Shown here piece after piece: positions 1 through 64,000 of a DNA stretch of 64,000 bases. This stretch comes from a virus. The stretch is from positions 1 to 64,000 of IMG/VR virus record IMGVR_UViG_3300021425_003021; one strand, 5' to 3'. The number at the start of each line of letters is the position of its first letter. Position 1 is the first letter of the stretch. Under the pieces are notes generated by a model that was not told the DNA's origin, did not search any database, and was given only the letters and a program-made list of their open reading frames with translations. The position numbers and the translations under genes were made by a program.

Positions 1-692
1 ATTCTGCTAGTTGATGCATCGTCTTCAAAATCGAAAGTTTCAACTTTAGTTGGTGTTGTTTCACCAGATTGGATACCTTTTTGGAAATTTTGTGCATTAT
101 AGCCAACAACAAAATCTTCTAGTAACCTTGCAGTAACTAATGCATCATCATCATTTGGTAAAGTTAATTTAGTATTAGTACTCGGATTAGTTGTAATGCT
201 ACTGCCAGTATAATCATATACTTGCCTTTCATAATCAGTAGTACCTGTAACAGTTACTATTCCTGTACCTTCTGCTAATAAGGTTAGATTATTTGCACCG
301 GTGGTATCTGCTTTGATACTACTTGCATATAAGCCTTGTACAGCACCAGTTTGATCTTGTAAAATCCAACTTCCTTGACGACTGATGCCACCGCTGACAC
401 TGTTTAATCTTTCGTCGAAAAATACATATGCATCATTTGCAACTCCTCGATCAACAATTAAACCAGCTGTGTTTAATGTAACACCATTTCCTGTTTCACC
501 AGAATTGACTGTAATAGTATTATCTTCTACAAGAAGATCACTAGAACCAATCGATGTGCTTTCACCTTGAACTGCAAGGTCACCAGTGACTGTAACTGAG
601 CCACCAGGACCTACATCTAATTCAATACTGCCGCCGTCATCAACTCTAATTACATAAGAATCTGCACCGATTTTATTGATACGCTGAGCCAT
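1..692 (-). CDS. Fibre-like virion structural protein (partial, C-terminus outside window)
   Basis: An open frame runs from an ATG at 692 off the left edge, giving 230 codons without a stop. The start is fixed by an AAGGAG ribosome site about ten bases upstream. The N-terminus reads MAQRINKIGADSY, followed by short beta-rich, Gly/Asp/Thr-rich stretches such as VTVTGDLAVQG and VEDNTITVNSG. That style is typical of phage fibre and whisker proteins and resembles the gene at 55865-57310. It lies downstream of the small gene at 706-1071 on the same strand and probably shares its late promoter. The exact role (tail fibre, neck whisker or head decoration) cannot be read from this part. Confidence 0.75.
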   Translation of the reverse strand, partial: MAQRINKIGADSYVIRVDDGGSIELDVGPGGSVTVTGDLAVQGESTSIGSSDLLVEDNTITVNSGETGNGVTLNTAGLIVDRGVANDAYVFFDERLNSVSGGISRQGSWILQDQTGAVQGLYASSIKADTTGANNLTLLAEGTGIVTVTGTTDYERQVYDYTGSSITTNPSTNTKLTLPNDDDALVTARLLEDFVVGYNAQNFQKGIQSGETTPTKVETFDFEDDASTSR

Positions 693-705
693 CTGTTATC
701 ACTCC

Positions 706-1071
706 TTAGATTGCAGTCAATCTTAGCAATGATTCTGTAGAGTCGTCTTCTGCTTCCCATGTATAACGATTGTTATCGTAGTCTACTGCTGTTCTGTTGA
801 ATAACTTTTTGATTGCAATTGGATCACCACCGCTTCCGATGCCAATTAGTTGACATTCTAGATTTGCGTTTGGTGCTGAACCGTCTGATGTAAGTCTGCA
901 TACTCTTGTGATTGTGTCACCATCGTTTGAACAGTTAAATTTATTTGTTCCTCTTTGTGAAAGAATATATCCTTCAATTAAACTTGATCCGTCGTGGAAT
1001 CTAATTGGCACCTTTGGTGTTGCGTCTACACCGGTTGCACCGAAGTTTCTTTTATTTACTGGACGTCCCAT
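706..1071 (-). CDS. Small conserved T4-like phage protein, probably structural
   Basis: This is a 121-residue protein beginning MGRPVNKRNFGATG. The ATG at 1071 is preferred because AAAGGAG sits a few bases upstream. The frame stays open to an earlier ATG at 1149, which would add 26 Arg/Lys-rich residues. However, that ATG lies only three bases after a late promoter box and has no ribosome site. The sequence is rich in Gly, Asn and Asp and has no recognised catalytic motif. Similar short proteins occur beside capsid and fibre genes in marine T4-like phages (from memory of the group). It is probably co-transcribed with the fibre-like gene downstream. Function unknown. Confidence 0.75.
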   Translation of the reverse strand: MGRPVNKRNFGATGVDATPKVPIRFHDGSSLIEGYILSQRGTNKFNCSNDGDTITRVCRLTSDGSAPNANLECQLIGIGSGGDPIAIKKLFNRTAVDYDNNRYTWEAEDDSTESLLRLTAI

Positions 1072-1151
1072 TGTTTTTCTCCTTTTTGACGTTCTAGGTC
1101 TACGCAGTGGGTACTGCATAAGTCCGCCTTGCGGCACACTATTTGACATAT

Positions 1152-1160
1152 GTATTTATC
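1152..1160 (-). promoter_or_regulatory. Late promoter box, minus strand
   Basis: On the minus strand this reads GATAAATAC, close to the T4 late promoter TATAAATA and identical to the box at 41995-42003. Transcription would start near 1146, giving a leader of about 75 bases before the preferred start at 1071. It lies just beyond the ncRNA terminator, as expected for a separate late unit. Confidence 0.6.
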
Positions 1161-1189
1161 AAAAAAGAAAAAATGGGTTATAATGTCGT

Positions 1190-1219
1190 AAAAAAAGGCC
1201 TGCTAAAATGTAGCAGACC
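1190..1219 (-). terminator. Intrinsic terminator of the ncRNA
   Basis: On the minus strand GGTCTGCTA, a five-base loop and TAGCAGGCC form a nine-pair stem with one G-U pair. Seven T residues follow (1190-1196). This is a textbook rho-independent terminator. No reading frame ends nearby on this strand, so it most likely ends the non-coding transcript from the promoter at 1452-1479. Confidence 0.85.
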
Positions 1220-1445
1220 TTTCTCTAATAATGTGATAGGTAGGACTAAGGATTACCTACAAGTGCCGTGACATATCCTGTCTACATAACTAGCACAACC
1301 TCACAATAGAATGGTTAGTTCTACTTTCTCTGCAATGCCTTGTCTCCAAGGTCTTACAGCGCCACCACAGCGTGTGAGTCAAGTTACTGCCTATGTGAAG
1401 CAGCGTTTCCTTGCACTATCTAACTAGGACCGTCGTCTTTGTTAT
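1190..1445 (-). ncRNA. Probable phage small RNA of about 255 nt
   Basis: This is a gene-free stretch bounded by a host-type promoter (1452-1479) and a strong terminator (1190-1219) on the minus strand. It is clearly richer in GC than its surroundings. It contains small hairpins, including CCTTG-GAGA-CAAGG with a GNRA tetraloop (1338-1351), a CACA/TGTG stem and a GTAGG/CCTAC stem near the 3' end. A possible closing AGTGC/GCACT pair joins the two ends. No ribosome site with an open frame is seen. It does not match what I know of tmRNA, RNase P RNA, 6S RNA or tRNA. Promoter, structure and terminator together make a dedicated RNA gene likely. Its function is unknown. Confidence 0.7.
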
Positions 1446-1451
1446 GTACTT

Positions 1452-1479
1452 AATATAGCATATACAAAACAAAAGTCAA
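1452..1479 (-). promoter_or_regulatory. Host-type sigma70 promoter for the ncRNA
   Basis: Minus strand: TTGACT at 1474-1479, a 16-base spacer, and TATATT at 1452-1457. The predicted start is near 1445. The -35 box overlaps the stop codon of the cold-shock-like gene (1476-1478). No coding frame follows, so the product should be the RNA that ends at 1190. Confidence 0.65.
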
Positions 1480-1670
1480 CCTATTTTTTTAATATTTTTT
1501 GCATATCTTCTATTGTTTTTTGTTAATTGTTCGTATTCAACACGATCGCCTATTTTTAAAGATTCTTTGTTTTTATCAAACAATACATCAATGCGTGTTT
1601 GTCCAAAAGCATCTGGTCGTATTACACCCTTAATGCCAACAAATTTATAAACTTGTCCTGTGTATATCAT
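1476..1670 (-). CDS. Cold-shock-domain-like mini-protein
   Basis: This is a 64-residue protein, MIYTGQVYKF to KKIG. ATG 1670 is chosen over an earlier in-frame ATG because GCAAGGAG lies just upstream. The pattern G-x-V-x-x-F, then KGVIRPD, then DVLF, then LKIGDRVEYE, then a terminal A-K-N-I strand follows the five-strand order of cold-shock domains (about 65-70 residues). The aromatic RNA-binding motifs RNP1 and RNP2 are only partly kept. If it is a cold-shock-type protein it would bind single-stranded RNA or DNA. It sits between gp23 and the ncRNA gene, and the ncRNA promoter overlaps its stop codon. An unrelated small OB-fold protein is the main alternative. Confidence 0.6.
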   Translation of the reverse strand: MIYTGQVYKFVGIKGVIRPDAFGQTRIDVLFDKNKESLKIGDRVEYEQLTKNNRRYAKNIKKIG

Positions 1671-1696
1671 TTGCACTCCTTGCAAATTATTTAATC

Positions 1697-1726
1697 AAAA
1701 AAATAGGCCCCGTAGGGCCTATTTTG
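1697..1726 (-). terminator. Intrinsic terminator after gp23
   Basis: The arms AATAGGCCC and GGGCCTATT pair perfectly over a four-base loop (1702-1723). On the minus strand a run of T follows the stem (1697-1703). It lies 17 bases past the gp23 stop codon and should end the abundant capsid transcript. The plus-strand T run is short, so action in the other direction is unlikely. Confidence 0.85.
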
Positions 1727-1742
1727 ACATTGTAAGTATAAC

Positions 1743-2915
1743 TTAGCTGAAGCTTAGGTTTGCTGCTGTTACTTCTACTTTTTCCAAGTAGTCAGCTGCG
1801 TTACCTAGCGACGATGCTGTGTTTGACAACTCAACATAACCATAACGAGTCATGAAGCTCACGACTGGCTCGAATGATGTTGGATCTAGTACAACACCGC
1901 TTGACATTAGTGGGATGTATGGGCAGTAGAACGCTGCTGCGTCTGACTCTGAAGTACCCTTATAACCTACTAGTACGTCATCATCTGCTGCGTATGTGTT
2001 TACGTAAATTTTCATTGCGCCATTCAATGTACCAACCATTTTTGTGTTTGTTGGTGCTTCAAATGTGCCTTCAGTTGTACGTGCAAACGCTGATGTTGTT
2101 GCTGATTGTAGTACTGTTAGGATCGCTGGAGAAACAACTGCCCAGTTACCTGCGCCTCTGCGTGTTCTTTGTGCGATACGGTTTGCTGCACGGTTAACCA
2201 ATACTGCCAATGCTGCGTGTTCGTCACCTACGAATGTAGCTGTACCTGAAACTGCTGCTTGGTTGTATGTGTCTGTACCTGTGCCTGCTAGTGTTGCAAG
2301 AGATGCAAGAATCTCTTGGTCGATTTCAGCAGTAATTTCTTGTGCAAGTGCTGCCATGATTTCTGCTTCTACATCGATACCGTGCTGTGACTGTGCATCC
2401 TGTGCTGCCTCAAATGTCCAACGTGCTGATAGCTTACGTGATTTAGCTTCAACAGTTTGCTTCAAGATCTGAATGCTTAGTTTGTTACCAGCTGCACCTT
2501 CTAGTGCCGCAGTTGCGTCAGCTTTTGCTGTTGTAGCATTACCTGAATATGCTTCTGCGATTTTAAATGGTGACAGTGCTTCTTCACCAGCTACTGCGCC
2601 TGCTGCGCCTGTACCTGCTGTGTCGCTGTAGCGTACACGTAGTGTGTGAATCTGACCAACTGGACCAGTCATTGGTTGTACACCAACAATCTCGTTTGCA
2701 ATGACAGTTGGCATCACACGTCTGATTACTGGTAGGATAACACGGTTAAGTGTTGCGATATTACCGGCAGAGGTAGCACCAGCAGTTGCAGTCTCAGCCA
2801 AATACTTGCGTGTATTTTCTAGCGTTGACGCCATTACTGCTTTCTTATTGCCTTGTAGGCCTTCAAGAAGTGCTGTTTTAGTCTCTTGCCAGCGACTTTC
2901 TAGTAGTTCTGACAT
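1743..2915 (-). CDS. gp23: Major capsid protein gp23
   Basis: This 390-residue protein forms the hexameric shell of the head. The N-terminus (MSELLESRWQ) and the region around residues 30-90, with NTRKYLAE, PVIRRVMPTVIANEIVGVQPM and GPVGQI, are the conserved gp23 signature, and a conserved LSARWTFEAAQD stretch follows. It is shorter than T4 gp23 (521 residues), which suggests that the insertion domain is reduced or absent. In T4 gp21 removes the N-terminal part; a YLAE sequence near residue 40 could serve as an L-x-E type site. The start has AAGGAG upstream. It follows gp21 and gp22 in standard T4 order, and an intrinsic terminator lies just downstream. Confidence 0.97.
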   Translation of the reverse strand: MSELLESRWQETKTALLEGLQGNKKAVMASTLENTRKYLAETATAGATSAGNIATLNRVILPVIRRVMPTVIANEIVGVQPMTGPVGQIHTLRVRYSDTAGTGAAGAVAGEEALSPFKIAEAYSGNATTAKADATAALEGAAGNKLSIQILKQTVEAKSRKLSARWTFEAAQDAQSQHGIDVEAEIMAALAQEITAEIDQEILASLATLAGTGTDTYNQAAVSGTATFVGDEHAALAVLVNRAANRIAQRTRRGAGNWAVVSPAILTVLQSATTSAFARTTEGTFEAPTNTKMVGTLNGAMKIYVNTYAADDDVLVGYKGTSESDAAAFYCPYIPLMSSGVVLDPTSFEPVVSFMTRYGYVELSNTASSLGNAADYLEKVEVTAANLSFS

Positions 2916-2925
2916 AGTTATCTCC

Positions 2926-4020
2926 TTAATTTAAACCAGCTAAACGCTTGATGTCAACCACATTATGGTCGGCGCTTGCTGTCATATCAGTATTTTTTGT
3001 TTCTCTATTGCCTGTTACTTCTTTTGCCTCTGCTAGTACTGCCTTCTTTGTTGGACTCTTGCCGTCGATAACTGCCGGTAAGTATTTTTCAAATTGATTT
3101 TGTAATTTATCAGTTTGAACTGATTCTAACAAGTCCATCATTATTTCTTTTTGGTCAATGCTCAAAGGAGCAATTAAACTATCAATCTTTGCTTTGCGTG
3201 ACACTGACTCAGTAAGTTTTTTGTTCTCATTAGCCTGTGATTCTGCAAGCTTAATTGCTTTTGCCGCTGCTACTTTTGCTTCTGCTAATTGTTTGTCTTT
3301 AGCACCAACAACTTTTAGAAGTTTTTGTGTTTCACTCTTCTCGTTTAGATATGAGTGTTGATATTCGTTAGCAAATGCTTCGAATAGTTTGCGACCAAAA
3401 TCGTTTTCACGTGCTGCTTCAATATCTTCTTTAAGTGCTGAAATTTCTTTTGTAAGTCCTTTTGACACTGTTTCTGATACCAAGGCTGCACTTTTCTTAA
3501 TAAAGTTTGATTTAACTGTATTAAGATGTTCTTTGGCTTCACGTACAATACGTACTTTTGTTTCAGCCAAGTCTTTTTTATCTTCGTAAAATTCTGCAAG
3601 TTCTTTAGCAAGTGATTCAACTACAAATTCTTCTAAAGCAACAAACTTGTCTGCCATTGCTTTTTGATCTGAATGTAGTTCTTTAATTTCTGTAGCAAGT
3701 TGCTCAGAAACGAAAGTCTTCATTAGTTCTGCATTTTTACGCTGAGCAACTGCAAATTTTGCTTTTGCTTCTGCTAGTTGCTTACGGTCTTCTTGGAATT
3801 CTGCAATTTCTTCTGCAAGTTTTTCAGATACAAGACTATCAATGGCTTCAACCATAGTTGATTTGTCGTGCTCATACTTTTTTGCAAATTCTTCACGTAA
3901 TTCAGCAGTAACCTCAAGGCGATTTTCTTTCACCTTAGCGTTCCATGCTTCTGCTAATTCAGAACGTACTTCTTCCGATAGTGCGTCATTTTCGAAGAGA
4001 TTTTTTAGTACATCTACCAT
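2926..4020 (-). CDS. gp22: Prohead scaffold core protein gp22
   Basis: This 364-residue, almost wholly alpha-helical, highly charged Glu/Lys/Ala-rich protein has long coiled-coil stretches (about residues 20-330). It sits directly between the gp21 protease and gp23 genes. This is the scaffold around which gp23 assembles; it is cut to peptides by gp21 during maturation. Repeated segments such as SEQLATEIKELHSDQKAMA and ESLAKELAEFYEDKKDLAE look like internal duplications of a roughly 40-residue helical unit. Many L-x-E and I-x-E sites could be gp21 targets. GAGGAG precedes the ATG. Confidence 0.92.
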   Translation of the reverse strand: MVDVLKNLFENDALSEEVRSELAEAWNAKVKENRLEVTAELREEFAKKYEHDKSTMVEAIDSLVSEKLAEEIAEFQEDRKQLAEAKAKFAVAQRKNAELMKTFVSEQLATEIKELHSDQKAMADKFVALEEFVVESLAKELAEFYEDKKDLAETKVRIVREAKEHLNTVKSNFIKKSAALVSETVSKGLTKEISALKEDIEAARENDFGRKLFEAFANEYQHSYLNEKSETQKLLKVVGAKDKQLAEAKVAAAKAIKLAESQANENKKLTESVSRKAKIDSLIAPLSIDQKEIMMDLLESVQTDKLQNQFEKYLPAVIDGKSPTKKAVLAEAKEVTGNRETKNTDMTASADHNVVDIKRLAGLN

Positions 4021-4033
4021 TACTTTCTCCTCG

Positions 4034-4651
4034 TTATTGGAGTCTGCTTATTATGTTTAATAAGCTCTCTTTTAAATATTTTTGTGCCTTTTTGTCGCCT
4101 TGGACTTCTTTTGAAGTTAAAAATGCCTTGTATCCACCTCTTTCGTTCATTAAATGTTCGTAAATAGGTGTCGGATACGCACCGGGGGCGCTTGGTTGTG
4201 CCACAACGTCCACAGTAATTATTTCAAATCCGCCAACGTTTCCGCTGCCGTCAACCTCACCACTACCTCTCGATGAAACGCCTAGTTTGACGCTGCTTTC
4301 AAGCATTGTTTTAACTAATTGTCCCATCGGAGTCGGTAGTATTTTTAGTTTACCATAACCATTAGGTCCGTCCATCCACATTTCGTTAATCATATGGCTA
4401 ACACGGTCCAAGTTAATATTAAGTCCATCAGGATGATCTACTTCACCTAACACTGAGTAGCCGCCACTAATTTGTTCGTTGAGTGTGGTGACAGCCCTGC
4501 TAATCTCATTTACGGGATAAACACGCTGGTTGGCGTTTTTGACTCCGCCTTGAATACAAATTCCTTTCATATAAAGGTCTTTGCCGTCATTAGCAGACTC
4601 AACTACCATTCTAGCAGCATCAAAACTCAAATGTTCGTTCAGTATTTTCAT
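4034..4651 (-). CDS. gp21: Prohead maturation protease gp21
   Basis: This 205-residue serine protease cleaves the scaffold and capsid proteins inside the prohead. The His is in GEVDHP (about residue 73) and the Ser in VSSRG (about 126-127). Their spacing is close to that of T4 gp21 (His85, Ser140), and the length matches too (212 in T4). The C-terminal TVDVVAQPSAPGA region is also typical. ATG 4651 is chosen; a TTG one codon upstream is in frame, but AAGGAC is better placed for the ATG. The gene is followed closely by gp22 and gp23. Confidence 0.95.
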   Translation of the reverse strand: MKILNEHLSFDAARMVVESANDGKDLYMKGICIQGGVKNANQRVYPVNEISRAVTTLNEQISGGYSVLGEVDHPDGLNINLDRVSHMINEMWMDGPNGYGKLKILPTPMGQLVKTMLESSVKLGVSSRGSGEVDGSGNVGGFEIITVDVVAQPSAPGAYPTPIYEHLMNERGGYKAFLTSKEVQGDKKAQKYLKESLLNIISRLQ

Positions 4652-4661
4652 CAATCAGTCC

Positions 4662-5606
4662 TTAAGCGCCAAGTGTTGATTTTGTATTAGCGCCGTTGTC
4701 TCCCTTTGCAGGGGCTTTTGCTGCGTTCATTTTTGCAGCTTTTCCACCAGGAACATTTACGTTACCAGCGGTATCTTGTTTTGGAGCACTTGCGCCTGTG
4801 CCTTTTTCATCTGCTGAACCGCCTTTTGCGATGTTTGCTGATGTACCACCCATATCATTTTTACCTGCTACTGGTGATTTTGCATTTGCGCCGTTGTCGC
4901 CCATTGTTGCTGACACTTTATCTGTGTACTCACGCATAATTTCTGTTTGTGACTTTGGTGCTTTTGACTCTTCTACTTCTTCGTCAGCTGCTTCTTCTAC
5001 TTCTTCGTCTTCAAAAGCAATTGCTTCTTCTTCAGCTTCTTCGTCATCGTCACCTTCTTCTGAATCCATATCCATTGGCATATCGTCGTCACCTGCTTCG
5101 TCGTCTGCTGGTGCTTCGTCGTCCATCATTGCTTCAAATTCAGCTTTTAGTGCTTCTAGTTCGTCTTCTAGATCCATTACACGATCTTCGATGTCACCGT
5201 CGTCATCCATACCCATATCGTCGTCGCCTGCGTCCATATCCATGTCGTCGCCTGCATCTGGCATTTCGATGTCGCCCATCATATCGTCTGTTGGGTCTGC
5301 TTCTGCTACGTCAAAGAAACTTTCGTCTACTTCTTCGTCAGTTGCTTCGTCTAGGTCTTCCTCTGACTCGTCTACTTCTTCGTCAGTTGCTTCGTCTAGA
5401 TCTTCTTCTGATTCATCTACTTCTTCATCAGTAGCTTCATCAACTTCTTCGTCAGTTGTTTCTTCTACTTCTTCATCTTCAAGTAGTGATTCGTAAATAT
5501 CTCTTGATTTTTCTACCACGATTTCGTGGAATAGTTCTGCTGCTTTTTCGCGATCTTCGTTAACAAGATGCTCAAGCATTTCTTCAAACTTGTTGCGGTC
5601 AGTCAT
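4662..5606 (-). CDS. Acidic prohead core protein, gp67/gp68-like
   Basis: This 314-residue protein has three parts. A helical N-terminus (1-45) contains AAELFHEIVVEKSRDIYESLL. A very acidic middle (45-225) is packed with Asp, Glu and Met. The C-terminus, rich in Gly, Ala, Asn and Lys, ends near STLGA. The N-terminal helix followed by an acidic run matches the plan of T4 gp67, a prohead core protein that is needed for correct head shape and is degraded by gp21. It is much longer than T4 gp67 (80 residues). The growth is partly due to tandem copies of a 15-residue ATDEEVDESEEDLDE unit. AAAGGAG precedes the ATG. The gene precedes gp21, as genes 67/68 do in T4. Confidence 0.75.
   Translation of the reverse strand: MTDRNKFEEMLEHLVNEDREKAAELFHEIVVEKSRDIYESLLEDEEVEETTDEEVDEATDEEVDESEEDLDEATDEEVDESEEDLDEATDEEVDESFFDVAEADPTDDMMGDIEMPDAGDDMDMDAGDDDMGMDDDGDIEDRVMDLEDELEALKAEFEAMMDDEAPADDEAGDDDMPMDMDSEEGDDDEEAEEEAIAFEDEEVEEAADEEVEESKAPKSQTEIMREYTDKVSATMGDNGANAKSPVAGKNDMGGTSANIAKGGSADEKGTGASAPKQDTAGNVNVPGGKAAKMNAAKAPAKGDNGANTKSTLGA
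5323..5472 (-). repeat. 45-base tandem repeat inside the acidic core gene
   Basis: Two nearly identical 45-base units (5323-5367 and 5368-5412) are followed by a degenerate and partly shortened third (to about 5472). They encode the acidic ATDEEVDESEEDLDE units. The unit length keeps the frame, so copy number can change without breaking the protein. Confidence 0.85.
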
Positions 5607-5645
5607 TGTTAATCTCCTTTAATTATCTTTACAAGGCTGTCTATT

Positions 5646-5653
5646 ATATTTAC
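5646..5653 (-). promoter_or_regulatory. Possible late promoter box
   Basis: Minus strand GTAAATAT lies about 40 bases before the acidic core gene start at 5606, in a 93-base gene-free gap. It fits the NNTAAATAC/T pattern seen before other late genes here, but it is a weak match and was identified by eye only. Confidence 0.35.
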
Positions 5654-5699
5654 ACTTTTTAGAAAATATACGCTTAAAATGGGGTCAAAACAGCGTATT

Positions 5700-6314
5700 T
5701 TAAGATTTTAATGGTGTAATCCCAAAAAAATCAATAAAATTATTCATTGTAATGTGTGTTAAGTTTTTACAATCTCTTAAGTTATCTGGTATATAACTGT
5801 CCTCATTTTCTATTACTCTAACATATTTAGTTCTTTGAAACTGATTTATACAGGTCATTGTTTGTCTTTGCCAATTTCCAAAATATGTTGCCCTATCGTT
5901 CAAATTTTTGTAATTTTTTGTACCTGCATACACATTGTTTACTAATTCTTGTTTTTCCCCTAATCCAACATAATCAAACCCTAAAATGTAAATTTTAGCA
6001 TTATCATGAACACTTGCCATATGCAAAGCTGTAGGTCCGCTACTCCAACCTTTGTTTGGATTAAATTTATTAATATTAGGATCTTGTCTTGTTAATTTGT
6101 TAGGATTACTCCATACTTGATGATCATGATGATAGTTAGTTTTTTGAATTTCCATTATCATTTTTGTATCAACTGCTACAAGATAATCAGGAGCAAATGT
6201 TCTATACAGTGCATTGCACCCATACACTGTGCCATGTTGTTTCAAATCAATAGGATTAATTTTTTTACGACTTGTGCCATTACCTAGCACAAATGCAATA
6301 GATTTTTTTGACAT
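5700..6314 (-). CDS. DUF115/MAF-like Rossmann-fold protein in the head cluster
   Basis: This 204-residue protein begins with a hydrophobic strand and a glycine turn, FVLGNGTS (about residues 8-15). Then come TVYGCNALYR, a DYLVAVD strand and, near residue 110, KIYILGFDYVGL. This order (VLGNGPS, a 'name/number' strand, pDYxVAxD) is typical of the DUF115 or MAF family and of related sialyltransferase-like or glycosyl/nucleotide-binding proteins. It is not a T4 core gene. It sits between the acidic core gene and the small gene after gp20 and is translated from a weak AAAGG site. It could modify a sugar or nucleotide substrate. The family call is from motif style only. Confidence 0.55.
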   Translation of the reverse strand: MSKKSIAFVLGNGTSRKKINPIDLKQHGTVYGCNALYRTFAPDYLVAVDTKMIMEIQKTNYHHDHQVWSNPNKLTRQDPNINKFNPNKGWSSGPTALHMASVHDNAKIYILGFDYVGLGEKQELVNNVYAGTKNYKNLNDRATYFGNWQRQTMTCINQFQRTKYVRVIENEDSYIPDNLRDCKNLTHITMNNFIDFFGITPLKS

Positions 6315-6327
6315 TTTTTACCTTTTG

Positions 6328-6573
6328 TTAAACTTGTGCTGCTGCCTGTGCAGCCAGTCCATACATTTGTTTAACAAAATCTAATTCTTTTGAAGTCTCT
6401 TTTTGATGACTATCAGCAGCTTTACGAGCCTTATTAATATCTTTTAAAGAAAGCCTTGTTTTTCTAGAATTATCTATTTTCATCACACTTGTATCGTCCT
6501 TAGGACTGTATGTAAGGTCTTCGATTGGTTCTAAGTTTTCTTTGTCAAAGTAAAAAAGTTCTCGTAGTATCAT
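6328..6573 (-). CDS. Small conserved protein following the portal gene
   Basis: This is an 81-residue charged, mostly helical protein. KTRLSLKDINKARKAADSH lies in the middle, and it ends LDFVKQMYGLAAQAAAQV. It sits directly after gp20, in the slot where marine T4-like phages usually carry a short conserved gene next to the prohead core proteins. Its start (6573) is only a few bases past a perfect TATAAATA box that overlaps the gp20 stop codon. No ribosome site is visible, so it may be read leaderless or by coupling. A role as a prohead core or portal-associated protein is inferred from position alone. Confidence 0.65.
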   Translation of the reverse strand: MILRELFYFDKENLEPIEDLTYSPKDDTSVMKIDNSRKTRLSLKDINKARKAADSHQKETSKELDFVKQMYGLAAQAAAQV

Positions 6574-6578
6574 AGTAT

Positions 6579-6586
6579 TATTTATA
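6579..6586 (-). promoter_or_regulatory. Perfect late promoter box TATAAATA
   Basis: Minus strand TATAAATA, identical to the T4 late consensus, overlaps the gp20 stop codon and ends five bases before the ATG of the 81-residue gene. Transcription would start at or very near that ATG. Confidence 0.6.
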
Positions 6587-8333
6587 CAGTTTGGTCAGTT
6601 GGTTCTGCCTCTGCTCCTCCAAAATCATCTCCTGTGGCTGTTTCAGGAGGTGTGCCTTCGCCGCCTTCAATTGCTCCTGCACCGTCATCTAAGCCAGTTT
6701 CTAAGCCGCCAAAGTCGTCTGCAATGCCTGCACCTGATAACGATGCTGCGGCGCCACCCATTCCACCTTCTGGCTGCGCAAGTGCTGCATCAAGATTATC
6801 TTGGTTTTCTTCACGCCACAATCTTTCGTTCTCTGCAATTTCTTCATCGCTAAGTCCTAGGAAACGTTTTAATGCAAATCTATTTGACATAAACGGAACA
6901 GCTTGTATTGTACTAAATGTACTAATTCTATTATTATCAAGTTCAGCTTGTCTATATGCAGCAAAGTTTTGCGGAGGAGTTAATTCTAAATCAAACATTG
7001 AATAATCAACATTCACTCCTTTATTACGCAGGTATAATTTAAATTCTAAATTAAAAACTTCTTCAAGCATTCCTTGTAAACGTTCGCAATATTTGTTAAA
7101 GCGTAATTCTTGAATATATGCTGTGCCTACTCGTCCATCATTATACTGCGATGCGCCATCATCAGCTCCTGTGGGTAGGTAAGAACTAGGTATACGTAAG
7201 CCACGCACCAACTTGTTAGTAAAATACCTAAGATCATCAATTTCTCCTAAGTTAGTACCGCCTGGCAGTGTTTCAACTTTAGATCCACGCCCTTCAGCAG
7301 TTTGTGGAAAGAAGTAGTCTTCGTTGATTGACAGTGGGTTATATGAACTGTCTATAACATTTGTACCACCACCTGTCTTGGATGGGATTCGTCTTTGGTG
7401 TATTTCCGTTTTAACACGCTCCACAAACTGCATAGCAAGGTGTGAAGGCATATTGCCCACATCAACGTAGAATACTCTGCGCTCTGGCGCACGTTGGACA
7501 CGATAGATAATAATTGCATCTTCTAATAATTCTTTTTGTTTATAAACTTTAAAAATACTTTCTAGTAATGAATTACCAAAAGGATAGTTTTGATCTAATC
7601 CTTCGCTCATACTTAGGTGTACAACATGATTTGCATCTACAAAAGTTTCACTTTGATCAGTTTGCCATCTACTGGTGCCAGATGGTGGTGTAGCACTTCC
7701 AGTAGCAGCTTTTTGACTTACAGTTTGATAACCCGAAGTTCCACCTGGTCCATAACTATTTTGAGTATTCAATGGTGTTGCTTCTAATGCATCAAATGCA
7801 AAATTTAAATTTTTAACAACATATTGTTCAGGCTTTTTGCCTTCACTTTCGTTAACAATAATCTTAGTAACTTGGCTTGGATCAACATGAAACCATTTTT
7901 GTGTTTCAGGATCTCTAATAAAAAATTGATCACCATACTTAAACGCATTTCTAACAATTCTAAACATTCTTGTGTCAAATTGTTGAATTCTGCACCATTG
8001 TTTTAAGTATTCGCCTAAAATTTGTACTTCAGAATTGTTGGCAGATTTTTTAAAATTAATGTTAAAATGTGTATCGTTTTCTTTTGCTTTTTGAGAACAA
8101 AACTCAGCAAGAATATCTAGTGCAGCATTTACTTCACTATCACTATCCATAGTGTTATATTGATTATATCTTTCTATTCTATTTGGAGATCCAACATAAA
8201 CATCGGGCAAGTGTGAAGAATAGTTTGCCGCAGCAGGTCCTGGTCCGGCAGTGCCTCTTTGACTAAATGGGCTATAACTTCCATTTGGATTATTACCTGT
8301 TGGTACTGGTGTAAAATGTTTTTTCCAACTCAC
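6582..8333 (-). CDS. gp20: Portal vertex protein gp20
   Basis: This 583-residue protein forms the dodecameric portal through which DNA is packaged and to which the tail joins. The N-terminal region has the conserved RIERYNQYNTMDSDSEV and ALDILAEFCSQK (about residues 50-85). EGLDQNYPFGNSLLESIFK and the QRAPERRVFYVDVGNMP to RGLRIPSSYLP stretch follow in the central domain. The length is near T4 gp20 (524), with an added low-complexity Gly/Ala/Asp tail (about 520-583). The start is GTG at 8333, with AAAAGG upstream and a four-base overlap with the stop of the tape-measure gene. Confidence 0.97.
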   Translation of the reverse strand: MSWKKHFTPVPTGNNPNGSYSPFSQRGTAGPGPAAANYSSHLPDVYVGSPNRIERYNQYNTMDSDSEVNAALDILAEFCSQKAKENDTHFNINFKKSANNSEVQILGEYLKQWCRIQQFDTRMFRIVRNAFKYGDQFFIRDPETQKWFHVDPSQVTKIIVNESEGKKPEQYVVKNLNFAFDALEATPLNTQNSYGPGGTSGYQTVSQKAATGSATPPSGTSRWQTDQSETFVDANHVVHLSMSEGLDQNYPFGNSLLESIFKVYKQKELLEDAIIIYRVQRAPERRVFYVDVGNMPSHLAMQFVERVKTEIHQRRIPSKTGGGTNVIDSSYNPLSINEDYFFPQTAEGRGSKVETLPGGTNLGEIDDLRYFTNKLVRGLRIPSSYLPTGADDGASQYNDGRVGTAYIQELRFNKYCERLQGMLEEVFNLEFKLYLRNKGVNVDYSMFDLELTPPQNFAAYRQAELDNNRISTFSTIQAVPFMSNRFALKRFLGLSDEEIAENERLWREENQDNLDAALAQPEGGMGGAAASLSGAGIADDFGGLETGLDDGAGAIEGGEGTPPETATGDDFGGAEAEPTDQTV

Positions 8334-10447
8334 GTGTTTATTCCTTTTAGCATATTGCCGCCTAACCCTTTTGTGGCTCTATATTGTCGTTTACCTGTAT
8401 CAGCTGCACCGCTTTCTACTCTAAGTAACTTTTCAAGTAAAGAATTTTGTACATTCAATTTACTTTCTAACATAGATACCATATTATCGCTTATACTATT
8501 ACTTATGGCATTACTGTCATTATTATACGATGTTGTGGTAGGATTGTCAATCTGTGCTCGTAAACCTTTCATCATGGTTAACAAGTTGCGGGTATTTTCA
8601 GTGCTAAGTACATTTCCCGGTCCGGTGATTAGTTCTGGGCCTAATTCTCCTGTAACTCCAACTTCGCCTGCTCTAATGTATCCACCACTGGCAAATCCTC
8701 TACGAGCATTTCCAGTTCTTTGAAAGTCTGCTATTCTACTTCTAGTAAATGCTTCTGCACTTCTTTGAATAGCAGTTGATAGTTCAACTTTCATTGCATC
8801 TATCTCAGATCCTATAGATGCAGCTTGTTCGGTTTGTCCTGCCATCAGTGCTTCACTTTGGCGCATTTGCAATGCAGATAATCTCTGTTCTGTATCTGCA
8901 ACTTCCGATCTAGCATTTTGTAGTTCATTAGATAGTTCTTCTGCAGTGGATGTTACAGTTTCATTGGTTGCTAATTCAGGAACTCCAAGATCATTTACTG
9001 TGAGATTTTCTGCACTGCCAACTTCCATATTGGTTAAGGCATCTGCAGCTAGTCTTCCATCTTCGTAAACTTTTGCAACTTGTTCACTGGCTCTAAACAA
9101 ATTATCAACTACTCCGCCTAAACTTGTTGTAATTTCTGCTGTACTTGGCATAGCGTTTTGTACTTTTTGCAGTGCAGAAACGCCCATTTCTTCTAAATTT
9201 TTCAGTGCAGTTTCTTGTGTAGCAAGCACCATATCACGTGTAGCTTCGTTTAATCTAATTGTTTCATCTATCAAATTACGAGGATCTTCGGCACCCATTT
9301 GAATTTCTTGCTGACGTTCGATTTCTGCTGTTATTCTCTGCAATTTAACCAGTGTGTCTTCAGCAGCAGCACCTGCTGCTTGTAATCTATTTGCAAAGGT
9401 ATACGAATCTTCACGTAACTGACCTTGAGCAGCACTGATGTCTGTTAAGCCACCTAGCATACCAATTTGTCTAGCTTCTTCTGTGTTCAGATAATCAGTA
9501 AAAGATGCTTGTGTTTGCATCATTGCTTGATCAAAACCACTGAAGTCACTTGTAGACATTCCGCTTCTAAAGGCATCTACTTGTGCTTGAAATTCGTCTG
9601 CACTGTCGCCTAATGCTACAAATGCATTTCTAGTTTGATCAGTAGTTGGTGCGCCTCTAATTAACAAATCTTTAAACAGTTCGGCATATTGAGGACCCAT
9701 AGTAGTTGAAATTTCAGTAAGCCCTTTTGTTAAAGCTTCACTTGCTTCTGCGCTTTGTCCTGTTAAAAATGCTTGCACATCGCCTTGACGTCTTGCTTCT
9801 TTCATTTGATCTGCGAGTTCGTCTCTTTGTTTGCCAGTGAGTTTACTTAGTGCATCTAATTCTTTTGCAAATTCCAATGCAGACGCATTTCTGTCTCTAC
9901 CAACACTGCGCTCAAGTTGATTGTCTTGTTCGGCAATTTCTGCATAAGTCAATAGATTTTCATTTATTTGTTCAACTGTAAATCCTAATCTACGCAGATT
10001 TGTTCCTGCATCACTAGACAATACACCGCTGCTAAATTGTCTAAAAGCACTGATTGCCTGATCAGTACTGCCGCCAAATGCACTCAACCCTTCTGCATTG
10101 TCTTTGAACATTTTTGTCATGTCTTCAACAGTTAAACCCAGTTCGGCAGCAGCAATTTTTATTTCTGTCATTTGTTTGCCAAAACTTGCACCTATACCTG
10201 TTAAACTTTGGTATTCAGATAAACTTTCTTCTGCAAACATAGTCAAAGCGTGAACAACTTTTCCTAATCTACCAAGTATTTTTGTATTTGTATCTAATGC
10301 TTTACTGTAATCAGACAGCTTCATACTGCCAGATAACAAGTTACCTGCTAGTCCTACAACAGCATTTCCTGCTCCTTTTGCTTCGTTTCCTAAAAACTTT
10401 AAAGCATTACTTGAACCAGAAACTATTTCATCTAAATCAGTAGCCAA
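8330..10447 (-). CDS. Tail tape-measure protein (gp29-like)
   Basis: This long 705-residue helical protein sets tail length. It has Ala/Gln/Glu-rich helices throughout, a strong coiled coil around residues 500-540 and, near 595-610, the typical tape-measure motif GELGPELITGPGN preceded by FASGGYI. T4 gp29 is 590 residues. The start is TTG at 10447: AGGAG is eight bases upstream, while the ATG closer to that site runs into a stop after five codons. The gene sits next to gp20 on the same strand, whereas in T4 gp29 lies in the hub cluster. The gp26-like gene diverges from it, with facing late promoters between. Confidence 0.8.
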   Translation of the reverse strand: MATDLDEIVSGSSNALKFLGNEAKGAGNAVVGLAGNLLSGSMKLSDYSKALDTNTKILGRLGKVVHALTMFAEESLSEYQSLTGIGASFGKQMTEIKIAAAELGLTVEDMTKMFKDNAEGLSAFGGSTDQAISAFRQFSSGVLSSDAGTNLRRLGFTVEQINENLLTYAEIAEQDNQLERSVGRDRNASALEFAKELDALSKLTGKQRDELADQMKEARRQGDVQAFLTGQSAEASEALTKGLTEISTTMGPQYAELFKDLLIRGAPTTDQTRNAFVALGDSADEFQAQVDAFRSGMSTSDFSGFDQAMMQTQASFTDYLNTEEARQIGMLGGLTDISAAQGQLREDSYTFANRLQAAGAAAEDTLVKLQRITAEIERQQEIQMGAEDPRNLIDETIRLNEATRDMVLATQETALKNLEEMGVSALQKVQNAMPSTAEITTSLGGVVDNLFRASEQVAKVYEDGRLAADALTNMEVGSAENLTVNDLGVPELATNETVTSTAEELSNELQNARSEVADTEQRLSALQMRQSEALMAGQTEQAASIGSEIDAMKVELSTAIQRSAEAFTRSRIADFQRTGNARRGFASGGYIRAGEVGVTGELGPELITGPGNVLSTENTRNLLTMMKGLRAQIDNPTTTSYNNDSNAISNSISDNMVSMLESKLNVQNSLLEKLLRVESGAADTGKRQYRATKGLGGNMLKGINT

Positions 10448-10473
10448 AAGACATACTCCTAAAAAATACGGTT

Positions 10474-10481
10474 TATAAATA
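10474..10481 (+). promoter_or_regulatory. Perfect late promoter box TATAAATA, plus strand
   Basis: TATAAATA lies 20 bases before the gp26-like ATG at 10502, in the 54-base gap between divergent genes. The predicted start is near 10487. No ribosome site is visible between it and the ATG. Confidence 0.7.
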
Positions 10482-10491
10482 TTCTATACTA

Positions 10492-10500
10492 GTATTTACC
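10492..10500 (-). promoter_or_regulatory. Late promoter box, minus strand, for the tape-measure gene
   Basis: Minus strand GGTAAATAC fits the late box pattern. It faces away from the plus-strand box at 10474-10481. Transcription would start near 10486 and give a leader of about 40 bases carrying the AGGAG site of the TTG start. Confidence 0.55.
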
Positions 10501-10501
10501 T

Positions 10502-11350
10502 ATGGAAAAACTCATGGAAAACCAAAGCCCTCTCAAAAAATATGCAAGACAGCCAAAAATCTATATAGATTTGCCTAGCAAAGGAAAATATTATAATTCT
10601 GGTGTGTTGTATGAAGATTCGTATTCAAACTTAGCAGTATTCAGTATGACTGCTAACGACGAAATACTTTATAGAACACCAGATGCATTGATCAACGGTG
10701 AAGCAACAGCAAAAAACATTCAAAGTTGTATACCGTCAATTGTAAAGCCCTTTGACTTGGTTACATTAGATGTGGATGCACTGTTGCTGTCAATTAGAAT
10801 GGCAACATACGGTCCTAAAATGACAGTAGGACAAAGATGCAGAAAATGCAGCGAAGAAAACCAATACGAAATTGATATTACAAGATATATAGAATATTTA
10901 AACACACTACAATTTGAAGATAGTATGATGTATGAAAATTTTAAAATTAATTTTGTACCTTTGACATACACACAATACACCGATCTTCAAAAGGAATCTG
11001 TTGGATATCAAAGAGCATTGTCAATTCAACTTCCAAAAATTACCAACGATAACGAAAAAGACAAATTTCAAGACCAGATATTAACATCAATTGCAAAAAT
11101 GAATATGAAAACTATTTTACTATCTATACACAGTATAGAAGTTGATGGTGAAATAGAACAAGACAAAGGTGAAATTTACAACTGGATTGAAAGTTACGAT
11201 GTTGATTTATTCAGCAGCATAAAAAAACACATAGACACTCAGTATCAACGTTGGTTACTACCAGAAGAAAATGTGCAATGTGCTTCTTGCGAAGCAACAG
11301 ACAAAGTTCGTATTACAATTGATCAGACGGATTTTTTCGTAAAAGGCTAA
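10502..11350 (+). CDS. gp26: Baseplate hub subunit, gp26-like
   Basis: This 282-residue protein carries the PKIYIDLPSKGKYY motif near residue 20, which marks the gp26-like hub proteins of T4-like phages. It has two CxxC pairs (CRKC near 112-115 and CASC near 259-262) that could hold one zinc ion. T4 gp26 is 208 residues. It is followed by a gp51-like gene, matching the T4 order 26-51. Near its end the sequence T TTT TTC (11332-11338) is a possible slippery heptamer into the frame of that gene. The ATG at 10502 has no clear ribosome site; an in-frame ATG four codons on is equally possible. Confidence 0.8.
   Translation: MEKLMENQSPLKKYARQPKIYIDLPSKGKYYNSGVLYEDSYSNLAVFSMTANDEILYRTPDALINGEATAKNIQSCIPSIVKPFDLVTLDVDALLLSIRMATYGPKMTVGQRCRKCSEENQYEIDITRYIEYLNTLQFEDSMMYENFKINFVPLTYTQYTDLQKESVGYQRALSIQLPKITNDNEKDKFQDQILTSIAKMNMKTILLSIHSIEVDGEIEQDKGEIYNWIESYDVDLFSSIKKHIDTQYQRWLLPEENVQCASCEATDKVRITIDQTDFFVKG
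11332..11338 (+). promoter_or_regulatory. Possible -1 ribosomal frameshift site
   Basis: T TTT TTC, read in the gp26 frame, fits the X XXY YYZ slippery pattern. It lies four codons before the gp26 stop (11348-11350). A -1 slip enters the frame of the gp51-like gene, which is open from 11323 through 11571, giving a fused protein of about 355 residues. No stimulatory hairpin was identified by eye. Confidence 0.45.
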
Positions 11351-11352
11351 TC

Positions 11353-11571
11353 TTGTTAGATGATAGTGCTGTACAAGATTTAGCCGAAGAATTTGAGAAC
11401 GATATAAAAAGAATAAAAGACACTATCTACAGACTCAGTTGGTATATGAGAGGCGGTATTTCAGTGGATACGTTGTTGTACGATACTGACATGGAAGACC
11501 AAGAAATTATTTCTAAAATAGTCAAAGATAATATTGAAAATACCAAAAACGCTAAAATGCCGTTGCTCTAA
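11353..11571 (+). CDS. gp51: Hub assembly / tail chaperone, gp51-like
   Basis: This is a 72-residue acidic helical protein. IYRLSWYMRGGIS (about residues 26-38) is characteristic of small tail-assembly chaperones in T4-like phages. It directly follows gp26, the place of gene 51 in T4, whose product is needed for hub assembly but is not in the particle. Its only in-frame start is TTG at 11353, with AAAAGG six bases upstream. The same frame is open upstream past the gp26 stop, so it could also be made as a -1 frameshift extension of gp26. Much shorter than T4 gp51 (249). It overlaps the convergent gene at 11568 by four bases. Confidence 0.6.
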   Translation: MLDDSAVQDLAEEFENDIKRIKDTIYRLSWYMRGGISVDTLLYDTDMEDQEIISKIVKDNIENTKNAKMPLL

Positions 11572-13259
11572 CGTGCATTGTCTGCTGCTAGTGCATCAAG
11601 TGCATTTGTTTCGTCACCTGGTCTAACTGTACCTTGAACACCTCTAGGTCTACTACTACTCATTCTTCCAACAGGTTGTACAGGTGAATCACTTCTGCCA
11701 GTTGACGTGCCAATGCCTGCATCAGCTCTATCAATAGCAGCTTGAGCAATATCTACAATCGAATCTTGTGTTGCGTCTTGATCAGAGTCTCGTTCAATTT
11801 TTGCACCAGATCTAGTTAGCACACGATTATCTGGCATTGGAATAGGCTTACCACTGGCCAGTGCTTGAGGAGTAGGAGCAAGATAAAGTTCTTGATTACT
11901 ACCACCAGGTACTGCTCCCATTCTATCACTTATAACTATAATTTCGTGCGTATCTTTTAGTTGTTCAGCCATTTCTGGAGTGTATGTAAAAATATAGTCA
12001 CTCAACTGACCTGCTTGACCCGATGACATTGGTTTTGGATTTAAACTTTCTGCTGGGCGTTCACTTTGATCAATGTCCAATGCATCAAATATGGCATTGG
12101 TTCTGTCACCTAATATCAAATAAGGCACTTTGACTTTTTCCATGTCAGGAGGAAAAATCATATCCTGGAATGCAATTTTTGCCCATTCACTTGAAGAATA
12201 AGCAGTACCAGTTGGCATCTTTTTTACACCGCCTTCAAATGTTAATGCATCTCTTAATGTTGCTCCACCTAATGCTCCGTTGGTTATAGTATCAAGAGAC
12301 ATTGCTGCTATATCTGCTGCATTTCCAACAGTTTCAAAAATTGAAGAAGCAACACTATTTGCAATCCATTTTGCAAACATCATTTGTATACTTGGACGTG
12401 TAAACAAATATACTGCTCCCCAAAATGCTGCTTCAGTAACAATCATGCTGACCAATGCCGGAATAGTGCCTACTCCAGTGGCAGCAGCCCCTGCTTGTAT
12501 TGCTCTTATAGCACCTCTAATTCGACCAATAATTAATGCAGCTCTTACAGCTTTAAACGCCATTGCTAAAACCAATACAACTTGCGAAACAAAGAATCCT
12601 GTTATTACATCTAACAGTTCTTCTTTTTCTGCTGCTCCGCCATCAAATTCACTGTCTGGTGTATGTTTAACTGTATCGTAGTTGACAACAAAGCTTTTGT
12701 ACAACTCTACACTAACACCTAAAATTGCAAAAAGTTTTAACAAACCTTGGAATAAACTATTTGAAAAAATTCTTGTTAGTCTACCATTGCTATTTTTTAT
12801 TGCTGCATCTATTTCTGCAGGCTTCATAGAAGAACCAATTTTGTATTGACTCCACATTCCTCTACCAATTCTCTTGAAATCGGAATCAGAAAATATTCTA
12901 AGAGCTCTGTCTATACTTTGACCACCTCTTAATCTTGAAATAAACTTATCTGCATCAGTTTGTTTTGCAAAACTAAAAGATTCATCTGCTAAATTTACTA
13001 GCCACCTATCTCTTACTTGCACTGGAACGGTATCAGCAGCATCAAAAATTGCTTTGCCAGTGTTAAATGATTTAAATGTTTGTGTTAACCGTTGACCTAT
13101 ACTTCTAGGTGCAGTAGAATTATCAGTGGCTTTTACCCAGCTGTTTCCATTCCACTTGTAATCAACATCACCTAAAGATAATGTTGTCAGTTTAGGAATT
13201 TCAACTGCTTCTTCAGTAATAATAATTTTTTCTTCAGATAATAATTCAACTAATTTCAT
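11568..13259 (-). CDS. Large virion-associated protein with hydrophobic centre; possible head-internal protein
   Basis: I do not recognise a named family in this 563-residue protein. The N-terminus MKLVELLSEEK is short, amphipathic and contains L-S-E and I-T-E. It resembles the capsid-targeting tags of T4 internal head proteins, which gp21 cuts after L/I-x-E. Three hydrophobic segments lie near residues 166-186, 216-243 and 263-286 and could cross a membrane. The last 130 residues are polar and probably disordered (Ser, Asp, Pro, Arg). It has its own late promoter box (13284-13292) and a weak ribosome site. A protein packed in the head and ejected with the DNA would fit, but this is inference. 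Confidence 0.6.
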   Translation of the reverse strand: MKLVELLSEEKIIITEEAVEIPKLTTLSLGDVDYKWNGNSWVKATDNSTAPRSIGQRLTQTFKSFNTGKAIFDAADTVPVQVRDRWLVNLADESFSFAKQTDADKFISRLRGGQSIDRALRIFSDSDFKRIGRGMWSQYKIGSSMKPAEIDAAIKNSNGRLTRIFSNSLFQGLLKLFAILGVSVELYKSFVVNYDTVKHTPDSEFDGGAAEKEELLDVITGFFVSQVVLVLAMAFKAVRAALIIGRIRGAIRAIQAGAAATGVGTIPALVSMIVTEAAFWGAVYLFTRPSIQMMFAKWIANSVASSIFETVGNAADIAAMSLDTITNGALGGATLRDALTFEGGVKKMPTGTAYSSSEWAKIAFQDMIFPPDMEKVKVPYLILGDRTNAIFDALDIDQSERPAESLNPKPMSSGQAGQLSDYIFTYTPEMAEQLKDTHEIIVISDRMGAVPGGSNQELYLAPTPQALASGKPIPMPDNRVLTRSGAKIERDSDQDATQDSIVDIAQAAIDRADAGIGTSTGRSDSPVQPVGRMSSSRPRGVQGTVRPGDETNALDALAADNAR

Positions 13260-13283
13260 TCACAAGTGTTCCAGCTGTATAAT

Positions 13284-13292
13284 GTATTTAGT
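13284..13292 (-). promoter_or_regulatory. Late promoter box before the 563-residue gene
   Basis: Minus strand ACTAAATAC lies 24 bases before the start codon at 13259. The same nine bases stand before the plus-strand gp48/54-like gene at 18188-18196. Confidence 0.5.
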
Positions 13293-13299
13293 TATTATA

Positions 13300-13765
13300 A
13301 GTTGAACTAACGTTCAACTGTGTTATCGCTATCGCTCAACACGTATTATTTGTTCTTGATTATAATACTAATAAGGCATATGCAAAGCATATGCTTTTAA
13401 TATTATTCAGATTGTGAAGTCATAATTCGCCCGTTGCCGGGCGAAGGTAGCTTTGAAACATTATTCGAGTCGCTTCAGCCATCTTGTTAAAAGAGATTTT
13501 AATGTTATTTCAATATAACACTAAACAAGTTAATGTTACTTTGACTTAACATTAAGTGGAGGCGGTTGACCTGTATCCCCCTACTCTAGCTTCGTCATAT
13601 CAACGGAAGGCAGTTATTCCCTAACAAGCGAAAACACTTACCCTTGGGTTGCTTTTTCTCAGAGCCCATTCCTTTAAAGCCTATCGTATACTTCTTCACG
13701 TGAGCATTCCACACCACCGGCCACGAGCATTACCTCGGCTGGATCTTGGAGTTTAATTAGAGCTC
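13300..13765. ncRNA. Gene-free 500-base region with RNA-like structure
   Basis: No credible reading frame fills the gap between the genes ending or starting at 13259 and 13776. The half nearer 13760 is much richer in GC than the rest of the genome. Perfect hairpins occur in a row: 13300-13319 (eight pairs, loop TAAC), 13376-13394 (GCATATGC twice), 13426-13445 (eight pairs, loop TTGC), about 13503-13520 and 13530-13555 (nine pairs). Both flanking genes are on the minus strand, so a minus-strand transcript is likely, but no clear promoter or terminator fixes the direction. It lacks the T-loop, CCA end or tag expected of tmRNA and the conserved blocks of RNase P RNA. A large unknown RNA or a DNA site such as an origin are both possible. 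Confidence 0.5.
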
Positions 13766-13775
13766 AATATATAGC

Positions 13776-14201
13776 CTATTTGTGTTCTAGTAGTGCCTGG
13801 CGTAATTTATTTGAACCACCAACTCGTACATTGATGATACCGTTGTAGTATTCGTCTGTTTCTAATACACGCCTGTCAAATTGTTCTCGTGCTTCAATGT
13901 AAGACATCTCCGCTCTACTTTTGCAAAAGTAAAGTATTTCACGAGTAAAATTTTTTTCGCCTAAGTTTTTTACATCTTCGTTCAGTCTATCTGAACTTCC
14001 CCAGTATTCACGCCAATCGCTTTCTTTGTAGCCTCGACGTTTGTTTTTTTTGCCTTTTAATGGTGGCTTGGTTGTTTTAAACTTTGCTAGTTTTTTGCCT
14101 ACGTATTTTTGTTTTGTCTTTTTGTTTGTGATTAGATATACAAAGCCTTCGTATTCGTCAGGTATTGTTTCAACCTTTTTGCCTTTATATGTCCAACTCA
14201 T
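13776..14201 (-). CDS. GIY-YIG nuclease-like protein (Seg-type)
   Basis: In this 141-residue protein the GIY-YIG motif appears as VYL (residues 21-23) and YVG (33-35). The spacing is short and normal for the family. SDWREYWGSS and a later YIEAREQ supply candidate catalytic Arg and Glu. The domain fills the whole protein and there is no clear separate DNA-binding domain. Small proteins of this kind are common in marine T4-like phages and are usually called Seg-like homing endonucleases or endodeoxyribonucleases. It is translated just after the small basic gene (three-base gap), within the gp55-47-46 transcription direction. The gene-free structured region lies right downstream. Confidence 0.7.
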   Translation of the reverse strand: MSWTYKGKKVETIPDEYEGFVYLITNKKTKQKYVGKKLAKFKTTKPPLKGKKNKRRGYKESDWREYWGSSDRLNEDVKNLGEKNFTREILYFCKSRAEMSYIEAREQFDRRVLETDEYYNGIINVRVGGSNKLRQALLEHK

Positions 14202-14204
14202 ACA

Positions 14205-14480
14205 TTATGTATTATCGGAATTGCCTTCGTTTGCCTTTTTTGATTTTTTTGCTTTGCCTTTGTTTACTGCCCATTTTCCACTAGCTCTAATGTCATCAAG
14301 GACCACTGCATAGTGATTTTTAATTTCGTCTTGCCTTTGTTTTGCCAATGTAATCAATTTGCGTAGCTCTCTACGAGCAGCACGTTTTGTTCTTTCACTA
14401 GGACCTTGTTCAAATTTTTCATTTGCTTCAAAGTAATCCAAATATGTTTTTACCAATTGGTCGTGTGTATCGTCGTTCAT
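14205..14480 (-). CDS. Small basic helical protein of the gp46/47 operon
   Basis: This 91-residue protein has a helical N-terminus (TYLDYFEANEKFE), an Arg/Lys-rich helix (RTKRAARRELRKLITLAKQRQDEI, about residues 29-52) and a Lys/Ala-rich tail. Its start overlaps the gp46 stop by four bases, so the two are translationally coupled. Proteins of this size and charge occur beside recombination genes in marine T4-like phages. Nucleic-acid binding is plausible from charge alone. No named family recognised. Confidence 0.65.
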   Translation of the reverse strand: MNDDTHDQLVKTYLDYFEANEKFEQGPSERTKRAARRELRKLITLAKQRQDEIKNHYAVVLDDIRASGKWAVNKGKAKKSKKANEGNSDNT

Positions 14481-16252
14481 TCTACAATGTCAATATCGTT
14501 TTCGTATGATGTAAATCCGTTTTCTTTGATAACTTTCATAACATGATTCACTCTACCAATAAGTTCGTCTTTGTGTGAAATGAGGAAAACATTTTTTCTA
14601 CGTTCTCTACCCATCTTTTTAAGTACAGCAAGTGCATTTTCAACACCAGCAGTGTCCATACCCGAGTCGATAAGTTCGTCGATAAACAACAAGTTAACGC
14701 CTTGATACAATGATTCCCAAACATCACGGAATGCAAAACTCATTCCTAGTATTAGCCTGTTGCGTTCGCCTCGAGACAAGTTATCAAAGTCCAGGTCTTG
14801 TCCTAGTTGTGTAATCTCAACTGACAAATCGTTTTGGAATTCAACTTGATGTGGTAAGCCTAGTTTGTCTAAATAATATGTGAGCCTATTGTTCAAGTAC
14901 GCCAAGTTCTGATCAATGATCTTTTTGCGGATGAACGAGTCTTTGTTTGTCAAGAGTTTCAGTAGAAACTCTTGATGTTCTTTTAAACTGGTTAATTGAT
15001 TAACATTTTCCCAGTCAATTTCTTGCAATGCTGTGTTTGTTAAGTCGTCAATTTGTGCTTGATAAGGATCTTCATCTTGCTGTTTATTTACAAGATTTTG
15101 TCTTAAATTATCAACATTGTTTCTGTGTTCGTATGCTTCTTTAGCACTTTCATAAAATGTATTAGGACGCCCGTTAATGTGTCCAATTTCATCTAATAAC
15201 TTCATTGTTGCTTCAAGTTTGTTTGCAACTTCGGTTTGATATGCAAGTGCGTCACTTAATTCTTTTTGTTTTTTGTTTTCAATTTCTGCTTTTTTATCTG
15301 CGTGTAATTCTTGTCCACAAGTGTAACAAATAGCATCGTCAAGGTCTTTGATATCCTTTTCAGCTTTGTCAACACCCTTGGTTGCTCGCATCAATGCACT
15401 TTCCAGTGTGCTTTTTTCTTTGTTTAAACTTGTAATACGATTATTCAGTTCTGTCCAGTTTATAAGCTTGTCGTGTGCATCTAATTCGGCATCAATGTCT
15501 AATTTTTCTAGTTCTTCGATTGCTTTGTCAAGTTTTTCAATGTCTTGTTTTTGTTTTGCAAACCAAGCACGTTGTCTTCCAGCAAGAGTTTCGATACTTT
15601 GTTCAATTTTTTTGTTGCTTGCTTCGATAGCATTGATTTTTAGTGTTTCTTCTGTGATAAAATCTTTGGTTTGTTTGACTTTTTCTTTCAGCAAATCTGC
15701 TTTTTCGGTAAGAATAGTAATGCCAAGTAACTGTTCAATAACTGCACGTTGGTCATTTGCTCTCATACTGAGGAAAGGCTCTGTGTATGTGTTGAGTGCA
15801 ACAATATGTTTGAACATATCGTGGCTCATGTTTAGTAAACTGTCAATTTCTTTTTGTGTTTGACGACTATCGCCTTGAGATTCATCTAAATCTTCTTTTT
15901 GTTCGTGATCATTTATGTAAAACTTTAGTACATTTGGTGATCTGCCACGTTCAATTCTATATTTGTTATTGCCTTTTTCAAAATTTAATGTAACCAACAT
16001 ACCTTTACTATTGGTTTTGTTGATAAGATTGTTTCTTTTGATGTTGGTCAGTGCTTGACCGTACAGTGCGTATGACAATGCATTAATAATTGTAGTTTTA
16101 CCTGTACCGTTGCGTGATCCAGTGTCGTCACCTCCTTGGTCTAAGTTTTCACCAAGCACAAGAGTGAGTTGCTCCTTGTTAAAATCAACTGCTTGGGTAA
16201 CATTACCCACACTCATAAAGTTTTTTACGGTTAAATCTTTAATTTTTATCAT
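14477..16252 (-). CDS. gp46: Recombination nuclease ATPase subunit gp46 (Rad50-like)
   Basis: This 591-residue SMC-type ATPase pairs with gp47 to process DNA ends in recombination-dependent replication and host DNA breakdown. Walker A GSRNGTGKTT is at residues 45-54. A long coiled coil is interrupted by the zinc hook CYTC (about 309-312). The ABC signature LSRGERNRL is near 490, followed by Walker B LLFIDELIDSGMD near 521. Length matches T4 gp46 (560). The ATG overlaps the gp47 stop as ATGA, a normal coupling. The host-type promoter at 17285-17313 probably drives gp47, gp46 and the two small genes that follow. Confidence 0.97.
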   Translation of the reverse strand: MIKIKDLTVKNFMSVGNVTQAVDFNKEQLTLVLGENLDQGGDDTGSRNGTGKTTIINALSYALYGQALTNIKRNNLINKTNSKGMLVTLNFEKGNNKYRIERGRSPNVLKFYINDHEQKEDLDESQGDSRQTQKEIDSLLNMSHDMFKHIVALNTYTEPFLSMRANDQRAVIEQLLGITILTEKADLLKEKVKQTKDFITEETLKINAIEASNKKIEQSIETLAGRQRAWFAKQKQDIEKLDKAIEELEKLDIDAELDAHDKLINWTELNNRITSLNKEKSTLESALMRATKGVDKAEKDIKDLDDAICYTCGQELHADKKAEIENKKQKELSDALAYQTEVANKLEATMKLLDEIGHINGRPNTFYESAKEAYEHRNNVDNLRQNLVNKQQDEDPYQAQIDDLTNTALQEIDWENVNQLTSLKEHQEFLLKLLTNKDSFIRKKIIDQNLAYLNNRLTYYLDKLGLPHQVEFQNDLSVEITQLGQDLDFDNLSRGERNRLILGMSFAFRDVWESLYQGVNLLFIDELIDSGMDTAGVENALAVLKKMGRERRKNVFLISHKDELIGRVNHVMKVIKENGFTSYENDIDIVE

Positions 16253-17262
16253 ACCAACTCGTTGTAAATGTCTAATAATAGTCTTTTGTTGAACTGTTCG
16301 CTATCAATTGCTTGGATCTCGTTGCTAACAATCTGATCTACACTCTCAAATTGTTCAATATCCAAGTCTGTGTTGATTTCCTCAATGTGTTTTTGTGGAA
16401 TAAGTGTTATTTCTCGGCATTTGTATTGATCCATGAATGTTTCTTTGATATAACTTGCTTCTTCGTAGCTGATATCAATGTCAAGTGTAACTCTTAGGTA
16501 CATACTTGGCTTGATAAGTGTGTCTTTCTCATCAATCAACTGTGATAACTTAACTGTACGGTACTTGGGACAGTCCGGCCAGTTAACATACTCTGGCTCT
16601 GCATTGTTTTCTCTGTCTAATATCATCATACCACGGTCATCATCCCAAGCATCTGCATAGTTGTGTGGGAAAGCATTGCCAATATAGTGGATCTTACCCT
16701 GCTTCTGCCGTTTGTGGAAGTGTCCGCTGAACACATACTCTTGATTCTTGAAGTGTTCCGACTTTAGTTCACCGTGATCTGGCATTTGTACCATAGCGTT
16801 CATATAAAAACTAGGTAATTCAAAGTGTCCAAACAAATATTTGGCTTGCAACTTCTCCATACGCCGCCATTCGTCGCCTACCAACCACGGAACCAGTGCT
16901 ACATCTTCGATAACTTGTATCTCATCTACCACTGTTACGTTGGGAATGTGCTTGGCAAACTCTGTTGACTTTACATCACGCTTGTCTTTGTAGTACAAGT
17001 CGTGGTTACCAGCAAACATATAGAACTTTTCAAAAGATTCACCTAGTTTCTCTAACAATCGTATGGTTGTATCCATAGTTGTGAGGTTTAAACTGTTCCT
17101 ATTATGGTGCCAGTCGCCGCAAAAGATGCCTGTTTCGCAATTATTTGCTTTTGCTGTTTCGATATACCAATCGATATAGTCCTCACAGTCCTGATTATGG
17201 ACACGTGAGTTGCCTTTCATACCTAAGTGTATGTCTGTAAAGACTGCTGCTTTTTTAAACAA
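16249..17262 (-). CDS. gp47: Recombination nuclease subunit gp47 (Mre11-like)
   Basis: This 337-residue calcineurin-type phosphoesterase is the nuclease partner of gp46. Metal-binding motifs appear in order: D-x-H in TDIHLG (residues 9-14), GDWHHNR (49-55), GNHD (85-88) and GHFH (180-183). Length equals that of T4 gp47 (339). The start is TTG at 17262 with GGAG seven bases upstream; no ATG is better placed. A sigma70-type promoter lies in the gap to gp55. Confidence 0.96.
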   Translation of the reverse strand: MFKKAAVFTDIHLGMKGNSRVHNQDCEDYIDWYIETAKANNCETGIFCGDWHHNRNSLNLTTMDTTIRLLEKLGESFEKFYMFAGNHDLYYKDKRDVKSTEFAKHIPNVTVVDEIQVIEDVALVPWLVGDEWRRMEKLQAKYLFGHFELPSFYMNAMVQMPDHGELKSEHFKNQEYVFSGHFHKRQKQGKIHYIGNAFPHNYADAWDDDRGMMILDRENNAEPEYVNWPDCPKYRTVKLSQLIDEKDTLIKPSMYLRVTLDIDISYEEASYIKETFMDQYKCREITLIPQKHIEEINTDLDIEQFESVDQIVSNEIQAIDSEQFNKRLLLDIYNELV

Positions 17263-17284
17263 TAGAATACTCCACTTCCTAACT

Positions 17285-17313
17285 AGTATAGTGTAGAAAA
17301 TTTAATAAATCAA
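17285..17313 (-). promoter_or_regulatory. Host-type sigma70 promoter before gp47
   Basis: Minus strand TTGATT (17308-17313), a 17-base spacer and TATACT (17285-17290). It starts within the gp55 stop region and would initiate near 17278, just before the gp47 TTG start. It suggests early or middle transcription of gp47/46. Confidence 0.65.
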
Positions 17314-18137
17314 CCTTTATTTAGGCCTTCTCTGCGTTGCGCTGCTTCCCATTCGCCTGCGTGTTGTCTAGTATGCGATGGATTTAAGTTATTCATTTCT
17401 AAAATATCGTCTCTAATGTTTTGATTACGCTTTTCCAAGTTGATAACACGTACAAAGCTATTTGTAACTGCTGCTGTGTAATAAGCAAACGGGTTATTTG
17501 ATTTTGATTCGTCAAATTGCAAGCCAATTTGCGATAATTGCAGTATTGCTTGACCTTTCATTTCGTCATTGTAAGTATAACCACGAACATTGCCTCTTGT
17601 GGCATAGCGATCTACCAGTTTCATCCACATACGAGCTAATTCGTTAGTGGCTGTACCGTGAACTTTAGAAAAATGTCCGTTTTCCATTCCGCCAACCCAA
17701 TGACTTTTGCCTACACATACTAATTCACCGTTTTCGTCAAACTTGTAGTGCTGAAAAGGCGGAAAATTTAGTTTTGTTTTTGTATCTGCTATGGTTTTTG
17801 GAGTTTTTTTACGACCCGGTTCGTCTGGAATATGATCAAACATCATTACTCTAAATATTAAATCAGTTTTTTCAATAGATCTATAATCAACTTCGAACTC
17901 GGCCATTTTTACTTTTTTATTAACTGCTTTGGCTGCTTCATATGCCTCGGTTGACATTTTTTTAGCACGGTTTCTTTTTGCTTCTGCTATAGTTCTAACA
18001 TTGATTTTGTCTTTACTAGGTAAGATAATATCATATGTTGCATATGCAGGATCAACGTAACTGCAAAATGTACTTTTGCTCTTGTGTATTTCCTTTAACA
18101 TATCTTTATTGTTTAGATAATTTACTCTTTTGGCCAT
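17310..18137 (-). CDS. gp55: Late-transcription sigma factor gp55
   Basis: This 275-residue protein directs host RNA polymerase to the TATAAATA-type late promoters. The core region near residues 200-260 (ALLQLSQIGLQFDES-type segment, NPFAYYTAAVTNSFVRVIN, then DDILEMNNLNPSHTRQ) is the conserved gp55 signature with similarity to sigma region 2. It is longer than T4 gp55 (185), with an extra N-terminal and central part. AAAGGAAC precedes the ATG. A perfect consensus sigma70 promoter (18160-18188) drives it, and that promoter abuts a late promoter pointing the other way. Confidence 0.93.
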   Translation of the reverse strand: MAKRVNYLNNKDMLKEIHKSKSTFCSYVDPAYATYDIILPSKDKINVRTIAEAKRNRAKKMSTEAYEAAKAVNKKVKMAEFEVDYRSIEKTDLIFRVMMFDHIPDEPGRKKTPKTIADTKTKLNFPPFQHYKFDENGELVCVGKSHWVGGMENGHFSKVHGTATNELARMWMKLVDRYATRGNVRGYTYNDEMKGQAILQLSQIGLQFDESKSNNPFAYYTAAVTNSFVRVINLEKRNQNIRDDILEMNNLNPSHTRQHAGEWEAAQRREGLNKG

Positions 18138-18159
18138 ATTTGTTCCTTTGTTCTATTCT

Positions 18160-18188
18160 ATTATAAACTACGCATATATTTTTGTCAA
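18160..18188 (-). promoter_or_regulatory. Perfect sigma70 consensus promoter for gp55
   Basis: Minus strand TTGACA (18183-18188), a 17-base spacer and TATAAT (18160-18165). The predicted start is near 18153, leaving a short leader with AAAGGAAC before the gp55 ATG at 18137. Its -35 box touches the late box at 18188-18196. Confidence 0.85.
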
Positions 18189-18196
18189 CTAAATAC
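18188..18196 (+). promoter_or_regulatory. Late promoter box of the baseplate operon
   Basis: Plus strand ACTAAATAC, followed by TAGGAG (18201-18206) and the ATG at 18214. It heads the long plus-strand structural operon and shares base 18188 with the -35 box of the divergent gp55 promoter. Confidence 0.6.
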
Positions 18197-18213
18197 AGTA
18201 TAGGAGTATCACC

Positions 18214-19029
18214 ATGGCAATCGATCCAATTACAGGCATTGACAGCAACATTGGCAGTGAAAATAACATACAAAATAAACAAAGTGTATCTGATTTTTTA
18301 AACAATGTTAATCAATTTATGAGTAATCTGCGTAGACGCAATTTGTCTCCGGGTGCAGAACCTCAAAGTGCTAACTTTGCAACAGCAACATTCAAACCAA
18401 GCAACGATACAGTTGGCGAAGACTGGCGTGTCAGAATTAGTGTACCTGATATCAGCACATTCAGATCTAGTCCGTTATTATCTCCTTTGGTGAATACTGG
18501 TAATAATGTTGTTTTTCCTCTTGTGCCTAATATTAGTTTCCAACATACTGCAAATTATAGTTTAAGTGCTCCTACACATAATAATTATCCCTTTCCTGTA
18601 TATGAAAATAGTAGTGTTGAACCTTTTGTTATTGCTGGAGAATTTCCAGTACAAACAGAAGAAGATGGAAAATACTGGGTAGCTGCTGTGCATTTCTTTA
18701 AAAGTATTACAAAAATGGCATTTGGCGACACTAGTAATAAAGGATCGCCACCGCCGTTGGTTAAAGTCAACGGATATGGACAATATGTGCTAAACAATGT
18801 GCCTTGTGTTGTAACAAACTTCAATTATAGTTTAGAAAACGGTGTAGATTACATACGAGTTCCGGTTATTACAGGTCAATCTAATCAACAAATAGAGGAA
18901 TACACTTGGGTACCTACTTTATCAACAATGAGTGTTACATTACAACCTACTTACAGTAGAGCAAAAGCAAGTTCGTTTAGTTTAGATAGATTTGTAAACG
19001 GTGATTTAAAAAATGAAGGGTTCTTATAA
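18214..19029 (+). CDS. Baseplate tail-tube cap/junction protein (gp48/gp54-like)
   Basis: This 271-residue protein has the conserved layout of the tube-initiator proteins of marine T4-like phages. WRVRISVPDISTF is followed by SPLLSPL, ANYSLSAPTHNNYPF, then YWVAAVHFFKSITKMAFG and PPPLVKVNGYGQYVLNNVP. Such proteins join the baseplate hub to the first tube ring. It stands at the head of the operon, before gp53. I cannot decide between the gp48 and gp54 roles, as only one such gene is visible here. TAGGAG precedes the ATG. It overlaps gp53 by one base. Confidence 0.7.
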   Translation: MAIDPITGIDSNIGSENNIQNKQSVSDFLNNVNQFMSNLRRRNLSPGAEPQSANFATATFKPSNDTVGEDWRVRISVPDISTFRSSPLLSPLVNTGNNVVFPLVPNISFQHTANYSLSAPTHNNYPFPVYENSSVEPFVIAGEFPVQTEEDGKYWVAAVHFFKSITKMAFGDTSNKGSPPPLVKVNGYGQYVLNNVPCVVTNFNYSLENGVDYIRVPVITGQSNQQIEEYTWVPTLSTMSVTLQPTYSRAKASSFSLDRFVNGDLKNEGFL

Positions 19030-19334
19030 TGTCTGTAAGTTATGCAAAAACCAGTCCTTGGAATAAAACAACTGTTACACAATCTGGCGAATTAGGAATA
19101 TTGCAAATTGTACCTATTCCGGCAGAAGATGATGATATTTTGTACACAATTGAGCCACAGTACAATTTTAGACCTGATTTATTAGCATATGACTTATACG
19201 GCACACCTAAACTTTGGTGGGTTTTTGCACAAAGAAATATGGATATTGTAAAAGATCCGGTGTTTGACATTAAGTCTGGAACAAAAATATTTTTACCAAA
19301 GCAGAGTAATCTCAAAGACGAATTAGGATTATAA
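19029..19334 (+). CDS. gp53: Baseplate wedge subunit gp53
   Basis: This 101-residue protein matches the conserved gp53 core. An ILYTIEPQYNFRPDLLAYDLYG segment is followed by PKLWWVFAQRN and a LysM-like end (DIKSGTKIFLP). gp53 joins wedges around the hub. It is about half the length of T4 gp53 (196), a common short form. The start overlaps the end of the gene before it, and the next ATG follows the stop at once, so it is tightly coupled. Confidence 0.85.
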   Translation: MSVSYAKTSPWNKTTVTQSGELGILQIVPIPAEDDDILYTIEPQYNFRPDLLAYDLYGTPKLWWVFAQRNMDIVKDPVFDIKSGTKIFLPKQSNLKDELGL

Positions 19335-21662
19335 ATGGCAAAAGAAATCAATCCATTACACATTTATTCTAGCTATAATTGTATTTTTACTTTTGCTGTA
19401 CTGACAAAAGATGAAATCAATTATCCTGATGAAACGTATGCTAATGGACCTGCTCAGTTGGAAATTTTTAGATCTGGTGGTAAAAGTGAAAGTCATGTAT
19501 CGACAGTTTTTGAAGAACAAATAGGTGGAAAATTAGAATATTTTATTGAAGATGTTAATATTGAAGCAATAGTTGTTCCAAATACAAGGACAAGACTTAC
19601 AAATGTTACAAATATAAATTTTCAAGTAATTGAACCTTATAGTATGGGTTTATTTTTACAAACTTTACAAATTGCAGCATTGCAAGCTGGATATACAAAT
19701 TATATTCAAGCGCCTTTTTTGCTGACTATTGAATTTGTAGGTTATGACGATGACGGCAATCCAGTTACTGTTGATACAAAAAATTTGCAACGTAAAATAC
19801 CATTGAAACTTGCAAATGTTGAGTTTAATATTGGAAATAATGGAACTACATATGATGTAACTGCTATTCCTTGGAATGAACAAGCATTAATTGATCAGAT
19901 TGATAGAACATATTCGGATATTACTGTTACAGGAAAAAATGTTGTTGAAATATTACAAACAGGTCCTGAAAGTTTAACTACAATTATCAATGGCAGATAT
20001 GAAGAATTACGAGCAGAAGGCAATTTTCCAGTTGCAGATGAAATTGTAATAAGTTTTCCTAATGATATTACAACTAATGTTAGTAATACAGCAAATAGAA
20101 ATACTGTTGACAAAGGTGCTACTATTGCACCAAAAAAATCTCGCAATCCTCTGTTTGGTAATATTGCTAAAGGTGTAATAGGAGGTGTTGTATCTGGTGC
20201 GCTTGCCGGAGAAAAGAATTTAGGTAAAGCTGCACTAGGAGGTGGTTTAGCAGGTGCTCTAGGAGGTGCGTTTGGCGGCGCTAATTTTGGTGCTCTAAAC
20301 GGAGTATTAAACGCATTTAGATCAGGTGATATAAACAGTGTGTTTCAAAGCATAACAGGGTTTTTAGGAGCACAAGCACCGCAAGATTTTGATGCGTTTT
20401 TAAGCAGTGTTACTGGATTAATTTTCAGTAAAAGCAGTATCAGCGATGGATTGATTAAAATTGCACAGGATGCCGGCTCAGTAAACATTATAGGTAATGC
20501 AGATATTGCCAAAAGCTATAATGACAGTGGAAAAATTCCAATGGGCAAAAGCGGACAGCAATATGACAAAAAAAATAAAGTATATACTAGAGGAAAAAAT
20601 GTAGTAGACCCTGTGCAACGTAGTTTTACATTTGACAGTGATACAAAAATTACAAGAATGATCGAAGAAGTTGTAACAACTAGCAGTTGGGCAAAACAAT
20701 TAAAAGATAAACCTGCAGACGAAAATGGAATGATTGAATGGTTTAGGATAGACACACAAACTTTTATCAAAGAAGGCTCCAGTAGAGAACAGCAAGACGG
20801 TGTTACTGCTAAAACTTATCATTACAGAGTGGTTCCATACAAAGTACATAGCAGTGCTTTACAAAAACCTTCCGATCCTGGATTGAGTTACGCACAATTG
20901 CGTGAATTGGCAAAAAGAGAATACAATTATATATACACAGGACAAAATGTTGATATTTTAAATTTTGATATTCAAATTAATGCTGCATTTTTCAAATCGA
21001 TTATGTCTGATGCAGGACAAAACAACCTAGAAAGAAAAGGTGGCGGCCTTCAGCAAAATATTACACAACAAGAAACCGATGCTTACATTATTAATCAAGG
21101 TACAAACAGTGTAAGCGGTACTGGATTTAGTCAACAAATAGCTGTTTCTAATGCAAGTTTGCAAGGCGGCGGTGGTGCTGCCATAGATGACAGCAAAATA
21201 CGTATTGCAAAAATGTTCAATGATAATATTATCAACAGTTTTACCGATTTGGTAATGTTGGATTTAGAAATTGTAGGCGATCCTTATTATCTATTTGACA
21301 GTGGAATGGGAAATTTCACTGCTCCAATTATTGATCAAAATGAAACTGACAATGGATCATTGGAATATCAAAGAAGTGAAGTTGATGTTATAGTTAATTT
21401 TAGAACACCGATTGACTACAATGAAGATGCTGGAAATATGATATTTCCTGAAGAAACAATTCCTGTAGACAGCTTTAGCGGATTATATAGAGTAACTACA
21501 TTGACTAATATTTTTGATCAAGGACAGTTTAGACAAAGATTAAAACTTATGCGTAGACCTAATCAACCAGAAGACAGTAGACAAACAGGAACCGGTGATC
21601 AAAAAAATAAAATTCAAGACGCAAATCCGTCACAAAGAAGTTATAACCAATATGAGAAATAA
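19335..21662 (+). CDS. Baseplate hub candidate (gp27-position) with glycine-rich insert
   Basis: This 775-residue protein begins MAKEINPLHIYSSYN. The first 220 residues (EDVNIEAIVVPN, NINFQVIEPYSMG, APFLLTIEFVGYD, IPLKLANVEFNIG) are beta-rich and resemble hub barrel domains of contractile tails. The end (GLYRVTTLTNIFDQGQFRQRLKLMRR) is typical of hub proteins that finish near a peptide-binding barrel. Residues about 275-325 form a Gly/Ala-rich glycine-zipper-like insert that could interact with a membrane. It lies between gp53 and gp5. In T4 the gp5 partner is gp27, so a gp27-like role is inferred from context; direct similarity to T4 gp27 is not evident by eye. Confidence 0.55.
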   Translation: MAKEINPLHIYSSYNCIFTFAVLTKDEINYPDETYANGPAQLEIFRSGGKSESHVSTVFEEQIGGKLEYFIEDVNIEAIVVPNTRTRLTNVTNINFQVIEPYSMGLFLQTLQIAALQAGYTNYIQAPFLLTIEFVGYDDDGNPVTVDTKNLQRKIPLKLANVEFNIGNNGTTYDVTAIPWNEQALIDQIDRTYSDITVTGKNVVEILQTGPESLTTIINGRYEELRAEGNFPVADEIVISFPNDITTNVSNTANRNTVDKGATIAPKKSRNPLFGNIAKGVIGGVVSGALAGEKNLGKAALGGGLAGALGGAFGGANFGALNGVLNAFRSGDINSVFQSITGFLGAQAPQDFDAFLSSVTGLIFSKSSISDGLIKIAQDAGSVNIIGNADIAKSYNDSGKIPMGKSGQQYDKKNKVYTRGKNVVDPVQRSFTFDSDTKITRMIEEVVTTSSWAKQLKDKPADENGMIEWFRIDTQTFIKEGSSREQQDGVTAKTYHYRVVPYKVHSSALQKPSDPGLSYAQLRELAKREYNYIYTGQNVDILNFDIQINAAFFKSIMSDAGQNNLERKGGGLQQNITQQETDAYIINQGTNSVSGTGFSQQIAVSNASLQGGGGAAIDDSKIRIAKMFNDNIINSFTDLVMLDLEIVGDPYYLFDSGMGNFTAPIIDQNETDNGSLEYQRSEVDVIVNFRTPIDYNEDAGNMIFPEETIPVDSFSGLYRVTTLTNIFDQGQFRQRLKLMRRPNQPEDSRQTGTGDQKNKIQDANPSQRSYNQYEK

Positions 21663-21664
21663 CA

Positions 21665-23173
21665 ATGAATGATATACCAAATAAAAATGAAGTAACACGT
21701 AGTGTAGATACTGGGGTAACATCAAGAAATCCTGGACCATACATTGCAAGAGTAATCGAACATTTGGATAGTTTATATCTTGGAGGGTTGCGTGTTGAAC
21801 TTTTAAAAACCACCGAAGCTGGAAATATAGGCGAAACTTTAGGTCAAACTGTTGAAGTATATTATGCTAGTCCTTTTTATGGTGTTACAAACAGTCAAAA
21901 TGGTCCAAGAAAAAACGATGACTATGCAAGTACACAAAAGAGTTACGGATGGTGGGGTGTTCCGCCTGATCCTGGCAGTTTAGTATTGGTAACATTTGTA
22001 GAAGGCAGTAGAGATTTTGGATACTGGTTTGCTTGCATTCCTGAAAGAGGTATGACATTTATGTTACCGGGTGGACAACCAGCAACAGAACAACTAAGCG
22101 GTCCTGTACCCGGTGATTTAAAAGGAAAAAGACTACCTGCTGGAGAATATAATAAAGCAATTACAAAGCCTAATACAAATAATGTGTTGAAATACAAAAG
22201 ACCTGTAAATGATGAGTTTGTTAATCAACTGGTTGAGCAAGGATTGGTAGAAGATGACATAAGAGGTGTTACAAGTAGCAGTGCTCAACGTGAAACACCT
22301 AGTGCAGTTGTTGGATTTAGCAGTCCTGGGCCATTAGACAAACGTGGAGGAAAGCCAACTGCTCCTGTTGGATTAAAAGAATCTAAAGCAAATATTCCTG
22401 TAAGCAGACTAGGCAGTAGTAGTATTGTAATTGACGACGGCGATGATAAGCTAATTCGAGACGGATCTCCCAAAGAAAAACCTTACAAGTATATTAACAA
22501 AGAAGCAAGCGAAAGCGGCGGCGATGTAACCAAGCCTCATAATGAATTAATACGTTTGAGAACAAGAACAGGCGCACAAATATTAATGCACACCAGCGAA
22601 GATTTGATTTATATTAACAACAGCAGTGGATCTTGTTGGATAGAAATGAGTGCTAACGGTAAATTAGACGTGTATGCACAAGATAGTATAAGTTTTCACA
22701 CAGAAAACGATATGAATTTTACAGCTGATAGAGATATAAATTTTGAAGCTGGTAGAAACATTAATATGATTGTTAATGAAAGTATATTCCAAAGTGCAGC
22801 ATTAAACTTAGAAGTAAAAGTAGGCGCAAATGGCAATATAACAGCAGGTGCAGAAATTAATATGAAAAGCGTTGGTGCATATAAAAATACAGCAGGCGGC
22901 GACTTTTCTATTGGTGCAGCAAATACAACAATTAGTGGCGGCGATATCAATTTAAACGGCCCAGTAGCAGAAGAAGCTACAGAATCAATTAAAGCAAAAT
23001 TTCCACAGCGTGTTCCGCAACACGAACCTTGGTCAGGGCACGAAAATTGGAATCCTGTTGAAACTACGCCTGATAAAACAGAAGCAGTTGATACAGAAAG
23101 CCAAGACAAACACTTTGAGAATAGAACTGTTCAAACTGACAGAACACCTATGAACGATTTGGGCAAGGAGTAA
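21665..23173 (+). CDS. gp5: Baseplate hub spike gp5, lysozyme domain not seen
   Basis: This 502-residue protein has an N-terminal OB-fold (about residues 20-130: PYIARVIEHLDSLYLGGLRVEL, then YGWWGVPPDPGSLVLVTFVEG), as in gp5 and VgrG spikes. A Pro/Gly/Ser-rich middle follows (130-290). Then comes a repetitive beta-helix needle (about 300-430: NDMNF, DRDINFEAGRNINMI and similar short alternating repeats). T4 gp5 carries a lysozyme domain in the middle; here no such domain or catalytic Glu/Asp/Thr arrangement is visible. The spike would pierce the outer membrane, with peptidoglycan digestion left to another protein. It sits next to the hub candidate. Confidence 0.88.
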   Translation: MNDIPNKNEVTRSVDTGVTSRNPGPYIARVIEHLDSLYLGGLRVELLKTTEAGNIGETLGQTVEVYYASPFYGVTNSQNGPRKNDDYASTQKSYGWWGVPPDPGSLVLVTFVEGSRDFGYWFACIPERGMTFMLPGGQPATEQLSGPVPGDLKGKRLPAGEYNKAITKPNTNNVLKYKRPVNDEFVNQLVEQGLVEDDIRGVTSSSAQRETPSAVVGFSSPGPLDKRGGKPTAPVGLKESKANIPVSRLGSSSIVIDDGDDKLIRDGSPKEKPYKYINKEASESGGDVTKPHNELIRLRTRTGAQILMHTSEDLIYINNSSGSCWIEMSANGKLDVYAQDSISFHTENDMNFTADRDINFEAGRNINMIVNESIFQSAALNLEVKVGANGNITAGAEINMKSVGAYKNTAGGDFSIGAANTTISGGDINLNGPVAEEATESIKAKFPQRVPQHEPWSGHENWNPVETTPDKTEAVDTESQDKHFENRTVQTDRTPMNDLGKE

Positions 23174-23176
23174 AAA

Positions 23177-24271
23177 ATGGCAGATACATGGCCTGTAAAT
23201 AATGGTGCTGTAGGGCAAAAAGGCAGCACCAATCGTTTAAGTAGTAGATTAGATACTAAAGGTGCAACACCTACAGCACAGCCTAGTGCAGATCCTTTAG
23301 ATGCCTTTGGAGGTGCAGGCGCACCTGTTGGTAGCACAACTCCAGAACCCGTTGCACCTAACAATAATCAATCAGCAAAAACATATTCTGGCACTGAACC
23401 AGCTCCTAAAGAAAATTTCTTAACTGGTCGTACTAGCATAGAAGATTTATTGCAAGGTATAGTACAACAAACTGCTGATAGTTTTTTACAAGGACTACCA
23501 GGCTCTTTAAGTTCGATCATAGGTGGAGCAGTAGAAGGTTTATTAAGTCAATTACCAGGAGTAATGAACAATTTATTAAGTACTACTGGTTTGACCAGTG
23601 TATTTGGAAATGTTATAGATAGTGTAAGTGCAGGAATAGGTAGTGCTATTAACGGAATGGCAGGAGCATTAGCTGACGCTGGTAAAGCATTGTTTACAGA
23701 TTTAGGAAATGTTATAAGTGATATTCCTGGATTAGGCCCTGTGATACAAGATTTTTCCGGAGCAGTAAAGGGTTTAGGAGATACCCTGTCTGCAGGCTAT
23801 AAAGGTTTAGAGCCAGGATTAAAAGCAGTAGTAGATGGAGCAATTGGTGCTACTGGTGCAAAATTATTAGATAAAGCAGGCTTACCCAGTATAGATCCAA
23901 CCACAGCAGGCTTGATTGCAGGCAGTATAAGTTTTGCAACAAATCCTGTGAATAATATCAAAGCAGTTGCAGGAACAGCTAGATCTATGGATGGAAAAAT
24001 ATTTCCAAAAACAGGAAATAATATTTTTGGAGATCTTGCAGCTAAAGCAGAAATTGCAGCACAAGAGTTTGATAAAATTTTAACTACACAAGATGGAAAT
24101 ATTTTTTCATTGACTAATTCGCCTATAAATTTATCAAATGAAGTAAGAAATGTTACAAATCGAGTAATTAATGATATTGTTCCTGAAGGTGCAAGATTAT
24201 TTGATGGTATAATCTTTGGAAACGAAAGAGTAAAATTTATCAACGGTAAGACGTATGTTGTACCAAGATAA
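23177..24271 (+). CDS. Unknown structural protein between gp5 and gp25
   Basis: This 364-residue protein has a low-complexity N-terminus (residues 1-80, Pro/Ala/Gly/Thr-rich). A long run of Gly/Ala/Leu/Ile-rich amphipathic helices follows (about 85-260: GIVQQTADSFLQGLPG, SIIGGAVEGLLSQLPG and similar), then a mixed C-terminus ending FINGKTYVVPR. The helices resemble membrane-active or pore-forming peptides. The gene follows gp5 after a three-base gap and precedes gp25, so the product is probably part of, or delivered by, the hub. I do not recognise the family. A spike-tip chaperone or an ejected membrane protein are options. Confidence 0.6.
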   Translation: MADTWPVNNGAVGQKGSTNRLSSRLDTKGATPTAQPSADPLDAFGGAGAPVGSTTPEPVAPNNNQSAKTYSGTEPAPKENFLTGRTSIEDLLQGIVQQTADSFLQGLPGSLSSIIGGAVEGLLSQLPGVMNNLLSTTGLTSVFGNVIDSVSAGIGSAINGMAGALADAGKALFTDLGNVISDIPGLGPVIQDFSGAVKGLGDTLSAGYKGLEPGLKAVVDGAIGATGAKLLDKAGLPSIDPTTAGLIAGSISFATNPVNNIKAVAGTARSMDGKIFPKTGNNIFGDLAAKAEIAAQEFDKILTTQDGNIFSLTNSPINLSNEVRNVTNRVINDIVPEGARLFDGIIFGNERVKFINGKTYVVPR

Positions 24272-24276
24272 TAGGA

Positions 24277-24285
24277 AATAAATAC
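24277..24285 (+). promoter_or_regulatory. Late promoter box right before gp25
   Basis: AATAAATAC ends three bases before the gp25 ATG (24289). A late transcript would start at or inside the start codon. AGGAA, 11 bases upstream of the ATG, could serve transcripts that read through from the operon. Confidence 0.45.
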
Positions 24286-24288
24286 ATT

Positions 24289-24729
24289 ATGTCAGTAAAT
24301 GAGAAACCTTTATACAAAAACATTACAGTAGGTTCAAAATCTAGCAGTAATCCTGTGGCCTCTAAAAAATATAGAGGTATAAGCACTGTAAATAATAATA
24401 CCAATAATTTTGTGAAATATGATTTAGCTCTTATAAAACAAGATATAATTAATCATTTTCATATTCGTCAAGGTGAAAAATTAGAAAATCCTGAGTTTGG
24501 AACAATTATATGGGATGTATTGTTTGAACCACTTACTGACGGACTTAAAGAAGCAATTATAAAAAATGTTACTGATATAATAAATTATGATCCTAGAGTT
24601 AGTGTTAACAATGTTACAATTCAGTCTCTAGAAAGTGGCATACAAATTGAATGTAATTTGTCATATTTGCCATATAATATATCAGAAAGTTTGCGTTTAA
24701 CATTTGATGAAAACGCAGGTTTAATTTAA
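24289..24729 (+). CDS. gp25: Baseplate wedge subunit gp25
   Basis: This 146-residue protein belongs to the gp25-like family of sheath-initiating wedge proteins (132 in T4). The conserved order is seen: VKYDLALIKQDIINHF, then RQGEKLENPEFGTIIWDVLFEPL and a final beta part. The usual E-P-R motif is replaced here by the LENPEFG segment. gp25 links the wedge to the first sheath ring. It precedes gp6, its physical partner. A 14-base palindrome just after the stop is a weak hairpin before the gp6 promoter. Confidence 0.93.
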   Translation: MSVNEKPLYKNITVGSKSSSNPVASKKYRGISTVNNNTNNFVKYDLALIKQDIINHFHIRQGEKLENPEFGTIIWDVLFEPLTDGLKEAIIKNVTDIINYDPRVSVNNVTIQSLESGIQIECNLSYLPYNISESLRLTFDENAGLI

Positions 24730-24749
24730 AGTGCGCACTTTATTTTCCA

Positions 24750-24758
24750 GATAAATAT
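24750..24758 (+). promoter_or_regulatory. Late promoter box before gp6
   Basis: GATAAATAT lies 22 bases before the gp6 ATG (24781). AAGGAA in the leader is its ribosome site. It allows gp6 and the giant gene to be transcribed apart from the upstream hub genes. Confidence 0.6.
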
Positions 24759-24780
24759 TATATAAATTAAGGAATGGCAA

Positions 24781-27700
24781 ATGTCAAGTACAGAACGTCA
24801 AAATAGACTTCTATTAGCAGAAGATTGGAAGACAGTTTATCAAAGCTTCAAGTACGCAGATTTCCAAAGTTATGACTTTGACAATCTTCGTAGAACGATG
24901 ATCAATTACATCAGACAAAATTACCCAGAAGATTTCAATGACTATATTGAGAGCAGTGAATATCTTGCATTGATTGATTTGATTGCATTTTTAGGACAAA
25001 ACCTTGCCTTCCGTACTGATTTAAATGCTAGAGAAAATTATCTAGAAACTGCTGAACGCAGAGAAAGTGTATTACGTTTAGCAAGACTAGTTAGCTATAA
25101 TCCTAAAAGAAATCAATCTGCAAATGGTTTGTTAAAGTTTGAAACTGTTAGTACATCAGAAGATGTAATTGACAGTAATGGAACAAATTTAAGCGGTCAA
25201 ACAATATTTTGGAATGATCAAACAAATGCAGATTGGTATGAACAATTTATTAAAATATTAAATGCAGCATTGCCAACAGATTCAAAATTTGGAAAAAGTA
25301 TTAAAAAAGAAACAATTGACAGTGTTTTAACTGAACAATATAGATTTAATGCAACTTCTGGTAACGGATTGCCCATTTACAGTTTTACAAAAAACATTGA
25401 CAGCTTAACAACACAATTTGAAATTGTTAGCACAGGGATTGACAATGAAAAAATTTATGAAGAAGAACCTTTAGCAGGAAATAGACTGGCTTTTGTGTAT
25501 AGAGATGACGGCCAAGGTGCAGGGTCAAACAACAGCGGATTCTTTTTGCATTTTAGACAAGGTACTTTAGAAAACAACACTTTTACAGTGAACAATCCAA
25601 CACCTAATACTACCATTAACATTGATACTGATAATATCAATAATAGTGATATATGGTTATACAAACTAGATAGTAATAACTTAGAATCAGAATTATGGAC
25701 AAAAGTAGATAACATTGAAGGTAACAATATTATCTACAATAGTGTAAGCAAAAATATAAGAAACATATACGGTGTACTAAGCCGTATCCAAGATAGAATA
25801 AGTCTTATCTTCAGTGACGGTACTTTTGGAACATTACCAAAAGGATCCTTTAAAGTATACTATCGTACTAGTAATGCTAGAGACTTTAAAATTGTTCCAT
25901 CTGATTTAACCGGCGTTACAATTAGTATTCCATATACAAGTTCTGCAGGAAAAGTTGAAACACTTTCAATTACCATGGAATTAAAAACGGTAGTTGAAAA
26001 CAGTTCGCCAACCGAGTCAAATGCATCAATTAAAACAAATGCTCCTAGTACTTATTATACACAAAATCGTTTGATCACAGGCGAAGACTATAACGTTGGT
26101 ACGCTCGGCATTAATCAAAATATTATTAAAACAAAAGCAGTTAATCGCACCAGTAGCGGTATCAGCAGATATTTTGATTTACGTGATGCAAGTGGAAAAT
26201 ATAGCAACACTTTGTTGTATAGTGATGACGGTATTTTGTATACAGAAGATTTGAATAACAAATACAGTTTTGATTTTGTAACTAGAAATGATATAGAATC
26301 TGCAATAAACAATATTGTCATTCCTGCTATCAAAGATACAAAACTTTTAAATTATTATTACAAAAACTTTCCAAGAAATGCAACTGTAAAAAATCTTAAT
26401 TTTTCTTGGAACGCTGAAACATTCGATACAAATCGTGCCACAGGATATTTTACAGATACTAATGCAATTGCAATTGCAGTATCTTCATTTACTAAAAGCA
26501 TAATGAGATTTGTTACACCTGGAGCATTATTAAAATTTGAAGCACCTACTAATTACTATTTTGACAAAAATGGAGATTTGGTATTAGGTACTGCTAGTAA
26601 TTCTGGCGATGTAACATACAAGTGGGTAAAAGTTATCAGCATTGATGAAAACGGAACTGTTGTAAATGAGGACACTGGATTAGGTCCAATTGTACTCAAC
26701 GATAAAATACCTACCAATAGTGTATTAGCAGAAATCATTCCAGTATTAGATACAAGTATATCAGATCCTGTTAAAACACAAATTATTGATCAAGCATTTG
26801 CATACAAAACTTTTGGTTTGAGATATGATTTTGAAAACAGCGAATGGCGTGTGATTATTGCAAATAATTTAGATACTTCAAATGATTTTAGCTTAGGTAA
26901 AACAGGCGATAGTACTAACACACAAAGTGATAACAGCTGGATGTTGTTGTTTGAAACTGATGGACAAAAATACACAATTACTTCTAGAGGACGTAGATAT
27001 GTATTTGAAAGTAACGATCAGTTGAGATTTTTCTTTGATAGTACAAACAGAATATATGATAGCAAAACAGGAAATATTGTTTCTGACATAATCAAGGTTT
27101 TGAGTATTAATACAAAACCAGATGCTCTTACACCATTTACAGTGGATTGGCCATGGCAAATTGTTAAAGAATATAAAAACGAAGCTGGATATGTCAACAG
27201 TAAGAAAATTGAAATTAGTTTTTATGATAGCGACAATGATGGCGTTGTAGATGATCCTGATTTATTTGAACATATTGTAGCACCTGAAACTAATAGTAAT
27301 TCTAAGTATGTTTATCAAAAGAAAACAGTTGTTAATAAAACAGAAACATTTAATTACGTAGATGCAAGTAAGGAACCTATATACACAAAAACTAGTCAAG
27401 GTGCAGTAGGTGCATTGAGTCAATACAACGACGGTGATGTATTTTATTTGATTGACAGAGATGTTTTCTTAAAATATAACAAATCAAAAAATGCTTTAGA
27501 ATTTACATCTGATTATTTGGCATTTGTTGGAAGAATTGATATTAAATTTGAATACTCACACGCTGCCGACGAACAGGCTAGAATAGATCCTAGCAGTAGT
27601 AATATTATCGATGTCTATATGCTAACTAAATCTTATGACAATTCGTATAGAGATTATCTCAAAGGAAACATTGATACTAAACCATTACCACCAAGCAGTG

Positions 27701-28233
27701 ATAATTTGTTTTTAAATTACAGTGCAGATGTAAATGCAATTAAAAGTATAAGTGATGATGTAATATATCATCCAGTAAAATATAAACCTATATTTGGTAG
27801 TAAAAGTGATGTAGATTTGCAAGCAACAATTAAAATTGTAAAAAATAATGAAAGAGTTGTAAACGATAACGATGTAAAAAGTCGTGTAATTGATGCAGTG
27901 AACAGTTTTTTTGCACTTGAAAATTGGAACTTTGGCGAAACATTTTATTTCAGTGAATTAGCAACTTACATAATCAATCAATTATCGCCAGATGTTGTAA
28001 GTGTTGTTCTTGTTCCCAAACAAGAAACTCAAAGTTTCGGCAGCTTATATGAAATAAAAAGTGAAAATGATGAAATTTTAATCAGCAGTGCAACAGTTGA
28101 TGATATTGAAATAATAGATGCAATAACACAATCTAGACTAAAAGCATCTGGTTTGGTAGTAACCAGTGACGATATACTTAATGTTGGAGTGCAAAGCTCT
28201 GATGTCAGTTCTAGCGGAGGCGTAAATTACTAA
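24781..28233 (+). CDS. gp6: Baseplate wedge subunit gp6, enlarged
   Basis: This 1150-residue protein has an N-terminal region with the conserved gp6 pattern: FQSYDFDNLRRTMINYIR, then SSEYLALIDLIAFLGQNLAFRTDLNARE (about residues 55-85) and RLVSYNPKRNQSANG. The C-terminal region (FFALENWNFGETFYFSELATYI, then SPDVVSVVLVP) matches the dimer-forming part. T4 gp6 has 660 residues, so about 490 extra, beta-rich residues lie in the middle. gp6 forms the continuous ring of the baseplate. The stop overlaps the next ATG by one base (TAATG). Confidence 0.92.
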   Translation: MSSTERQNRLLLAEDWKTVYQSFKYADFQSYDFDNLRRTMINYIRQNYPEDFNDYIESSEYLALIDLIAFLGQNLAFRTDLNARENYLETAERRESVLRLARLVSYNPKRNQSANGLLKFETVSTSEDVIDSNGTNLSGQTIFWNDQTNADWYEQFIKILNAALPTDSKFGKSIKKETIDSVLTEQYRFNATSGNGLPIYSFTKNIDSLTTQFEIVSTGIDNEKIYEEEPLAGNRLAFVYRDDGQGAGSNNSGFFLHFRQGTLENNTFTVNNPTPNTTINIDTDNINNSDIWLYKLDSNNLESELWTKVDNIEGNNIIYNSVSKNIRNIYGVLSRIQDRISLIFSDGTFGTLPKGSFKVYYRTSNARDFKIVPSDLTGVTISIPYTSSAGKVETLSITMELKTVVENSSPTESNASIKTNAPSTYYTQNRLITGEDYNVGTLGINQNIIKTKAVNRTSSGISRYFDLRDASGKYSNTLLYSDDGILYTEDLNNKYSFDFVTRNDIESAINNIVIPAIKDTKLLNYYYKNFPRNATVKNLNFSWNAETFDTNRATGYFTDTNAIAIAVSSFTKSIMRFVTPGALLKFEAPTNYYFDKNGDLVLGTASNSGDVTYKWVKVISIDENGTVVNEDTGLGPIVLNDKIPTNSVLAEIIPVLDTSISDPVKTQIIDQAFAYKTFGLRYDFENSEWRVIIANNLDTSNDFSLGKTGDSTNTQSDNSWMLLFETDGQKYTITSRGRRYVFESNDQLRFFFDSTNRIYDSKTGNIVSDIIKVLSINTKPDALTPFTVDWPWQIVKEYKNEAGYVNSKKIEISFYDSDNDGVVDDPDLFEHIVAPETNSNSKYVYQKKTVVNKTETFNYVDASKEPIYTKTSQGAVGALSQYNDGDVFYLIDRDVFLKYNKSKNALEFTSDYLAFVGRIDIKFEYSHAADEQARIDPSSSNIIDVYMLTKSYDNSYRDYLKGNIDTKPLPPSSDNLFLNYSADVNAIKSISDDVIYHPVKYKPIFGSKSDVDLQATIKIVKNNERVVNDNDVKSRVIDAVNSFFALENWNFGETFYFSELATYIINQLSPDVVSVVLVPKQETQSFGSLYEIKSENDEILISSATVDDIEIIDAITQSRLKASGLVVTSDDILNVGVQSSDVSSSGGVNY

Positions 28234-31200
28234 TGGCTTACAATGACGATCAAAACGAATATCCATTGCCAGCAGGAAACAATAAAAAAAGAACTAGTGT
28301 AGAACAATTACCTAGATTTTTTCGAACTCCTCAAAACAAGAAGTTTTTATCAAGTACATTAGATCAATTAACAAATCCTGGTGTAATTGAAAAAATCAAC
28401 GGATTCGTCGGCAAACGTGAAGCAAAAGCTGTTTCTGTTTTAGACAACTACTTAGACGATGTAACCAAAGAAAGACAAGACTATCAGTTTGAGCCAGTAA
28501 GTGTATATGAAGATTTTTTAGGATCTACAAAGTATTACGCAGATTACAATGATTATATAGGTTTGCTGAAAACATATAATGCAAATACAAATAACCACAG
28601 TGCATTAAATGAACAAGAGTATTATGCGTGGAACCCTAATATTAATCTTGATAAGTTTGTAAATTTTAGAGAATATTATTGGTTACCAAACGGTCCGCAA
28701 GAAGTTGCAGTGCCAGGACAAAGCAACCAAGTTGTAAGCACTTACAGAGTAGAAGTTCTTGAACAAGATAATGATATTTCTCTAGTATTTTATCCTGATG
28801 GATTAACCAAAAATCCTAATTTAAATTTATATAGAGGACAAACATATCGTTTTGAAATAAATTCGCCAAATAACCCATTGACTATTGCGCTGTATAGAGG
28901 AGTTGATCCTAACGAAAGACTTGATGATAGTTCAATTTTAAATCAAACTTATACAGAAGGTGTAACATTAATTCCTGATCCAGATGATACTCTTTTAAAC
29001 CAACAAGATTTTGTATCTGACGATTATATTGAAAAAGGCGTTTTAGAATTTACTATTCCTGAGAATGCACCAGATACACTTTATTTTGTCAGCCAGTATG
29101 ATTTGAATATTAGCACAAGATTGATTATTGCTGATATAAGTGAAAATAGTTCTATTGATGTAGAAAATGAAATTATTGGTAAAAAAACATATACCACATC
29201 TGATGGTTGGAAATTCAGTAACGGAATGAAAGTGTATTTTACCGGAAATGTTGTTCCTGAAAAATATGCAAGTGGTATTTACTATGTTGACGGCGTCGGT
29301 GACGAAATCAAATTAATTTCTACAGAAGATTTACAGGTTCCTGCCATTTTTACAAATGATTCAAAAATTCCATTTGATGCTAATGGATTTGATCGTGTGC
29401 CGTTTAGTGATGCAAAAAGTTTTGCAGGAACAAAAGATTATATTGTTGTTAATAAAGCAAGTGCTGATAGAAATCCTTGGGCAAGATATAACAGATGGTT
29501 CCATAAAGATGTCATTACAAAAAGTGCAGACCTTAACAATCAACCTGCTGTCTTAGACGAAAGTCAAAGAGCAAAACGTCCTATTATTGAATTTGACAAA
29601 GGATTAAAATTATTTAATTTTGGATCTAAAGCAAAAACTAACATTGATTTGATTGATACTTACACAAATGATGTAAAATCAAAAATTGAAGGACAGCCTG
29701 GATATAGTATCGACGGCGTAGAGCTTGCTGAAGGAATGAGAGTCATGTTCACTGCTGATGCTGATTCTTTTGTTTATGGTAAGATTTTTCAGGTTAAGTT
29801 TTTTGAATTCAAAGGCAATTCACAAATTAGTTTAGTAGAGACAGACGATACAATTCCTTACGAAAATGAAACTGTATTGATTACTTCTGGTAATAATAAT
29901 GCAGGAAATATGTACTGGTATGATGGATCACAATGGAAACTAGGTCAGGCTAAGACAGGAATAAATCAAGCACCTAAATTTGATTTATGTGACGAAGATG
30001 GAAATAGCTTCAGTGATGATATTATATATCCTAACACCGATTTTACCGGTAACAGAGTTTTTGATTATAGATTAGGAGAAGGCATAAACGATAGCGAATT
30101 GGGATTTCCTTTAACATATAAAAATATCAATAACACAGGTGATATATTATTCAATTTTAGTTTGCTATCTGAAGATTTTACATATGAAGTATTGAATACT
30201 GTAATCACAAAAAAGACATCAACTGGATTTTTAAAGAAATATGACATTGACGGTAACAATTTTGAATACATAAATGGTTGGATAAAAGCACCTATGTTGA
30301 GTAAACAGTATGTAATTAGAAAGTATACTGGACAAGAAAGAACAAATGGTTTTAAAGTTGATGTTTTTGATCAAAGTGCTTTGCTAGATGATTTAAAAGT
30401 TGTTGTGTATGTAAATAACTTGCTTAAATCAAACGGAGTTGATTATTCTTTAGCAGCAGACAGTAATAACAATCGTATAATTAATTTTGGGAATGATCTT
30501 AATGTAGATGACGTTTTAGTAATCAAGGCACATTCAAAAGCATCAAAAAATTCTAAAGGGTATTACGAAACAGCTCACAACTTTGAAAGAAATCCATTAA
30601 ATCATGATATTACAGAATTTACATTAGGCGAAGTTACTGATCATTTAGATAGTGCAGTAATCGAAATAGAAAGTTTTCAAGGAAATCAACCTGGATCTAA
30701 CAACTTAAGAGATCTTGGAGATATTAAACCATTTGGTAGAAAATTTGTTCAACATTCTGGTCCTATTAATTTACCACTGTTTTGTATTTCTAACAAGGAA
30801 AATAATCTTGTTGCATCATTGAACTTTGCTAAAAATGAATACAGCAAATTTAAAAGAGCATTTATTCAAGAAGCAGAAAATATAGATATTTCTGGTAGCG
30901 TTAAAGAGCAAGTTGATCAAGTATTGTTATCATTGGCAAAAGATAAAAAATCAACAATGCCGTTTTATAAATCGGATATGTTAGGCATAGGTGCGTCAAA
31001 AAAGATTGAGCATATTGTATTAGATCCTGATTTAAAGTTTTATGCACTTAGTAATGTTTTTACATTGACTACTTTAAGCGAAAAAGCAGTTAGTGTTTAT
31101 GTTAATGATACACAGGTTTGTCATGGTTTGGATTATACTTTTACTAATGAAGGTTTTATACAATTTGTCGACACATTCAATTTGCAAGAAGATGATCGAA

Positions 31201-34200
31201 TTGACATTTTTGAATATGAAACTACAAATGGTAGTTACATTCCTCAAACTCCAACAAAGCTAGGACTTTATCCAGCATATAAACCTGAAATCTTTGTTGA
31301 TACGACTTATAAAACAAATCAAACTGTTATCAGAGGTCACGACGGAAGTATTGTAATTGCTTATGAAGATTATAGAGACGAATTGTTGCTAGAATTGGAA
31401 AAAAGATTTTACAATAATATTAAAGTTTCTTACGATACTAGTGTGTTTGACATATATGACTACATTAGCGGCGAATATAGAAATAGTAAAGTTTCTAAAC
31501 AAGATCTAAATAGAATTTTAATTGGAGATTTTATAAAATGGGCGTCTAAAGCTGGCAATCCTGATTATACCGATAATAGTTTTGTACAAGAAACACAAAC
31601 ATTTACATATAACTATGGATTTGGAAGTAGTAAAAATAACAAACCGTTATCTGGATTCTGGCGTGGAATTTATATGGATGCATATGACACTGACAGTCCT
31701 AATTTACGTCCTTGGGAAATGCTTGGATTTAGTGTTAAACCTAGTTGGTGGGAATCCAAGTATGGTCCTGCACCTTATACAAAAGACAATTTAGTTTTAT
31801 GGAATGATTTAGAAAAAGGTATAATCAGATCTTCAGACACATTACGTACAGATAAAAGATTTATTCGTCCGGGTTTGACAAAACATATTCCTGTTGACAG
31901 TAGTGGAAATATTGTAAGTCCATTAAACAGTGGTTATGTAAATGAATTTAGTTTTGCAATTCAAAATGGTAAATCATTTAAATTTGGTGATCATACGCCG
32001 GCAGAAACTGCTTGGAGACGTAGTAGTGAATATCCATTTGCATTGTTAAAAGCAATTATGCTGAATCGTCCGGCGCAAGTTGTTGGAGTTGCATTTGATA
32101 AATCAAGAATCAAAAGGAACATTAATGGACAGATTGTTTATCAAGGTGACGAAAGTAGAAGATTAAAATTATCAAATCTCAAATTTGTCAATAGCGACAC
32201 AAGAAACAATGTCCTTACTGGCGGATTAGTAAATTACATTTATGATTATATGTCTAGCGATGTAACAACTCAGTACGAAAATTTTACAACAAAATTAACA
32301 AATCTAAAACAAAAAATTGCATTTAAACTAGGCGGATTTGCCGACAAAGAAAAACTTAAATTAGTCCTTGATAGTAAAAATCCTAGCAATAAAGGAAATG
32401 TATTTGTTCCATTTGAAAACTATAAAATTGACCTAATTGAAAGTTCTCCTCTACAAACTATTACGTACAGTGGAGTTATTATAGAAAAACAAACAAACGG
32501 TTTTAAAATATCAGGATACGACAGAGAAAATCCTGTGTTTACATACAGTACTCCTATTGTTTCAAACAACGATATTAGTATAAATGTAGGCGGTATCAGC
32601 GAAAGTTTCTTATTTTGGTCTGAGAATAAGCAATATGTTGCTGGAAAAATTGTTAGATACCAAAACAACTATTATAGAGTGAATATTAATCATACTACCG
32701 CAGATGTGTTTGATCCAAGTTTTTATACTCCTTTAAAAGAGCTGCCTGTAATAGGCGGTGCTACTGGAACTTTGAGAAAAAATTTCAGTAATGTTACAGC
32801 TACATTAGATTATGGAACAGTTTTATCAACAAAACAAGAAGTAGTAGATTTTATTCAAGGATACGATCATTATTTAAAATCGCAAGGCTTTGTTTTTGAT
32901 TATTTTAATAGAGAAACAGAAGCTGTTGAAAATTGGGTTTTGAGTGTTAAAGAATTTTTATTTTATACTACACAAAACTGGGCAGTGGGCACAATTATTG
33001 CATTAAGTCCTGCTGCAAATAGTTTGAACTTCTTCAAAGAATATTATGTAATTGATAATGTAAAAGAAAATATTTTTAATTATAAAATTTTAAATTTAGA
33101 TGGAACAGCAATCAAGGATATTAATATTTCTATCAATAGAGACTCTGGTAACGCTGTGGAAATTTTGCCAGCTACTGCTGAGGATGGAATTTATTTTTGC
33201 AAGTTAGGATTGGTTCAAAAAGATCATTCTGTAATTTTAGACAACACCACAGTATTCAATGATACGATATACAGTCCGTCTAGTGGATATAGACAAGAGC
33301 GTATAAAAGTTGTAGGTTATAGAACAGACGAGTGGAATGGTAATCTCAATATTCCAGGATTTATTTACGATCAAGCCGATGTTACAGAATGGGAACAGTG
33401 GAAAGATTATGCACTAGGTGATTTAGTAAAGTATAAAGAATTTTATTATAGTGCAAACACATTTGTCAGTGGTTCTGCAGATTTTGAAATCAATAATTGG
33501 AATAGACTTGATGAGAAACCAGAAAGCGGATTAAAAACCAACTTTGATTACAAAGCCAATCAATTTGCTGATTTTTATGATTTGGATACTGATAACTTTG
33601 ATAGCGAGCAACAAAGACTTGCCCAGCACTTAATTGGATATCAAAAACGTGAGTATTTAAATAATATTATAGAAGATGATATAAGTCAATACAAATTTTA
33701 TCAAGGGTTTATACAAGAAAAAGGCACACTCAATTCTTTAACAAAATTGTTTGATAAACTAGGCAGCGCAGATAAAGAAAGTTTAGAATTTTACGAAGAA
33801 TGGGCAATTAGAAATGCACAGTATGGTGCTACTGATGTGTTTGACGAATTGGAATACAAATTAGATGAAACTAAATTCCGTATTGAACCTCAAATTATAG
33901 AATTAGTAAACACTGTCAATAACAATAGAACTGATTTGGTTTACGAAATTCCAGAATCAAAAGTTTATATCAAACCTGAAAATTATTCAACAACTCCTTT
34001 CCCTCAAAAATGGAGCACAGAAGAATATACAAAGACAGCAGGGTATGTTAGTTTAGATCAGGTTGATTTTATTGCAAAAACTCCTACTGATATTCTTGCC
34101 TTAGATATTAACAATGTGCGTATTGATGATATTATTTGGGTAACATCTGAAAAGAACAGTTGGAATGTGTATCAACACATTTTAGTACCAAACAGAGTTT

Positions 34201-37200
34201 TGAGTTTTACAAAAACTGATACAGGGTTTGATTTACAGTTTGATTCTATCCCTGAAATTGAAGCTGGTGAAATATTTGGTTTAAAATTTGTTGATGACGG
34301 AGTAGATGGTTTTTACAAAGCAGCGACAGTTTCAAGCACTGTCGTATCTGTAACAGCTGATGTGACTAGTGAAGATTTTTACGATTTAAGTGACAGTACT
34401 AATGGTGCTATTACTAAATTATTATCAAAACGTTATGATACTCCTGATGGTGTAAACAATGACCTAAACACTTATGGATTAAACAAAAATAATAAAATTT
34501 GGATAGACAATGTATCAGATAATAAATTTGGTGTATTTGAAAACAACAAAATTTTTGACGGAAAAGACGAAATTATAAATCGTGAAGCAGGCGACAGTGA
34601 CTTTGGCAGTTCTTTTGCAGTAAATGACGTTAACAGTATTTTTGCTGTAGGCAAGCCAGAAGATCAAAAAATTTACATTTACACTAGATCTAGCGAATCT
34701 TTGCGTTTGAACTTTATTCAAGAAATCGAAATGCCAGTGGGTTATCATGACAATGCTAGTGGATTTGGACAAAAAATTAAGTTTTCATACGATGGACAAT
34801 TTATGTTTGTTGCAGCACCATTGGCAAGCAATGTAAAAACAAAATACAAAGGCGAAGCAGAATCTGCATTTCCAATTCTAGCAGGCGATATTGTCAGTGA
34901 TAGAGGAACATTGTGGCAAGCAAAAGTTGATACCGAAGATGATAGTAGTAGTATAAATGTTAACAGCCAAGATTGGAAACAAGTTTATAAAATTCCAGCA
35001 GATGTAGACGGATCGTCTAGTGGTTTATCTAATCAAGGGGTTGTTTATGTCTACAAAAAACAATTAGACAATTCTTATTATTTACTAGAACAGTTTGTAT
35101 CAAACGAACCTACAGCAAATGAAAAGTTTGGTATAGGTTTGGAAACAGCATTTACTACAGACGAAATATACAAATTATATGTACGCAGTGAAGGAAATAA
35201 TGGCAGAGTTTACATATATGATACAACATACTTGAATCTATCTTTTGAAGGAACAGTGGATCCGCTATTTAGAGGATCGCACGATAATTTTCATTCTTAT
35301 GTAAAAAATGAAATAGTTCAATTCCAAAATTCATTATTTAGAGCATTGGTAGACATTCCATCAGGCGGGAACGATCCAACTGATATTACACTATGGATAG
35401 AAATAGAAGCAAACATTGACAGATTTGGGTTCTTGCCTTATAGCAACACTATTGAAGGTGACAACGATAGTACTGCATTTAACAACACAAATCAAGCAGG
35501 TAAAAATATTGATGTAAGTTCCAATGGAGAAGTGTTAACTTTTACTGCTTATAATACTGTAACAGAAGAATACCAGGTAAATGTATACAGAATAGAAGAA
35601 GGTAGGTATGCATTTTATGAAGTTATTACTGCGCCACAGACTGATATATTATGGGGCGAAAGTTTAGCAATTAGTGATGATGGAAAATATATTGCAGTAG
35701 GTGCAAATTCTGCCGATGTATCAAGTGATAGAAATACAGGAATTGACAAAGGTTTAGTTTACATTTACAAATACAATGATACTTCACTCAGTTTTGTTAA
35801 TACACAAACTTTACAAGCACCTAACTCTACAAAAAATGAAAGATTTGGTTATAAGCTAGATTTTAGCGATGACAAACTTTGTGTTATTGGCATAAATGGC
35901 TTAAACGTAGGAAGCACACTATTTGATAACGATGAAACAATCTTTGATAATAGATCAACTCAATTATTTGATTTTTCAACTAAGCGTCCACAAGCATACA
36001 CTTATGAATTATTAAATGACATTTATACAGTCTCTGAAGTTTTAGATTATGAATCTTACTATGAAGATCCGGTTACACTTCAGAAATTAGAAAGAGACTT
36101 GTCTTTAGCAGATGATGTAGAACTTGTGTATCAAAAAAATCATCTTTATTTAGGATTTAAAGGTTTAGATACAGGCGATAATAAAACTGGACTAATTTTT
36201 GATTTAAGAGCAGACAGAGATGTTACTAATTGGAATACTTTAGGTGCAGCAACTGATTTTCTTGATTATGAAAAAATGCGTGGTGCATTTTTATATGACA
36301 ATGTAACCAGCGACTTAATAACATACATCGACTTTATAGATCCTATACAAGGAAAAATTGCAAATGCTGCTGAACGAGAATTAAAATACAAACTGTATTA
36401 TGATCCGGCTGTATATAACATAGGTAGTACTTCGACAGGTTTGGTAAATCCATGGGGTAGCGAAAGTGTTGGAGATTTGTTATGGGATTTAAGTGCTGTA
36501 AAGTGGTATAATCCTTATCAGAAAAATAGTGAATATAGTGCAAATACTTGGAATAAAATAATTCCAGGATATAGTGTTGACATTTACGAGTGGGTTGAAA
36601 GCGATTTGCTACCAGAAGAATGGGACGAAATTGCAGATACAACAGAAGGTCTTGCACAAGGTGTTAGCGGACTTTCAAGATATGGAAATACACGGTATGT
36701 AAGAAAGAATGTTTACGATCCGATATCTGGATTATTTTCTGCAAAGTATTACTATTGGGTTAAAAATTCTAAAGTCTTGCCTGCTATTGAAACAAGAAAT
36801 CTTTCAGCATCTGCTGTTTCATCGCTAATAGAAGATCCAGCAGGCAACGGATATAGATTCCTTGCAATGTTTGGATCAGATAATTTTGCAATTTATAATT
36901 GTAGAAGTTTAATTAAAGACGAAGATACAATTTTACATTTTGAATATTATAAAACAGAAGAAGTAAAAATAAACAATTTGCATAGAGAATATAATCTTTT
37001 AACAGAAGGTTTAGCAACAAGTCAACCAAATGATAGATTGGTAAACAAATGGATTGATAGTTTAGTTGGTTACGATGAACAAAAAACATTACTACCAGTT
37101 ACAACACTAAGTCCGGCTAGAAGATATGGCATACTTGACCAGCCTTTGCAAACTATGTTTGTCAATAGAACCGAAGCACTAAAACAAGTTATTGAAAGAA

Positions 37201-40200
37201 TTAATTTAGTTTTAGCAAAAAATCTTATTGTTGACGAATATGATATTAGTAAATTAAGCAGTAAAGATCCTGTTCCTAATACTGTGTCTCGAGAATACGA
37301 TACTATTGTTGAAAACGAAACACTATTACGTTTTGTTGGAACATCTAAAATAAAACAAGCAGTGTTGGATGTAGAAATTACCGATGGCAGATTAACTAAC
37401 GTTGAGATTACTGAGCCTGGTAGAGGATATATTGACCCTGCATTTGATAGTACAAAAGATACAAAACGCAGAGGTCCTAAAGTAACAATTCAAGGTACAG
37501 GCACAGGTGCTAAAATAGAAACATTTATAAACAATCTTGGACAAGTTATTGAAGCAAATATTGTAAATGCAGGTAAAAATTATAGTAATACTACTGTGAT
37601 TACAGTCAGACCGTTTACTGCACTTATACAAACTGATACTACATTACTAGGTTTCTGGTCAACATATATTTGGAATACTACAGAAAAAGAATGGGTACGA
37701 GTAAACAACCAAGGATATGATGCAAGTTTATATTGGCAATATATCGATTGGTATGCCGAAGGTTATAGTTCAGAAACTGCAATTGATTATCTTGTTCCTG
37801 GTAGTTATGCACTTGGCGGACTAGAAGATAACTTAGGCGATATTGTAAAAATAGAAAGCATAGGCACAGGCGGTTGGTTACTGTTGCGTAAAATTGACAA
37901 TCAATTAGAAGTTGATTACACAGTTAACTATGAAACTATTGGTAGACAAAACGGTACGTTAGAATTTAGTCGTTTATTATACAGCAACGAAAAGTTTGGC
38001 TTTGATAAAGCAGTTTATGACAGTGCTTTGTATGATAGAGATGCTGGCGAAGAAGTGCGTATAATTTTGAATGCAATTCAAGACGATATTTTTGTTGATG
38101 AATTAGCAGTTGAATGGAACAAGTTGTTCTTTAGTAGTGTGAGATATGCACTTAGCGAACAACCTAATATAGATTGGATATTTAAAACTGCATTTATCAA
38201 AGCAAAACACAATGTTGGCGCTCTTGAACAAAAAACAACATATAAGAGTGATAGTTTAGAAAGTTACAATGAGTATGTTAACGAGGTCAAACCCTACAGC
38301 ACTAAATTAAGAGAATTTGTAAGTGCTTATGAAAATATAGATCCTACACAAACTGTAGTTAGTGATTTTGATTTACCTCCTCGTTATGATGTAAACGCTG
38401 CTAAAATTATTTCTGAAAATCCGCAGGTGATTGACAGCGAAATTAGGAACTACAGTTCTTTTGTAACCACATATCCACAACGTAACTGGTTTGATAATGT
38501 TGGTTTTGAAATTACAGATATTAAAATTATTTCAGGTGGATCAGGATGGACTTCTTCACCTAAAGTAACAATCAGCGGCGGTGGCGGTCCTACTATTACA
38601 GGTAGGACTACATTGAGCGGTGATAAAATCACAGGTATTGTTGTAGATACAAGTAAAGCCAAATACATAACAACTCCTGATATTACATTTAGTGGAGACC
38701 AAACTGACGGCACTGATGCTAGAGCAATTGCTTACTTAGGAAATTCACCTGTAAGATCAACACATATGTTGATCAAGTTTGACAGAATTACAGGATCGTA
38801 TTTTGTGACAGATCTTGATGTCACAGAAAACTTTGTCGGAACAGGATCAAAAATTGAATTTGTTTTAAAGTGGCCAATGAATTTAACACCTTCTAAGACA
38901 AAAATACTTGTTAATGGAGTTGAACAATTATCAAATGCCTATTCTGTAGAAAATGTATTAGATGACACAGTCAATTACACAAGATACTATGGTAAAATTG
39001 TGTTTACTGTTGCACCAGAAAATAATGCAGTTATCGTAGTTGAATATGACAAAGATGTCAACTATTTAAGTGCAGCTGATAGAATTAATTTCTTCTACAA
39101 TCCGGAAACAGGGCAATTTGGTAAAGAACTAGCACAACTTATGGACGGTGTAGACTATGGTGGTGTACAAATAGACACAGCATTCTTTGGAGGAAAAACA
39201 GGTTTTGACAACGGTGACTTGTTTGGTTCAACTGAATTTGATGTATTCAATGGCAACGCAGAAGATGAAATTTTCCTACTAGATGGAAGCACCAAAACAA
39301 TTACAGTAAGTGAACCTTTTGAATCTGGTGTTGAGTATAACATTTATTATAAATCTGCTACTGCCGGATTAAATGATAATCCGATAAGGATAGACGATCC
39401 GGATTACGGTCAACCTTCATTACAAAACGACGATGCTATCATGGTTACTATTGTAGGTGATGGAATAACCAGCACTTTTGAAATTGATGAAGATCAGTTA
39501 GTAACTAAAGATGGCGATACTATTATAGTTAGAAAAGCAACTAGTGATGGATCGGTTACACCATCTGGTGTAGTATTTGACACACAATTAACAGGTGGCG
39601 ATTTAACCAACATAGCTGGTAAATTTTCAACTGCAACTGGTATAGATTCGGGCGATATTGTAATTGACGGTGATGACTTTGTTTCTGCTGCTTCAAATCG
39701 TGGCCCTGAAGAAAATGTTCCAGGACAAATTTTAGATACAGTTGATATACAGGTTTTTGAACGTGTGAACAAAGGACAGGGTGCTATTACTGTACAAAAT
39801 TTCAGAACCGATGGTATAAGTGCAGAATATACTGTAGAAAATTTACCTGCAACACAAGACAGTGTTATTGTAAAATTAGACAATGTTGTTTTAGATCCAT
39901 CGCAGTATGAAATTGATTATGTAGAAAAAGTTTTAAGAATTAGTGATAGTTCTTTATTACCAGTTGGTAAACATTTATCATTGTTAACAATAGGTACAAA
40001 CGGATCTAATATCATAGAAAGTGATACATTTACAGGTGATGGTAGAACTGATACATTTATTACATATTACAAATTTGAACAAAATATAACAGCAGTTGTT
40101 GCTATAGACGGAGTAGTGACTACAAACTTTGCTTTAGACAAGTCAGGACCAGAATACGGAGATAATGCTAACAAAGTAATGATTATGTTAGGAGATCCTC

Positions 40201-41999
40201 CTGCACAAAACAGTATTATTACATATACATTGTACAACGGATCGGGTCAACAGTATAGTCAACTTGCAATTGATGATACATTTGATACCACTGTATCAAC
40301 TAATAGATCTCATACATTTGGTGTTAATGGTGCAGTAGCATTGCCATTTAATAAGAAACCATATAGTCATAATATACTTGTTAAGCAAGGTGATAGATTC
40401 TTAGATGCAGGGCATAGTATTAAACATACCATGACATCAGAAAGAGTATATGCAGTCGATAACTGGCAGTTTGAAGATCAGACTTCTATTAGACAAAATG
40501 ATGTATTAGTTTATATTAACGATAAAAAAATTGATCCTGTAAATTATGTTTACAGCACAATTGATGCTAGATTGGAATTAACAACAAGAGCAGTAGGTAA
40601 ACCTGGCGATATCTTAAAAATATATTTTATTAATAATGCAGAATATTTCTTTGTAGATACAGAGGTAAAATTGTCTAATGCAGGAACATTAGTTGATTAC
40701 GAACCTTTAGATCAAATTAATTTTGAACTTGGTGATAGTACAGGTGTTATTGCTACAGTGCAAGAATACAACAAAGTTAATAATGATGTTACTATTAAAT
40801 TACAAGGTTACGTAAGAGATTTGTTTATACTTGCAGACAAAGACGATCAACCTACTTTGTATTTCGATGATAGCACTAATTTTAAAATTGATAGTGTAAA
40901 AGTTGTAGAGAGTGATCGTTTGAGTCTCAAAGAAATACCCGACGAAGATGTTAAAATCTATGTATTCTCAAATCACGATACAAATGAGTTTGAAAGATTA
41001 AGTTTAAGAGTAAGATACAGTGATGCAAATGCACCAGTTGGTTCTGACAATTATATTGCAAAAAATCTATTATCAAGAGGCGAAATTCAATTAAACACAA
41101 AAATACCAGGTCCAGAATACGCCTGGGTATTTGTAAATGGCAAATTCTTAACTTCACAAAGTGATTACATTTTATCTGATAACAGAGAAATTATAATCCT
41201 AAGTGAACAACCAAATGAAAATGATTTAATTGAAGTATTGTACTTTACAGCAGATGTAAGTAATAAGAAATTTGCATTTAGAATATTCAAAGACTTGTTA
41301 AACAGATATCATTACAAACGAATAAACAGCAACAGAGAATATGAACTAGCAGCCGATCTTAATTGGTTTGATCTAAGTATTGTTTTAAAAGATTCTGAAG
41401 GTTTAGATGAACCAAACAAAGAACTTGCAATACCTGGCATTATTTTTGTAAATGGTGAAAGAATTGAATATTTTGTAAAACAAGGAAATGTCCTAAGACA
41501 ATTACGTAGAGGTACATTAGGAACAGGAATTAAAGAAGTACACGCAAAGAATAGCAGAGTATTCCATCAAGGAGTTAGCGAAACTATTCCGTATCAGGAT
41601 ACAACTTATACGCAACAATTTACAGGTGACGGTACACAAACAACATTTAATTTAAATTGGACACCTGCAAGTGTAAATGAGTTTGATGTATTTGTTGCAG
41701 GTACTAGATTGAGAAAAGCAACGCCAGTTGATCCAAATAATACAACAGCTGATTATAATTATTATGAATATAATCAAACATTAGATCAAGATAGTCCAGG
41801 CGGCGACGAAATAATAGCTGCCGAATTTACAGTTGAAAACAATGTTTTAACTTTAAATACAGCACCATTGGACAACACTGAAATAAAAGTTATTAGAAAA
41901 ACTGGAAAAATTTGGAATGACGATGGAGTAAGTTTAGCAAGTAGCAAAAATACCATTGCTAAATTCCTAACAGATAGCACATATAAGCTCGCCCGATAA
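28233..41999 (+). CDS. Giant baseplate/virion structural protein (gp7 position), 4588 residues
   Basis: One uninterrupted frame of 13.8 kb starts in a TAATG overlap with gp6. The N-terminus (about residues 1-160) has a YYAWNPN motif and VNFREYYWLPNGP, seen in the gp7-position proteins of marine T4-like phages (T4 gp7 is 1032). Residues about 2110-2550 hold FG-GAP-like blade repeats (DGKYIAVGANS, GLVYIYKYN), suggesting a beta-propeller. Around 3050-3130 and 3430-3510 two related Gly-rich beta modules occur (GRGYIDPAF; GGSGWTSSPKVTI). The last third repeats FTGDG-x-T-x-TF units, and QLRRGTLGTG lies near 4435. It is probably a wedge component grown into a long arm. The function of the added modules is unknown. 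Confidence 0.8.
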   Translation: MAYNDDQNEYPLPAGNNKKRTSVEQLPRFFRTPQNKKFLSSTLDQLTNPGVIEKINGFVGKREAKAVSVLDNYLDDVTKERQDYQFEPVSVYEDFLGSTKYYADYNDYIGLLKTYNANTNNHSALNEQEYYAWNPNINLDKFVNFREYYWLPNGPQEVAVPGQSNQVVSTYRVEVLEQDNDISLVFYPDGLTKNPNLNLYRGQTYRFEINSPNNPLTIALYRGVDPNERLDDSSILNQTYTEGVTLIPDPDDTLLNQQDFVSDDYIEKGVLEFTIPENAPDTLYFVSQYDLNISTRLIIADISENSSIDVENEIIGKKTYTTSDGWKFSNGMKVYFTGNVVPEKYASGIYYVDGVGDEIKLISTEDLQVPAIFTNDSKIPFDANGFDRVPFSDAKSFAGTKDYIVVNKASADRNPWARYNRWFHKDVITKSADLNNQPAVLDESQRAKRPIIEFDKGLKLFNFGSKAKTNIDLIDTYTNDVKSKIEGQPGYSIDGVELAEGMRVMFTADADSFVYGKIFQVKFFEFKGNSQISLVETDDTIPYENETVLITSGNNNAGNMYWYDGSQWKLGQAKTGINQAPKFDLCDEDGNSFSDDIIYPNTDFTGNRVFDYRLGEGINDSELGFPLTYKNINNTGDILFNFSLLSEDFTYEVLNTVITKKTSTGFLKKYDIDGNNFEYINGWIKAPMLSKQYVIRKYTGQERTNGFKVDVFDQSALLDDLKVVVYVNNLLKSNGVDYSLAADSNNNRIINFGNDLNVDDVLVIKAHSKASKNSKGYYETAHNFERNPLNHDITEFTLGEVTDHLDSAVIEIESFQGNQPGSNNLRDLGDIKPFGRKFVQHSGPINLPLFCISNKENNLVASLNFAKNEYSKFKRAFIQEAENIDISGSVKEQVDQVLLSLAKDKKSTMPFYKSDMLGIGASKKIEHIVLDPDLKFYALSNVFTLTTLSEKAVSVYVNDTQVCHGLDYTFTNEGFIQFVDTFNLQEDDRIDIFEYETTNGSYIPQTPTKLGLYPAYKPEIFVDTTYKTNQTVIRGHDGSIVIAYEDYRDELLLELEKRFYNNIKVSYDTSVFDIYDYISGEYRNSKVSKQDLNRILIGDFIKWASKAGNPDYTDNSFVQETQTFTYNYGFGSSKNNKPLSGFWRGIYMDAYDTDSPNLRPWEMLGFSVKPSWWESKYGPAPYTKDNLVLWNDLEKGIIRSSDTLRTDKRFIRPGLTKHIPVDSSGNIVSPLNSGYVNEFSFAIQNGKSFKFGDHTPAETAWRRSSEYPFALLKAIMLNRPAQVVGVAFDKSRIKRNINGQIVYQGDESRRLKLSNLKFVNSDTRNNVLTGGLVNYIYDYMSSDVTTQYENFTTKLTNLKQKIAFKLGGFADKEKLKLVLDSKNPSNKGNVFVPFENYKIDLIESSPLQTITYSGVIIEKQTNGFKISGYDRENPVFTYSTPIVSNNDISINVGGISESFLFWSENKQYVAGKIVRYQNNYYRVNINHTTADVFDPSFYTPLKELPVIGGATGTLRKNFSNVTATLDYGTVLSTKQEVVDFIQGYDHYLKSQGFVFDYFNRETEAVENWVLSVKEFLFYTTQNWAVGTIIALSPAANSLNFFKEYYVIDNVKENIFNYKILNLDGTAIKDINISINRDSGNAVEILPATAEDGIYFCKLGLVQKDHSVILDNTTVFNDTIYSPSSGYRQERIKVVGYRTDEWNGNLNIPGFIYDQADVTEWEQWKDYALGDLVKYKEFYYSANTFVSGSADFEINNWNRLDEKPESGLKTNFDYKANQFADFYDLDTDNFDSEQQRLAQHLIGYQKREYLNNIIEDDISQYKFYQGFIQEKGTLNSLTKLFDKLGSADKESLEFYEEWAIRNAQYGATDVFDELEYKLDETKFRIEPQIIELVNTVNNNRTDLVYEIPESKVYIKPENYSTTPFPQKWSTEEYTKTAGYVSLDQVDFIAKTPTDILALDINNVRIDDIIWVTSEKNSWNVYQHILVPNRVLSFTKTDTGFDLQFDSIPEIEAGEIFGLKFVDDGVDGFYKAATVSSTVVSVTADVTSEDFYDLSDSTNGAITKLLSKRYDTPDGVNNDLNTYGLNKNNKIWIDNVSDNKFGVFENNKIFDGKDEIINREAGDSDFGSSFAVNDVNSIFAVGKPEDQKIYIYTRSSESLRLNFIQEIEMPVGYHDNASGFGQKIKFSYDGQFMFVAAPLASNVKTKYKGEAESAFPILAGDIVSDRGTLWQAKVDTEDDSSSINVNSQDWKQVYKIPADVDGSSSGLSNQGVVYVYKKQLDNSYYLLEQFVSNEPTANEKFGIGLETAFTTDEIYKLYVRSEGNNGRVYIYDTTYLNLSFEGTVDPLFRGSHDNFHSYVKNEIVQFQNSLFRALVDIPSGGNDPTDITLWIEIEANIDRFGFLPYSNTIEGDNDSTAFNNTNQAGKNIDVSSNGEVLTFTAYNTVTEEYQVNVYRIEEGRYAFYEVITAPQTDILWGESLAISDDGKYIAVGANSADVSSDRNTGIDKGLVYIYKYNDTSLSFVNTQTLQAPNSTKNERFGYKLDFSDDKLCVIGINGLNVGSTLFDNDETIFDNRSTQLFDFSTKRPQAYTYELLNDIYTVSEVLDYESYYEDPVTLQKLERDLSLADDVELVYQKNHLYLGFKGLDTGDNKTGLIFDLRADRDVTNWNTLGAATDFLDYEKMRGAFLYDNVTSDLITYIDFIDPIQGKIANAAERELKYKLYYDPAVYNIGSTSTGLVNPWGSESVGDLLWDLSAVKWYNPYQKNSEYSANTWNKIIPGYSVDIYEWVESDLLPEEWDEIADTTEGLAQGVSGLSRYGNTRYVRKNVYDPISGLFSAKYYYWVKNSKVLPAIETRNLSASAVSSLIEDPAGNGYRFLAMFGSDNFAIYNCRSLIKDEDTILHFEYYKTEEVKINNLHREYNLLTEGLATSQPNDRLVNKWIDSLVGYDEQKTLLPVTTLSPARRYGILDQPLQTMFVNRTEALKQVIERINLVLAKNLIVDEYDISKLSSKDPVPNTVSREYDTIVENETLLRFVGTSKIKQAVLDVEITDGRLTNVEITEPGRGYIDPAFDSTKDTKRRGPKVTIQGTGTGAKIETFINNLGQVIEANIVNAGKNYSNTTVITVRPFTALIQTDTTLLGFWSTYIWNTTEKEWVRVNNQGYDASLYWQYIDWYAEGYSSETAIDYLVPGSYALGGLEDNLGDIVKIESIGTGGWLLLRKIDNQLEVDYTVNYETIGRQNGTLEFSRLLYSNEKFGFDKAVYDSALYDRDAGEEVRIILNAIQDDIFVDELAVEWNKLFFSSVRYALSEQPNIDWIFKTAFIKAKHNVGALEQKTTYKSDSLESYNEYVNEVKPYSTKLREFVSAYENIDPTQTVVSDFDLPPRYDVNAAKIISENPQVIDSEIRNYSSFVTTYPQRNWFDNVGFEITDIKIISGGSGWTSSPKVTISGGGGPTITGRTTLSGDKITGIVVDTSKAKYITTPDITFSGDQTDGTDARAIAYLGNSPVRSTHMLIKFDRITGSYFVTDLDVTENFVGTGSKIEFVLKWPMNLTPSKTKILVNGVEQLSNAYSVENVLDDTVNYTRYYGKIVFTVAPENNAVIVVEYDKDVNYLSAADRINFFYNPETGQFGKELAQLMDGVDYGGVQIDTAFFGGKTGFDNGDLFGSTEFDVFNGNAEDEIFLLDGSTKTITVSEPFESGVEYNIYYKSATAGLNDNPIRIDDPDYGQPSLQNDDAIMVTIVGDGITSTFEIDEDQLVTKDGDTIIVRKATSDGSVTPSGVVFDTQLTGGDLTNIAGKFSTATGIDSGDIVIDGDDFVSAASNRGPEENVPGQILDTVDIQVFERVNKGQGAITVQNFRTDGISAEYTVENLPATQDSVIVKLDNVVLDPSQYEIDYVEKVLRISDSSLLPVGKHLSLLTIGTNGSNIIESDTFTGDGRTDTFITYYKFEQNITAVVAIDGVVTTNFALDKSGPEYGDNANKVMIMLGDPPAQNSIITYTLYNGSGQQYSQLAIDDTFDTTVSTNRSHTFGVNGAVALPFNKKPYSHNILVKQGDRFLDAGHSIKHTMTSERVYAVDNWQFEDQTSIRQNDVLVYINDKKIDPVNYVYSTIDARLELTTRAVGKPGDILKIYFINNAEYFFVDTEVKLSNAGTLVDYEPLDQINFELGDSTGVIATVQEYNKVNNDVTIKLQGYVRDLFILADKDDQPTLYFDDSTNFKIDSVKVVESDRLSLKEIPDEDVKIYVFSNHDTNEFERLSLRVRYSDANAPVGSDNYIAKNLLSRGEIQLNTKIPGPEYAWVFVNGKFLTSQSDYILSDNREIIILSEQPNENDLIEVLYFTADVSNKKFAFRIFKDLLNRYHYKRINSNREYELAADLNWFDLSIVLKDSEGLDEPNKELAIPGIIFVNGERIEYFVKQGNVLRQLRRGTLGTGIKEVHAKNSRVFHQGVSETIPYQDTTYTQQFTGDGTQTTFNLNWTPASVNEFDVFVAGTRLRKATPVDPNNTTADYNYYEYNQTLDQDSPGGDEIIAAEFTVENNVLTLNTAPLDNTEIKVIRKTGKIWNDDGVSLASSKNTIAKFLTDSTYKLAR

Positions 42000-42003
42000 A
42001 TAC
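41995..42003 (+). promoter_or_regulatory. Late promoter box at the end of the giant gene
   Basis: GATAAATAC overlaps the giant gene stop codon (41997-41999) and lies 15 bases before the ATG at 42019, with AAGGA between them. It gives the fibre genes an independent late start. Confidence 0.65.
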
Positions 42004-42018
42004 AATAAGGATAGTATT

Positions 42019-42624
42019 ATGATAGAAAAAGAACAAAACGGTGTACATATAGAGGGTCATATTAAAATATTCAACCCTGAATCAGGATTTGTGTTTGTTG
42101 ATAAACGCAATGCAATTCACTATGAAAACATGAGTATTAGTTTAGCAGAAAGTCTAGGCAATATTGGACAAGGTTTTATCAGTGAAATGAGTTTTGGTAA
42201 TGGTGGAACCATTGTTGACCCAACTGGAATTATAACCTATTTGACACCTAATAGCACTGGAACAAATGCTAGTCTTTACAATCAAACTTATACAAAAGTT
42301 GTTGACAATAACAACGTTAATAATACTGATCCTACAAGAAATAAAATCGAAACTCGTCACGTAAGTGGTACAAACTACACCGATATTGTTATAAGTTGCT
42401 TGTTAGACTACGGTGAGCCTGATGGACAGGATGCATTTGATACTGCCGCAGACACTGAACAACAGTATGTATTTGATGAATTGGGATTAAGAGCTTATTC
42501 ACCAAGTGGTGCAGGTAGACTAATTACACACGTTATTTTCCATCCGGTACAAAAAAGTTTGAATAGGTTAATTCAAATTGATTATACTGTGAGAGTTCAA
42601 AGCCTTAGTGGAGGAAATAGTTAA
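42019..42624 (+). CDS. Structural protein before the fibre genes
   Basis: This 201-residue protein has an N-terminal HIEGHIKIFNPESGFVFVDKRNAIHYENMSI region followed by GNIGQGFISEMSFGNGGTIVDPTG. It then turns to a beta-rich rest ending in LIQIDYTVRVQSLSGG. Proteins with this opening are conserved in marine T4-like baseplate clusters, though no T4 counterpart is evident by eye. It is probably a wedge or fibre-attachment protein. It has its own late box and an AAGGA ribosome site. Its stop overlaps the next ATG by one base. Confidence 0.7.
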   Translation: MIEKEQNGVHIEGHIKIFNPESGFVFVDKRNAIHYENMSISLAESLGNIGQGFISEMSFGNGGTIVDPTGIITYLTPNSTGTNASLYNQTYTKVVDNNNVNNTDPTRNKIETRHVSGTNYTDIVISCLLDYGEPDGQDAFDTAADTEQQYVFDELGLRAYSPSGAGRLITHVIFHPVQKSLNRLIQIDYTVRVQSLSGGNS

Positions 42625-44651
42625 TGGCATATGAAATTCCATTTACAGACGAAGCCAATAAAGGCACAATTACAGTTGAAGATAGTAGCATAAACACAGA
42701 TACAAGTGTGCAATTAATCGGTAGAAATTTAGCCGACTATGGTAGTAGTTTGAACACTAATTTCTTGCATATGCTAGAAAACTTTGCAGATGCAAATCCA
42801 CCTGCAAATCCTGTTGAAGGGCAGTTATGGTACGATACTACTGCTGGCATCGACCAGTTGAAAATTTATGATGGTACGCAATGGGTAGCTGCCGGAGGTG
42901 TAAAAAAGTCAGCAGTGCAACCTGCAATAGACAACAGTGTGGTTGGAGATATTTGGGTTGATACTGAAAATAGTCAAATGTACATTTACACGGGTAGTGG
43001 TTATGTTTTAGTAGGACCGCAATATAGTTCTGCAGAAATTACTGGTGCAATATCTCTTGAAGTTGATAGGGCAGATGATGGTCCTAAGAAAAAAGTAACA
43101 GCAATATACAGTGAAAACGTAATTGTTGCTATTGTAAGCGACGAAGATTTTGCACCAAAAAGTAATGTTGCTGGTTACACTTCAACCTATCCTTTTAAAA
43201 TCGGTATCAATTTAAATAGGTCGCTAACTTCTATTTTAAACGGCACAGCAGATCGAGCAAATAACATGGTTATTAACAATTTGCCAGTGCCTGGTACAAG
43301 TTTTGTAAGAAATGATGCAGAAGCTGGCAAACAAACTCTTAATGTTCCTTTAAGAATCAGCGACAATAGAGGCATTGAATTTGGGTCTACTAAGAATCTT
43401 AGTATATTTGTAGAAGATGCAGATAGTGTTATTGAACATTTTGGAACTGGTACACTAGATTTAAGAACAAATGTAACGGCTGTTCCGGCTATTAGAGTAA
43501 AGCAACAAGAAAGTTCAAATGTAACCGGTATTAATAATCCAAGCCCTACTGAGGCTTTAGACGTTACAGGAAATTTACTTACTAGCGGTACAATTAAAAC
43601 ATCGGACACAACTAATTCAACTAGCAGTATAACCGGTTCAATAACAACACCGGGAGGTCTTGGTGTTGCTCGTGATGTACACGTTGGCGGAACTCTTACC
43701 GTTGCAAGCAATATTACAGCTGAAAATATTTTACCAGAAAATAATAATCAACAAAACATTGGTAGTAGTGCGTTATACTACGATAATTTGTATGCCAATA
43801 GAATTAACACAACATCAATTCAACCAAAAGCAGGTAGTAGTTTAAGCATTACAGGAACATTAACTGGTACAGCTACTAGTGCTGGAAAATTAAACAGCCA
43901 AACTACTTTTAGATTATCAGGCGAAGTTACAGCTGATAGTTTTACATTTGATGGACAAACAGGTGGACTAACCAAAACACTTGCAAACAGTGTAATTGAT
44001 CCTTCTTTTGTAACAAATAAAGATGAAATACCAAGCGATATTGTAGGCACAGACGAATTCTTAATTGCTAGAGGTAGTAGTTTATACAAAGCAACACATA
44101 CAGATGTTATTGGAAGTATACAAACTATTCCAATTGGAACTGTAAATGCATATGCAGGAACTACTGCACCTCCGGGTTGGTTAATATGTAACGGTGATCC
44201 GTATCAGCAAAACGAATATAATTTATTGTTTCTTCGTATAGGTACAACATATGGCGATGCAGGCCCAGGCACATTTAGAGTACCAGACTTAGCAGGTAGA
44301 CATCCAGTTGGTTTACTAGGATCACCTTCTAATAATAACAATAGAATTACATCAGGCACAGGTACTATCGGTAGTGTAAGCGGTAATCCTACAAGCACTA
44401 TTACTGAAGCTAATCTACCAGATCACGAACACGTTTTAGAAAGCGACACAGGAGATCAGTTTTATGCTACAAGTACAGTTGCAAGTTTGACAGGAACTGG
44501 AACTAGTGCAGGCGGCGCACCAGATACTGGTGCAAGTGGAACTAAAATCACTAATACAGGTGGATTACCAGCTGAAACCAATACACCGTTGGATACTACT
44601 GATCCGTTTGTTGCAATGAATTATATTATATACACGGGGCAAATAGTATGA
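42624..44651 (+). CDS. Tail fibre protein with phage collar domain (paralogue 1 of 3)
   Basis: This 675-residue protein has an N-terminal module (about residues 25-135: LIGRNLADYGSSLNTNFLHMLENFA, GQLWYDTT, LKIYDGTQW, LVGPQY) shared with the next two genes. The shaft is made of Thr/Ser/Gly-rich beta repeats. The C-terminus (about 505-675) is a tail-collar domain, GTTAPPGWLICNG with GTFRVPDLAGRHPVG, and ends in FVAMNYIIYTG. This domain also occurs in T4 gp12-type short fibres and many receptor-binding proteins. It is therefore the best receptor-binding candidate of the three. It overlaps the next gene as ATGA. Confidence 0.85.
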   Translation: MAYEIPFTDEANKGTITVEDSSINTDTSVQLIGRNLADYGSSLNTNFLHMLENFADANPPANPVEGQLWYDTTAGIDQLKIYDGTQWVAAGGVKKSAVQPAIDNSVVGDIWVDTENSQMYIYTGSGYVLVGPQYSSAEITGAISLEVDRADDGPKKKVTAIYSENVIVAIVSDEDFAPKSNVAGYTSTYPFKIGINLNRSLTSILNGTADRANNMVINNLPVPGTSFVRNDAEAGKQTLNVPLRISDNRGIEFGSTKNLSIFVEDADSVIEHFGTGTLDLRTNVTAVPAIRVKQQESSNVTGINNPSPTEALDVTGNLLTSGTIKTSDTTNSTSSITGSITTPGGLGVARDVHVGGTLTVASNITAENILPENNNQQNIGSSALYYDNLYANRINTTSIQPKAGSSLSITGTLTGTATSAGKLNSQTTFRLSGEVTADSFTFDGQTGGLTKTLANSVIDPSFVTNKDEIPSDIVGTDEFLIARGSSLYKATHTDVIGSIQTIPIGTVNAYAGTTAPPGWLICNGDPYQQNEYNLLFLRIGTTYGDAGPGTFRVPDLAGRHPVGLLGSPSNNNNRITSGTGTIGSVSGNPTSTITEANLPDHEHVLESDTGDQFYATSTVASLTGTGTSAGGAPDTGASGTKITNTGGLPAETNTPLDTTDPFVAMNYIIYTGQIV

Positions 44652-46543
44652 GTTATAGATTAAACAAAACTGACGGTACACTGTTAACTGAACTAATTGA
44701 TGGAAAGATTGATAACACAAGCACCGATTTAACGTTTATTGGAAAAAACTATCAAGGATTTGGCGAATTTTTAAATGAAAATTTTATTAAATTATTAGAA
44801 AATTTTGCCAATGTTTCTGCTCCATCAAAACCTATCAAAGGCCAGGTTTGGTTTGATACAACAGTTGATAGACTAAAAGTTTATGACGGATCTACATTCA
44901 GAAGTACAGATAGTAGTGTAATCAGTGGTTCTGCACCACTTGAACCTGTTACAGGTGACATATGGATAGATAGTACTAAAAACCAAATTTATTTTTGGGA
45001 CGGAACTGACTGGATTTTAATAGGACCAGTATATGATAAAACTCAAGGTCTTAGTGGACTAAAAGTTGAAACTGTAAAAGATACATTTGGTTTAAACAAA
45101 GTTATTGTAAAAGTTTTCGTTGGTGGTACACCATTGATGATTATAGCTAGAGAGTCTTTTACTCCAGCACCAGAAATTGCAGGGTTTGGCAGTTTACGTT
45201 TAGGAATAAATGTAAACAATCAGTACAGCACATTTGTATTTGATGGAATTGCAGATAAAGCATTAGCAATTACAGATGAACTTGGAACCGAATTTAGAAT
45301 AAATGATTTTGTCAGCGCAACCGACGAAGACGGTGACGATATGGCTGGTAGATTACGTATCAATACAAATGCTGGATTGATATTTGGTTCAAATACAAAT
45401 CATCAATTAAAAGTTACTGGTTCAAATGTTCAATTTGTAAACAACAATCGTGATGATAATTTAGAAATTAAATTAAAAAATATCAGTGGAGAATATACTG
45501 GACAGTTTTTTGATGGTGAAAATCGCAGAATTGGTATATTAAATAATTCACCTGCTTATACTCTTGATGTTACAGGCGATCAACGTATTACAGGTGACTT
45601 AAGAATTGAAGGCGATTTAACAGTAGGAACTATTGTTAATGAAGATGTTACTAGTTTAAGAGTTGCTGATAAAAATATACAATTAGCTATTCCTGACGAT
45701 AGTTCGTTGTTAGATAGTACAAGCGAGTTTATCGACGATGCTGGCTTACTAATCGAGACTACAGGTGGTAGTATTAAATGGACTTACAGAGTAGAAACAG
45801 CATCTTGGACAACTGAAGATAATATCAATATTGATGATCCAAATGGTGCTTATTTGCTAGACGGCACAGTTTTGATTGATCGTACAAGTATTGCATCTAC
45901 TGTCACTTCTGCACCAGGGCTTGTAAATATTGGTAGCCTAAGTTCTCTTACAGTTGATAACATAACAATTGATGGTAATCGTATTACTAACAGCACTGCT
46001 GATTTAGAACTTTCTTCAAATGGTCCTATAACAGTTGTAGGTGTATCACAAGAAATCAAAGGTGTAAAAACACCAATCAGCGGTAGAGCAGTTGTAGAAA
46101 ATCCATCATTAACAGAATCAGATGATGATGCAGTTGCAACAAAAGGATATGTGGATACTGAAATTGGCGCAAAGACACTGGTATTTGGAATAGATGTTAC
46201 AGGCTTGACTGTGAGCATTGGTACCGGAGCAAGTATAAATGCTGATGTAAAAGATATTTTAACAAGTTTAGTAGATCCAACTACTGTTCCGGGTAATACT
46301 CAAGCTGCTATCCACGGTACTTCGATTGCAGCAAGTGGCACCGATACAGCAGATGTAAACAGTGAAGTAAGTAAAAGCAGTATTGCAGTTGACAGTGCAG
46401 GTACACAAAACGTTAGTGTTTTACAAGATTTTACTATTGCTGATGTATCTATTGTTCCTACATTTACAGTTACAAGGTACACTATTAAATTTAAAACTGT
46501 TGCAGGAGTTTGGACACACGTTGAAACAACCGCATATACATAA
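44648..46543 (+). CDS. Tail fibre protein (paralogue 2 of 3)
   Basis: This 631-residue protein starts with the same N-terminal module (about residues 25-135: FIGKNYQGFGEFLNENFIKLLENFA, GQVWFDTT, LKVYDGS, WILIGPVY). A SAPLDVTGD-type fibre shaft (AYTLDVTGDQRITGDLRIEGDLTVG) follows. The C-terminal part ends in a beta segment (FTVTRYTIKFKTVAGVW) with no collar domain. It is probably a subunit of the same fibre or of a second fibre type. It is coupled to the gene before it by a four-base overlap. Confidence 0.82.
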   Translation: MSYRLNKTDGTLLTELIDGKIDNTSTDLTFIGKNYQGFGEFLNENFIKLLENFANVSAPSKPIKGQVWFDTTVDRLKVYDGSTFRSTDSSVISGSAPLEPVTGDIWIDSTKNQIYFWDGTDWILIGPVYDKTQGLSGLKVETVKDTFGLNKVIVKVFVGGTPLMIIARESFTPAPEIAGFGSLRLGINVNNQYSTFVFDGIADKALAITDELGTEFRINDFVSATDEDGDDMAGRLRINTNAGLIFGSNTNHQLKVTGSNVQFVNNNRDDNLEIKLKNISGEYTGQFFDGENRRIGILNNSPAYTLDVTGDQRITGDLRIEGDLTVGTIVNEDVTSLRVADKNIQLAIPDDSSLLDSTSEFIDDAGLLIETTGGSIKWTYRVETASWTTEDNINIDDPNGAYLLDGTVLIDRTSIASTVTSAPGLVNIGSLSSLTVDNITIDGNRITNSTADLELSSNGPITVVGVSQEIKGVKTPISGRAVVENPSLTESDDDAVATKGYVDTEIGAKTLVFGIDVTGLTVSIGTGASINADVKDILTSLVDPTTVPGNTQAAIHGTSIAASGTDTADVNSEVSKSSIAVDSAGTQNVSVLQDFTIADVSIVPTFTVTRYTIKFKTVAGVWTHVETTAYT

Positions 46544-46547
46544 AACA

Positions 46548-46556
46548 AATAAATAC
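46548..46556 (+). promoter_or_regulatory. Late promoter box before fibre paralogue 3
   Basis: AATAAATAC lies 23 bases before the ATG at 46580, with GAGGAA as ribosome site in between. Confidence 0.65.
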
Positions 46557-46579
46557 TAATAATAAACTGAGGAATATCA

Positions 46580-48088
46580 ATGGCATACATAATTAACAGA
46601 TTTAGCGGAGAACAATTGTTGTCTCTCGAAGACGGAACAGTTGATAATACAACTGATTTGAAATTAATTGGCAAAAACTATAGCGGATACGGCGAAGCTC
46701 AGAACGAAAACTTTTTGTTTTTATTAGAAAGTTTTGCAGGATCTACTAGTCCGTCTAAAGCATTAAGTGGACAGGTTTGGTTTGATAGTTCTGTAAATAA
46801 ATTGAAATATTATACAGGAACAAGTTGGAAAACAGCAGGCGGCGCCGAAGTATCTAGTGTACAACCAGCAGGACTTGTTGAAGGAGACCTTTGGTATAAC
46901 AGCAATACAAATCAGTTGTTTGCTAGAACAAGTGCTAATGAATTTATTTTGGTAGGACCTCAGGCTGCCGGTTCGGGCACAACACAATTGTTAAGTACCA
47001 ATGTTGCTTCTACTCCGTCAGATGTAACAATTCCTGTAATCATTGCATTGATAGACAATAGTCCAGTATATATGATAAGTGATGTAAGTTTTACTCCTAG
47101 TAGTAACCAACCTGCAACATTAGATGATTATGATATACCAGGACATTTTCCTACAGTGAAAAAAGGTTTAACATTAATTAGAACGCCTTCAACAGGTATC
47201 ACAGGCGTAGACGACGATGCAGCTACAGCTAATTTTTGGGGTACAGCCAGCAATGCATTAAAATTAAATGGTTTAGAATCTAGTAATTTTATTACCAGTG
47301 CAGCAGCAGGTCAACCTGTGCAAATTTCAGATGATGCTGGCATGAAATTCGGCGACAGTTTAGATTTTCAAGTACACGTTACTAATGGTAATGAAGCAAC
47401 ACTATCAAACACCATAGGTGATGAAATCAAATTTCAAACATATACATCTGGCACAGGATTAATTGAAATTGCAAGAATTCAAAACGGTGCCGACACAGGT
47501 TTTTTACCTAATATTGACAATGCATACAATATAGGATCTTTAACAAAAAGATGGAATACAGTTCACGCAACAACATTCTCTGGTACTGCAACTAAAGCAG
47601 ACAGTTTAGTTGTTGATAGTATTGACTATGCAGGGTCATTAACAAGCACTGCAAGCACTGTAGCAATAAGAGATGGAAACGGAAATTTAGTTGCAAATGT
47701 ATTTACTGGAACAGCTACTCGTGCTAGATATGCCGATTTAGCAGAAAAATACACAACTGGTGAAACAGAATTGCCAGCAGGAACCGCAGTAGCAGTTGGT
47801 GCAGATGATTGTTGTGAAGTAGTTCCTGCAAAAGCCAGTGATATGTGCATAGGTGTTGTTTCAACTGATCCTGCATATATGATGAACAGTGAAGCTGATG
47901 GACAATATATAGGTTTAAAAGGACGCTTACCTGTGCGTGTAAAAGGTGCAGTTAAAAAAGGACAACCAGTATATGCGTGGGAAGAAGGTGTGTGCAGCAC
48001 TGTGCAAACCAGTGCATTAGTTGGTGTAGCACTTGAGTCAAACGATAGCGAAGAAGAGAAATTAGTCGAGTGTGTCTTAAAGACATAA
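46580..48088 (+). CDS. Tail fibre protein (paralogue 3 of 3)
   Basis: This 502-residue protein has the shared N-terminal module at about residues 25-130 (LIGKNYSGYGEAQNENFLFLLESFA, GQVWFDSS, LVGPQ). Its C-terminus (about 380-502: ARYADLAEKYTTG, then VVSTDPAYMMNS, LKGRLPVRVKG, VKKGQPVYAW) is a domain common at the ends of marine phage fibres, where it may form a stabilising or receptor-facing tip. The three paralogues thus share one anchor and carry three different ends. Confidence 0.85.
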   Translation: MAYIINRFSGEQLLSLEDGTVDNTTDLKLIGKNYSGYGEAQNENFLFLLESFAGSTSPSKALSGQVWFDSSVNKLKYYTGTSWKTAGGAEVSSVQPAGLVEGDLWYNSNTNQLFARTSANEFILVGPQAAGSGTTQLLSTNVASTPSDVTIPVIIALIDNSPVYMISDVSFTPSSNQPATLDDYDIPGHFPTVKKGLTLIRTPSTGITGVDDDAATANFWGTASNALKLNGLESSNFITSAAAGQPVQISDDAGMKFGDSLDFQVHVTNGNEATLSNTIGDEIKFQTYTSGTGLIEIARIQNGADTGFLPNIDNAYNIGSLTKRWNTVHATTFSGTATKADSLVVDSIDYAGSLTSTASTVAIRDGNGNLVANVFTGTATRARYADLAEKYTTGETELPAGTAVAVGADDCCEVVPAKASDMCIGVVSTDPAYMMNSEADGQYIGLKGRLPVRVKGAVKKGQPVYAWEEGVCSTVQTSALVGVALESNDSEEEKLVECVLKT

Positions 48089-48109
48089 GTATATAAAAGG
48101 TGAACATAT

Positions 48110-49291
48110 ATGGTAAATCAAATAATTTCTGCTGCTCGATACAATGTGCTACAATCTAGAATTGGAAATATTTTAGGAGTAGGTGTTAATGACACCGGTT
48201 ATAATCAAACAATATCTTCATCCCAAGTACCAAAAGACAGTGTAGTTACTGCTGTAGAAATGAATCATTTATATTCTGATTTAATTAAAATCAGAGCTCA
48301 TCAAATTGGTTCTGAACCATTAAGTTTAATTAAACAAGTTTACGATAATTCTGATCAAGTTAGTATAGCAAATGCTATAATTAACACCGGTAACAATAAC
48401 GTAGTAACTATTACAACAAATGAAAATCATTTATTACTTGATGGCTTATGGGTTGATCAATTTGTCGGTGTAACCGGTATGACACAATTAAACGGTGTAT
48501 CTGGATATGCTAAAGTTTTGTCTGCAACTGAATTTGAACTATATCAAAACTATGATAGAACACAACCTAATCCATTTACACAACCAATTGGTGATGTAAC
48601 CTGGGGCGGTTATGTATCAGGCGGCGCATTCAATCATACCATAGGTGAAGAGTCATACATATCATATGAAAATTTAACCAGCACTTGCGAAAACGCAAGA
48701 TTTAATGTAGATGCTACACAAGCAGATCCTGCGGTAAAAAGCACTGTTACAAGATCTGATTTATGGGGAGGTGTATCTACACCACAAATTGTTTCTCATG
48801 AATTCCAAGTCACATTTACAAGTGCAAATGCTCGCAGAGGTTTTTTCAATGCCGGCGGAGAATTGAGATTTAGTGCAAATTTAAGTAACATTCCTGCTTT
48901 AGGAGCAGACAATTATCAAAAATCGGCAGACTGGCAAGCAATGTTAACCAATATGGGTACAATTAAATTTAATTATCAAGAAACTGTTAGTGCTCTTTCA
49001 AACGGTGTAGGATCAGCTATTGGTAATTATGACTTGACAAACACATATCAGGTTGTGTATACTAAAACTGGAAGTGCAGTTTATGTTGAAAATGAGTACA
49101 CAGTAAAAATTAAAGAAAACAACAATAAACAAATACAGGTTTTGATAGAGTTTACTGATGATGCAAATGGTAACGGTGGCGCAGATGAAAGAGTTGAAGG
49201 CGACTTAGAAAGTGTCTTAACAGAGTATCGTGCAACCGGACCTTATGTAGAATCTGAATCACCTACAATTTCTATATTACAAAGTTTATAA
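48110..49291 (+). CDS. Fibre-associated structural protein (pair member A)
   Basis: This 393-residue protein has an N-terminal helical part (IISAARYNVLQSRIGNILG) and a beta-rich rest. Near residue 235 it has FTSANARRGFFNAGGELRFSA, shared with the next gene. Position after the fibre genes and the beta-rich composition suggest a virion part such as a distal fibre subunit. No named family recognised. AAAGGTG lies upstream of the ATG at 48110. Confidence 0.7.
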   Translation: MVNQIISAARYNVLQSRIGNILGVGVNDTGYNQTISSSQVPKDSVVTAVEMNHLYSDLIKIRAHQIGSEPLSLIKQVYDNSDQVSIANAIINTGNNNVVTITTNENHLLLDGLWVDQFVGVTGMTQLNGVSGYAKVLSATEFELYQNYDRTQPNPFTQPIGDVTWGGYVSGGAFNHTIGEESYISYENLTSTCENARFNVDATQADPAVKSTVTRSDLWGGVSTPQIVSHEFQVTFTSANARRGFFNAGGELRFSANLSNIPALGADNYQKSADWQAMLTNMGTIKFNYQETVSALSNGVGSAIGNYDLTNTYQVVYTKTGSAVYVENEYTVKIKENNNKQIQVLIEFTDDANGNGGADERVEGDLESVLTEYRATGPYVESESPTISILQSL

Positions 49292-49300
49292 GGATTAAAG

Positions 49301-50386
49301 ATGACAGCTGGAACACCGATAGTAGCTTCAGATTACAATGGAATATACAACCTAATGTCTCCTGTAATAGGTCCAGTTTCTTCAAATGTAGACATTGGGT
49401 TTGGCAGATCGTTATTGAGTAGTACAGTGGTTGGTGGAGGTACTCCTGGTGTTAGTGACGAAATTACAGCATTACAGCAAAATAATTTATGGAAAGATTT
49501 ACAAGCAGGATATATACACCAGTATGGTACTCCAAATACGAGGGTAGATGTAAATGATATAGAAATTGGTGATATAGTGTACTATGCTAACATTACTGAT
49601 TTTACAAATTTTGCAAATGATGTTTTAGCGTTTGATAGAAATGTTACAGAGTTTCCTGTAGCAAATTTTGACGAATCTGGTATGCTTACAACAAGTTCAA
49701 CTAGTGTTACTAGCACACGTTCTACTGCGTGGGGTACAGGTGCAAACTATAGAATAGGACATAGAGTCACAGTTACTTGGGCTAGTGCAAATGCTCGTAA
49801 TCATTATTTTAATGCTGGTGGCCAAATTAGATTTGATGCTAGTCTTACAGGCGGTACTAGTAGCACTGCTAATACAAAAGATTGGGATTGGGCTAGAATT
49901 TTATCTGAAATGGGAAAAATACGTTTTTGGAAAAAATCTACTGATTATTTTTGTGAATCGTTAGGAACAGGCGGCACAGGCAGTCAAAATGCAATAAGCG
50001 CATTTAGTAATAATACAGCTACTAGTGGCGGATTTTTTAATAGTGCAACACGAATCTATACAAAACAAGGCGGCGGAGTTACTGGAGGTAATCCTGGCGC
50101 TATTCCTGTTACTCAAATTTACGACGACAATGAATATCAAATTAATATTGTTGTGCCTAACACAAGTCAAATGATATTTGAAATTATTTTTGATGATAGC
50201 GACACTGGTACTGGATTTCAGCAAGAAGTAGGTGAACAAGGTACTCTTGAAGATGAACAAGTTACAGGAACTGTAACAAGTAACTTGTATACATTTACTC
50301 CTAATAGTACATTTGACATTGGCGCAAGTACTTTCGATGCAATAGTGCAAACTCCTCCAACGGGTGCAGTTGACAGTTCACTTTAA
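49301..50386 (+). CDS. Fibre-associated structural protein (pair member B)
   Basis: This 361-residue protein is a paralogue of the gene before it. The SANARNHYFNAGGQIRFDASL segment (about residue 160) and the following LSEMGKIRFW line up with the SANARRGFFNAGG and LTNMGTIKF segments of pair member A. The C-termini differ. The shared block probably is a trimer-forming or carbohydrate-facing beta domain. This is the last gene of the plus-strand late block; a host-type promoter begins four bases after its stop. Confidence 0.7.
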   Translation: MTAGTPIVASDYNGIYNLMSPVIGPVSSNVDIGFGRSLLSSTVVGGGTPGVSDEITALQQNNLWKDLQAGYIHQYGTPNTRVDVNDIEIGDIVYYANITDFTNFANDVLAFDRNVTEFPVANFDESGMLTTSSTSVTSTRSTAWGTGANYRIGHRVTVTWASANARNHYFNAGGQIRFDASLTGGTSSTANTKDWDWARILSEMGKIRFWKKSTDYFCESLGTGGTGSQNAISAFSNNTATSGGFFNSATRIYTKQGGGVTGGNPGAIPVTQIYDDNEYQINIVVPNTSQMIFEIIFDDSDTGTGFQQEVGEQGTLEDEQVTGTVTSNLYTFTPNSTFDIGASTFDAIVQTPPTGAVDSSL

Positions 50387-50389
50387 CCT

Positions 50390-50418
50390 TTGACAATTAT
50401 CTAAATTTGTTATATACT
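50390..50418 (+). promoter_or_regulatory. Host-type sigma70 promoter of the accessory operon
   Basis: TTGACA (50390-50395), a 17-base spacer and TATACT (50413-50418). The predicted start is near 50425. It marks the switch from late structural genes to the accessory operon. Confidence 0.8.
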
Positions 50419-50444
50419 AGTGACTATTATATATGGAGATATCT

Positions 50445-50792
50445 ATGGACGAACGTCTTGAAAAAGCACTTGATATAAGCAATTACATGGTAACATTAAA
50501 CAATCAAACAAGATTGTTAAAAGAACAATATCAAGAAAATTTAATTCATTATTTCAACGGTGGACAATTTACAATTACGCAACAGTTGGTAAGTTTTTGT
50601 CAAAGTTTACTCACGTTACATCAGACGAATACAATTCTTATCGACGATAATGGTATACCTATTGAAATTGAAGAATTAGAAGAATTTACCACTGAAGTTG
50701 TTAGTAAATATTTTGAGGCTTCTAATAGATTTCTAATGGAATACAATAAATTAAAAGTAAATAGATCAGTTGAAAGTATTATGGATTTATGA
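50445..50792 (+). CDS. Small helical protein opening the accessory operon
   Basis: This 115-residue protein begins MDERLEKALDISNYM. ATG 50445 is chosen because GGAG lies six bases before it and within the predicted transcript. An in-frame ATG at 50433 adds only MEIS and has no ribosome site. Charged helices dominate, with no catalytic motif. It is overlapped by the next gene as ATGA. Its position directly behind a strong host-type promoter suggests early expression. Function unknown. Confidence 0.7.
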   Translation: MDERLEKALDISNYMVTLNNQTRLLKEQYQENLIHYFNGGQFTITQQLVSFCQSLLTLHQTNTILIDDNGIPIEIEELEEFTTEVVSKYFEASNRFLMEYNKLKVNRSVESIMDL

Positions 50793-51616
50793 GCAAAGGT
50801 GTACTGTTATTTGCATTCAATAACGAAAGTATAAATTATATTAAACAAGCAATATTTTGTGCTAAACGTGTAAACAAATATTTAGGTTTACCTGTATCTT
50901 TGGTTACCGATGTTGAATTATCAGATAGTCAATCTAAACAGTTTGATAATATCATAAAAATTAAAAATTCTTTGTCAAACAAAAAAGCATATAGAGATGG
51001 ATCGTTAAGTAAAAGAGTTTTAAGTTTTAATAATTACGGTCGAGAATGTAGTTATGAACTGTCACCATATGACGAAACAATTGTTATGGATACTGACTAT
51101 ATTGTAGCAAATGACAAATTGTTAAATTGCTTTGCACAGCAAAAAGATCTTTTGCTATACAAAGATGCAACACATTTAGGAATATACAACGGAACACCGG
51201 AATTCAAATCAATAAGTGATGGCGGAGTTGATTTTTATTGGGCCACTGTAATTTATTTTAGAAAAAATAATATTACTGAAGCATATTTTAATTTGGTAAA
51301 ACATATAAAAGACAACTATATGCATTATAGAGGAGTTTACCAATTTAAAAATACGGTGTACAGGAATGATTTTGCTTTTAGTATTGCAGTTCACATTTTA
51401 TCAGGTTATACCAAAAATAACTTTGTTGGAGTCATTCCGGGTAAAAAGTTTTATACAATTGATAGAGATATTTTATTATCTATTAAAGATGACGAATTTA
51501 AAGTGTTGGTCGAAAAGCAAGACAGGCTTGGAGAATATACTCCAGTAAACTTTAAAGGTAGTAATTTACACGTAATGAATAAATTTAGTTTAGAAAGAGT
51601 TATTAATGAGCAATAA
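50789..51616 (+). CDS. Glycosyltransferase-like protein (GT-A type)
   Basis: This 275-residue protein has an N-terminal Rossmann-like strand (GVLLFAFNNESINYIKQA), LPVSLVTD, and a DxD motif in ETIVMDTDYIVAN (about residues 97-108) expected to bind metal and nucleotide sugar. GGVDFYWATVIYFRKN and a C-terminal FKGSNLHVMNK follow. The plan matches family-8-like transferases, and the next gene is a clear paralogue (YDETVVMDTD). The acceptor is unknown: host surface glycan, virion protein and lipid are all possible. Confidence 0.7.
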   Translation: MSKGVLLFAFNNESINYIKQAIFCAKRVNKYLGLPVSLVTDVELSDSQSKQFDNIIKIKNSLSNKKAYRDGSLSKRVLSFNNYGRECSYELSPYDETIVMDTDYIVANDKLLNCFAQQKDLLLYKDATHLGIYNGTPEFKSISDGGVDFYWATVIYFRKNNITEAYFNLVKHIKDNYMHYRGVYQFKNTVYRNDFAFSIAVHILSGYTKNNFVGVIPGKKFYTIDRDILLSIKDDEFKVLVEKQDRLGEYTPVNFKGSNLHVMNKFSLERVINEQ

Positions 51617-52448
51617 TTTTACTATGTTGGCGCAAAATACAGATATTGATTACGTCCAACAAGCCTATGTAAATGCTATGAGTATACGTTCTACAAATGA
51701 CGATGTAAAAATTTGTTTAGTAACTAATGACAATGTTCCAGACAAATATAAACAAGTATTTGATGATATTGTGGAGATTCCTTGGGGAGATCATGCCAAA
51801 GAATCAGATTGGAAAATTGAAAATAGATGGAAAATTTATCACGCAACTCCGTATGACGAAACAGTTGTAATGGATACGGATATGTTGGTATTACAGGATA
51901 TAAGTAGTTGGTTTGATTTTTTAAGAAATTATGATTTGTTTTTTACAAGTAATGTGTATACATATAGAAACGAATTAGTTACCAATAATTATTACAGACA
52001 TAGTTTTGTAAAAAACACTTTACCTAGTTTGTACAGTGGATTTCATTATTTTAAAAAATCAGATATTCCTCACGAATTTTATTCATGGTTAGAAATGATT
52101 ACAAACAATTGGCAAAAATTTTATAGACAACACGCAGGCGGAAGATTATATCAAAAAAAATGCAGTATAGATTTATCTGCTGCAATATCTATAAAAATTA
52201 TGAACGTAGAAAATCAAGTGACAAATCCAAGAGTTAAATATCCAAGTTTTGTGCATATGAAACCAAGAATACAAAACTGGACTAACAGTGTTGTTGACAG
52301 ATGGCAAGATCGTGTAGGAACATATTTAGGCGAAGACCTGCAACTAAAAATAGGAAATTTTACACAGAATGGAATATTTCATTATACGGAAGATGATTTT
52401 GTGTCTGACAGAATAATTAAAATTTATGAAAAGCATTTAGGAATATGA
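51606..52448 (+). CDS. Glycosyltransferase-like protein, paralogue of the previous gene
   Basis: This 280-residue protein has FTMLAQNTDIDYVQQAYVNAMS at the N-terminus and VKICLVTND. The DxD motif is in PYDETVVMDTDMLVLQ (about residues 83-96), and YPSFVHMKPRIQNW lies near the end. It aligns in order with the previous protein, so the pair arose by duplication and may add sugars one after another. It overlaps its neighbours at both ends, so the genes are translated together. Confidence 0.7.
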   Translation: MSNNFTMLAQNTDIDYVQQAYVNAMSIRSTNDDVKICLVTNDNVPDKYKQVFDDIVEIPWGDHAKESDWKIENRWKIYHATPYDETVVMDTDMLVLQDISSWFDFLRNYDLFFTSNVYTYRNELVTNNYYRHSFVKNTLPSLYSGFHYFKKSDIPHEFYSWLEMITNNWQKFYRQHAGGRLYQKKCSIDLSAAISIKIMNVENQVTNPRVKYPSFVHMKPRIQNWTNSVVDRWQDRVGTYLGEDLQLKIGNFTQNGIFHYTEDDFVSDRIIKIYEKHLGI

Positions 52449-53005
52449 TAAAAGTAACACTTAACACTGATAGATATATTTGTTTTGATGAAAATGGCGA
52501 TATTGATAAAATTGCTCGCAAACCAGATGAAAACTTTGAAAATCTTTTAGTAGATTTTGAAGAAGTACGGAAGTTTGCTGAAGGAAAAGAAACATTACGT
52601 GACTATAAAGTTGAATATGATTTTATAGAAAAAAAATATGTGTTTAAAAGTAAACAACAATATCATGATAGTTTTAACACACAAAACTTTGTGTATGAAA
52701 TACCTCAAGATCAAGAATCTTTTGAAGTAAAAATTAAACAAAACAATATCGATAAATGTTGGGAACTAGAACTAGACAACGAGTTTGAAAATTACATCAA
52801 ATCACAAAATATTTCAATTAATCCTAGTCATCAAGTATACAGTGTAACAAAACTTTATGATCCGAATGTTTTGTATAAAACTTTAGACTTTACTAATAAA
52901 AATAAAATACCTTTTGATAGTAAGTTTGAATTTGACAAAGTTAATGTTAGCCTTTATACTATAAGAAAGTTTTCTACATATTATCATGAGGTTGTAAATG
53001 GCTAA
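52445..53005 (+). CDS. Unknown accessory protein
   Basis: This 186-residue protein is rich in Asp, Glu, Lys and Phe, with predicted beta strands (VTLNTDRYICFDENGDID near the start; NFVYEIPQDQESFEVKIKQN in the middle). No signal peptide, membrane segment or catalytic motif is evident. It is coupled to the transferase gene before it by an ATGA overlap and overlaps the next gene too. It may be a partner subunit of the neighbouring enzymes. Family not recognised. Confidence 0.6.
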   Translation: MIKVTLNTDRYICFDENGDIDKIARKPDENFENLLVDFEEVRKFAEGKETLRDYKVEYDFIEKKYVFKSKQQYHDSFNTQNFVYEIPQDQESFEVKIKQNNIDKCWELELDNEFENYIKSQNISINPSHQVYSVTKLYDPNVLYKTLDFTNKNKIPFDSKFEFDKVNVSLYTIRKFSTYYHEVVNG

Positions 53006-53912
53006 TACATTCCGTGTTATTGACTATGATATTGTATATCTTAGTTATGACGAACCAAACGCAGAAAAAAATTACGCAGATCTGTGTAAAAAAGTTCCTT
53101 GGGCAAAGCGTGTACACGGTGTAGAAGGTAGTGACAGCGCACATAAAGCCTGTGCTGAACTGAGCGAAACTGACAGATTTATCACAGTTGATGGCGATAA
53201 TTGCATACGTGATGACTTTTTATCACAGTCGATAAATTTTGAGGAAAATTTAGATTTAACAGATAAAGTGATTAGTTGGACTGCAATGAATCAAATTAAT
53301 GGCCTAACATACGGAAACGGTGGCATTAAATGCTGGCCTAAAGAATACGTGTTGAATATGCGTACACACGAAAATGCTCCAGTAGACAATCCACACGCAC
53401 AAGTAGACTTTTGTTGGAACACCGAATACGTACAAATGGAAGGTACTTTTAGTGATATTTATAACAATGCTACTCCGCATCAAGCGTGGCGTGCTGGTTT
53501 CCGCGAAGGTGTTAAAATGGCACTAGACAGAGGCGAGCGTGTAAGCATCGAAGACTTTAATAAAAATCATTGGAAGAACCTGCATCGTTTGTATATCTGG
53601 TTAATGGTAGGTGCTGATGTAGAAAACGGACGCTGGGCAATACACGGTGCAAGAGAAGGTTTATACAAAACAATGTGTACAGACTGGGACTTTGTTAACG
53701 TAAGAGATTTTGAATGGTTAAACAATTATTGGGATAATAAAGATATTGCTGATATTGACGAACAAACAGAAGATCTAGGAGATAAGTTAATAAATGAATT
53801 AAATCTGCCAATAGCAGTCGAATGTTTAAATGCTGATCAAAGTGCATTTTTTAAAAGTGTATATAGAAATCCAGTAAGAGATAACAGTAAACAATTTTTA
53901 GCTAGAGAGTAA
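52998..53912 (+). CDS. Glycosyltransferase-like protein related to the C-terminus of the 57378 gene
   Basis: This 304-residue protein has YDIVYLSYDEPNAEKNYADL near the start, PWAKRVHGVEG near residue 35 and VDGDN (about 64-68), a DxD-like motif. NGLTYGNGGIKCWPKEYV and WAIHGAREGLY follow. The same chain of motifs occurs in residues 421-647 of the protein at 57378-59321 (SYEETNADENY, KRVHGVKG, IDGDA, NGLVYGYGGVKLFPREL, FAIRGAKEG). Proteins of this type occur in marine phages. A nucleotide-sugar or similar transfer role is inferred. GAGG precedes the ATG. Confidence 0.65.
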   Translation: MANTFRVIDYDIVYLSYDEPNAEKNYADLCKKVPWAKRVHGVEGSDSAHKACAELSETDRFITVDGDNCIRDDFLSQSINFEENLDLTDKVISWTAMNQINGLTYGNGGIKCWPKEYVLNMRTHENAPVDNPHAQVDFCWNTEYVQMEGTFSDIYNNATPHQAWRAGFREGVKMALDRGERVSIEDFNKNHWKNLHRLYIWLMVGADVENGRWAIHGAREGLYKTMCTDWDFVNVRDFEWLNNYWDNKDIADIDEQTEDLGDKLINELNLPIAVECLNADQSAFFKSVYRNPVRDNSKQFLARE

Positions 53913-53913
53913 A

Positions 53914-55287
53914 ATGGAACGTAGCGAAAGCGAAGAAATTAAACGTATTGATACTATTACACAGGAAATATCTCCTACGTTTTGTTTTGCAAAGTGGTAT
54001 CACGCAAATATATATTTTCAAACAGGCGAAACACATAGTTGTTATCATCCTGCACCGCACAAGATTGATACAGCACCCTTGTTAGAAAACCCAAGTGCTA
54101 TACATAATACAGCACAAAAGAAACAAGAACGTGCTGCTATGATGCGTGGTGAACAACCTGCTGGTTGCAACTACTGCTGGAAAATTGAAGCAATGGGCAA
54201 AGATTATGTTAGTGATCGCAAACAACGTAATCAAACTATTTTCTTTAAACACAGATTGGCAGCAGTAAAAGAAGGCGGTGCAGAGTTTGACGTAAATCCA
54301 GAATACTTGGAAGTATCATTTGGCAACGAATGTAACTTTAGATGCGGATATTGTCATCCAAAAGCCAGTAGTAGATATTATCAAGAAATTAAACAGCATG
54401 GTCCGTACACAAACGTAAAAAATCATAGATGCGATATTGACTGGTTTCAAATATTTGAAGAAGAAAACAATCCTTATTTAGATGCATTTTGGCGTTGGTG
54501 GCCTGAGCTTAGTAAAGAGCTACACATACTGCGTATTACAGGCGGTGAGCCTACAATACAAAAAAGTACATACAAACTGTTTGATATGTTGGACGCAGAT
54601 CCAAAGCCAGAACTAGAATTAAACTGTAATAGTAACTTAGGTGGCAAACCAAAGCAGTTGGAAAAGTTTACTAATCGTGTAAATGACTTGTTAACAAACA
54701 ATAAGATTAGACGCTTTAAAATGTTTACAAGTATTGATACTTGGGGTAAACGTGCAGAATATATCCGTGATGGATTAGACATTGAAACTTTTGAACGCAA
54801 TTTGGATTACTTTATGCGTAATTGCGAAGCACCTATGGTGTTGATGATTACATTTAATATTTTTAGTGTTACAACATTCCGTACATTGTTAGAAAAAATC
54901 TTAGAATGGCGTGCCAAGTACAATGATGTAGAAACACATAGATGGCAGCGTTTGGGTTTTGATACACCACACCTTAAAGAGCCGCTACAATACGATATGA
55001 ATATTCTTCCAAAAGAATATATGAGTTATATGCACGATCACTTACAGTTTATAAAAGAAAACGTAGATGATAATCGCAAAGATGCATTCAGCACTATTGA
55101 GTATGAAAAGTTTAGACGTGTTGTTGATTATATGGAAACTACAGAATATCCATTAGAAAAAGTAATCCAAGGTAGGCAAGATTTTCACAACTTTTTTGCA
55201 GAACAAGGCCGCCGTCGTGGAGTTAATCACGAAGAAGTTTTTCCTGAAATGACAGATTTTTTTGATTTATGTAAAAAATATGTTTGA
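53914..55287 (+). CDS. Radical SAM protein, twitch-like
   Basis: This 457-residue protein has the CNFRCGYC motif (Cys140, 144, 147) that binds the 4Fe-4S cluster for S-adenosylmethionine cleavage. RITGGEPTI follows, a standard radical SAM strand, and SIDTWGKRAEYIRDG comes later. Cys residues in the first 90 residues (FCFAKW, SCYHP, GCNYCW) suggest an extra cluster-binding or twitch-type part. The target is unknown. Neighbouring sugar-related genes suggest a sugar, and peptide modification is the main alternative. A second radical SAM gene begins at 63855. Confidence 0.88.
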   Translation: MERSESEEIKRIDTITQEISPTFCFAKWYHANIYFQTGETHSCYHPAPHKIDTAPLLENPSAIHNTAQKKQERAAMMRGEQPAGCNYCWKIEAMGKDYVSDRKQRNQTIFFKHRLAAVKEGGAEFDVNPEYLEVSFGNECNFRCGYCHPKASSRYYQEIKQHGPYTNVKNHRCDIDWFQIFEEENNPYLDAFWRWWPELSKELHILRITGGEPTIQKSTYKLFDMLDADPKPELELNCNSNLGGKPKQLEKFTNRVNDLLTNNKIRRFKMFTSIDTWGKRAEYIRDGLDIETFERNLDYFMRNCEAPMVLMITFNIFSVTTFRTLLEKILEWRAKYNDVETHRWQRLGFDTPHLKEPLQYDMNILPKEYMSYMHDHLQFIKENVDDNRKDAFSTIEYEKFRRVVDYMETTEYPLEKVIQGRQDFHNFFAEQGRRRGVNHEEVFPEMTDFFDLCKKYV

Positions 55288-55873
55288 ATTAAAATTATAC
55301 AATAACGATATAGATTTATCTGATTTTTACAAAGAAGCAGAAAAGAAAAAATTTTACAATAATAGTAGTCAAGAAATGCTTATCGATTACATCAGTAAAT
55401 ATGAAGATGCTAAACTATGGTTATTATTATATGATAAAAAGGTAGTAGGCACTGTTGTTGCACACAGGTTGCGTGAATTAGGAATACTAGGAAAAGATGC
55501 ATATAGAATAGGTGCTAGGACCTGTGTCCTCACTCATTTAATCGGCAAACAAAGAGTAAAGAGTTTAAAAGGAAAAACTGATATTCATTATTCTCACGCA
55601 TCTCAATTTTTATTACCTGCTTGTATTGAAGGCGTTGGCAAAGACAAACCTTTATATCTTAGTACACATACAGGAAATATAGGTAGCCAAAATAAAGTGC
55701 ATAATTTTTGGGCAAAACATTTTCATATTGCAGGAGTGCTCGAAAATCCTATAGAACTCGAATACAGGGGCAGTTTTCAAACATTTTGGAAAGTTAATGT
55801 TGACAAATTTTATGAGACATTAAGACTATCTAGATGGTCTGAAGCAGAAGATGTTATACCAATTTTAGTTTAA
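55280..55873 (+). CDS. Unknown protein, possibly GNAT-like
   Basis: This 197-residue protein starts at the ATG overlapping the previous stop by eight bases (MFELKLYNND). An upstream in-frame ATG adds six residues. Helices in the first 60 residues lead to a strand, KLWLLLYDKKVVGTVVAHRL, which looks like the N-acetyltransferase beta2-beta3 region. YLSTHTGNIGSQNKVHNFWAKHFHIAGV resembles its C-terminal cofactor-side helix. An acetyltransferase fold is possible but not certain. It converges with the fibre gene on the other strand, overlapping by nine bases. Confidence 0.6.
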   Translation: MFELKLYNNDIDLSDFYKEAEKKKFYNNSSQEMLIDYISKYEDAKLWLLLYDKKVVGTVVAHRLRELGILGKDAYRIGARTCVLTHLIGKQRVKSLKGKTDIHYSHASQFLLPACIEGVGKDKPLYLSTHTGNIGSQNKVHNFWAKHFHIAGVLENPIELEYRGSFQTFWKVNVDKFYETLRLSRWSEAEDVIPILV

Positions 55874-57310
55874 ATTTACCCAGTTACTACCGTCATAACC
55901 TTGGAATTTTCTTGTAGAAGTGTTAAAAATAATCATTCCTTCTTCGGCAGAAACGTCGGTTAAATCTGCTTCGGTATGTCCTTTTGCTTTAAATATAGGA
56001 ACAGATAATACGCCTGCACCGTTGAAATTTAAGCCTGTTGGATTATCCCAAAATGCACTAGGTAGGTTTCTGCCGTCGCTTAGAGTAATTGCAAAGTCTG
56101 TTGGATAAATTTCTAAATCTGGATCTGGTTCAATTTCTGTATTAGCATAGAATCCCATACCGCCACCAATCTTATATGCAATACCGTCATATGCGTGAGT
56201 AGTAAATACTGCCATATGATCGCCAGGATTAAGAGGTAGTTTATTTTCGTGATCGCCGTTAAATGCAAAATAATTAATCTGTCCAAGATTTGATGTGTTA
56301 ACCGGATTTGATTGTAATTTAAAACTTATGTTATCTGCATAAACTTCTAGTGTTTCGGTTGCATTGTATCCAATATTAATTTCACCAGTTGCACCACCTT
56401 CTAATCTTACCTGACCTTCGTTTACAGTCAGCACAGGTTGGTCTTCACCGGCAAACACTTCGCCTATTACGTTACCCATAAATGTTGCAAGTACACTAGG
56501 TTTGTCTGTGCCTTCCCATCTAGATAGTTCTAGTACAGGTGTGGCATCAAAATATTCAATGTTTCCTCTGAAACTTGTTTCTTGGTCATTGTTTGTAAAT
56601 TTTAGTATAGGTGCATGAGAATCTGGATGTTCTATACCTGATCTAAACACGTGATGTTCTAGTGTTTCATTCCAAGTAAGCACAGGTTCGTTATTGTCTG
56701 GTCTAACTATACTACCTTTTAAATCGCCGTGTAAAACACCGCTACTACCTTCTAAAATCATATCGCCATTTTCGGTGACAATATCTCCTGTTAAATTACC
56801 AACAACATTGCCTTGTACATTTCCTAAATGTAATCCTGTACTGTTACCAGTCAGATCTCCTGCAAAACTACCTGTGATAGTTCCTACTAAGTTTACTTCG
56901 CCGTTGTGTGTACCATACACATCACCTACAATTCGATCTACAATTAGTGTGCTTGTTCCTGCATCGTAAATTATGTCACCTACACTGTTTACAATATTGC
57001 CTTCTAAATTGCCTTTTAATAAACTACGATTTACATCTACTATTACATTGTTATTAGTGTCCTTAACATTACCTACAACATCCATATGTACTGTTCTACT
57101 ATCAGAATTGAACAAAATGTCGCCTTCGTCGTTTTCAATATTACCTATAAGTGGCCCGTATAGCTTTCCAAATGTAGTATCAACTTGAATAACACCATCT
57201 CTGTTTACAACATTTGCTTTAATTTGGCTAAGCCAACTATCTATAATAAGTGTGCTATCAGCACCAACAATATCAATGCGATACGAATCACCTGGTATAA
57301 AATCAGTCAT
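55865..57310 (-). CDS. Fibre-like structural protein set antisense in the accessory operon
   Basis: This 481-residue protein has an N-terminal half (about residues 30-220) of short repeats built on GNxxGDI, GNLxGNIV and GDLKGSIV patterns, as in beta-solenoid fibre shafts. The middle has LEGGATGEINIGYNATETLEVYADNISFKL. The end (EEGMIIFNTSTRKFQGYDGSNWVNLN) is a common fibre terminus. It resembles the partial gene at 1-692. It has its own late box (57328-57336) and AGGAG site. Both flanking operons run on the plus strand, so read-through from upstream would make antisense RNA to it. Confidence 0.82.
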   Translation of the reverse strand: MTDFIPGDSYRIDIVGADSTLIIDSWLSQIKANVVNRDGVIQVDTTFGKLYGPLIGNIENDEGDILFNSDSRTVHMDVVGNVKDTNNNVIVDVNRSLLKGNLEGNIVNSVGDIIYDAGTSTLIVDRIVGDVYGTHNGEVNLVGTITGSFAGDLTGNSTGLHLGNVQGNVVGNLTGDIVTENGDMILEGSSGVLHGDLKGSIVRPDNNEPVLTWNETLEHHVFRSGIEHPDSHAPILKFTNNDQETSFRGNIEYFDATPVLELSRWEGTDKPSVLATFMGNVIGEVFAGEDQPVLTVNEGQVRLEGGATGEINIGYNATETLEVYADNISFKLQSNPVNTSNLGQINYFAFNGDHENKLPLNPGDHMAVFTTHAYDGIAYKIGGGMGFYANTEIEPDPDLEIYPTDFAITLSDGRNLPSAFWDNPTGLNFNGAGVLSVPIFKAKGHTEADLTDVSAEEGMIIFNTSTRKFQGYDGSNWVNLN

Positions 57311-57327
57311 ACTTTTTCTCCTACAGA

Positions 57328-57336
57328 GTATTTATT
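57328..57336 (-). promoter_or_regulatory. Late promoter box of the antisense fibre gene
   Basis: Minus strand AATAAATAC lies 18 bases before the ATG at 57310. Six bases further on, the divergent host-type promoter at 57343 begins on the plus strand. Confidence 0.65.
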
Positions 57337-57342
57337 CTAATA

Positions 57343-57371
57343 TTGACATAACTGCTAGTATTTAGTATAAT
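57343..57371 (+). promoter_or_regulatory. Perfect sigma70 consensus promoter inside the accessory region
   Basis: TTGACA (57343-57348), a 17-base spacer and TATAAT (57366-57371), identical to the bacterial consensus. The predicted start falls at or next to the ATG at 57378, implying a leaderless or nearly leaderless message. Confidence 0.85.
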
Positions 57372-57377
57372 TACTGT

Positions 57378-59321
57378 ATGTATGATGTTTACTTAATTGC
57401 CAACAAAGATGTGTATTCACAAGAATACAAGGATCTTAAATCTAAAATACCGATGCTCAAGTGTGTTGATTCAATTGATCAAGCACAAAAAAGTTGTATT
57501 ACTAAATTCTTTTGGGCAGTGTATCCAGACTTAGACATTTGTGAAGATTTCAATTTTGATTATGTACCTGATGATTGGAGTCAAGATTATGTTCACGTAT
57601 TTCTAAATGATAAAGAATATGACGGTATTAGTCTTATACCAAAAAAAGCAAAAATATCTCAAAAAGAAATTGATTATAGATTTTTTGTAAATAAAAAATT
57701 TATTGAAATTGTAGCCAGTAATCCAAAACCTTATGATTATTTTGAAATAGATAACTATGAACAATACTGCGATGCATTAGAAAAAACAAAAACTCAAATG
57801 TTTTGGATGAGCAGTCCTAACATAAAAGTTAACGAAGTTGTTGATACTTTTTATATTTCTCACCACGAATCCTCTTTGAGACAACAAAATCATGCTTTCA
57901 TTCACAGGGTGGATGATGAAGATTATTATAATGGGTTGTTTTTATGCAGTAAAGATATGCCACTTACAGAAAAAGAAGTTGAACACAGATTTCCTGTTGC
58001 AAGGAAAGAATGGGATATTGTAGCAAGTGGTCCTTGTAAGTATGATATATTTGAAATTAGTACATTTGAACAATATACAAAAGCTCTTGAAAATACTAAA
58101 ACTGAAATGTTTTGGATGAGTAGTGCAAATATAGATGCAACAATACCCAATATTTACTTTACACACGATCAGAAATACAATAGACTGCGTAATCACGCAT
58201 TTATACACAGAGTAAAAGGCGAAGATCATTACAACGGCTTGTTTTTATGTAGTAAATTAAAACCGTTATCAAAAAAAGAAGTTGATTACAGACACCCTGT
58301 TGATAGAAAAGAATGGGATATTGTAGGATCTACAGAAGCTAAATATCAAATATATTTTGTAGATTCGTATCAAGCATATTTAGATGCGTATGACAGAGCT
58401 GATACAGAAATGTTTTATGTTGTTCCTGGACACGTAGATCTTTTAGATGACTTTGCATTTGACGATTATTACAATCACGAAAATGAATATGATAGAAAAA
58501 TTAATCACGTATTTTTAAATGGAGAATTCCACGATGGTGTAGTTTTGTGTAGTAAGCACAGTAAAATTAGTGCTAGAGAATGGCAGTTTATGTTTATTCA
58601 ACATAAAAAAGAACACAACAAATTAGTAAGTACTCCTAAACCGTACGATATGGTTTTCATAAGTTACGAAGAAACTAACGCTGATGAAAACTACGAACTT
58701 ATTTTACAAAGGTATCCACATTGTAAAAGAGTACACGGGGTAAAAGGAATTCATCAAGCTCATATAGAAGCTGCTAAACAATGTTCTACTCCTATGTTTT
58801 GGATTATCGATGGCGATGCACAAATCGAAGATGATTTTAATTTTGAATATCAGGTACCTGTATGGCAATGGGATCACGTACACGTTTGGCGCAGCAGAAA
58901 TCCAGTAAATGGACTTGTATATGGCTATGGTGGTGTAAAGCTATTTCCTAGAGAATTAACCATTAATATGGATACAAACAAACCAGATATGACTACAAGT
59001 ATTAGCTCTAAGTTTAGGGCAGTACAAAAAGTTAGTAATGTTACAGCCTTTAATGTTGGTGAATTTGAAACCTGGAAAAGTGCTTTTAGAGAATGTTGTA
59101 AGTTAAGCAGTAAAGTAATTGACAGACAAAAAGATGTCGAAACTGATAGAAGATTGAAAATATGGTCATCTATTGGACGTGATAAACCGTTTGGAGAGTT
59201 TGCGATCAGAGGTGCTAAAGAAGGCACTATGTACGGCACTGCTAATAAAGGAAATATCGAGGCTTTGAAAAAAATAAATGATTTTGATTGGTTAAAGGAA
59301 GTTTACAATGGAAATCTATAA
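57378..59321 (+). CDS. Modular protein: four repeats fused to a glycosyltransferase-like domain
   Basis: This is a 647-residue protein. Four units of about 100 residues (about 1-117, 118-219, 220-320, 321-420) share E-x-Y-x-x-A, T-x-M-FWMSS, NHAFIHRV, YNGLFLCSK and a final R-K-E-WDIV. The middle two are closest. Residues 421-647 are a separate domain with SYEETNADENY, KRVHGVKG, a DxD-like IDGDA (about 477-481) and NGLVYGYGGVKLFP, paralogous to the protein at 52998-53912. The repeats themselves look like decayed copies of the same core (strand, helix, DxD-site region), so they may be non-catalytic binding units. It starts at the first ATG after a perfect promoter. No ribosome site is visible. 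Confidence 0.7.
   Translation: MYDVYLIANKDVYSQEYKDLKSKIPMLKCVDSIDQAQKSCITKFFWAVYPDLDICEDFNFDYVPDDWSQDYVHVFLNDKEYDGISLIPKKAKISQKEIDYRFFVNKKFIEIVASNPKPYDYFEIDNYEQYCDALEKTKTQMFWMSSPNIKVNEVVDTFYISHHESSLRQQNHAFIHRVDDEDYYNGLFLCSKDMPLTEKEVEHRFPVARKEWDIVASGPCKYDIFEISTFEQYTKALENTKTEMFWMSSANIDATIPNIYFTHDQKYNRLRNHAFIHRVKGEDHYNGLFLCSKLKPLSKKEVDYRHPVDRKEWDIVGSTEAKYQIYFVDSYQAYLDAYDRADTEMFYVVPGHVDLLDDFAFDDYYNHENEYDRKINHVFLNGEFHDGVVLCSKHSKISAREWQFMFIQHKKEHNKLVSTPKPYDMVFISYEETNADENYELILQRYPHCKRVHGVKGIHQAHIEAAKQCSTPMFWIIDGDAQIEDDFNFEYQVPVWQWDHVHVWRSRNPVNGLVYGYGGVKLFPRELTINMDTNKPDMTTSISSKFRAVQKVSNVTAFNVGEFETWKSAFRECCKLSSKVIDRQKDVETDRRLKIWSSIGRDKPFGEFAIRGAKEGTMYGTANKGNIEALKKINDFDWLKEVYNGNL
57729..58640 (+). repeat. 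Three ~305-base coding repeats (plus a diverged first copy upstream)
   Basis: Units begin near 57729, 58037 and 58339. The first two share long stretches of DNA, for example ATGTTTTGGATGAG followed by AGT, and TGGGATATTGTAG. This indicates fairly recent tandem duplication within the gene at 57378. The fourth, more diverged copy is the N-terminal part before 57729. Confidence 0.7.
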
Positions 59322-60354
59322 ACTGCTAGATAGGTTTGAGTTATTATATAAAAATGATGATCAATTAGCTGATTTACGCAGAGCATATATAGATCAAGAT
59401 TTGACAAGCATATTTAAATTGTCAAATAGTAGCGAAGATCTACGTAAAGCAATTATGGAAGAAAATTGGCACAGTATTTTCCGTATTATTGACAATAAAA
59501 GAATTATTGGAGAAATTGACGATTTACGAAAAGCAATACTTGAAGAAAACTTGCATAGTCTTTTTAGACTTTTACCAGGTACTGACGATTTAAGAAAAGC
59601 TGTGCTTGATAAAAACATCCACAGTATTTTTAGATTAGTTGATAACAAAGATCTCAAAGGTTTAGTTTTAAACGACAATTATTACGACTTATGGAGAATA
59701 TTAGACAAGTATACTCAAAGCCATTTTGTATATGCATTTAAAACACTGTTAGAAAACGAAATCGAATTTGACGAAGATTGTTTTAGTAGAGGGCAATTAG
59801 AAAGTAAACTTTGGTTAATAGAAGAACTTAAAAAAACAAGTATGAGTTTAGGAACAGTGTTTTTGTGTGCAGGGTGGTACGGAACACTTGCTACAATGAT
59901 GTTTGAAAACAATTTAGATGTTATTAAAATTAGAAGTTTTGATGTTGATAAAACTTGTCCAACTATTGCAGAAATATTCAATAAAAAATGGGTAGTAGAT
60001 GATTGGAAATTTAAAGCAAGTGTACAAGATATACATGATATAAATTTCAATGAAGAACACGTTTATCGTGTATATAAATCTAATGGCGAAGAAGAACTAT
60101 TATGGGATTCGCCGGACACTATTATTAATACCAGTTCGGAGCACATACATAATTTTACAGAATGGTATAATAAAATACCCGATGGTAAATTAGTTGTTAT
60201 ACAAGGCAACAATTATTTTGAAATTGAAGAACACGTAAATTGCAGTAAAGATTTAAAAGAGTTTAGCGATAAATCTCCAATGACAACAGTATTATATGAA
60301 GGCGAATTAGAATTGCCAAAGTACAAAAGGTTTATGAAAATTGGATTTAAGTAA
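59308..60354 (+). CDS. Repeat protein fused to a methyltransferase-like domain
   Basis: This is a 348-residue protein. Residues about 18-135 hold five copies of a 22-30 residue helical unit, D-D-L-R-K-A-I-x-E-E-N-x-HS-I-F-R-L, forming a small helical repeat. From about 170 on the pattern matches small SAM-dependent methyltransferases of phages: FLCAGWYGTLATMMFE, IRSFDVDKTCPTIAEIFNKKW, and later IINTSSEHI and VVIQGNNYF. The repeat may hold a protein partner. It starts inside the end of the modular gene (14-base overlap) with GGAAG as ribosome site. Confidence 0.7.
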   Translation: MEIYKLLDRFELLYKNDDQLADLRRAYIDQDLTSIFKLSNSSEDLRKAIMEENWHSIFRIIDNKRIIGEIDDLRKAILEENLHSLFRLLPGTDDLRKAVLDKNIHSIFRLVDNKDLKGLVLNDNYYDLWRILDKYTQSHFVYAFKTLLENEIEFDEDCFSRGQLESKLWLIEELKKTSMSLGTVFLCAGWYGTLATMMFENNLDVIKIRSFDVDKTCPTIAEIFNKKWVVDDWKFKASVQDIHDINFNEEHVYRVYKSNGEEELLWDSPDTIINTSSEHIHNFTEWYNKIPDGKLVVIQGNNYFEIEEHVNCSKDLKEFSDKSPMTTVLYEGELELPKYKRFMKIGFK

Positions 60355-60565
60355 TTTAACTTTGAGAGAAATGCAAAAAGAAAGTGCTAGAGCGTTGAGT
60401 ACTATGCAAGCAACCAACAACAACATTTGGCAATTTAATAAAAAAGCTCATCACAATAGTCAAAAATGGTATCTTGCCGTAATCGAATGGTACATAGAAC
60501 AATATGGTGATTTACCTAGTAAAGCAGGTCCTGGCAAGGATGTTGAATTAGTTTATGATAGATAA
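60341..60565 (+). CDS. Small unknown protein
   Basis: This 74-residue protein is read from TTG 60341, with AAAGG about nine bases upstream; an in-frame ATG lies ten codons later. Helical, Gln/Asn-rich, with NNNIWQFNKKAHHNSQKWYLAVIEWYI in the middle. It overlaps both neighbours, which supports it as real. No family recognised. Confidence 0.55.
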   Translation: MDLSNLTLREMQKESARALSTMQATNNNIWQFNKKAHHNSQKWYLAVIEWYIEQYGDLPSKAGPGKDVELVYDR

Positions 60566-61634
60566 AAATATAGTATTGTTGTTTGATGATGTGCAAACGA
60601 AATACGGCAAATTAAATTTTGGTAATGAACATATAGACGAGCTGTATACTCAAATTGTATACAGCAAAAGGGATGACCCGGATCCTAAAATTATTCCTAT
60701 TTTTTACACACACCGGGAAGAAGAAAAATATGTAAACGAATGGATTGCAGATGTAATAAATTTTTTTAACAGGCATAAAGATTTTATAGAGCTAACTAAC
60801 AACAAAATTGTTGTATGCGATTTGTTAGAATCTAATAGAACACTTGCAAAGTCTGTTGAAATTGTATCAAACTACGTCCAGAAAATAATTTATGTAGTAA
60901 CACCTAACTACAAAGTTATATCAACTAATAAAGTAAAATTCTTACACAATCCTACATTTTACAAATTTTTATGGCCGATAAAAAATACCCTAAAGTACAA
61001 ACCAAAAAAATTATATATAAATTTAAATAGGGCATATAGATATCATAGAGCTTTGCTCATAGATAATTTGTATGAACACAATTTATTAAAATGTGGATAT
61101 ACAACATTTGGAGATGCTTATAATGATATAAATCAATATATAGAAGAAAATCCTAATAGCAATCTTGACAAAATTAAATTTGACATCTTAGACGAACCTG
61201 ATTTAAAAAATGTAAATCCTGTTTACAAATATCCAGCCGAGTGTAAAAAAAGTTTTTTATTTCTCAACACAGAAACGTGGGTTGATAATGACAGATTATT
61301 TTTAACTGAAAAATCTTTTAAGCCGGCAGGGATAGGTATGCCTTTTATAAATTTAGGAAACCCTGGTACATTAGCAAAAATGCGAGAGCTAGGTTTCTAC
61401 ACATTTAGCCCTTGGATAGACGAATCTTACGATTTAGATTTGCCATTACAACAAAGAATCGATATTGTAATTGAAAATTTAAAACGTCTAAGTCAACATA
61501 CTGATAAAGAATTAATAAAAATTAGAAACCAAATGAATTATAGAATACAACATAACCACAGATTATATAATATTTTTTATAACAAAAATTTTACAAACGA
61601 AAACTTTCAACTTATTGTAAATGGAGCAGTATAA
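60555..61634 (+). CDS. Glycosyltransferase-like protein of phage/giant-virus type
   Basis: This 359-residue protein has a C-terminal half with LFLTEKSFKPAGIGMPFINLGNPG (about residues 245-268), then LGFYTFSPWIDESYD. This pattern is seen in putative sugar transferases of phages and large viruses, where TEKxFKPI and GxP form the nucleotide-sugar site. An N-terminal part with VYVVTPN-like strands (IIYVVTPNYKVIS) would be the acceptor domain. The acceptor is unknown. It is coupled on both sides by overlaps and lies directly before the nucleotide-sugar dehydrogenase. Confidence 0.65.
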   Translation: MIDKNIVLLFDDVQTKYGKLNFGNEHIDELYTQIVYSKRDDPDPKIIPIFYTHREEEKYVNEWIADVINFFNRHKDFIELTNNKIVVCDLLESNRTLAKSVEIVSNYVQKIIYVVTPNYKVISTNKVKFLHNPTFYKFLWPIKNTLKYKPKKLYINLNRAYRYHRALLIDNLYEHNLLKCGYTTFGDAYNDINQYIEENPNSNLDKIKFDILDEPDLKNVNPVYKYPAECKKSFLFLNTETWVDNDRLFLTEKSFKPAGIGMPFINLGNPGTLAKMRELGFYTFSPWIDESYDLDLPLQQRIDIVIENLKRLSQHTDKELIKIRNQMNYRIQHNHRLYNIFYNKNFTNENFQLIVNGAV

Positions 61635-62725
61635 TGTCTATCGCCTGGATCGGATTAGGAAAACTTGGATTGCCTTGTGCTGAAATTATTGCAAGCAAAG
61701 GAATCGATGTTAATGGATATGATATCAAAAAAAGTAAAACCGAGCGTGTTTTAGGATTTCCTAATCTAGCCGGTGCAGTTTCAACTGCAAGTATGGTCTT
61801 TGTAGCAGTACCTACACCGCATCACTCTGATTATGACGGAAGTATGCCTATCAGTCATTTGCCTCCTAAAGACTTTGATTATGACATATTGTACGATGTT
61901 GTTTTACAATGCGATAGAAATATGACAAAAGGAAAAATACTTGTAATTATTTCTACTGTGTTACCTGGAACTATTAGAAAGCTTAAACAAAAAGTAAAAA
62001 ATGCAATTATTGTTTACAATCCTTATCTTATAGCCATGGGTACAGTTGCGCACGATATGGTAAATCCAGAAATGGTTATGATTGGAACAGAAAATGGAAA
62101 AACAACGGCTGAAGCACAAGCGTTGATTGATTTTTATAAAAAAATAATGGAAAACAATCCACGTTACATAGTAGGAACTTGGGAAGAGTGTGAATGCATT
62201 AAAGTTTTTTATAATACATTTATAAGCACAAAACTTGCACTTGTAAATATGATACAAGATGTTGCTGTTAAAAATGGTAATGTAAATGTTGATGTAGTTA
62301 CAAAGGCTTTAGCAGATTCTACTCAAAGAATAACAGGTAGTGCCTATATGAAGGCAGGAATGGGCGACGGCGGTCCTTGTCATCCAAGAGACAACATTGC
62401 TTTGCGTAAGTTATCTCAAGACCTGAATTTAGGGTATGATATATTTGGATGCATTGTTGAAGCTAGAGAAAAACAAGCTGAAAACATGGCCATAGAAATT
62501 TTAAAATATGGAAACAAAGTAAAATTTAGCAGTAACAGCTACAAACCTGATACAGATTTAATCGACGGAAGTTATAGTTTATTAGTGCAATATTATGTTA
62601 AAAAGCACGGTGGTTGGTTAGTTGATGAAAAACCAACAGTTTATGTTTTAGTGCATCCAGAAGACAAACCAATGGAAAATGTTTACAATTTTGATCCTTG
62701 GCATAATTATGGAAACAACAAATGA
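61634..62725 (+). CDS. Nucleotide-sugar 6-dehydrogenase (UDP-glucose/GDP-mannose type)
   Basis: This is a 363-residue NAD-dependent enzyme that oxidises a nucleotide sugar to the uronic acid. The N-terminal Rossmann motif IGLGKLGLPCAE and the acidic GYD strand are near residues 6-30. FVAVPTP and STVLPGT follow. The active site GMGDGGPCHPRDN carries the catalytic cysteine (about residue 249). It is slightly shorter than usual (about 390-440), with the C-terminal nucleotide-binding part reduced to VYVLVHPEDKP. Exact substrate cannot be told. Its product would supply a transferase of this operon. Confidence 0.9.
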   Translation: MSIAWIGLGKLGLPCAEIIASKGIDVNGYDIKKSKTERVLGFPNLAGAVSTASMVFVAVPTPHHSDYDGSMPISHLPPKDFDYDILYDVVLQCDRNMTKGKILVIISTVLPGTIRKLKQKVKNAIIVYNPYLIAMGTVAHDMVNPEMVMIGTENGKTTAEAQALIDFYKKIMENNPRYIVGTWEECECIKVFYNTFISTKLALVNMIQDVAVKNGNVNVDVVTKALADSTQRITGSAYMKAGMGDGGPCHPRDNIALRKLSQDLNLGYDIFGCIVEAREKQAENMAIEILKYGNKVKFSSNSYKPDTDLIDGSYSLLVQYYVKKHGGWLVDEKPTVYVLVHPEDKPMENVYNFDPWHNYGNNK

Positions 62726-63156
62726 AAAGTGCATTTATTATTATAGATCCTTGGTTATATTGCGAAAACGAGGATATAAAACATTTTCCTCAAATACAAA
62801 ATCAGTGTAATACGTTTGGTCATTACTTGCATTCTATGTTATCCGATATTGAAAAATATGCAGATATTTTTGTAGATGCATCTGATAGAAAAGTAATGAA
62901 TTGGTTTAGTCGTTATCCGACCTGTTGTGTTACAGAATTAAATTACAAAAATATATATATTGGTGGATTTCATTTTGGTAGATGTATACACAACAAAGCA
63001 AAAAAAGTTCTTGACAAAAACGTAGGAATAGTTAATAATTTAAGTATAGTATTTCCTGCAGATAAATTTACCGGTTTTACAAATGAACTTGCATTGTTCA
63101 AAAACTATTATTTTACTCCAGCAGGCGGTTTTGAGAAAATAAAAATTGGGTGTTGA
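62722..63156 (+). CDS. Unknown accessory protein
   Basis: This 144-residue protein has a hydrophobic start with SAFIIIDPWLYCENED and a central IYIGGFHFGRCIHNKA, which looks like an alpha/beta fold similar to isochorismatase-like hydrolases (the D strand, then a glycine-rich strand with Cys). Catalytic residues cannot be assigned with confidence. Its ATG overlaps the dehydrogenase stop as ATGA, and its end overlaps the next gene. Confidence 0.55.
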   Translation: MKSAFIIIDPWLYCENEDIKHFPQIQNQCNTFGHYLHSMLSDIEKYADIFVDASDRKVMNWFSRYPTCCVTELNYKNIYIGGFHFGRCIHNKAKKVLDKNVGIVNNLSIVFPADKFTGFTNELALFKNYYFTPAGGFEKIKIGC

Positions 63157-63862
63157 AATATTTTGTATAGGTTGTAGTTTTACAGCTGGTAGGTATCCTA
63201 CACAGTTTGATAAGTCTTGGCCAGAATTATTAGCAGAAAAAGTGGAGCATCAGGTCTGGAATCTTGGAATATTTAGTAATAGTATTCACAATCAATTAGT
63301 GCAATTAAAGCATTATTTGCAAAAAGATCCAAACTTTGTTATTTTGCAATGGACCACGTATCCAAGAATAACTTATGTGAAACATATGCCAACCTATATG
63401 AATAATTTAGATGATTATATTATACAAAAAAGTGACAATTATTTTGAACTAGAAAACACTCCTACATATGGAGAATTTTCTAATCTAGGTATTTTAAATC
63501 TAAATCCAGGTAAATTAGATTCAATGTCTCCTAAGGACATTTATAGAAGAACATACGAAACACTGTGTACTCAATCGGTAAGTGAATTTCACACTTATGG
63601 CTTAGATAATTTTTTTAATGGTATATTAAAACAATATGGTAAAAAAATGTTAGTAGACAAAGGTATTCCGCATTTGATTTTTGATTTTAAAAAACACGAT
63701 GACGATCCTACAGATACTGGAGTTGATTATTGTATAGAAACAGATATGGAAAATTTTTTAGAATACACAGTAGATGACGGTTACCATTTGTCCACCAAAG
63801 GAAATGAACAAATAGTAAATAAAATGATAATGCCATACATAGAAAGGTTTTTGAATGTATAA
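63146..63862 (+). CDS. SGNH/GDSL-like hydrolase
   Basis: This 238-residue protein opens with the block-I-like motif CIGCSFTAG (Ser about residue 11). A block-III-like PNFVILQWTTYPR follows, and near the end DDGYHLSTKGN (about 209-219) supplies the Asp and His of the triad. SGNH enzymes remove or move acyl groups, often on polysaccharides, which fits the operon. The only in-frame start is TTG 63146, overlapping the previous gene by eleven bases. Similar proteins are frequent in marine phages. Confidence 0.7.
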   Translation: MGVEIFCIGCSFTAGRYPTQFDKSWPELLAEKVEHQVWNLGIFSNSIHNQLVQLKHYLQKDPNFVILQWTTYPRITYVKHMPTYMNNLDDYIIQKSDNYFELENTPTYGEFSNLGILNLNPGKLDSMSPKDIYRRTYETLCTQSVSEFHTYGLDNFFNGILKQYGKKMLVDKGIPHLIFDFKKHDDDPTDTGVDYCIETDMENFLEYTVDDGYHLSTKGNEQIVNKMIMPYIERFLNV

Positions 63863-64000
63863 GTACGAAGATATTAGAGAAGTTCATTTAGAGGTAACAC
63901 AACGTTGTCAGGCAGCGTGTCCTATGTGTGATAGAAATATGAACGGCGGAGATGATAATCCTCATTTAACAGATGCAGAAATTACATTACAAAAAGCCAA
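63855..64000 (+). CDS. Radical SAM protein (partial, C-terminus outside window)
   Basis: The frame opens at ATG 63855, overlapping the SGNH gene by eight bases, and runs off the right edge (48 codons). YEDIREVHLEVTQRCQAACPMCDRN contains the CxxxCxxC cluster motif (CQAACPMC) directly after an N-terminal strand, as in SPASM/twitch-type enzymes. It is a second radical SAM gene in the operon, differing in layout from that at 53914-55287. Confidence 0.85.
   Translation, partial: MYKYEDIREVHLEVTQRCQAACPMCDRNMNGGDDNPHLTDAEITLQKA

Follow-up and report, generated by a model that had tools for sequence, protein, structure and literature searches.

The window examined here, comprising the 64,000 nucleotides at positions 1 to 64,000 of the IMG/VR virus record IMGVR_UViG_3300021425_003021, carries a structured RNA locus on its minus strand within a capsid gene cluster, a setting that was already recognised in an initial annotation and is borne out by matches of gp23, gp21, and the portal gene to PHROG models. 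The gp23-type major head protein (1743-2915; phrog_138, E 6e-103) is T4-like, shares 63-70% identity with jumbo phages, mostly of proteobacteria, and is followed by an intrinsic terminator (1700-1725) and an upstream 69-aa ORF (1476-1685), the stop codon of which overlaps the -35 region of a sigma70-type promoter (1452-1479). This promoter consists of a -35 hexamer TTGACT (1479-1474), a spacer of 16 nt, and a TG-extended -10 hexamer TATATT (1457-1452), matches at 10/12 positions, and predicts from its spacing a transcript start at approximately 1445. There follow the structured RNA (1234-1442), an intrinsic terminator (1190-1222; AAGGUCUGCUA-CAUUU-UAGCAGGCCUU followed by U7, or AAGGTCTGCTACATTTTAGCAGGCCTT followed by T7 in the DNA), the conserved motif CATTATAACCCATTTT (1170-1185), a late promoter GATAAATA (1153-1160), a freshwater-2 RNA (RF02980; 1069-1138), and a gene encoding 121 aa of no known family (706-1071), all on the minus strand. 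As originally described, the RNA stretch is devoid of reading frames: no minus-strand ORF longer than 30 aa lies inside it, and no conserved protein frame was found in the same place.

The RNA, which the initial annotation had been unable to assign to a known family, was placed by the covariance model search that the same annotation proposed. With cmscan, positions 1440-1230 match Rfam manA (RF01745) at 59.0 bits against a gathering threshold of 55.2, over model positions 1-192 of 192. Membership is reciprocal, since a model built from the window's clade alone (R1) recovers cyanophage manA in L018 (47.4 bits, E 2.5e-13) and S-SSM5 (42.8 bits, E 1.9e-12); the same model scores the window copy, which is part of its training set, at 215 bits. 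The window copy represents a divergent clade, at 59 bits versus approximately 140-190 for cyanophage copies. A BLAST search of phage sequences with the locus returned nothing beyond chance matches, and only covariance models reveal the homology. The terminator alone accounts for a weak Thr_leader match (26.7 bits, cut-off 55), which was rejected.

A pattern derived from the conserved 3' hairpin yielded 120 viral stretches, 89 of which have manA-like ends by sequence, including the window's own copy (L001); L006 and L024, which match the 3' hairpin pattern only, were removed. Rfam scored manA in 36 of the first 50 records, and the copies split into a cyanophage type and a divergent set to which the window belongs. 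Among the 119 genome-contig pattern matches listed, at least one is a true manA (L271, a Gammaproteobacteria MAG, with manA at the contig end), and four sequenced jumbo phages related by gp23 contain none. A sub-threshold candidate (25.9 bits) was also observed in the SAR11/Pelagibacter phage HTVC008M (NC_020484.1, 5037-5223; L321), where it is accompanied by a perfect TTGACA-N17-TATAAT promoter and stands before an ssDNA-binding protein gene. In the GenBank records of P-HM1, P-HM2, P-SSM4, and S-SSM5 (L304, L303, L310, and L308), small ORFs annotated as "hypothetical protein" overlie manA; these are probably not genes.

The initial description of a structured stretch is well founded, in that 1450-1185 folds at -83.6 kcal/mol, far more stably than shuffled sequence (z = -4.0; 0/200 shuffles as stable); the accompanying description "GC-rich" is not, the GC content being only 0.45. 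A 5' hairpin GAC-GACG-GUC (1428-1437), whose GACG loop is largely kept while its stem varies between clades, precedes the 5' half of the closing helix, GAUAG (1416-1420), which pairs with CUAUC (1239-1235). Within this helix lie the pseudoknot strands UGGU (1364-1367) and ACCA (1312-1315), the previously noted GNRA-loop hairpin CCUUG-GAGA-CAAGG (1338-1351), in which the pairs at columns 94-97/102-105 covary among relatives, and the 3' hairpin GUAGG-UAAUCCUUAGU-CCUAC (1240-1260), whose conserved loop served as the search pattern. The closing helix, the 5' and 3' hairpins, and a pseudoknot, the last marked as questionable in the description of the family, are shared with manA RF01745, as is the full model length at a score above the cut-off.

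Conservation of pairing across relatives, the absence of which would have counted against an RNA according to the initial annotation, was assessed with 21 distinct close relatives, using the Rfam structure as transferred from the window copy and adding the apical hairpin. In this set 85.8% of cells are paired, 18 pairs show changes on both sides (slid controls, 3-7 double-changed pairs), and the covariation score of 0.195 was reached by 0/500 shuffles; RNAalifold on the same alignment returned 41 pairs, 15 with double changes. In the window itself, 50/54 mapped Rfam pairs are standard. The mapped forms of helices 5, 8, and 10 agree poorly with the alignment (53-63% of cells paired), and these helices may have a different layout in the window's clade. 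The pseudoknot (UGGU/UAGU with ACCA/ACUA) is paired in 97.6% of cells, compared with 0-69% in slid controls, and one of its pairs switches between A-U and G-C; it may be the one that carries a question mark in Weinberg et al. (2010; PMC2864571). Because a MAFFT alignment of all clades together was wrong in the middle of manA, pairs were counted on the clade alignment A1, and comparisons between clades rely on model alignments.

As a single match, the window promoter is not significant (14 such sites found versus 13.4 expected), and it is accepted as real because it is conserved in relatives and not because of the quality of the match. In 22/22 distinct close relatives, TTGAC and a TATATT-like hexamer are kept just upstream at a fixed distance from the first RNA base, and the letters of the spacer vary. 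Likewise, a TTGACA-N16-18-TATAAT-like site abuts manA in 42/42 distinct cyanophage-type copies, picked regardless of promoters (mean score 11.1 of 12.5; shuffled 7.8), and in 12/12 cyanophage isolates, among which the metagenome-assembled metaG-MbCM1 is counted, the -35 often falling within the terminator of the preceding gene. The minus-strand terminator (1222-1190), correctly located in the initial annotation and missed by a default terminator scan, folds at -15.3 kcal/mol. At the gp23 site, an intrinsic terminator follows manA in 27/27 loci of the window type and more divergent variants, usually after 8-22 nt and at most after approximately 60, with its stem rebuilt from different letters; a recognisable promoter is absent only in L176 among these loci. 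Terminator-like hairpins also follow manA in P-HM1, MED4-213, and P-SSM7, a feature not common to all cyanophages.

Exactly one manA is present in each of the 12 isolate genomes, at six or more different sites: after gp23 (P-HM1, MED4-213, metaG-MbCM1, P-RSM4, and S-SSM5), after pstS (P-SSM3 and P-SSM4), between regA and purL (P-SSM2), after ferredoxin (P-SSM7), before gp32 (P-HM2), and near transaldolase (P-TIM68 and P-RSM6; in P-TIM68, the gene that lies behind manA on the opposite strand is possibly a spurious ORF and was given no weight as evidence). A second copy per genome is possible elsewhere, since most contigs are fragments and one of 4.8 kb (L030; G029) holds two cyanophage-type copies (119-315 and 3636-3836). 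An invariable position of manA 3' of a gene was considered and given up for the cyanophage type, whose upstream neighbours are oriented 35 + and 9 -. At the gp23 site, the type of manA does not track the identity of the neighbouring gene (rho 0.04, p 0.85), and the manA cassette therefore seems to have been exchanged. In two contigs, a glutamine riboswitch (RF01739) was observed in the gp23-manA region a few hundred bases upstream of manA (L127:3214-3264 and L163:2298-2345).

In two divergent groups, manA resides within tRNA arrays, the tRNAs ending 5-10 nt before it or starting approximately 11 nt after it. A same-strand tRNA lies within 20 nt of 12/86 manA copies, as opposed to 0.2 when positions are drawn at random on these contigs (at most 3 in any of 2000 trials), although this count overstates the number of independent events because the contigs are partly related. 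In L065, a permuted tmRNA occurs within approximately 15 nt after manA; permuted tmRNAs of the alphaproteobacterial type were observed in the phage contigs L017, L020, L065, and L070 (70-115 bits). In L035, L108, and L314, window-type manA stands between bS21 (after IF-3) and Hsp20/ClpS genes, the gene families having been identified on L108 and the L314 placement resting on the model match and the bS21 position only; records with manA at this site carry no gp23. The gene run on L108 (7531-9832) comprises IF-3, bS21, manA, a small ORF, Hsp20, and ClpS, then IMPDH/GMP reductase. A conserved, structured-looking stretch of no assigned family (GAACTGTAAC..GGAGAC..CTAGACAAG..) directly follows manA in five viral contigs (L108:8541-8800; L035:3150-3020 on the minus strand; also L313-L315). 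The window record, which is a fragment, contains no tRNA and no bS21.

Taken together, positions 1445-1190 of the minus strand are best interpreted, with a probability of roughly 0.7, as an autonomous manA-family RNA gene whose discrete product of approximately 255 nt would act in trans. From the dedicated sigma70-type promoter, host-type RNA polymerase would initiate at the very 5' end of manA, probably at an early stage of infection, and would stop at the terminator just after manA, releasing a discrete and stable RNA of approximately 255 nt that is predicted to be compact, closed by pairing of its 5' and 3' ends and by the pseudoknot. The folded RNA most likely acts in trans by binding a host or phage protein or ribonucleoprotein. 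The translation apparatus may be offered as a weak first guess at the target because of the neighbours of manA elsewhere (tRNA arrays, permuted tmRNA, bS21, and IF-3). The initial annotation was accordingly sound in reading the stretch as a discrete RNA under a host-type (probably early) promoter and with an intrinsic terminator, a gene that proves to be conserved across relatives along with its pairing. It erred in holding the RNA unplaceable in a known family; among the roles that it suggested (regulator, decoy, or RNA polymerase modulator), none is singled out by any feature of the sequence.

The established view of the family is a different one: the Rfam type of manA is Cis-reg, Weinberg et al. 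(2010; PMC2864571) treat it as cis-regulatory and a possible riboswitch (rated "Y" and "y", respectively), and a 2023 phage paper and a 2025 review still list it as cis-regulatory. Applied to the window, manA would sense a ligand, and the terminator at 1222-1190 would serve as the expression platform that decides whether transcription continues into the 706-1071 gene and past it. That the terminator directly follows manA is consistent with such a leader, and a promoter abutting manA is also expected of one. Between the terminator and the gene, however, stand a late promoter and a separate leader, a layout that would not be expected of a cis-regulator of this gene. The leader is a member of freshwater-2 (53.9 bits versus a gathering threshold of 49.9), an element distinct from the manA RNA whose match ends on the ATG at 1071-1069. 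A gene-based search with the downstream protein found 60 loci at the same site, and most relatives have both the gene's own late promoter, [G/C]ATAAATA, and a leader; the two persist in loci without manA (L143 and L153). Judged from position and conservation, the next gene would thus lie outside the control of manA, because it has its own late promoter and leader. A leader resembling freshwater-2 was observed directly behind the late promoter in most of approximately 30 distinct relatives. The sequence NATAAATA, a cyanophage late promoter (PMC2984593), occurs 9 times in the window versus approximately 36 expected under a first-order model. The motif CATTATAACCCATTTT precedes the late promoter at an exactly constant spacing in 33 loci and is missing from several manA-less loci and from some with manA; read on the plus strand, it presents a perfect TATAAT facing manA, possibly an antisense promoter.

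Further observations bear on the leader reading. The gap between manA and its terminator is variable (approximately 10 to 60 nt), and manA combined with its own terminator arm (-8.9 kcal/mol) is hardly distinguishable from swapped arms (-8.7 kcal/mol; permutation p 0.10), a comparison that gave no attenuator signature. Some copies are followed by a tRNA or tmRNA, leaving no mRNA to regulate, and the single copy per genome, the dedicated promoter, and the changing neighbours argue for an RNA gene as opposed to the leader of one regulon. A case for a leader is made by the cyanophage-type contigs, in which the next gene is co-oriented in 44/44 and in about half is gp32, starting 25-80 nt away; in cyanophages with gp32 at this distance a leader role is possible, whereas for the window we consider it unlikely.

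Similarly improbable is a base-pairing (antisense-type) small RNA directed at a particular phage or host mRNA: the size and stand-alone nature of the unit would suit it, and the plus-strand TATAAT beside the terminator in many relatives could yield an antisense partner, but conservation extends over the whole fold, including the closing helix and the pseudoknot, instead of being confined to a short seed. A transcription decoy, which would be made early and in abundance and would bind host RNA polymerase as 6S RNA does, is compatible with the host-type promoter and the discrete size, and an early phage would have to redirect the host polymerase; yet manA branches several times and has a pseudoknot, in contrast to the single long hairpin and central bubble of 6S RNA, it has no Rfam 6S match, and its likeness to 6S RNA ends with the proposed early-RNA/host-polymerase idea, without resemblance in sequence or fold, which makes this reading quite unlikely. 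Hardly credible is a 3' element that stabilises or ends the upstream head-gene transcript, despite the position of manA immediately 3' of gp23 both in the window and in five cyanophages and 3' of other genes elsewhere, as the terminator after gp23 precedes manA in the window, manA has its own promoter, and it follows tRNAs in other phages.

Relative to manA as it has been catalogued, the window copy differs in being a closed promoter-RNA-terminator unit instead of a gene's 5' UTR, and in its phage, whose head protein is nearest to those of proteobacterial jumbo phages rather than cyanophages. GOLLD and ROOL are large stand-alone phage non-coding RNAs found near tRNA genes. The autonomous manA gene proposed here would resemble them as a structured phage RNA gene often adjoining tRNA genes, and differs in its far shorter length (approximately 200 nt) and in having no Rfam match to either. 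In the literature searched, which for Weinberg et al. (2010) comprised the main article, no description of a stand-alone manA unit was found. A bolder generalisation, for now doubtful, would make manA a class of autonomous early phage RNAs, present as one site-moving copy in T4-like phages and targeting the host's translation machinery in trans, together with phage tRNAs, permuted tmRNA, bS21, and IF-3, in which case its filing as a riboswitch candidate would be wrong for the family as a whole.

If manA is indeed an independent RNA gene, a search for its ligand by way of the gene behind it could not succeed, and its binding partner would be the right question to pursue. Cultured cyanophages (P-SSM2, P-HM2, and others), each of which carries exactly one manA at known coordinates, render this directly testable.
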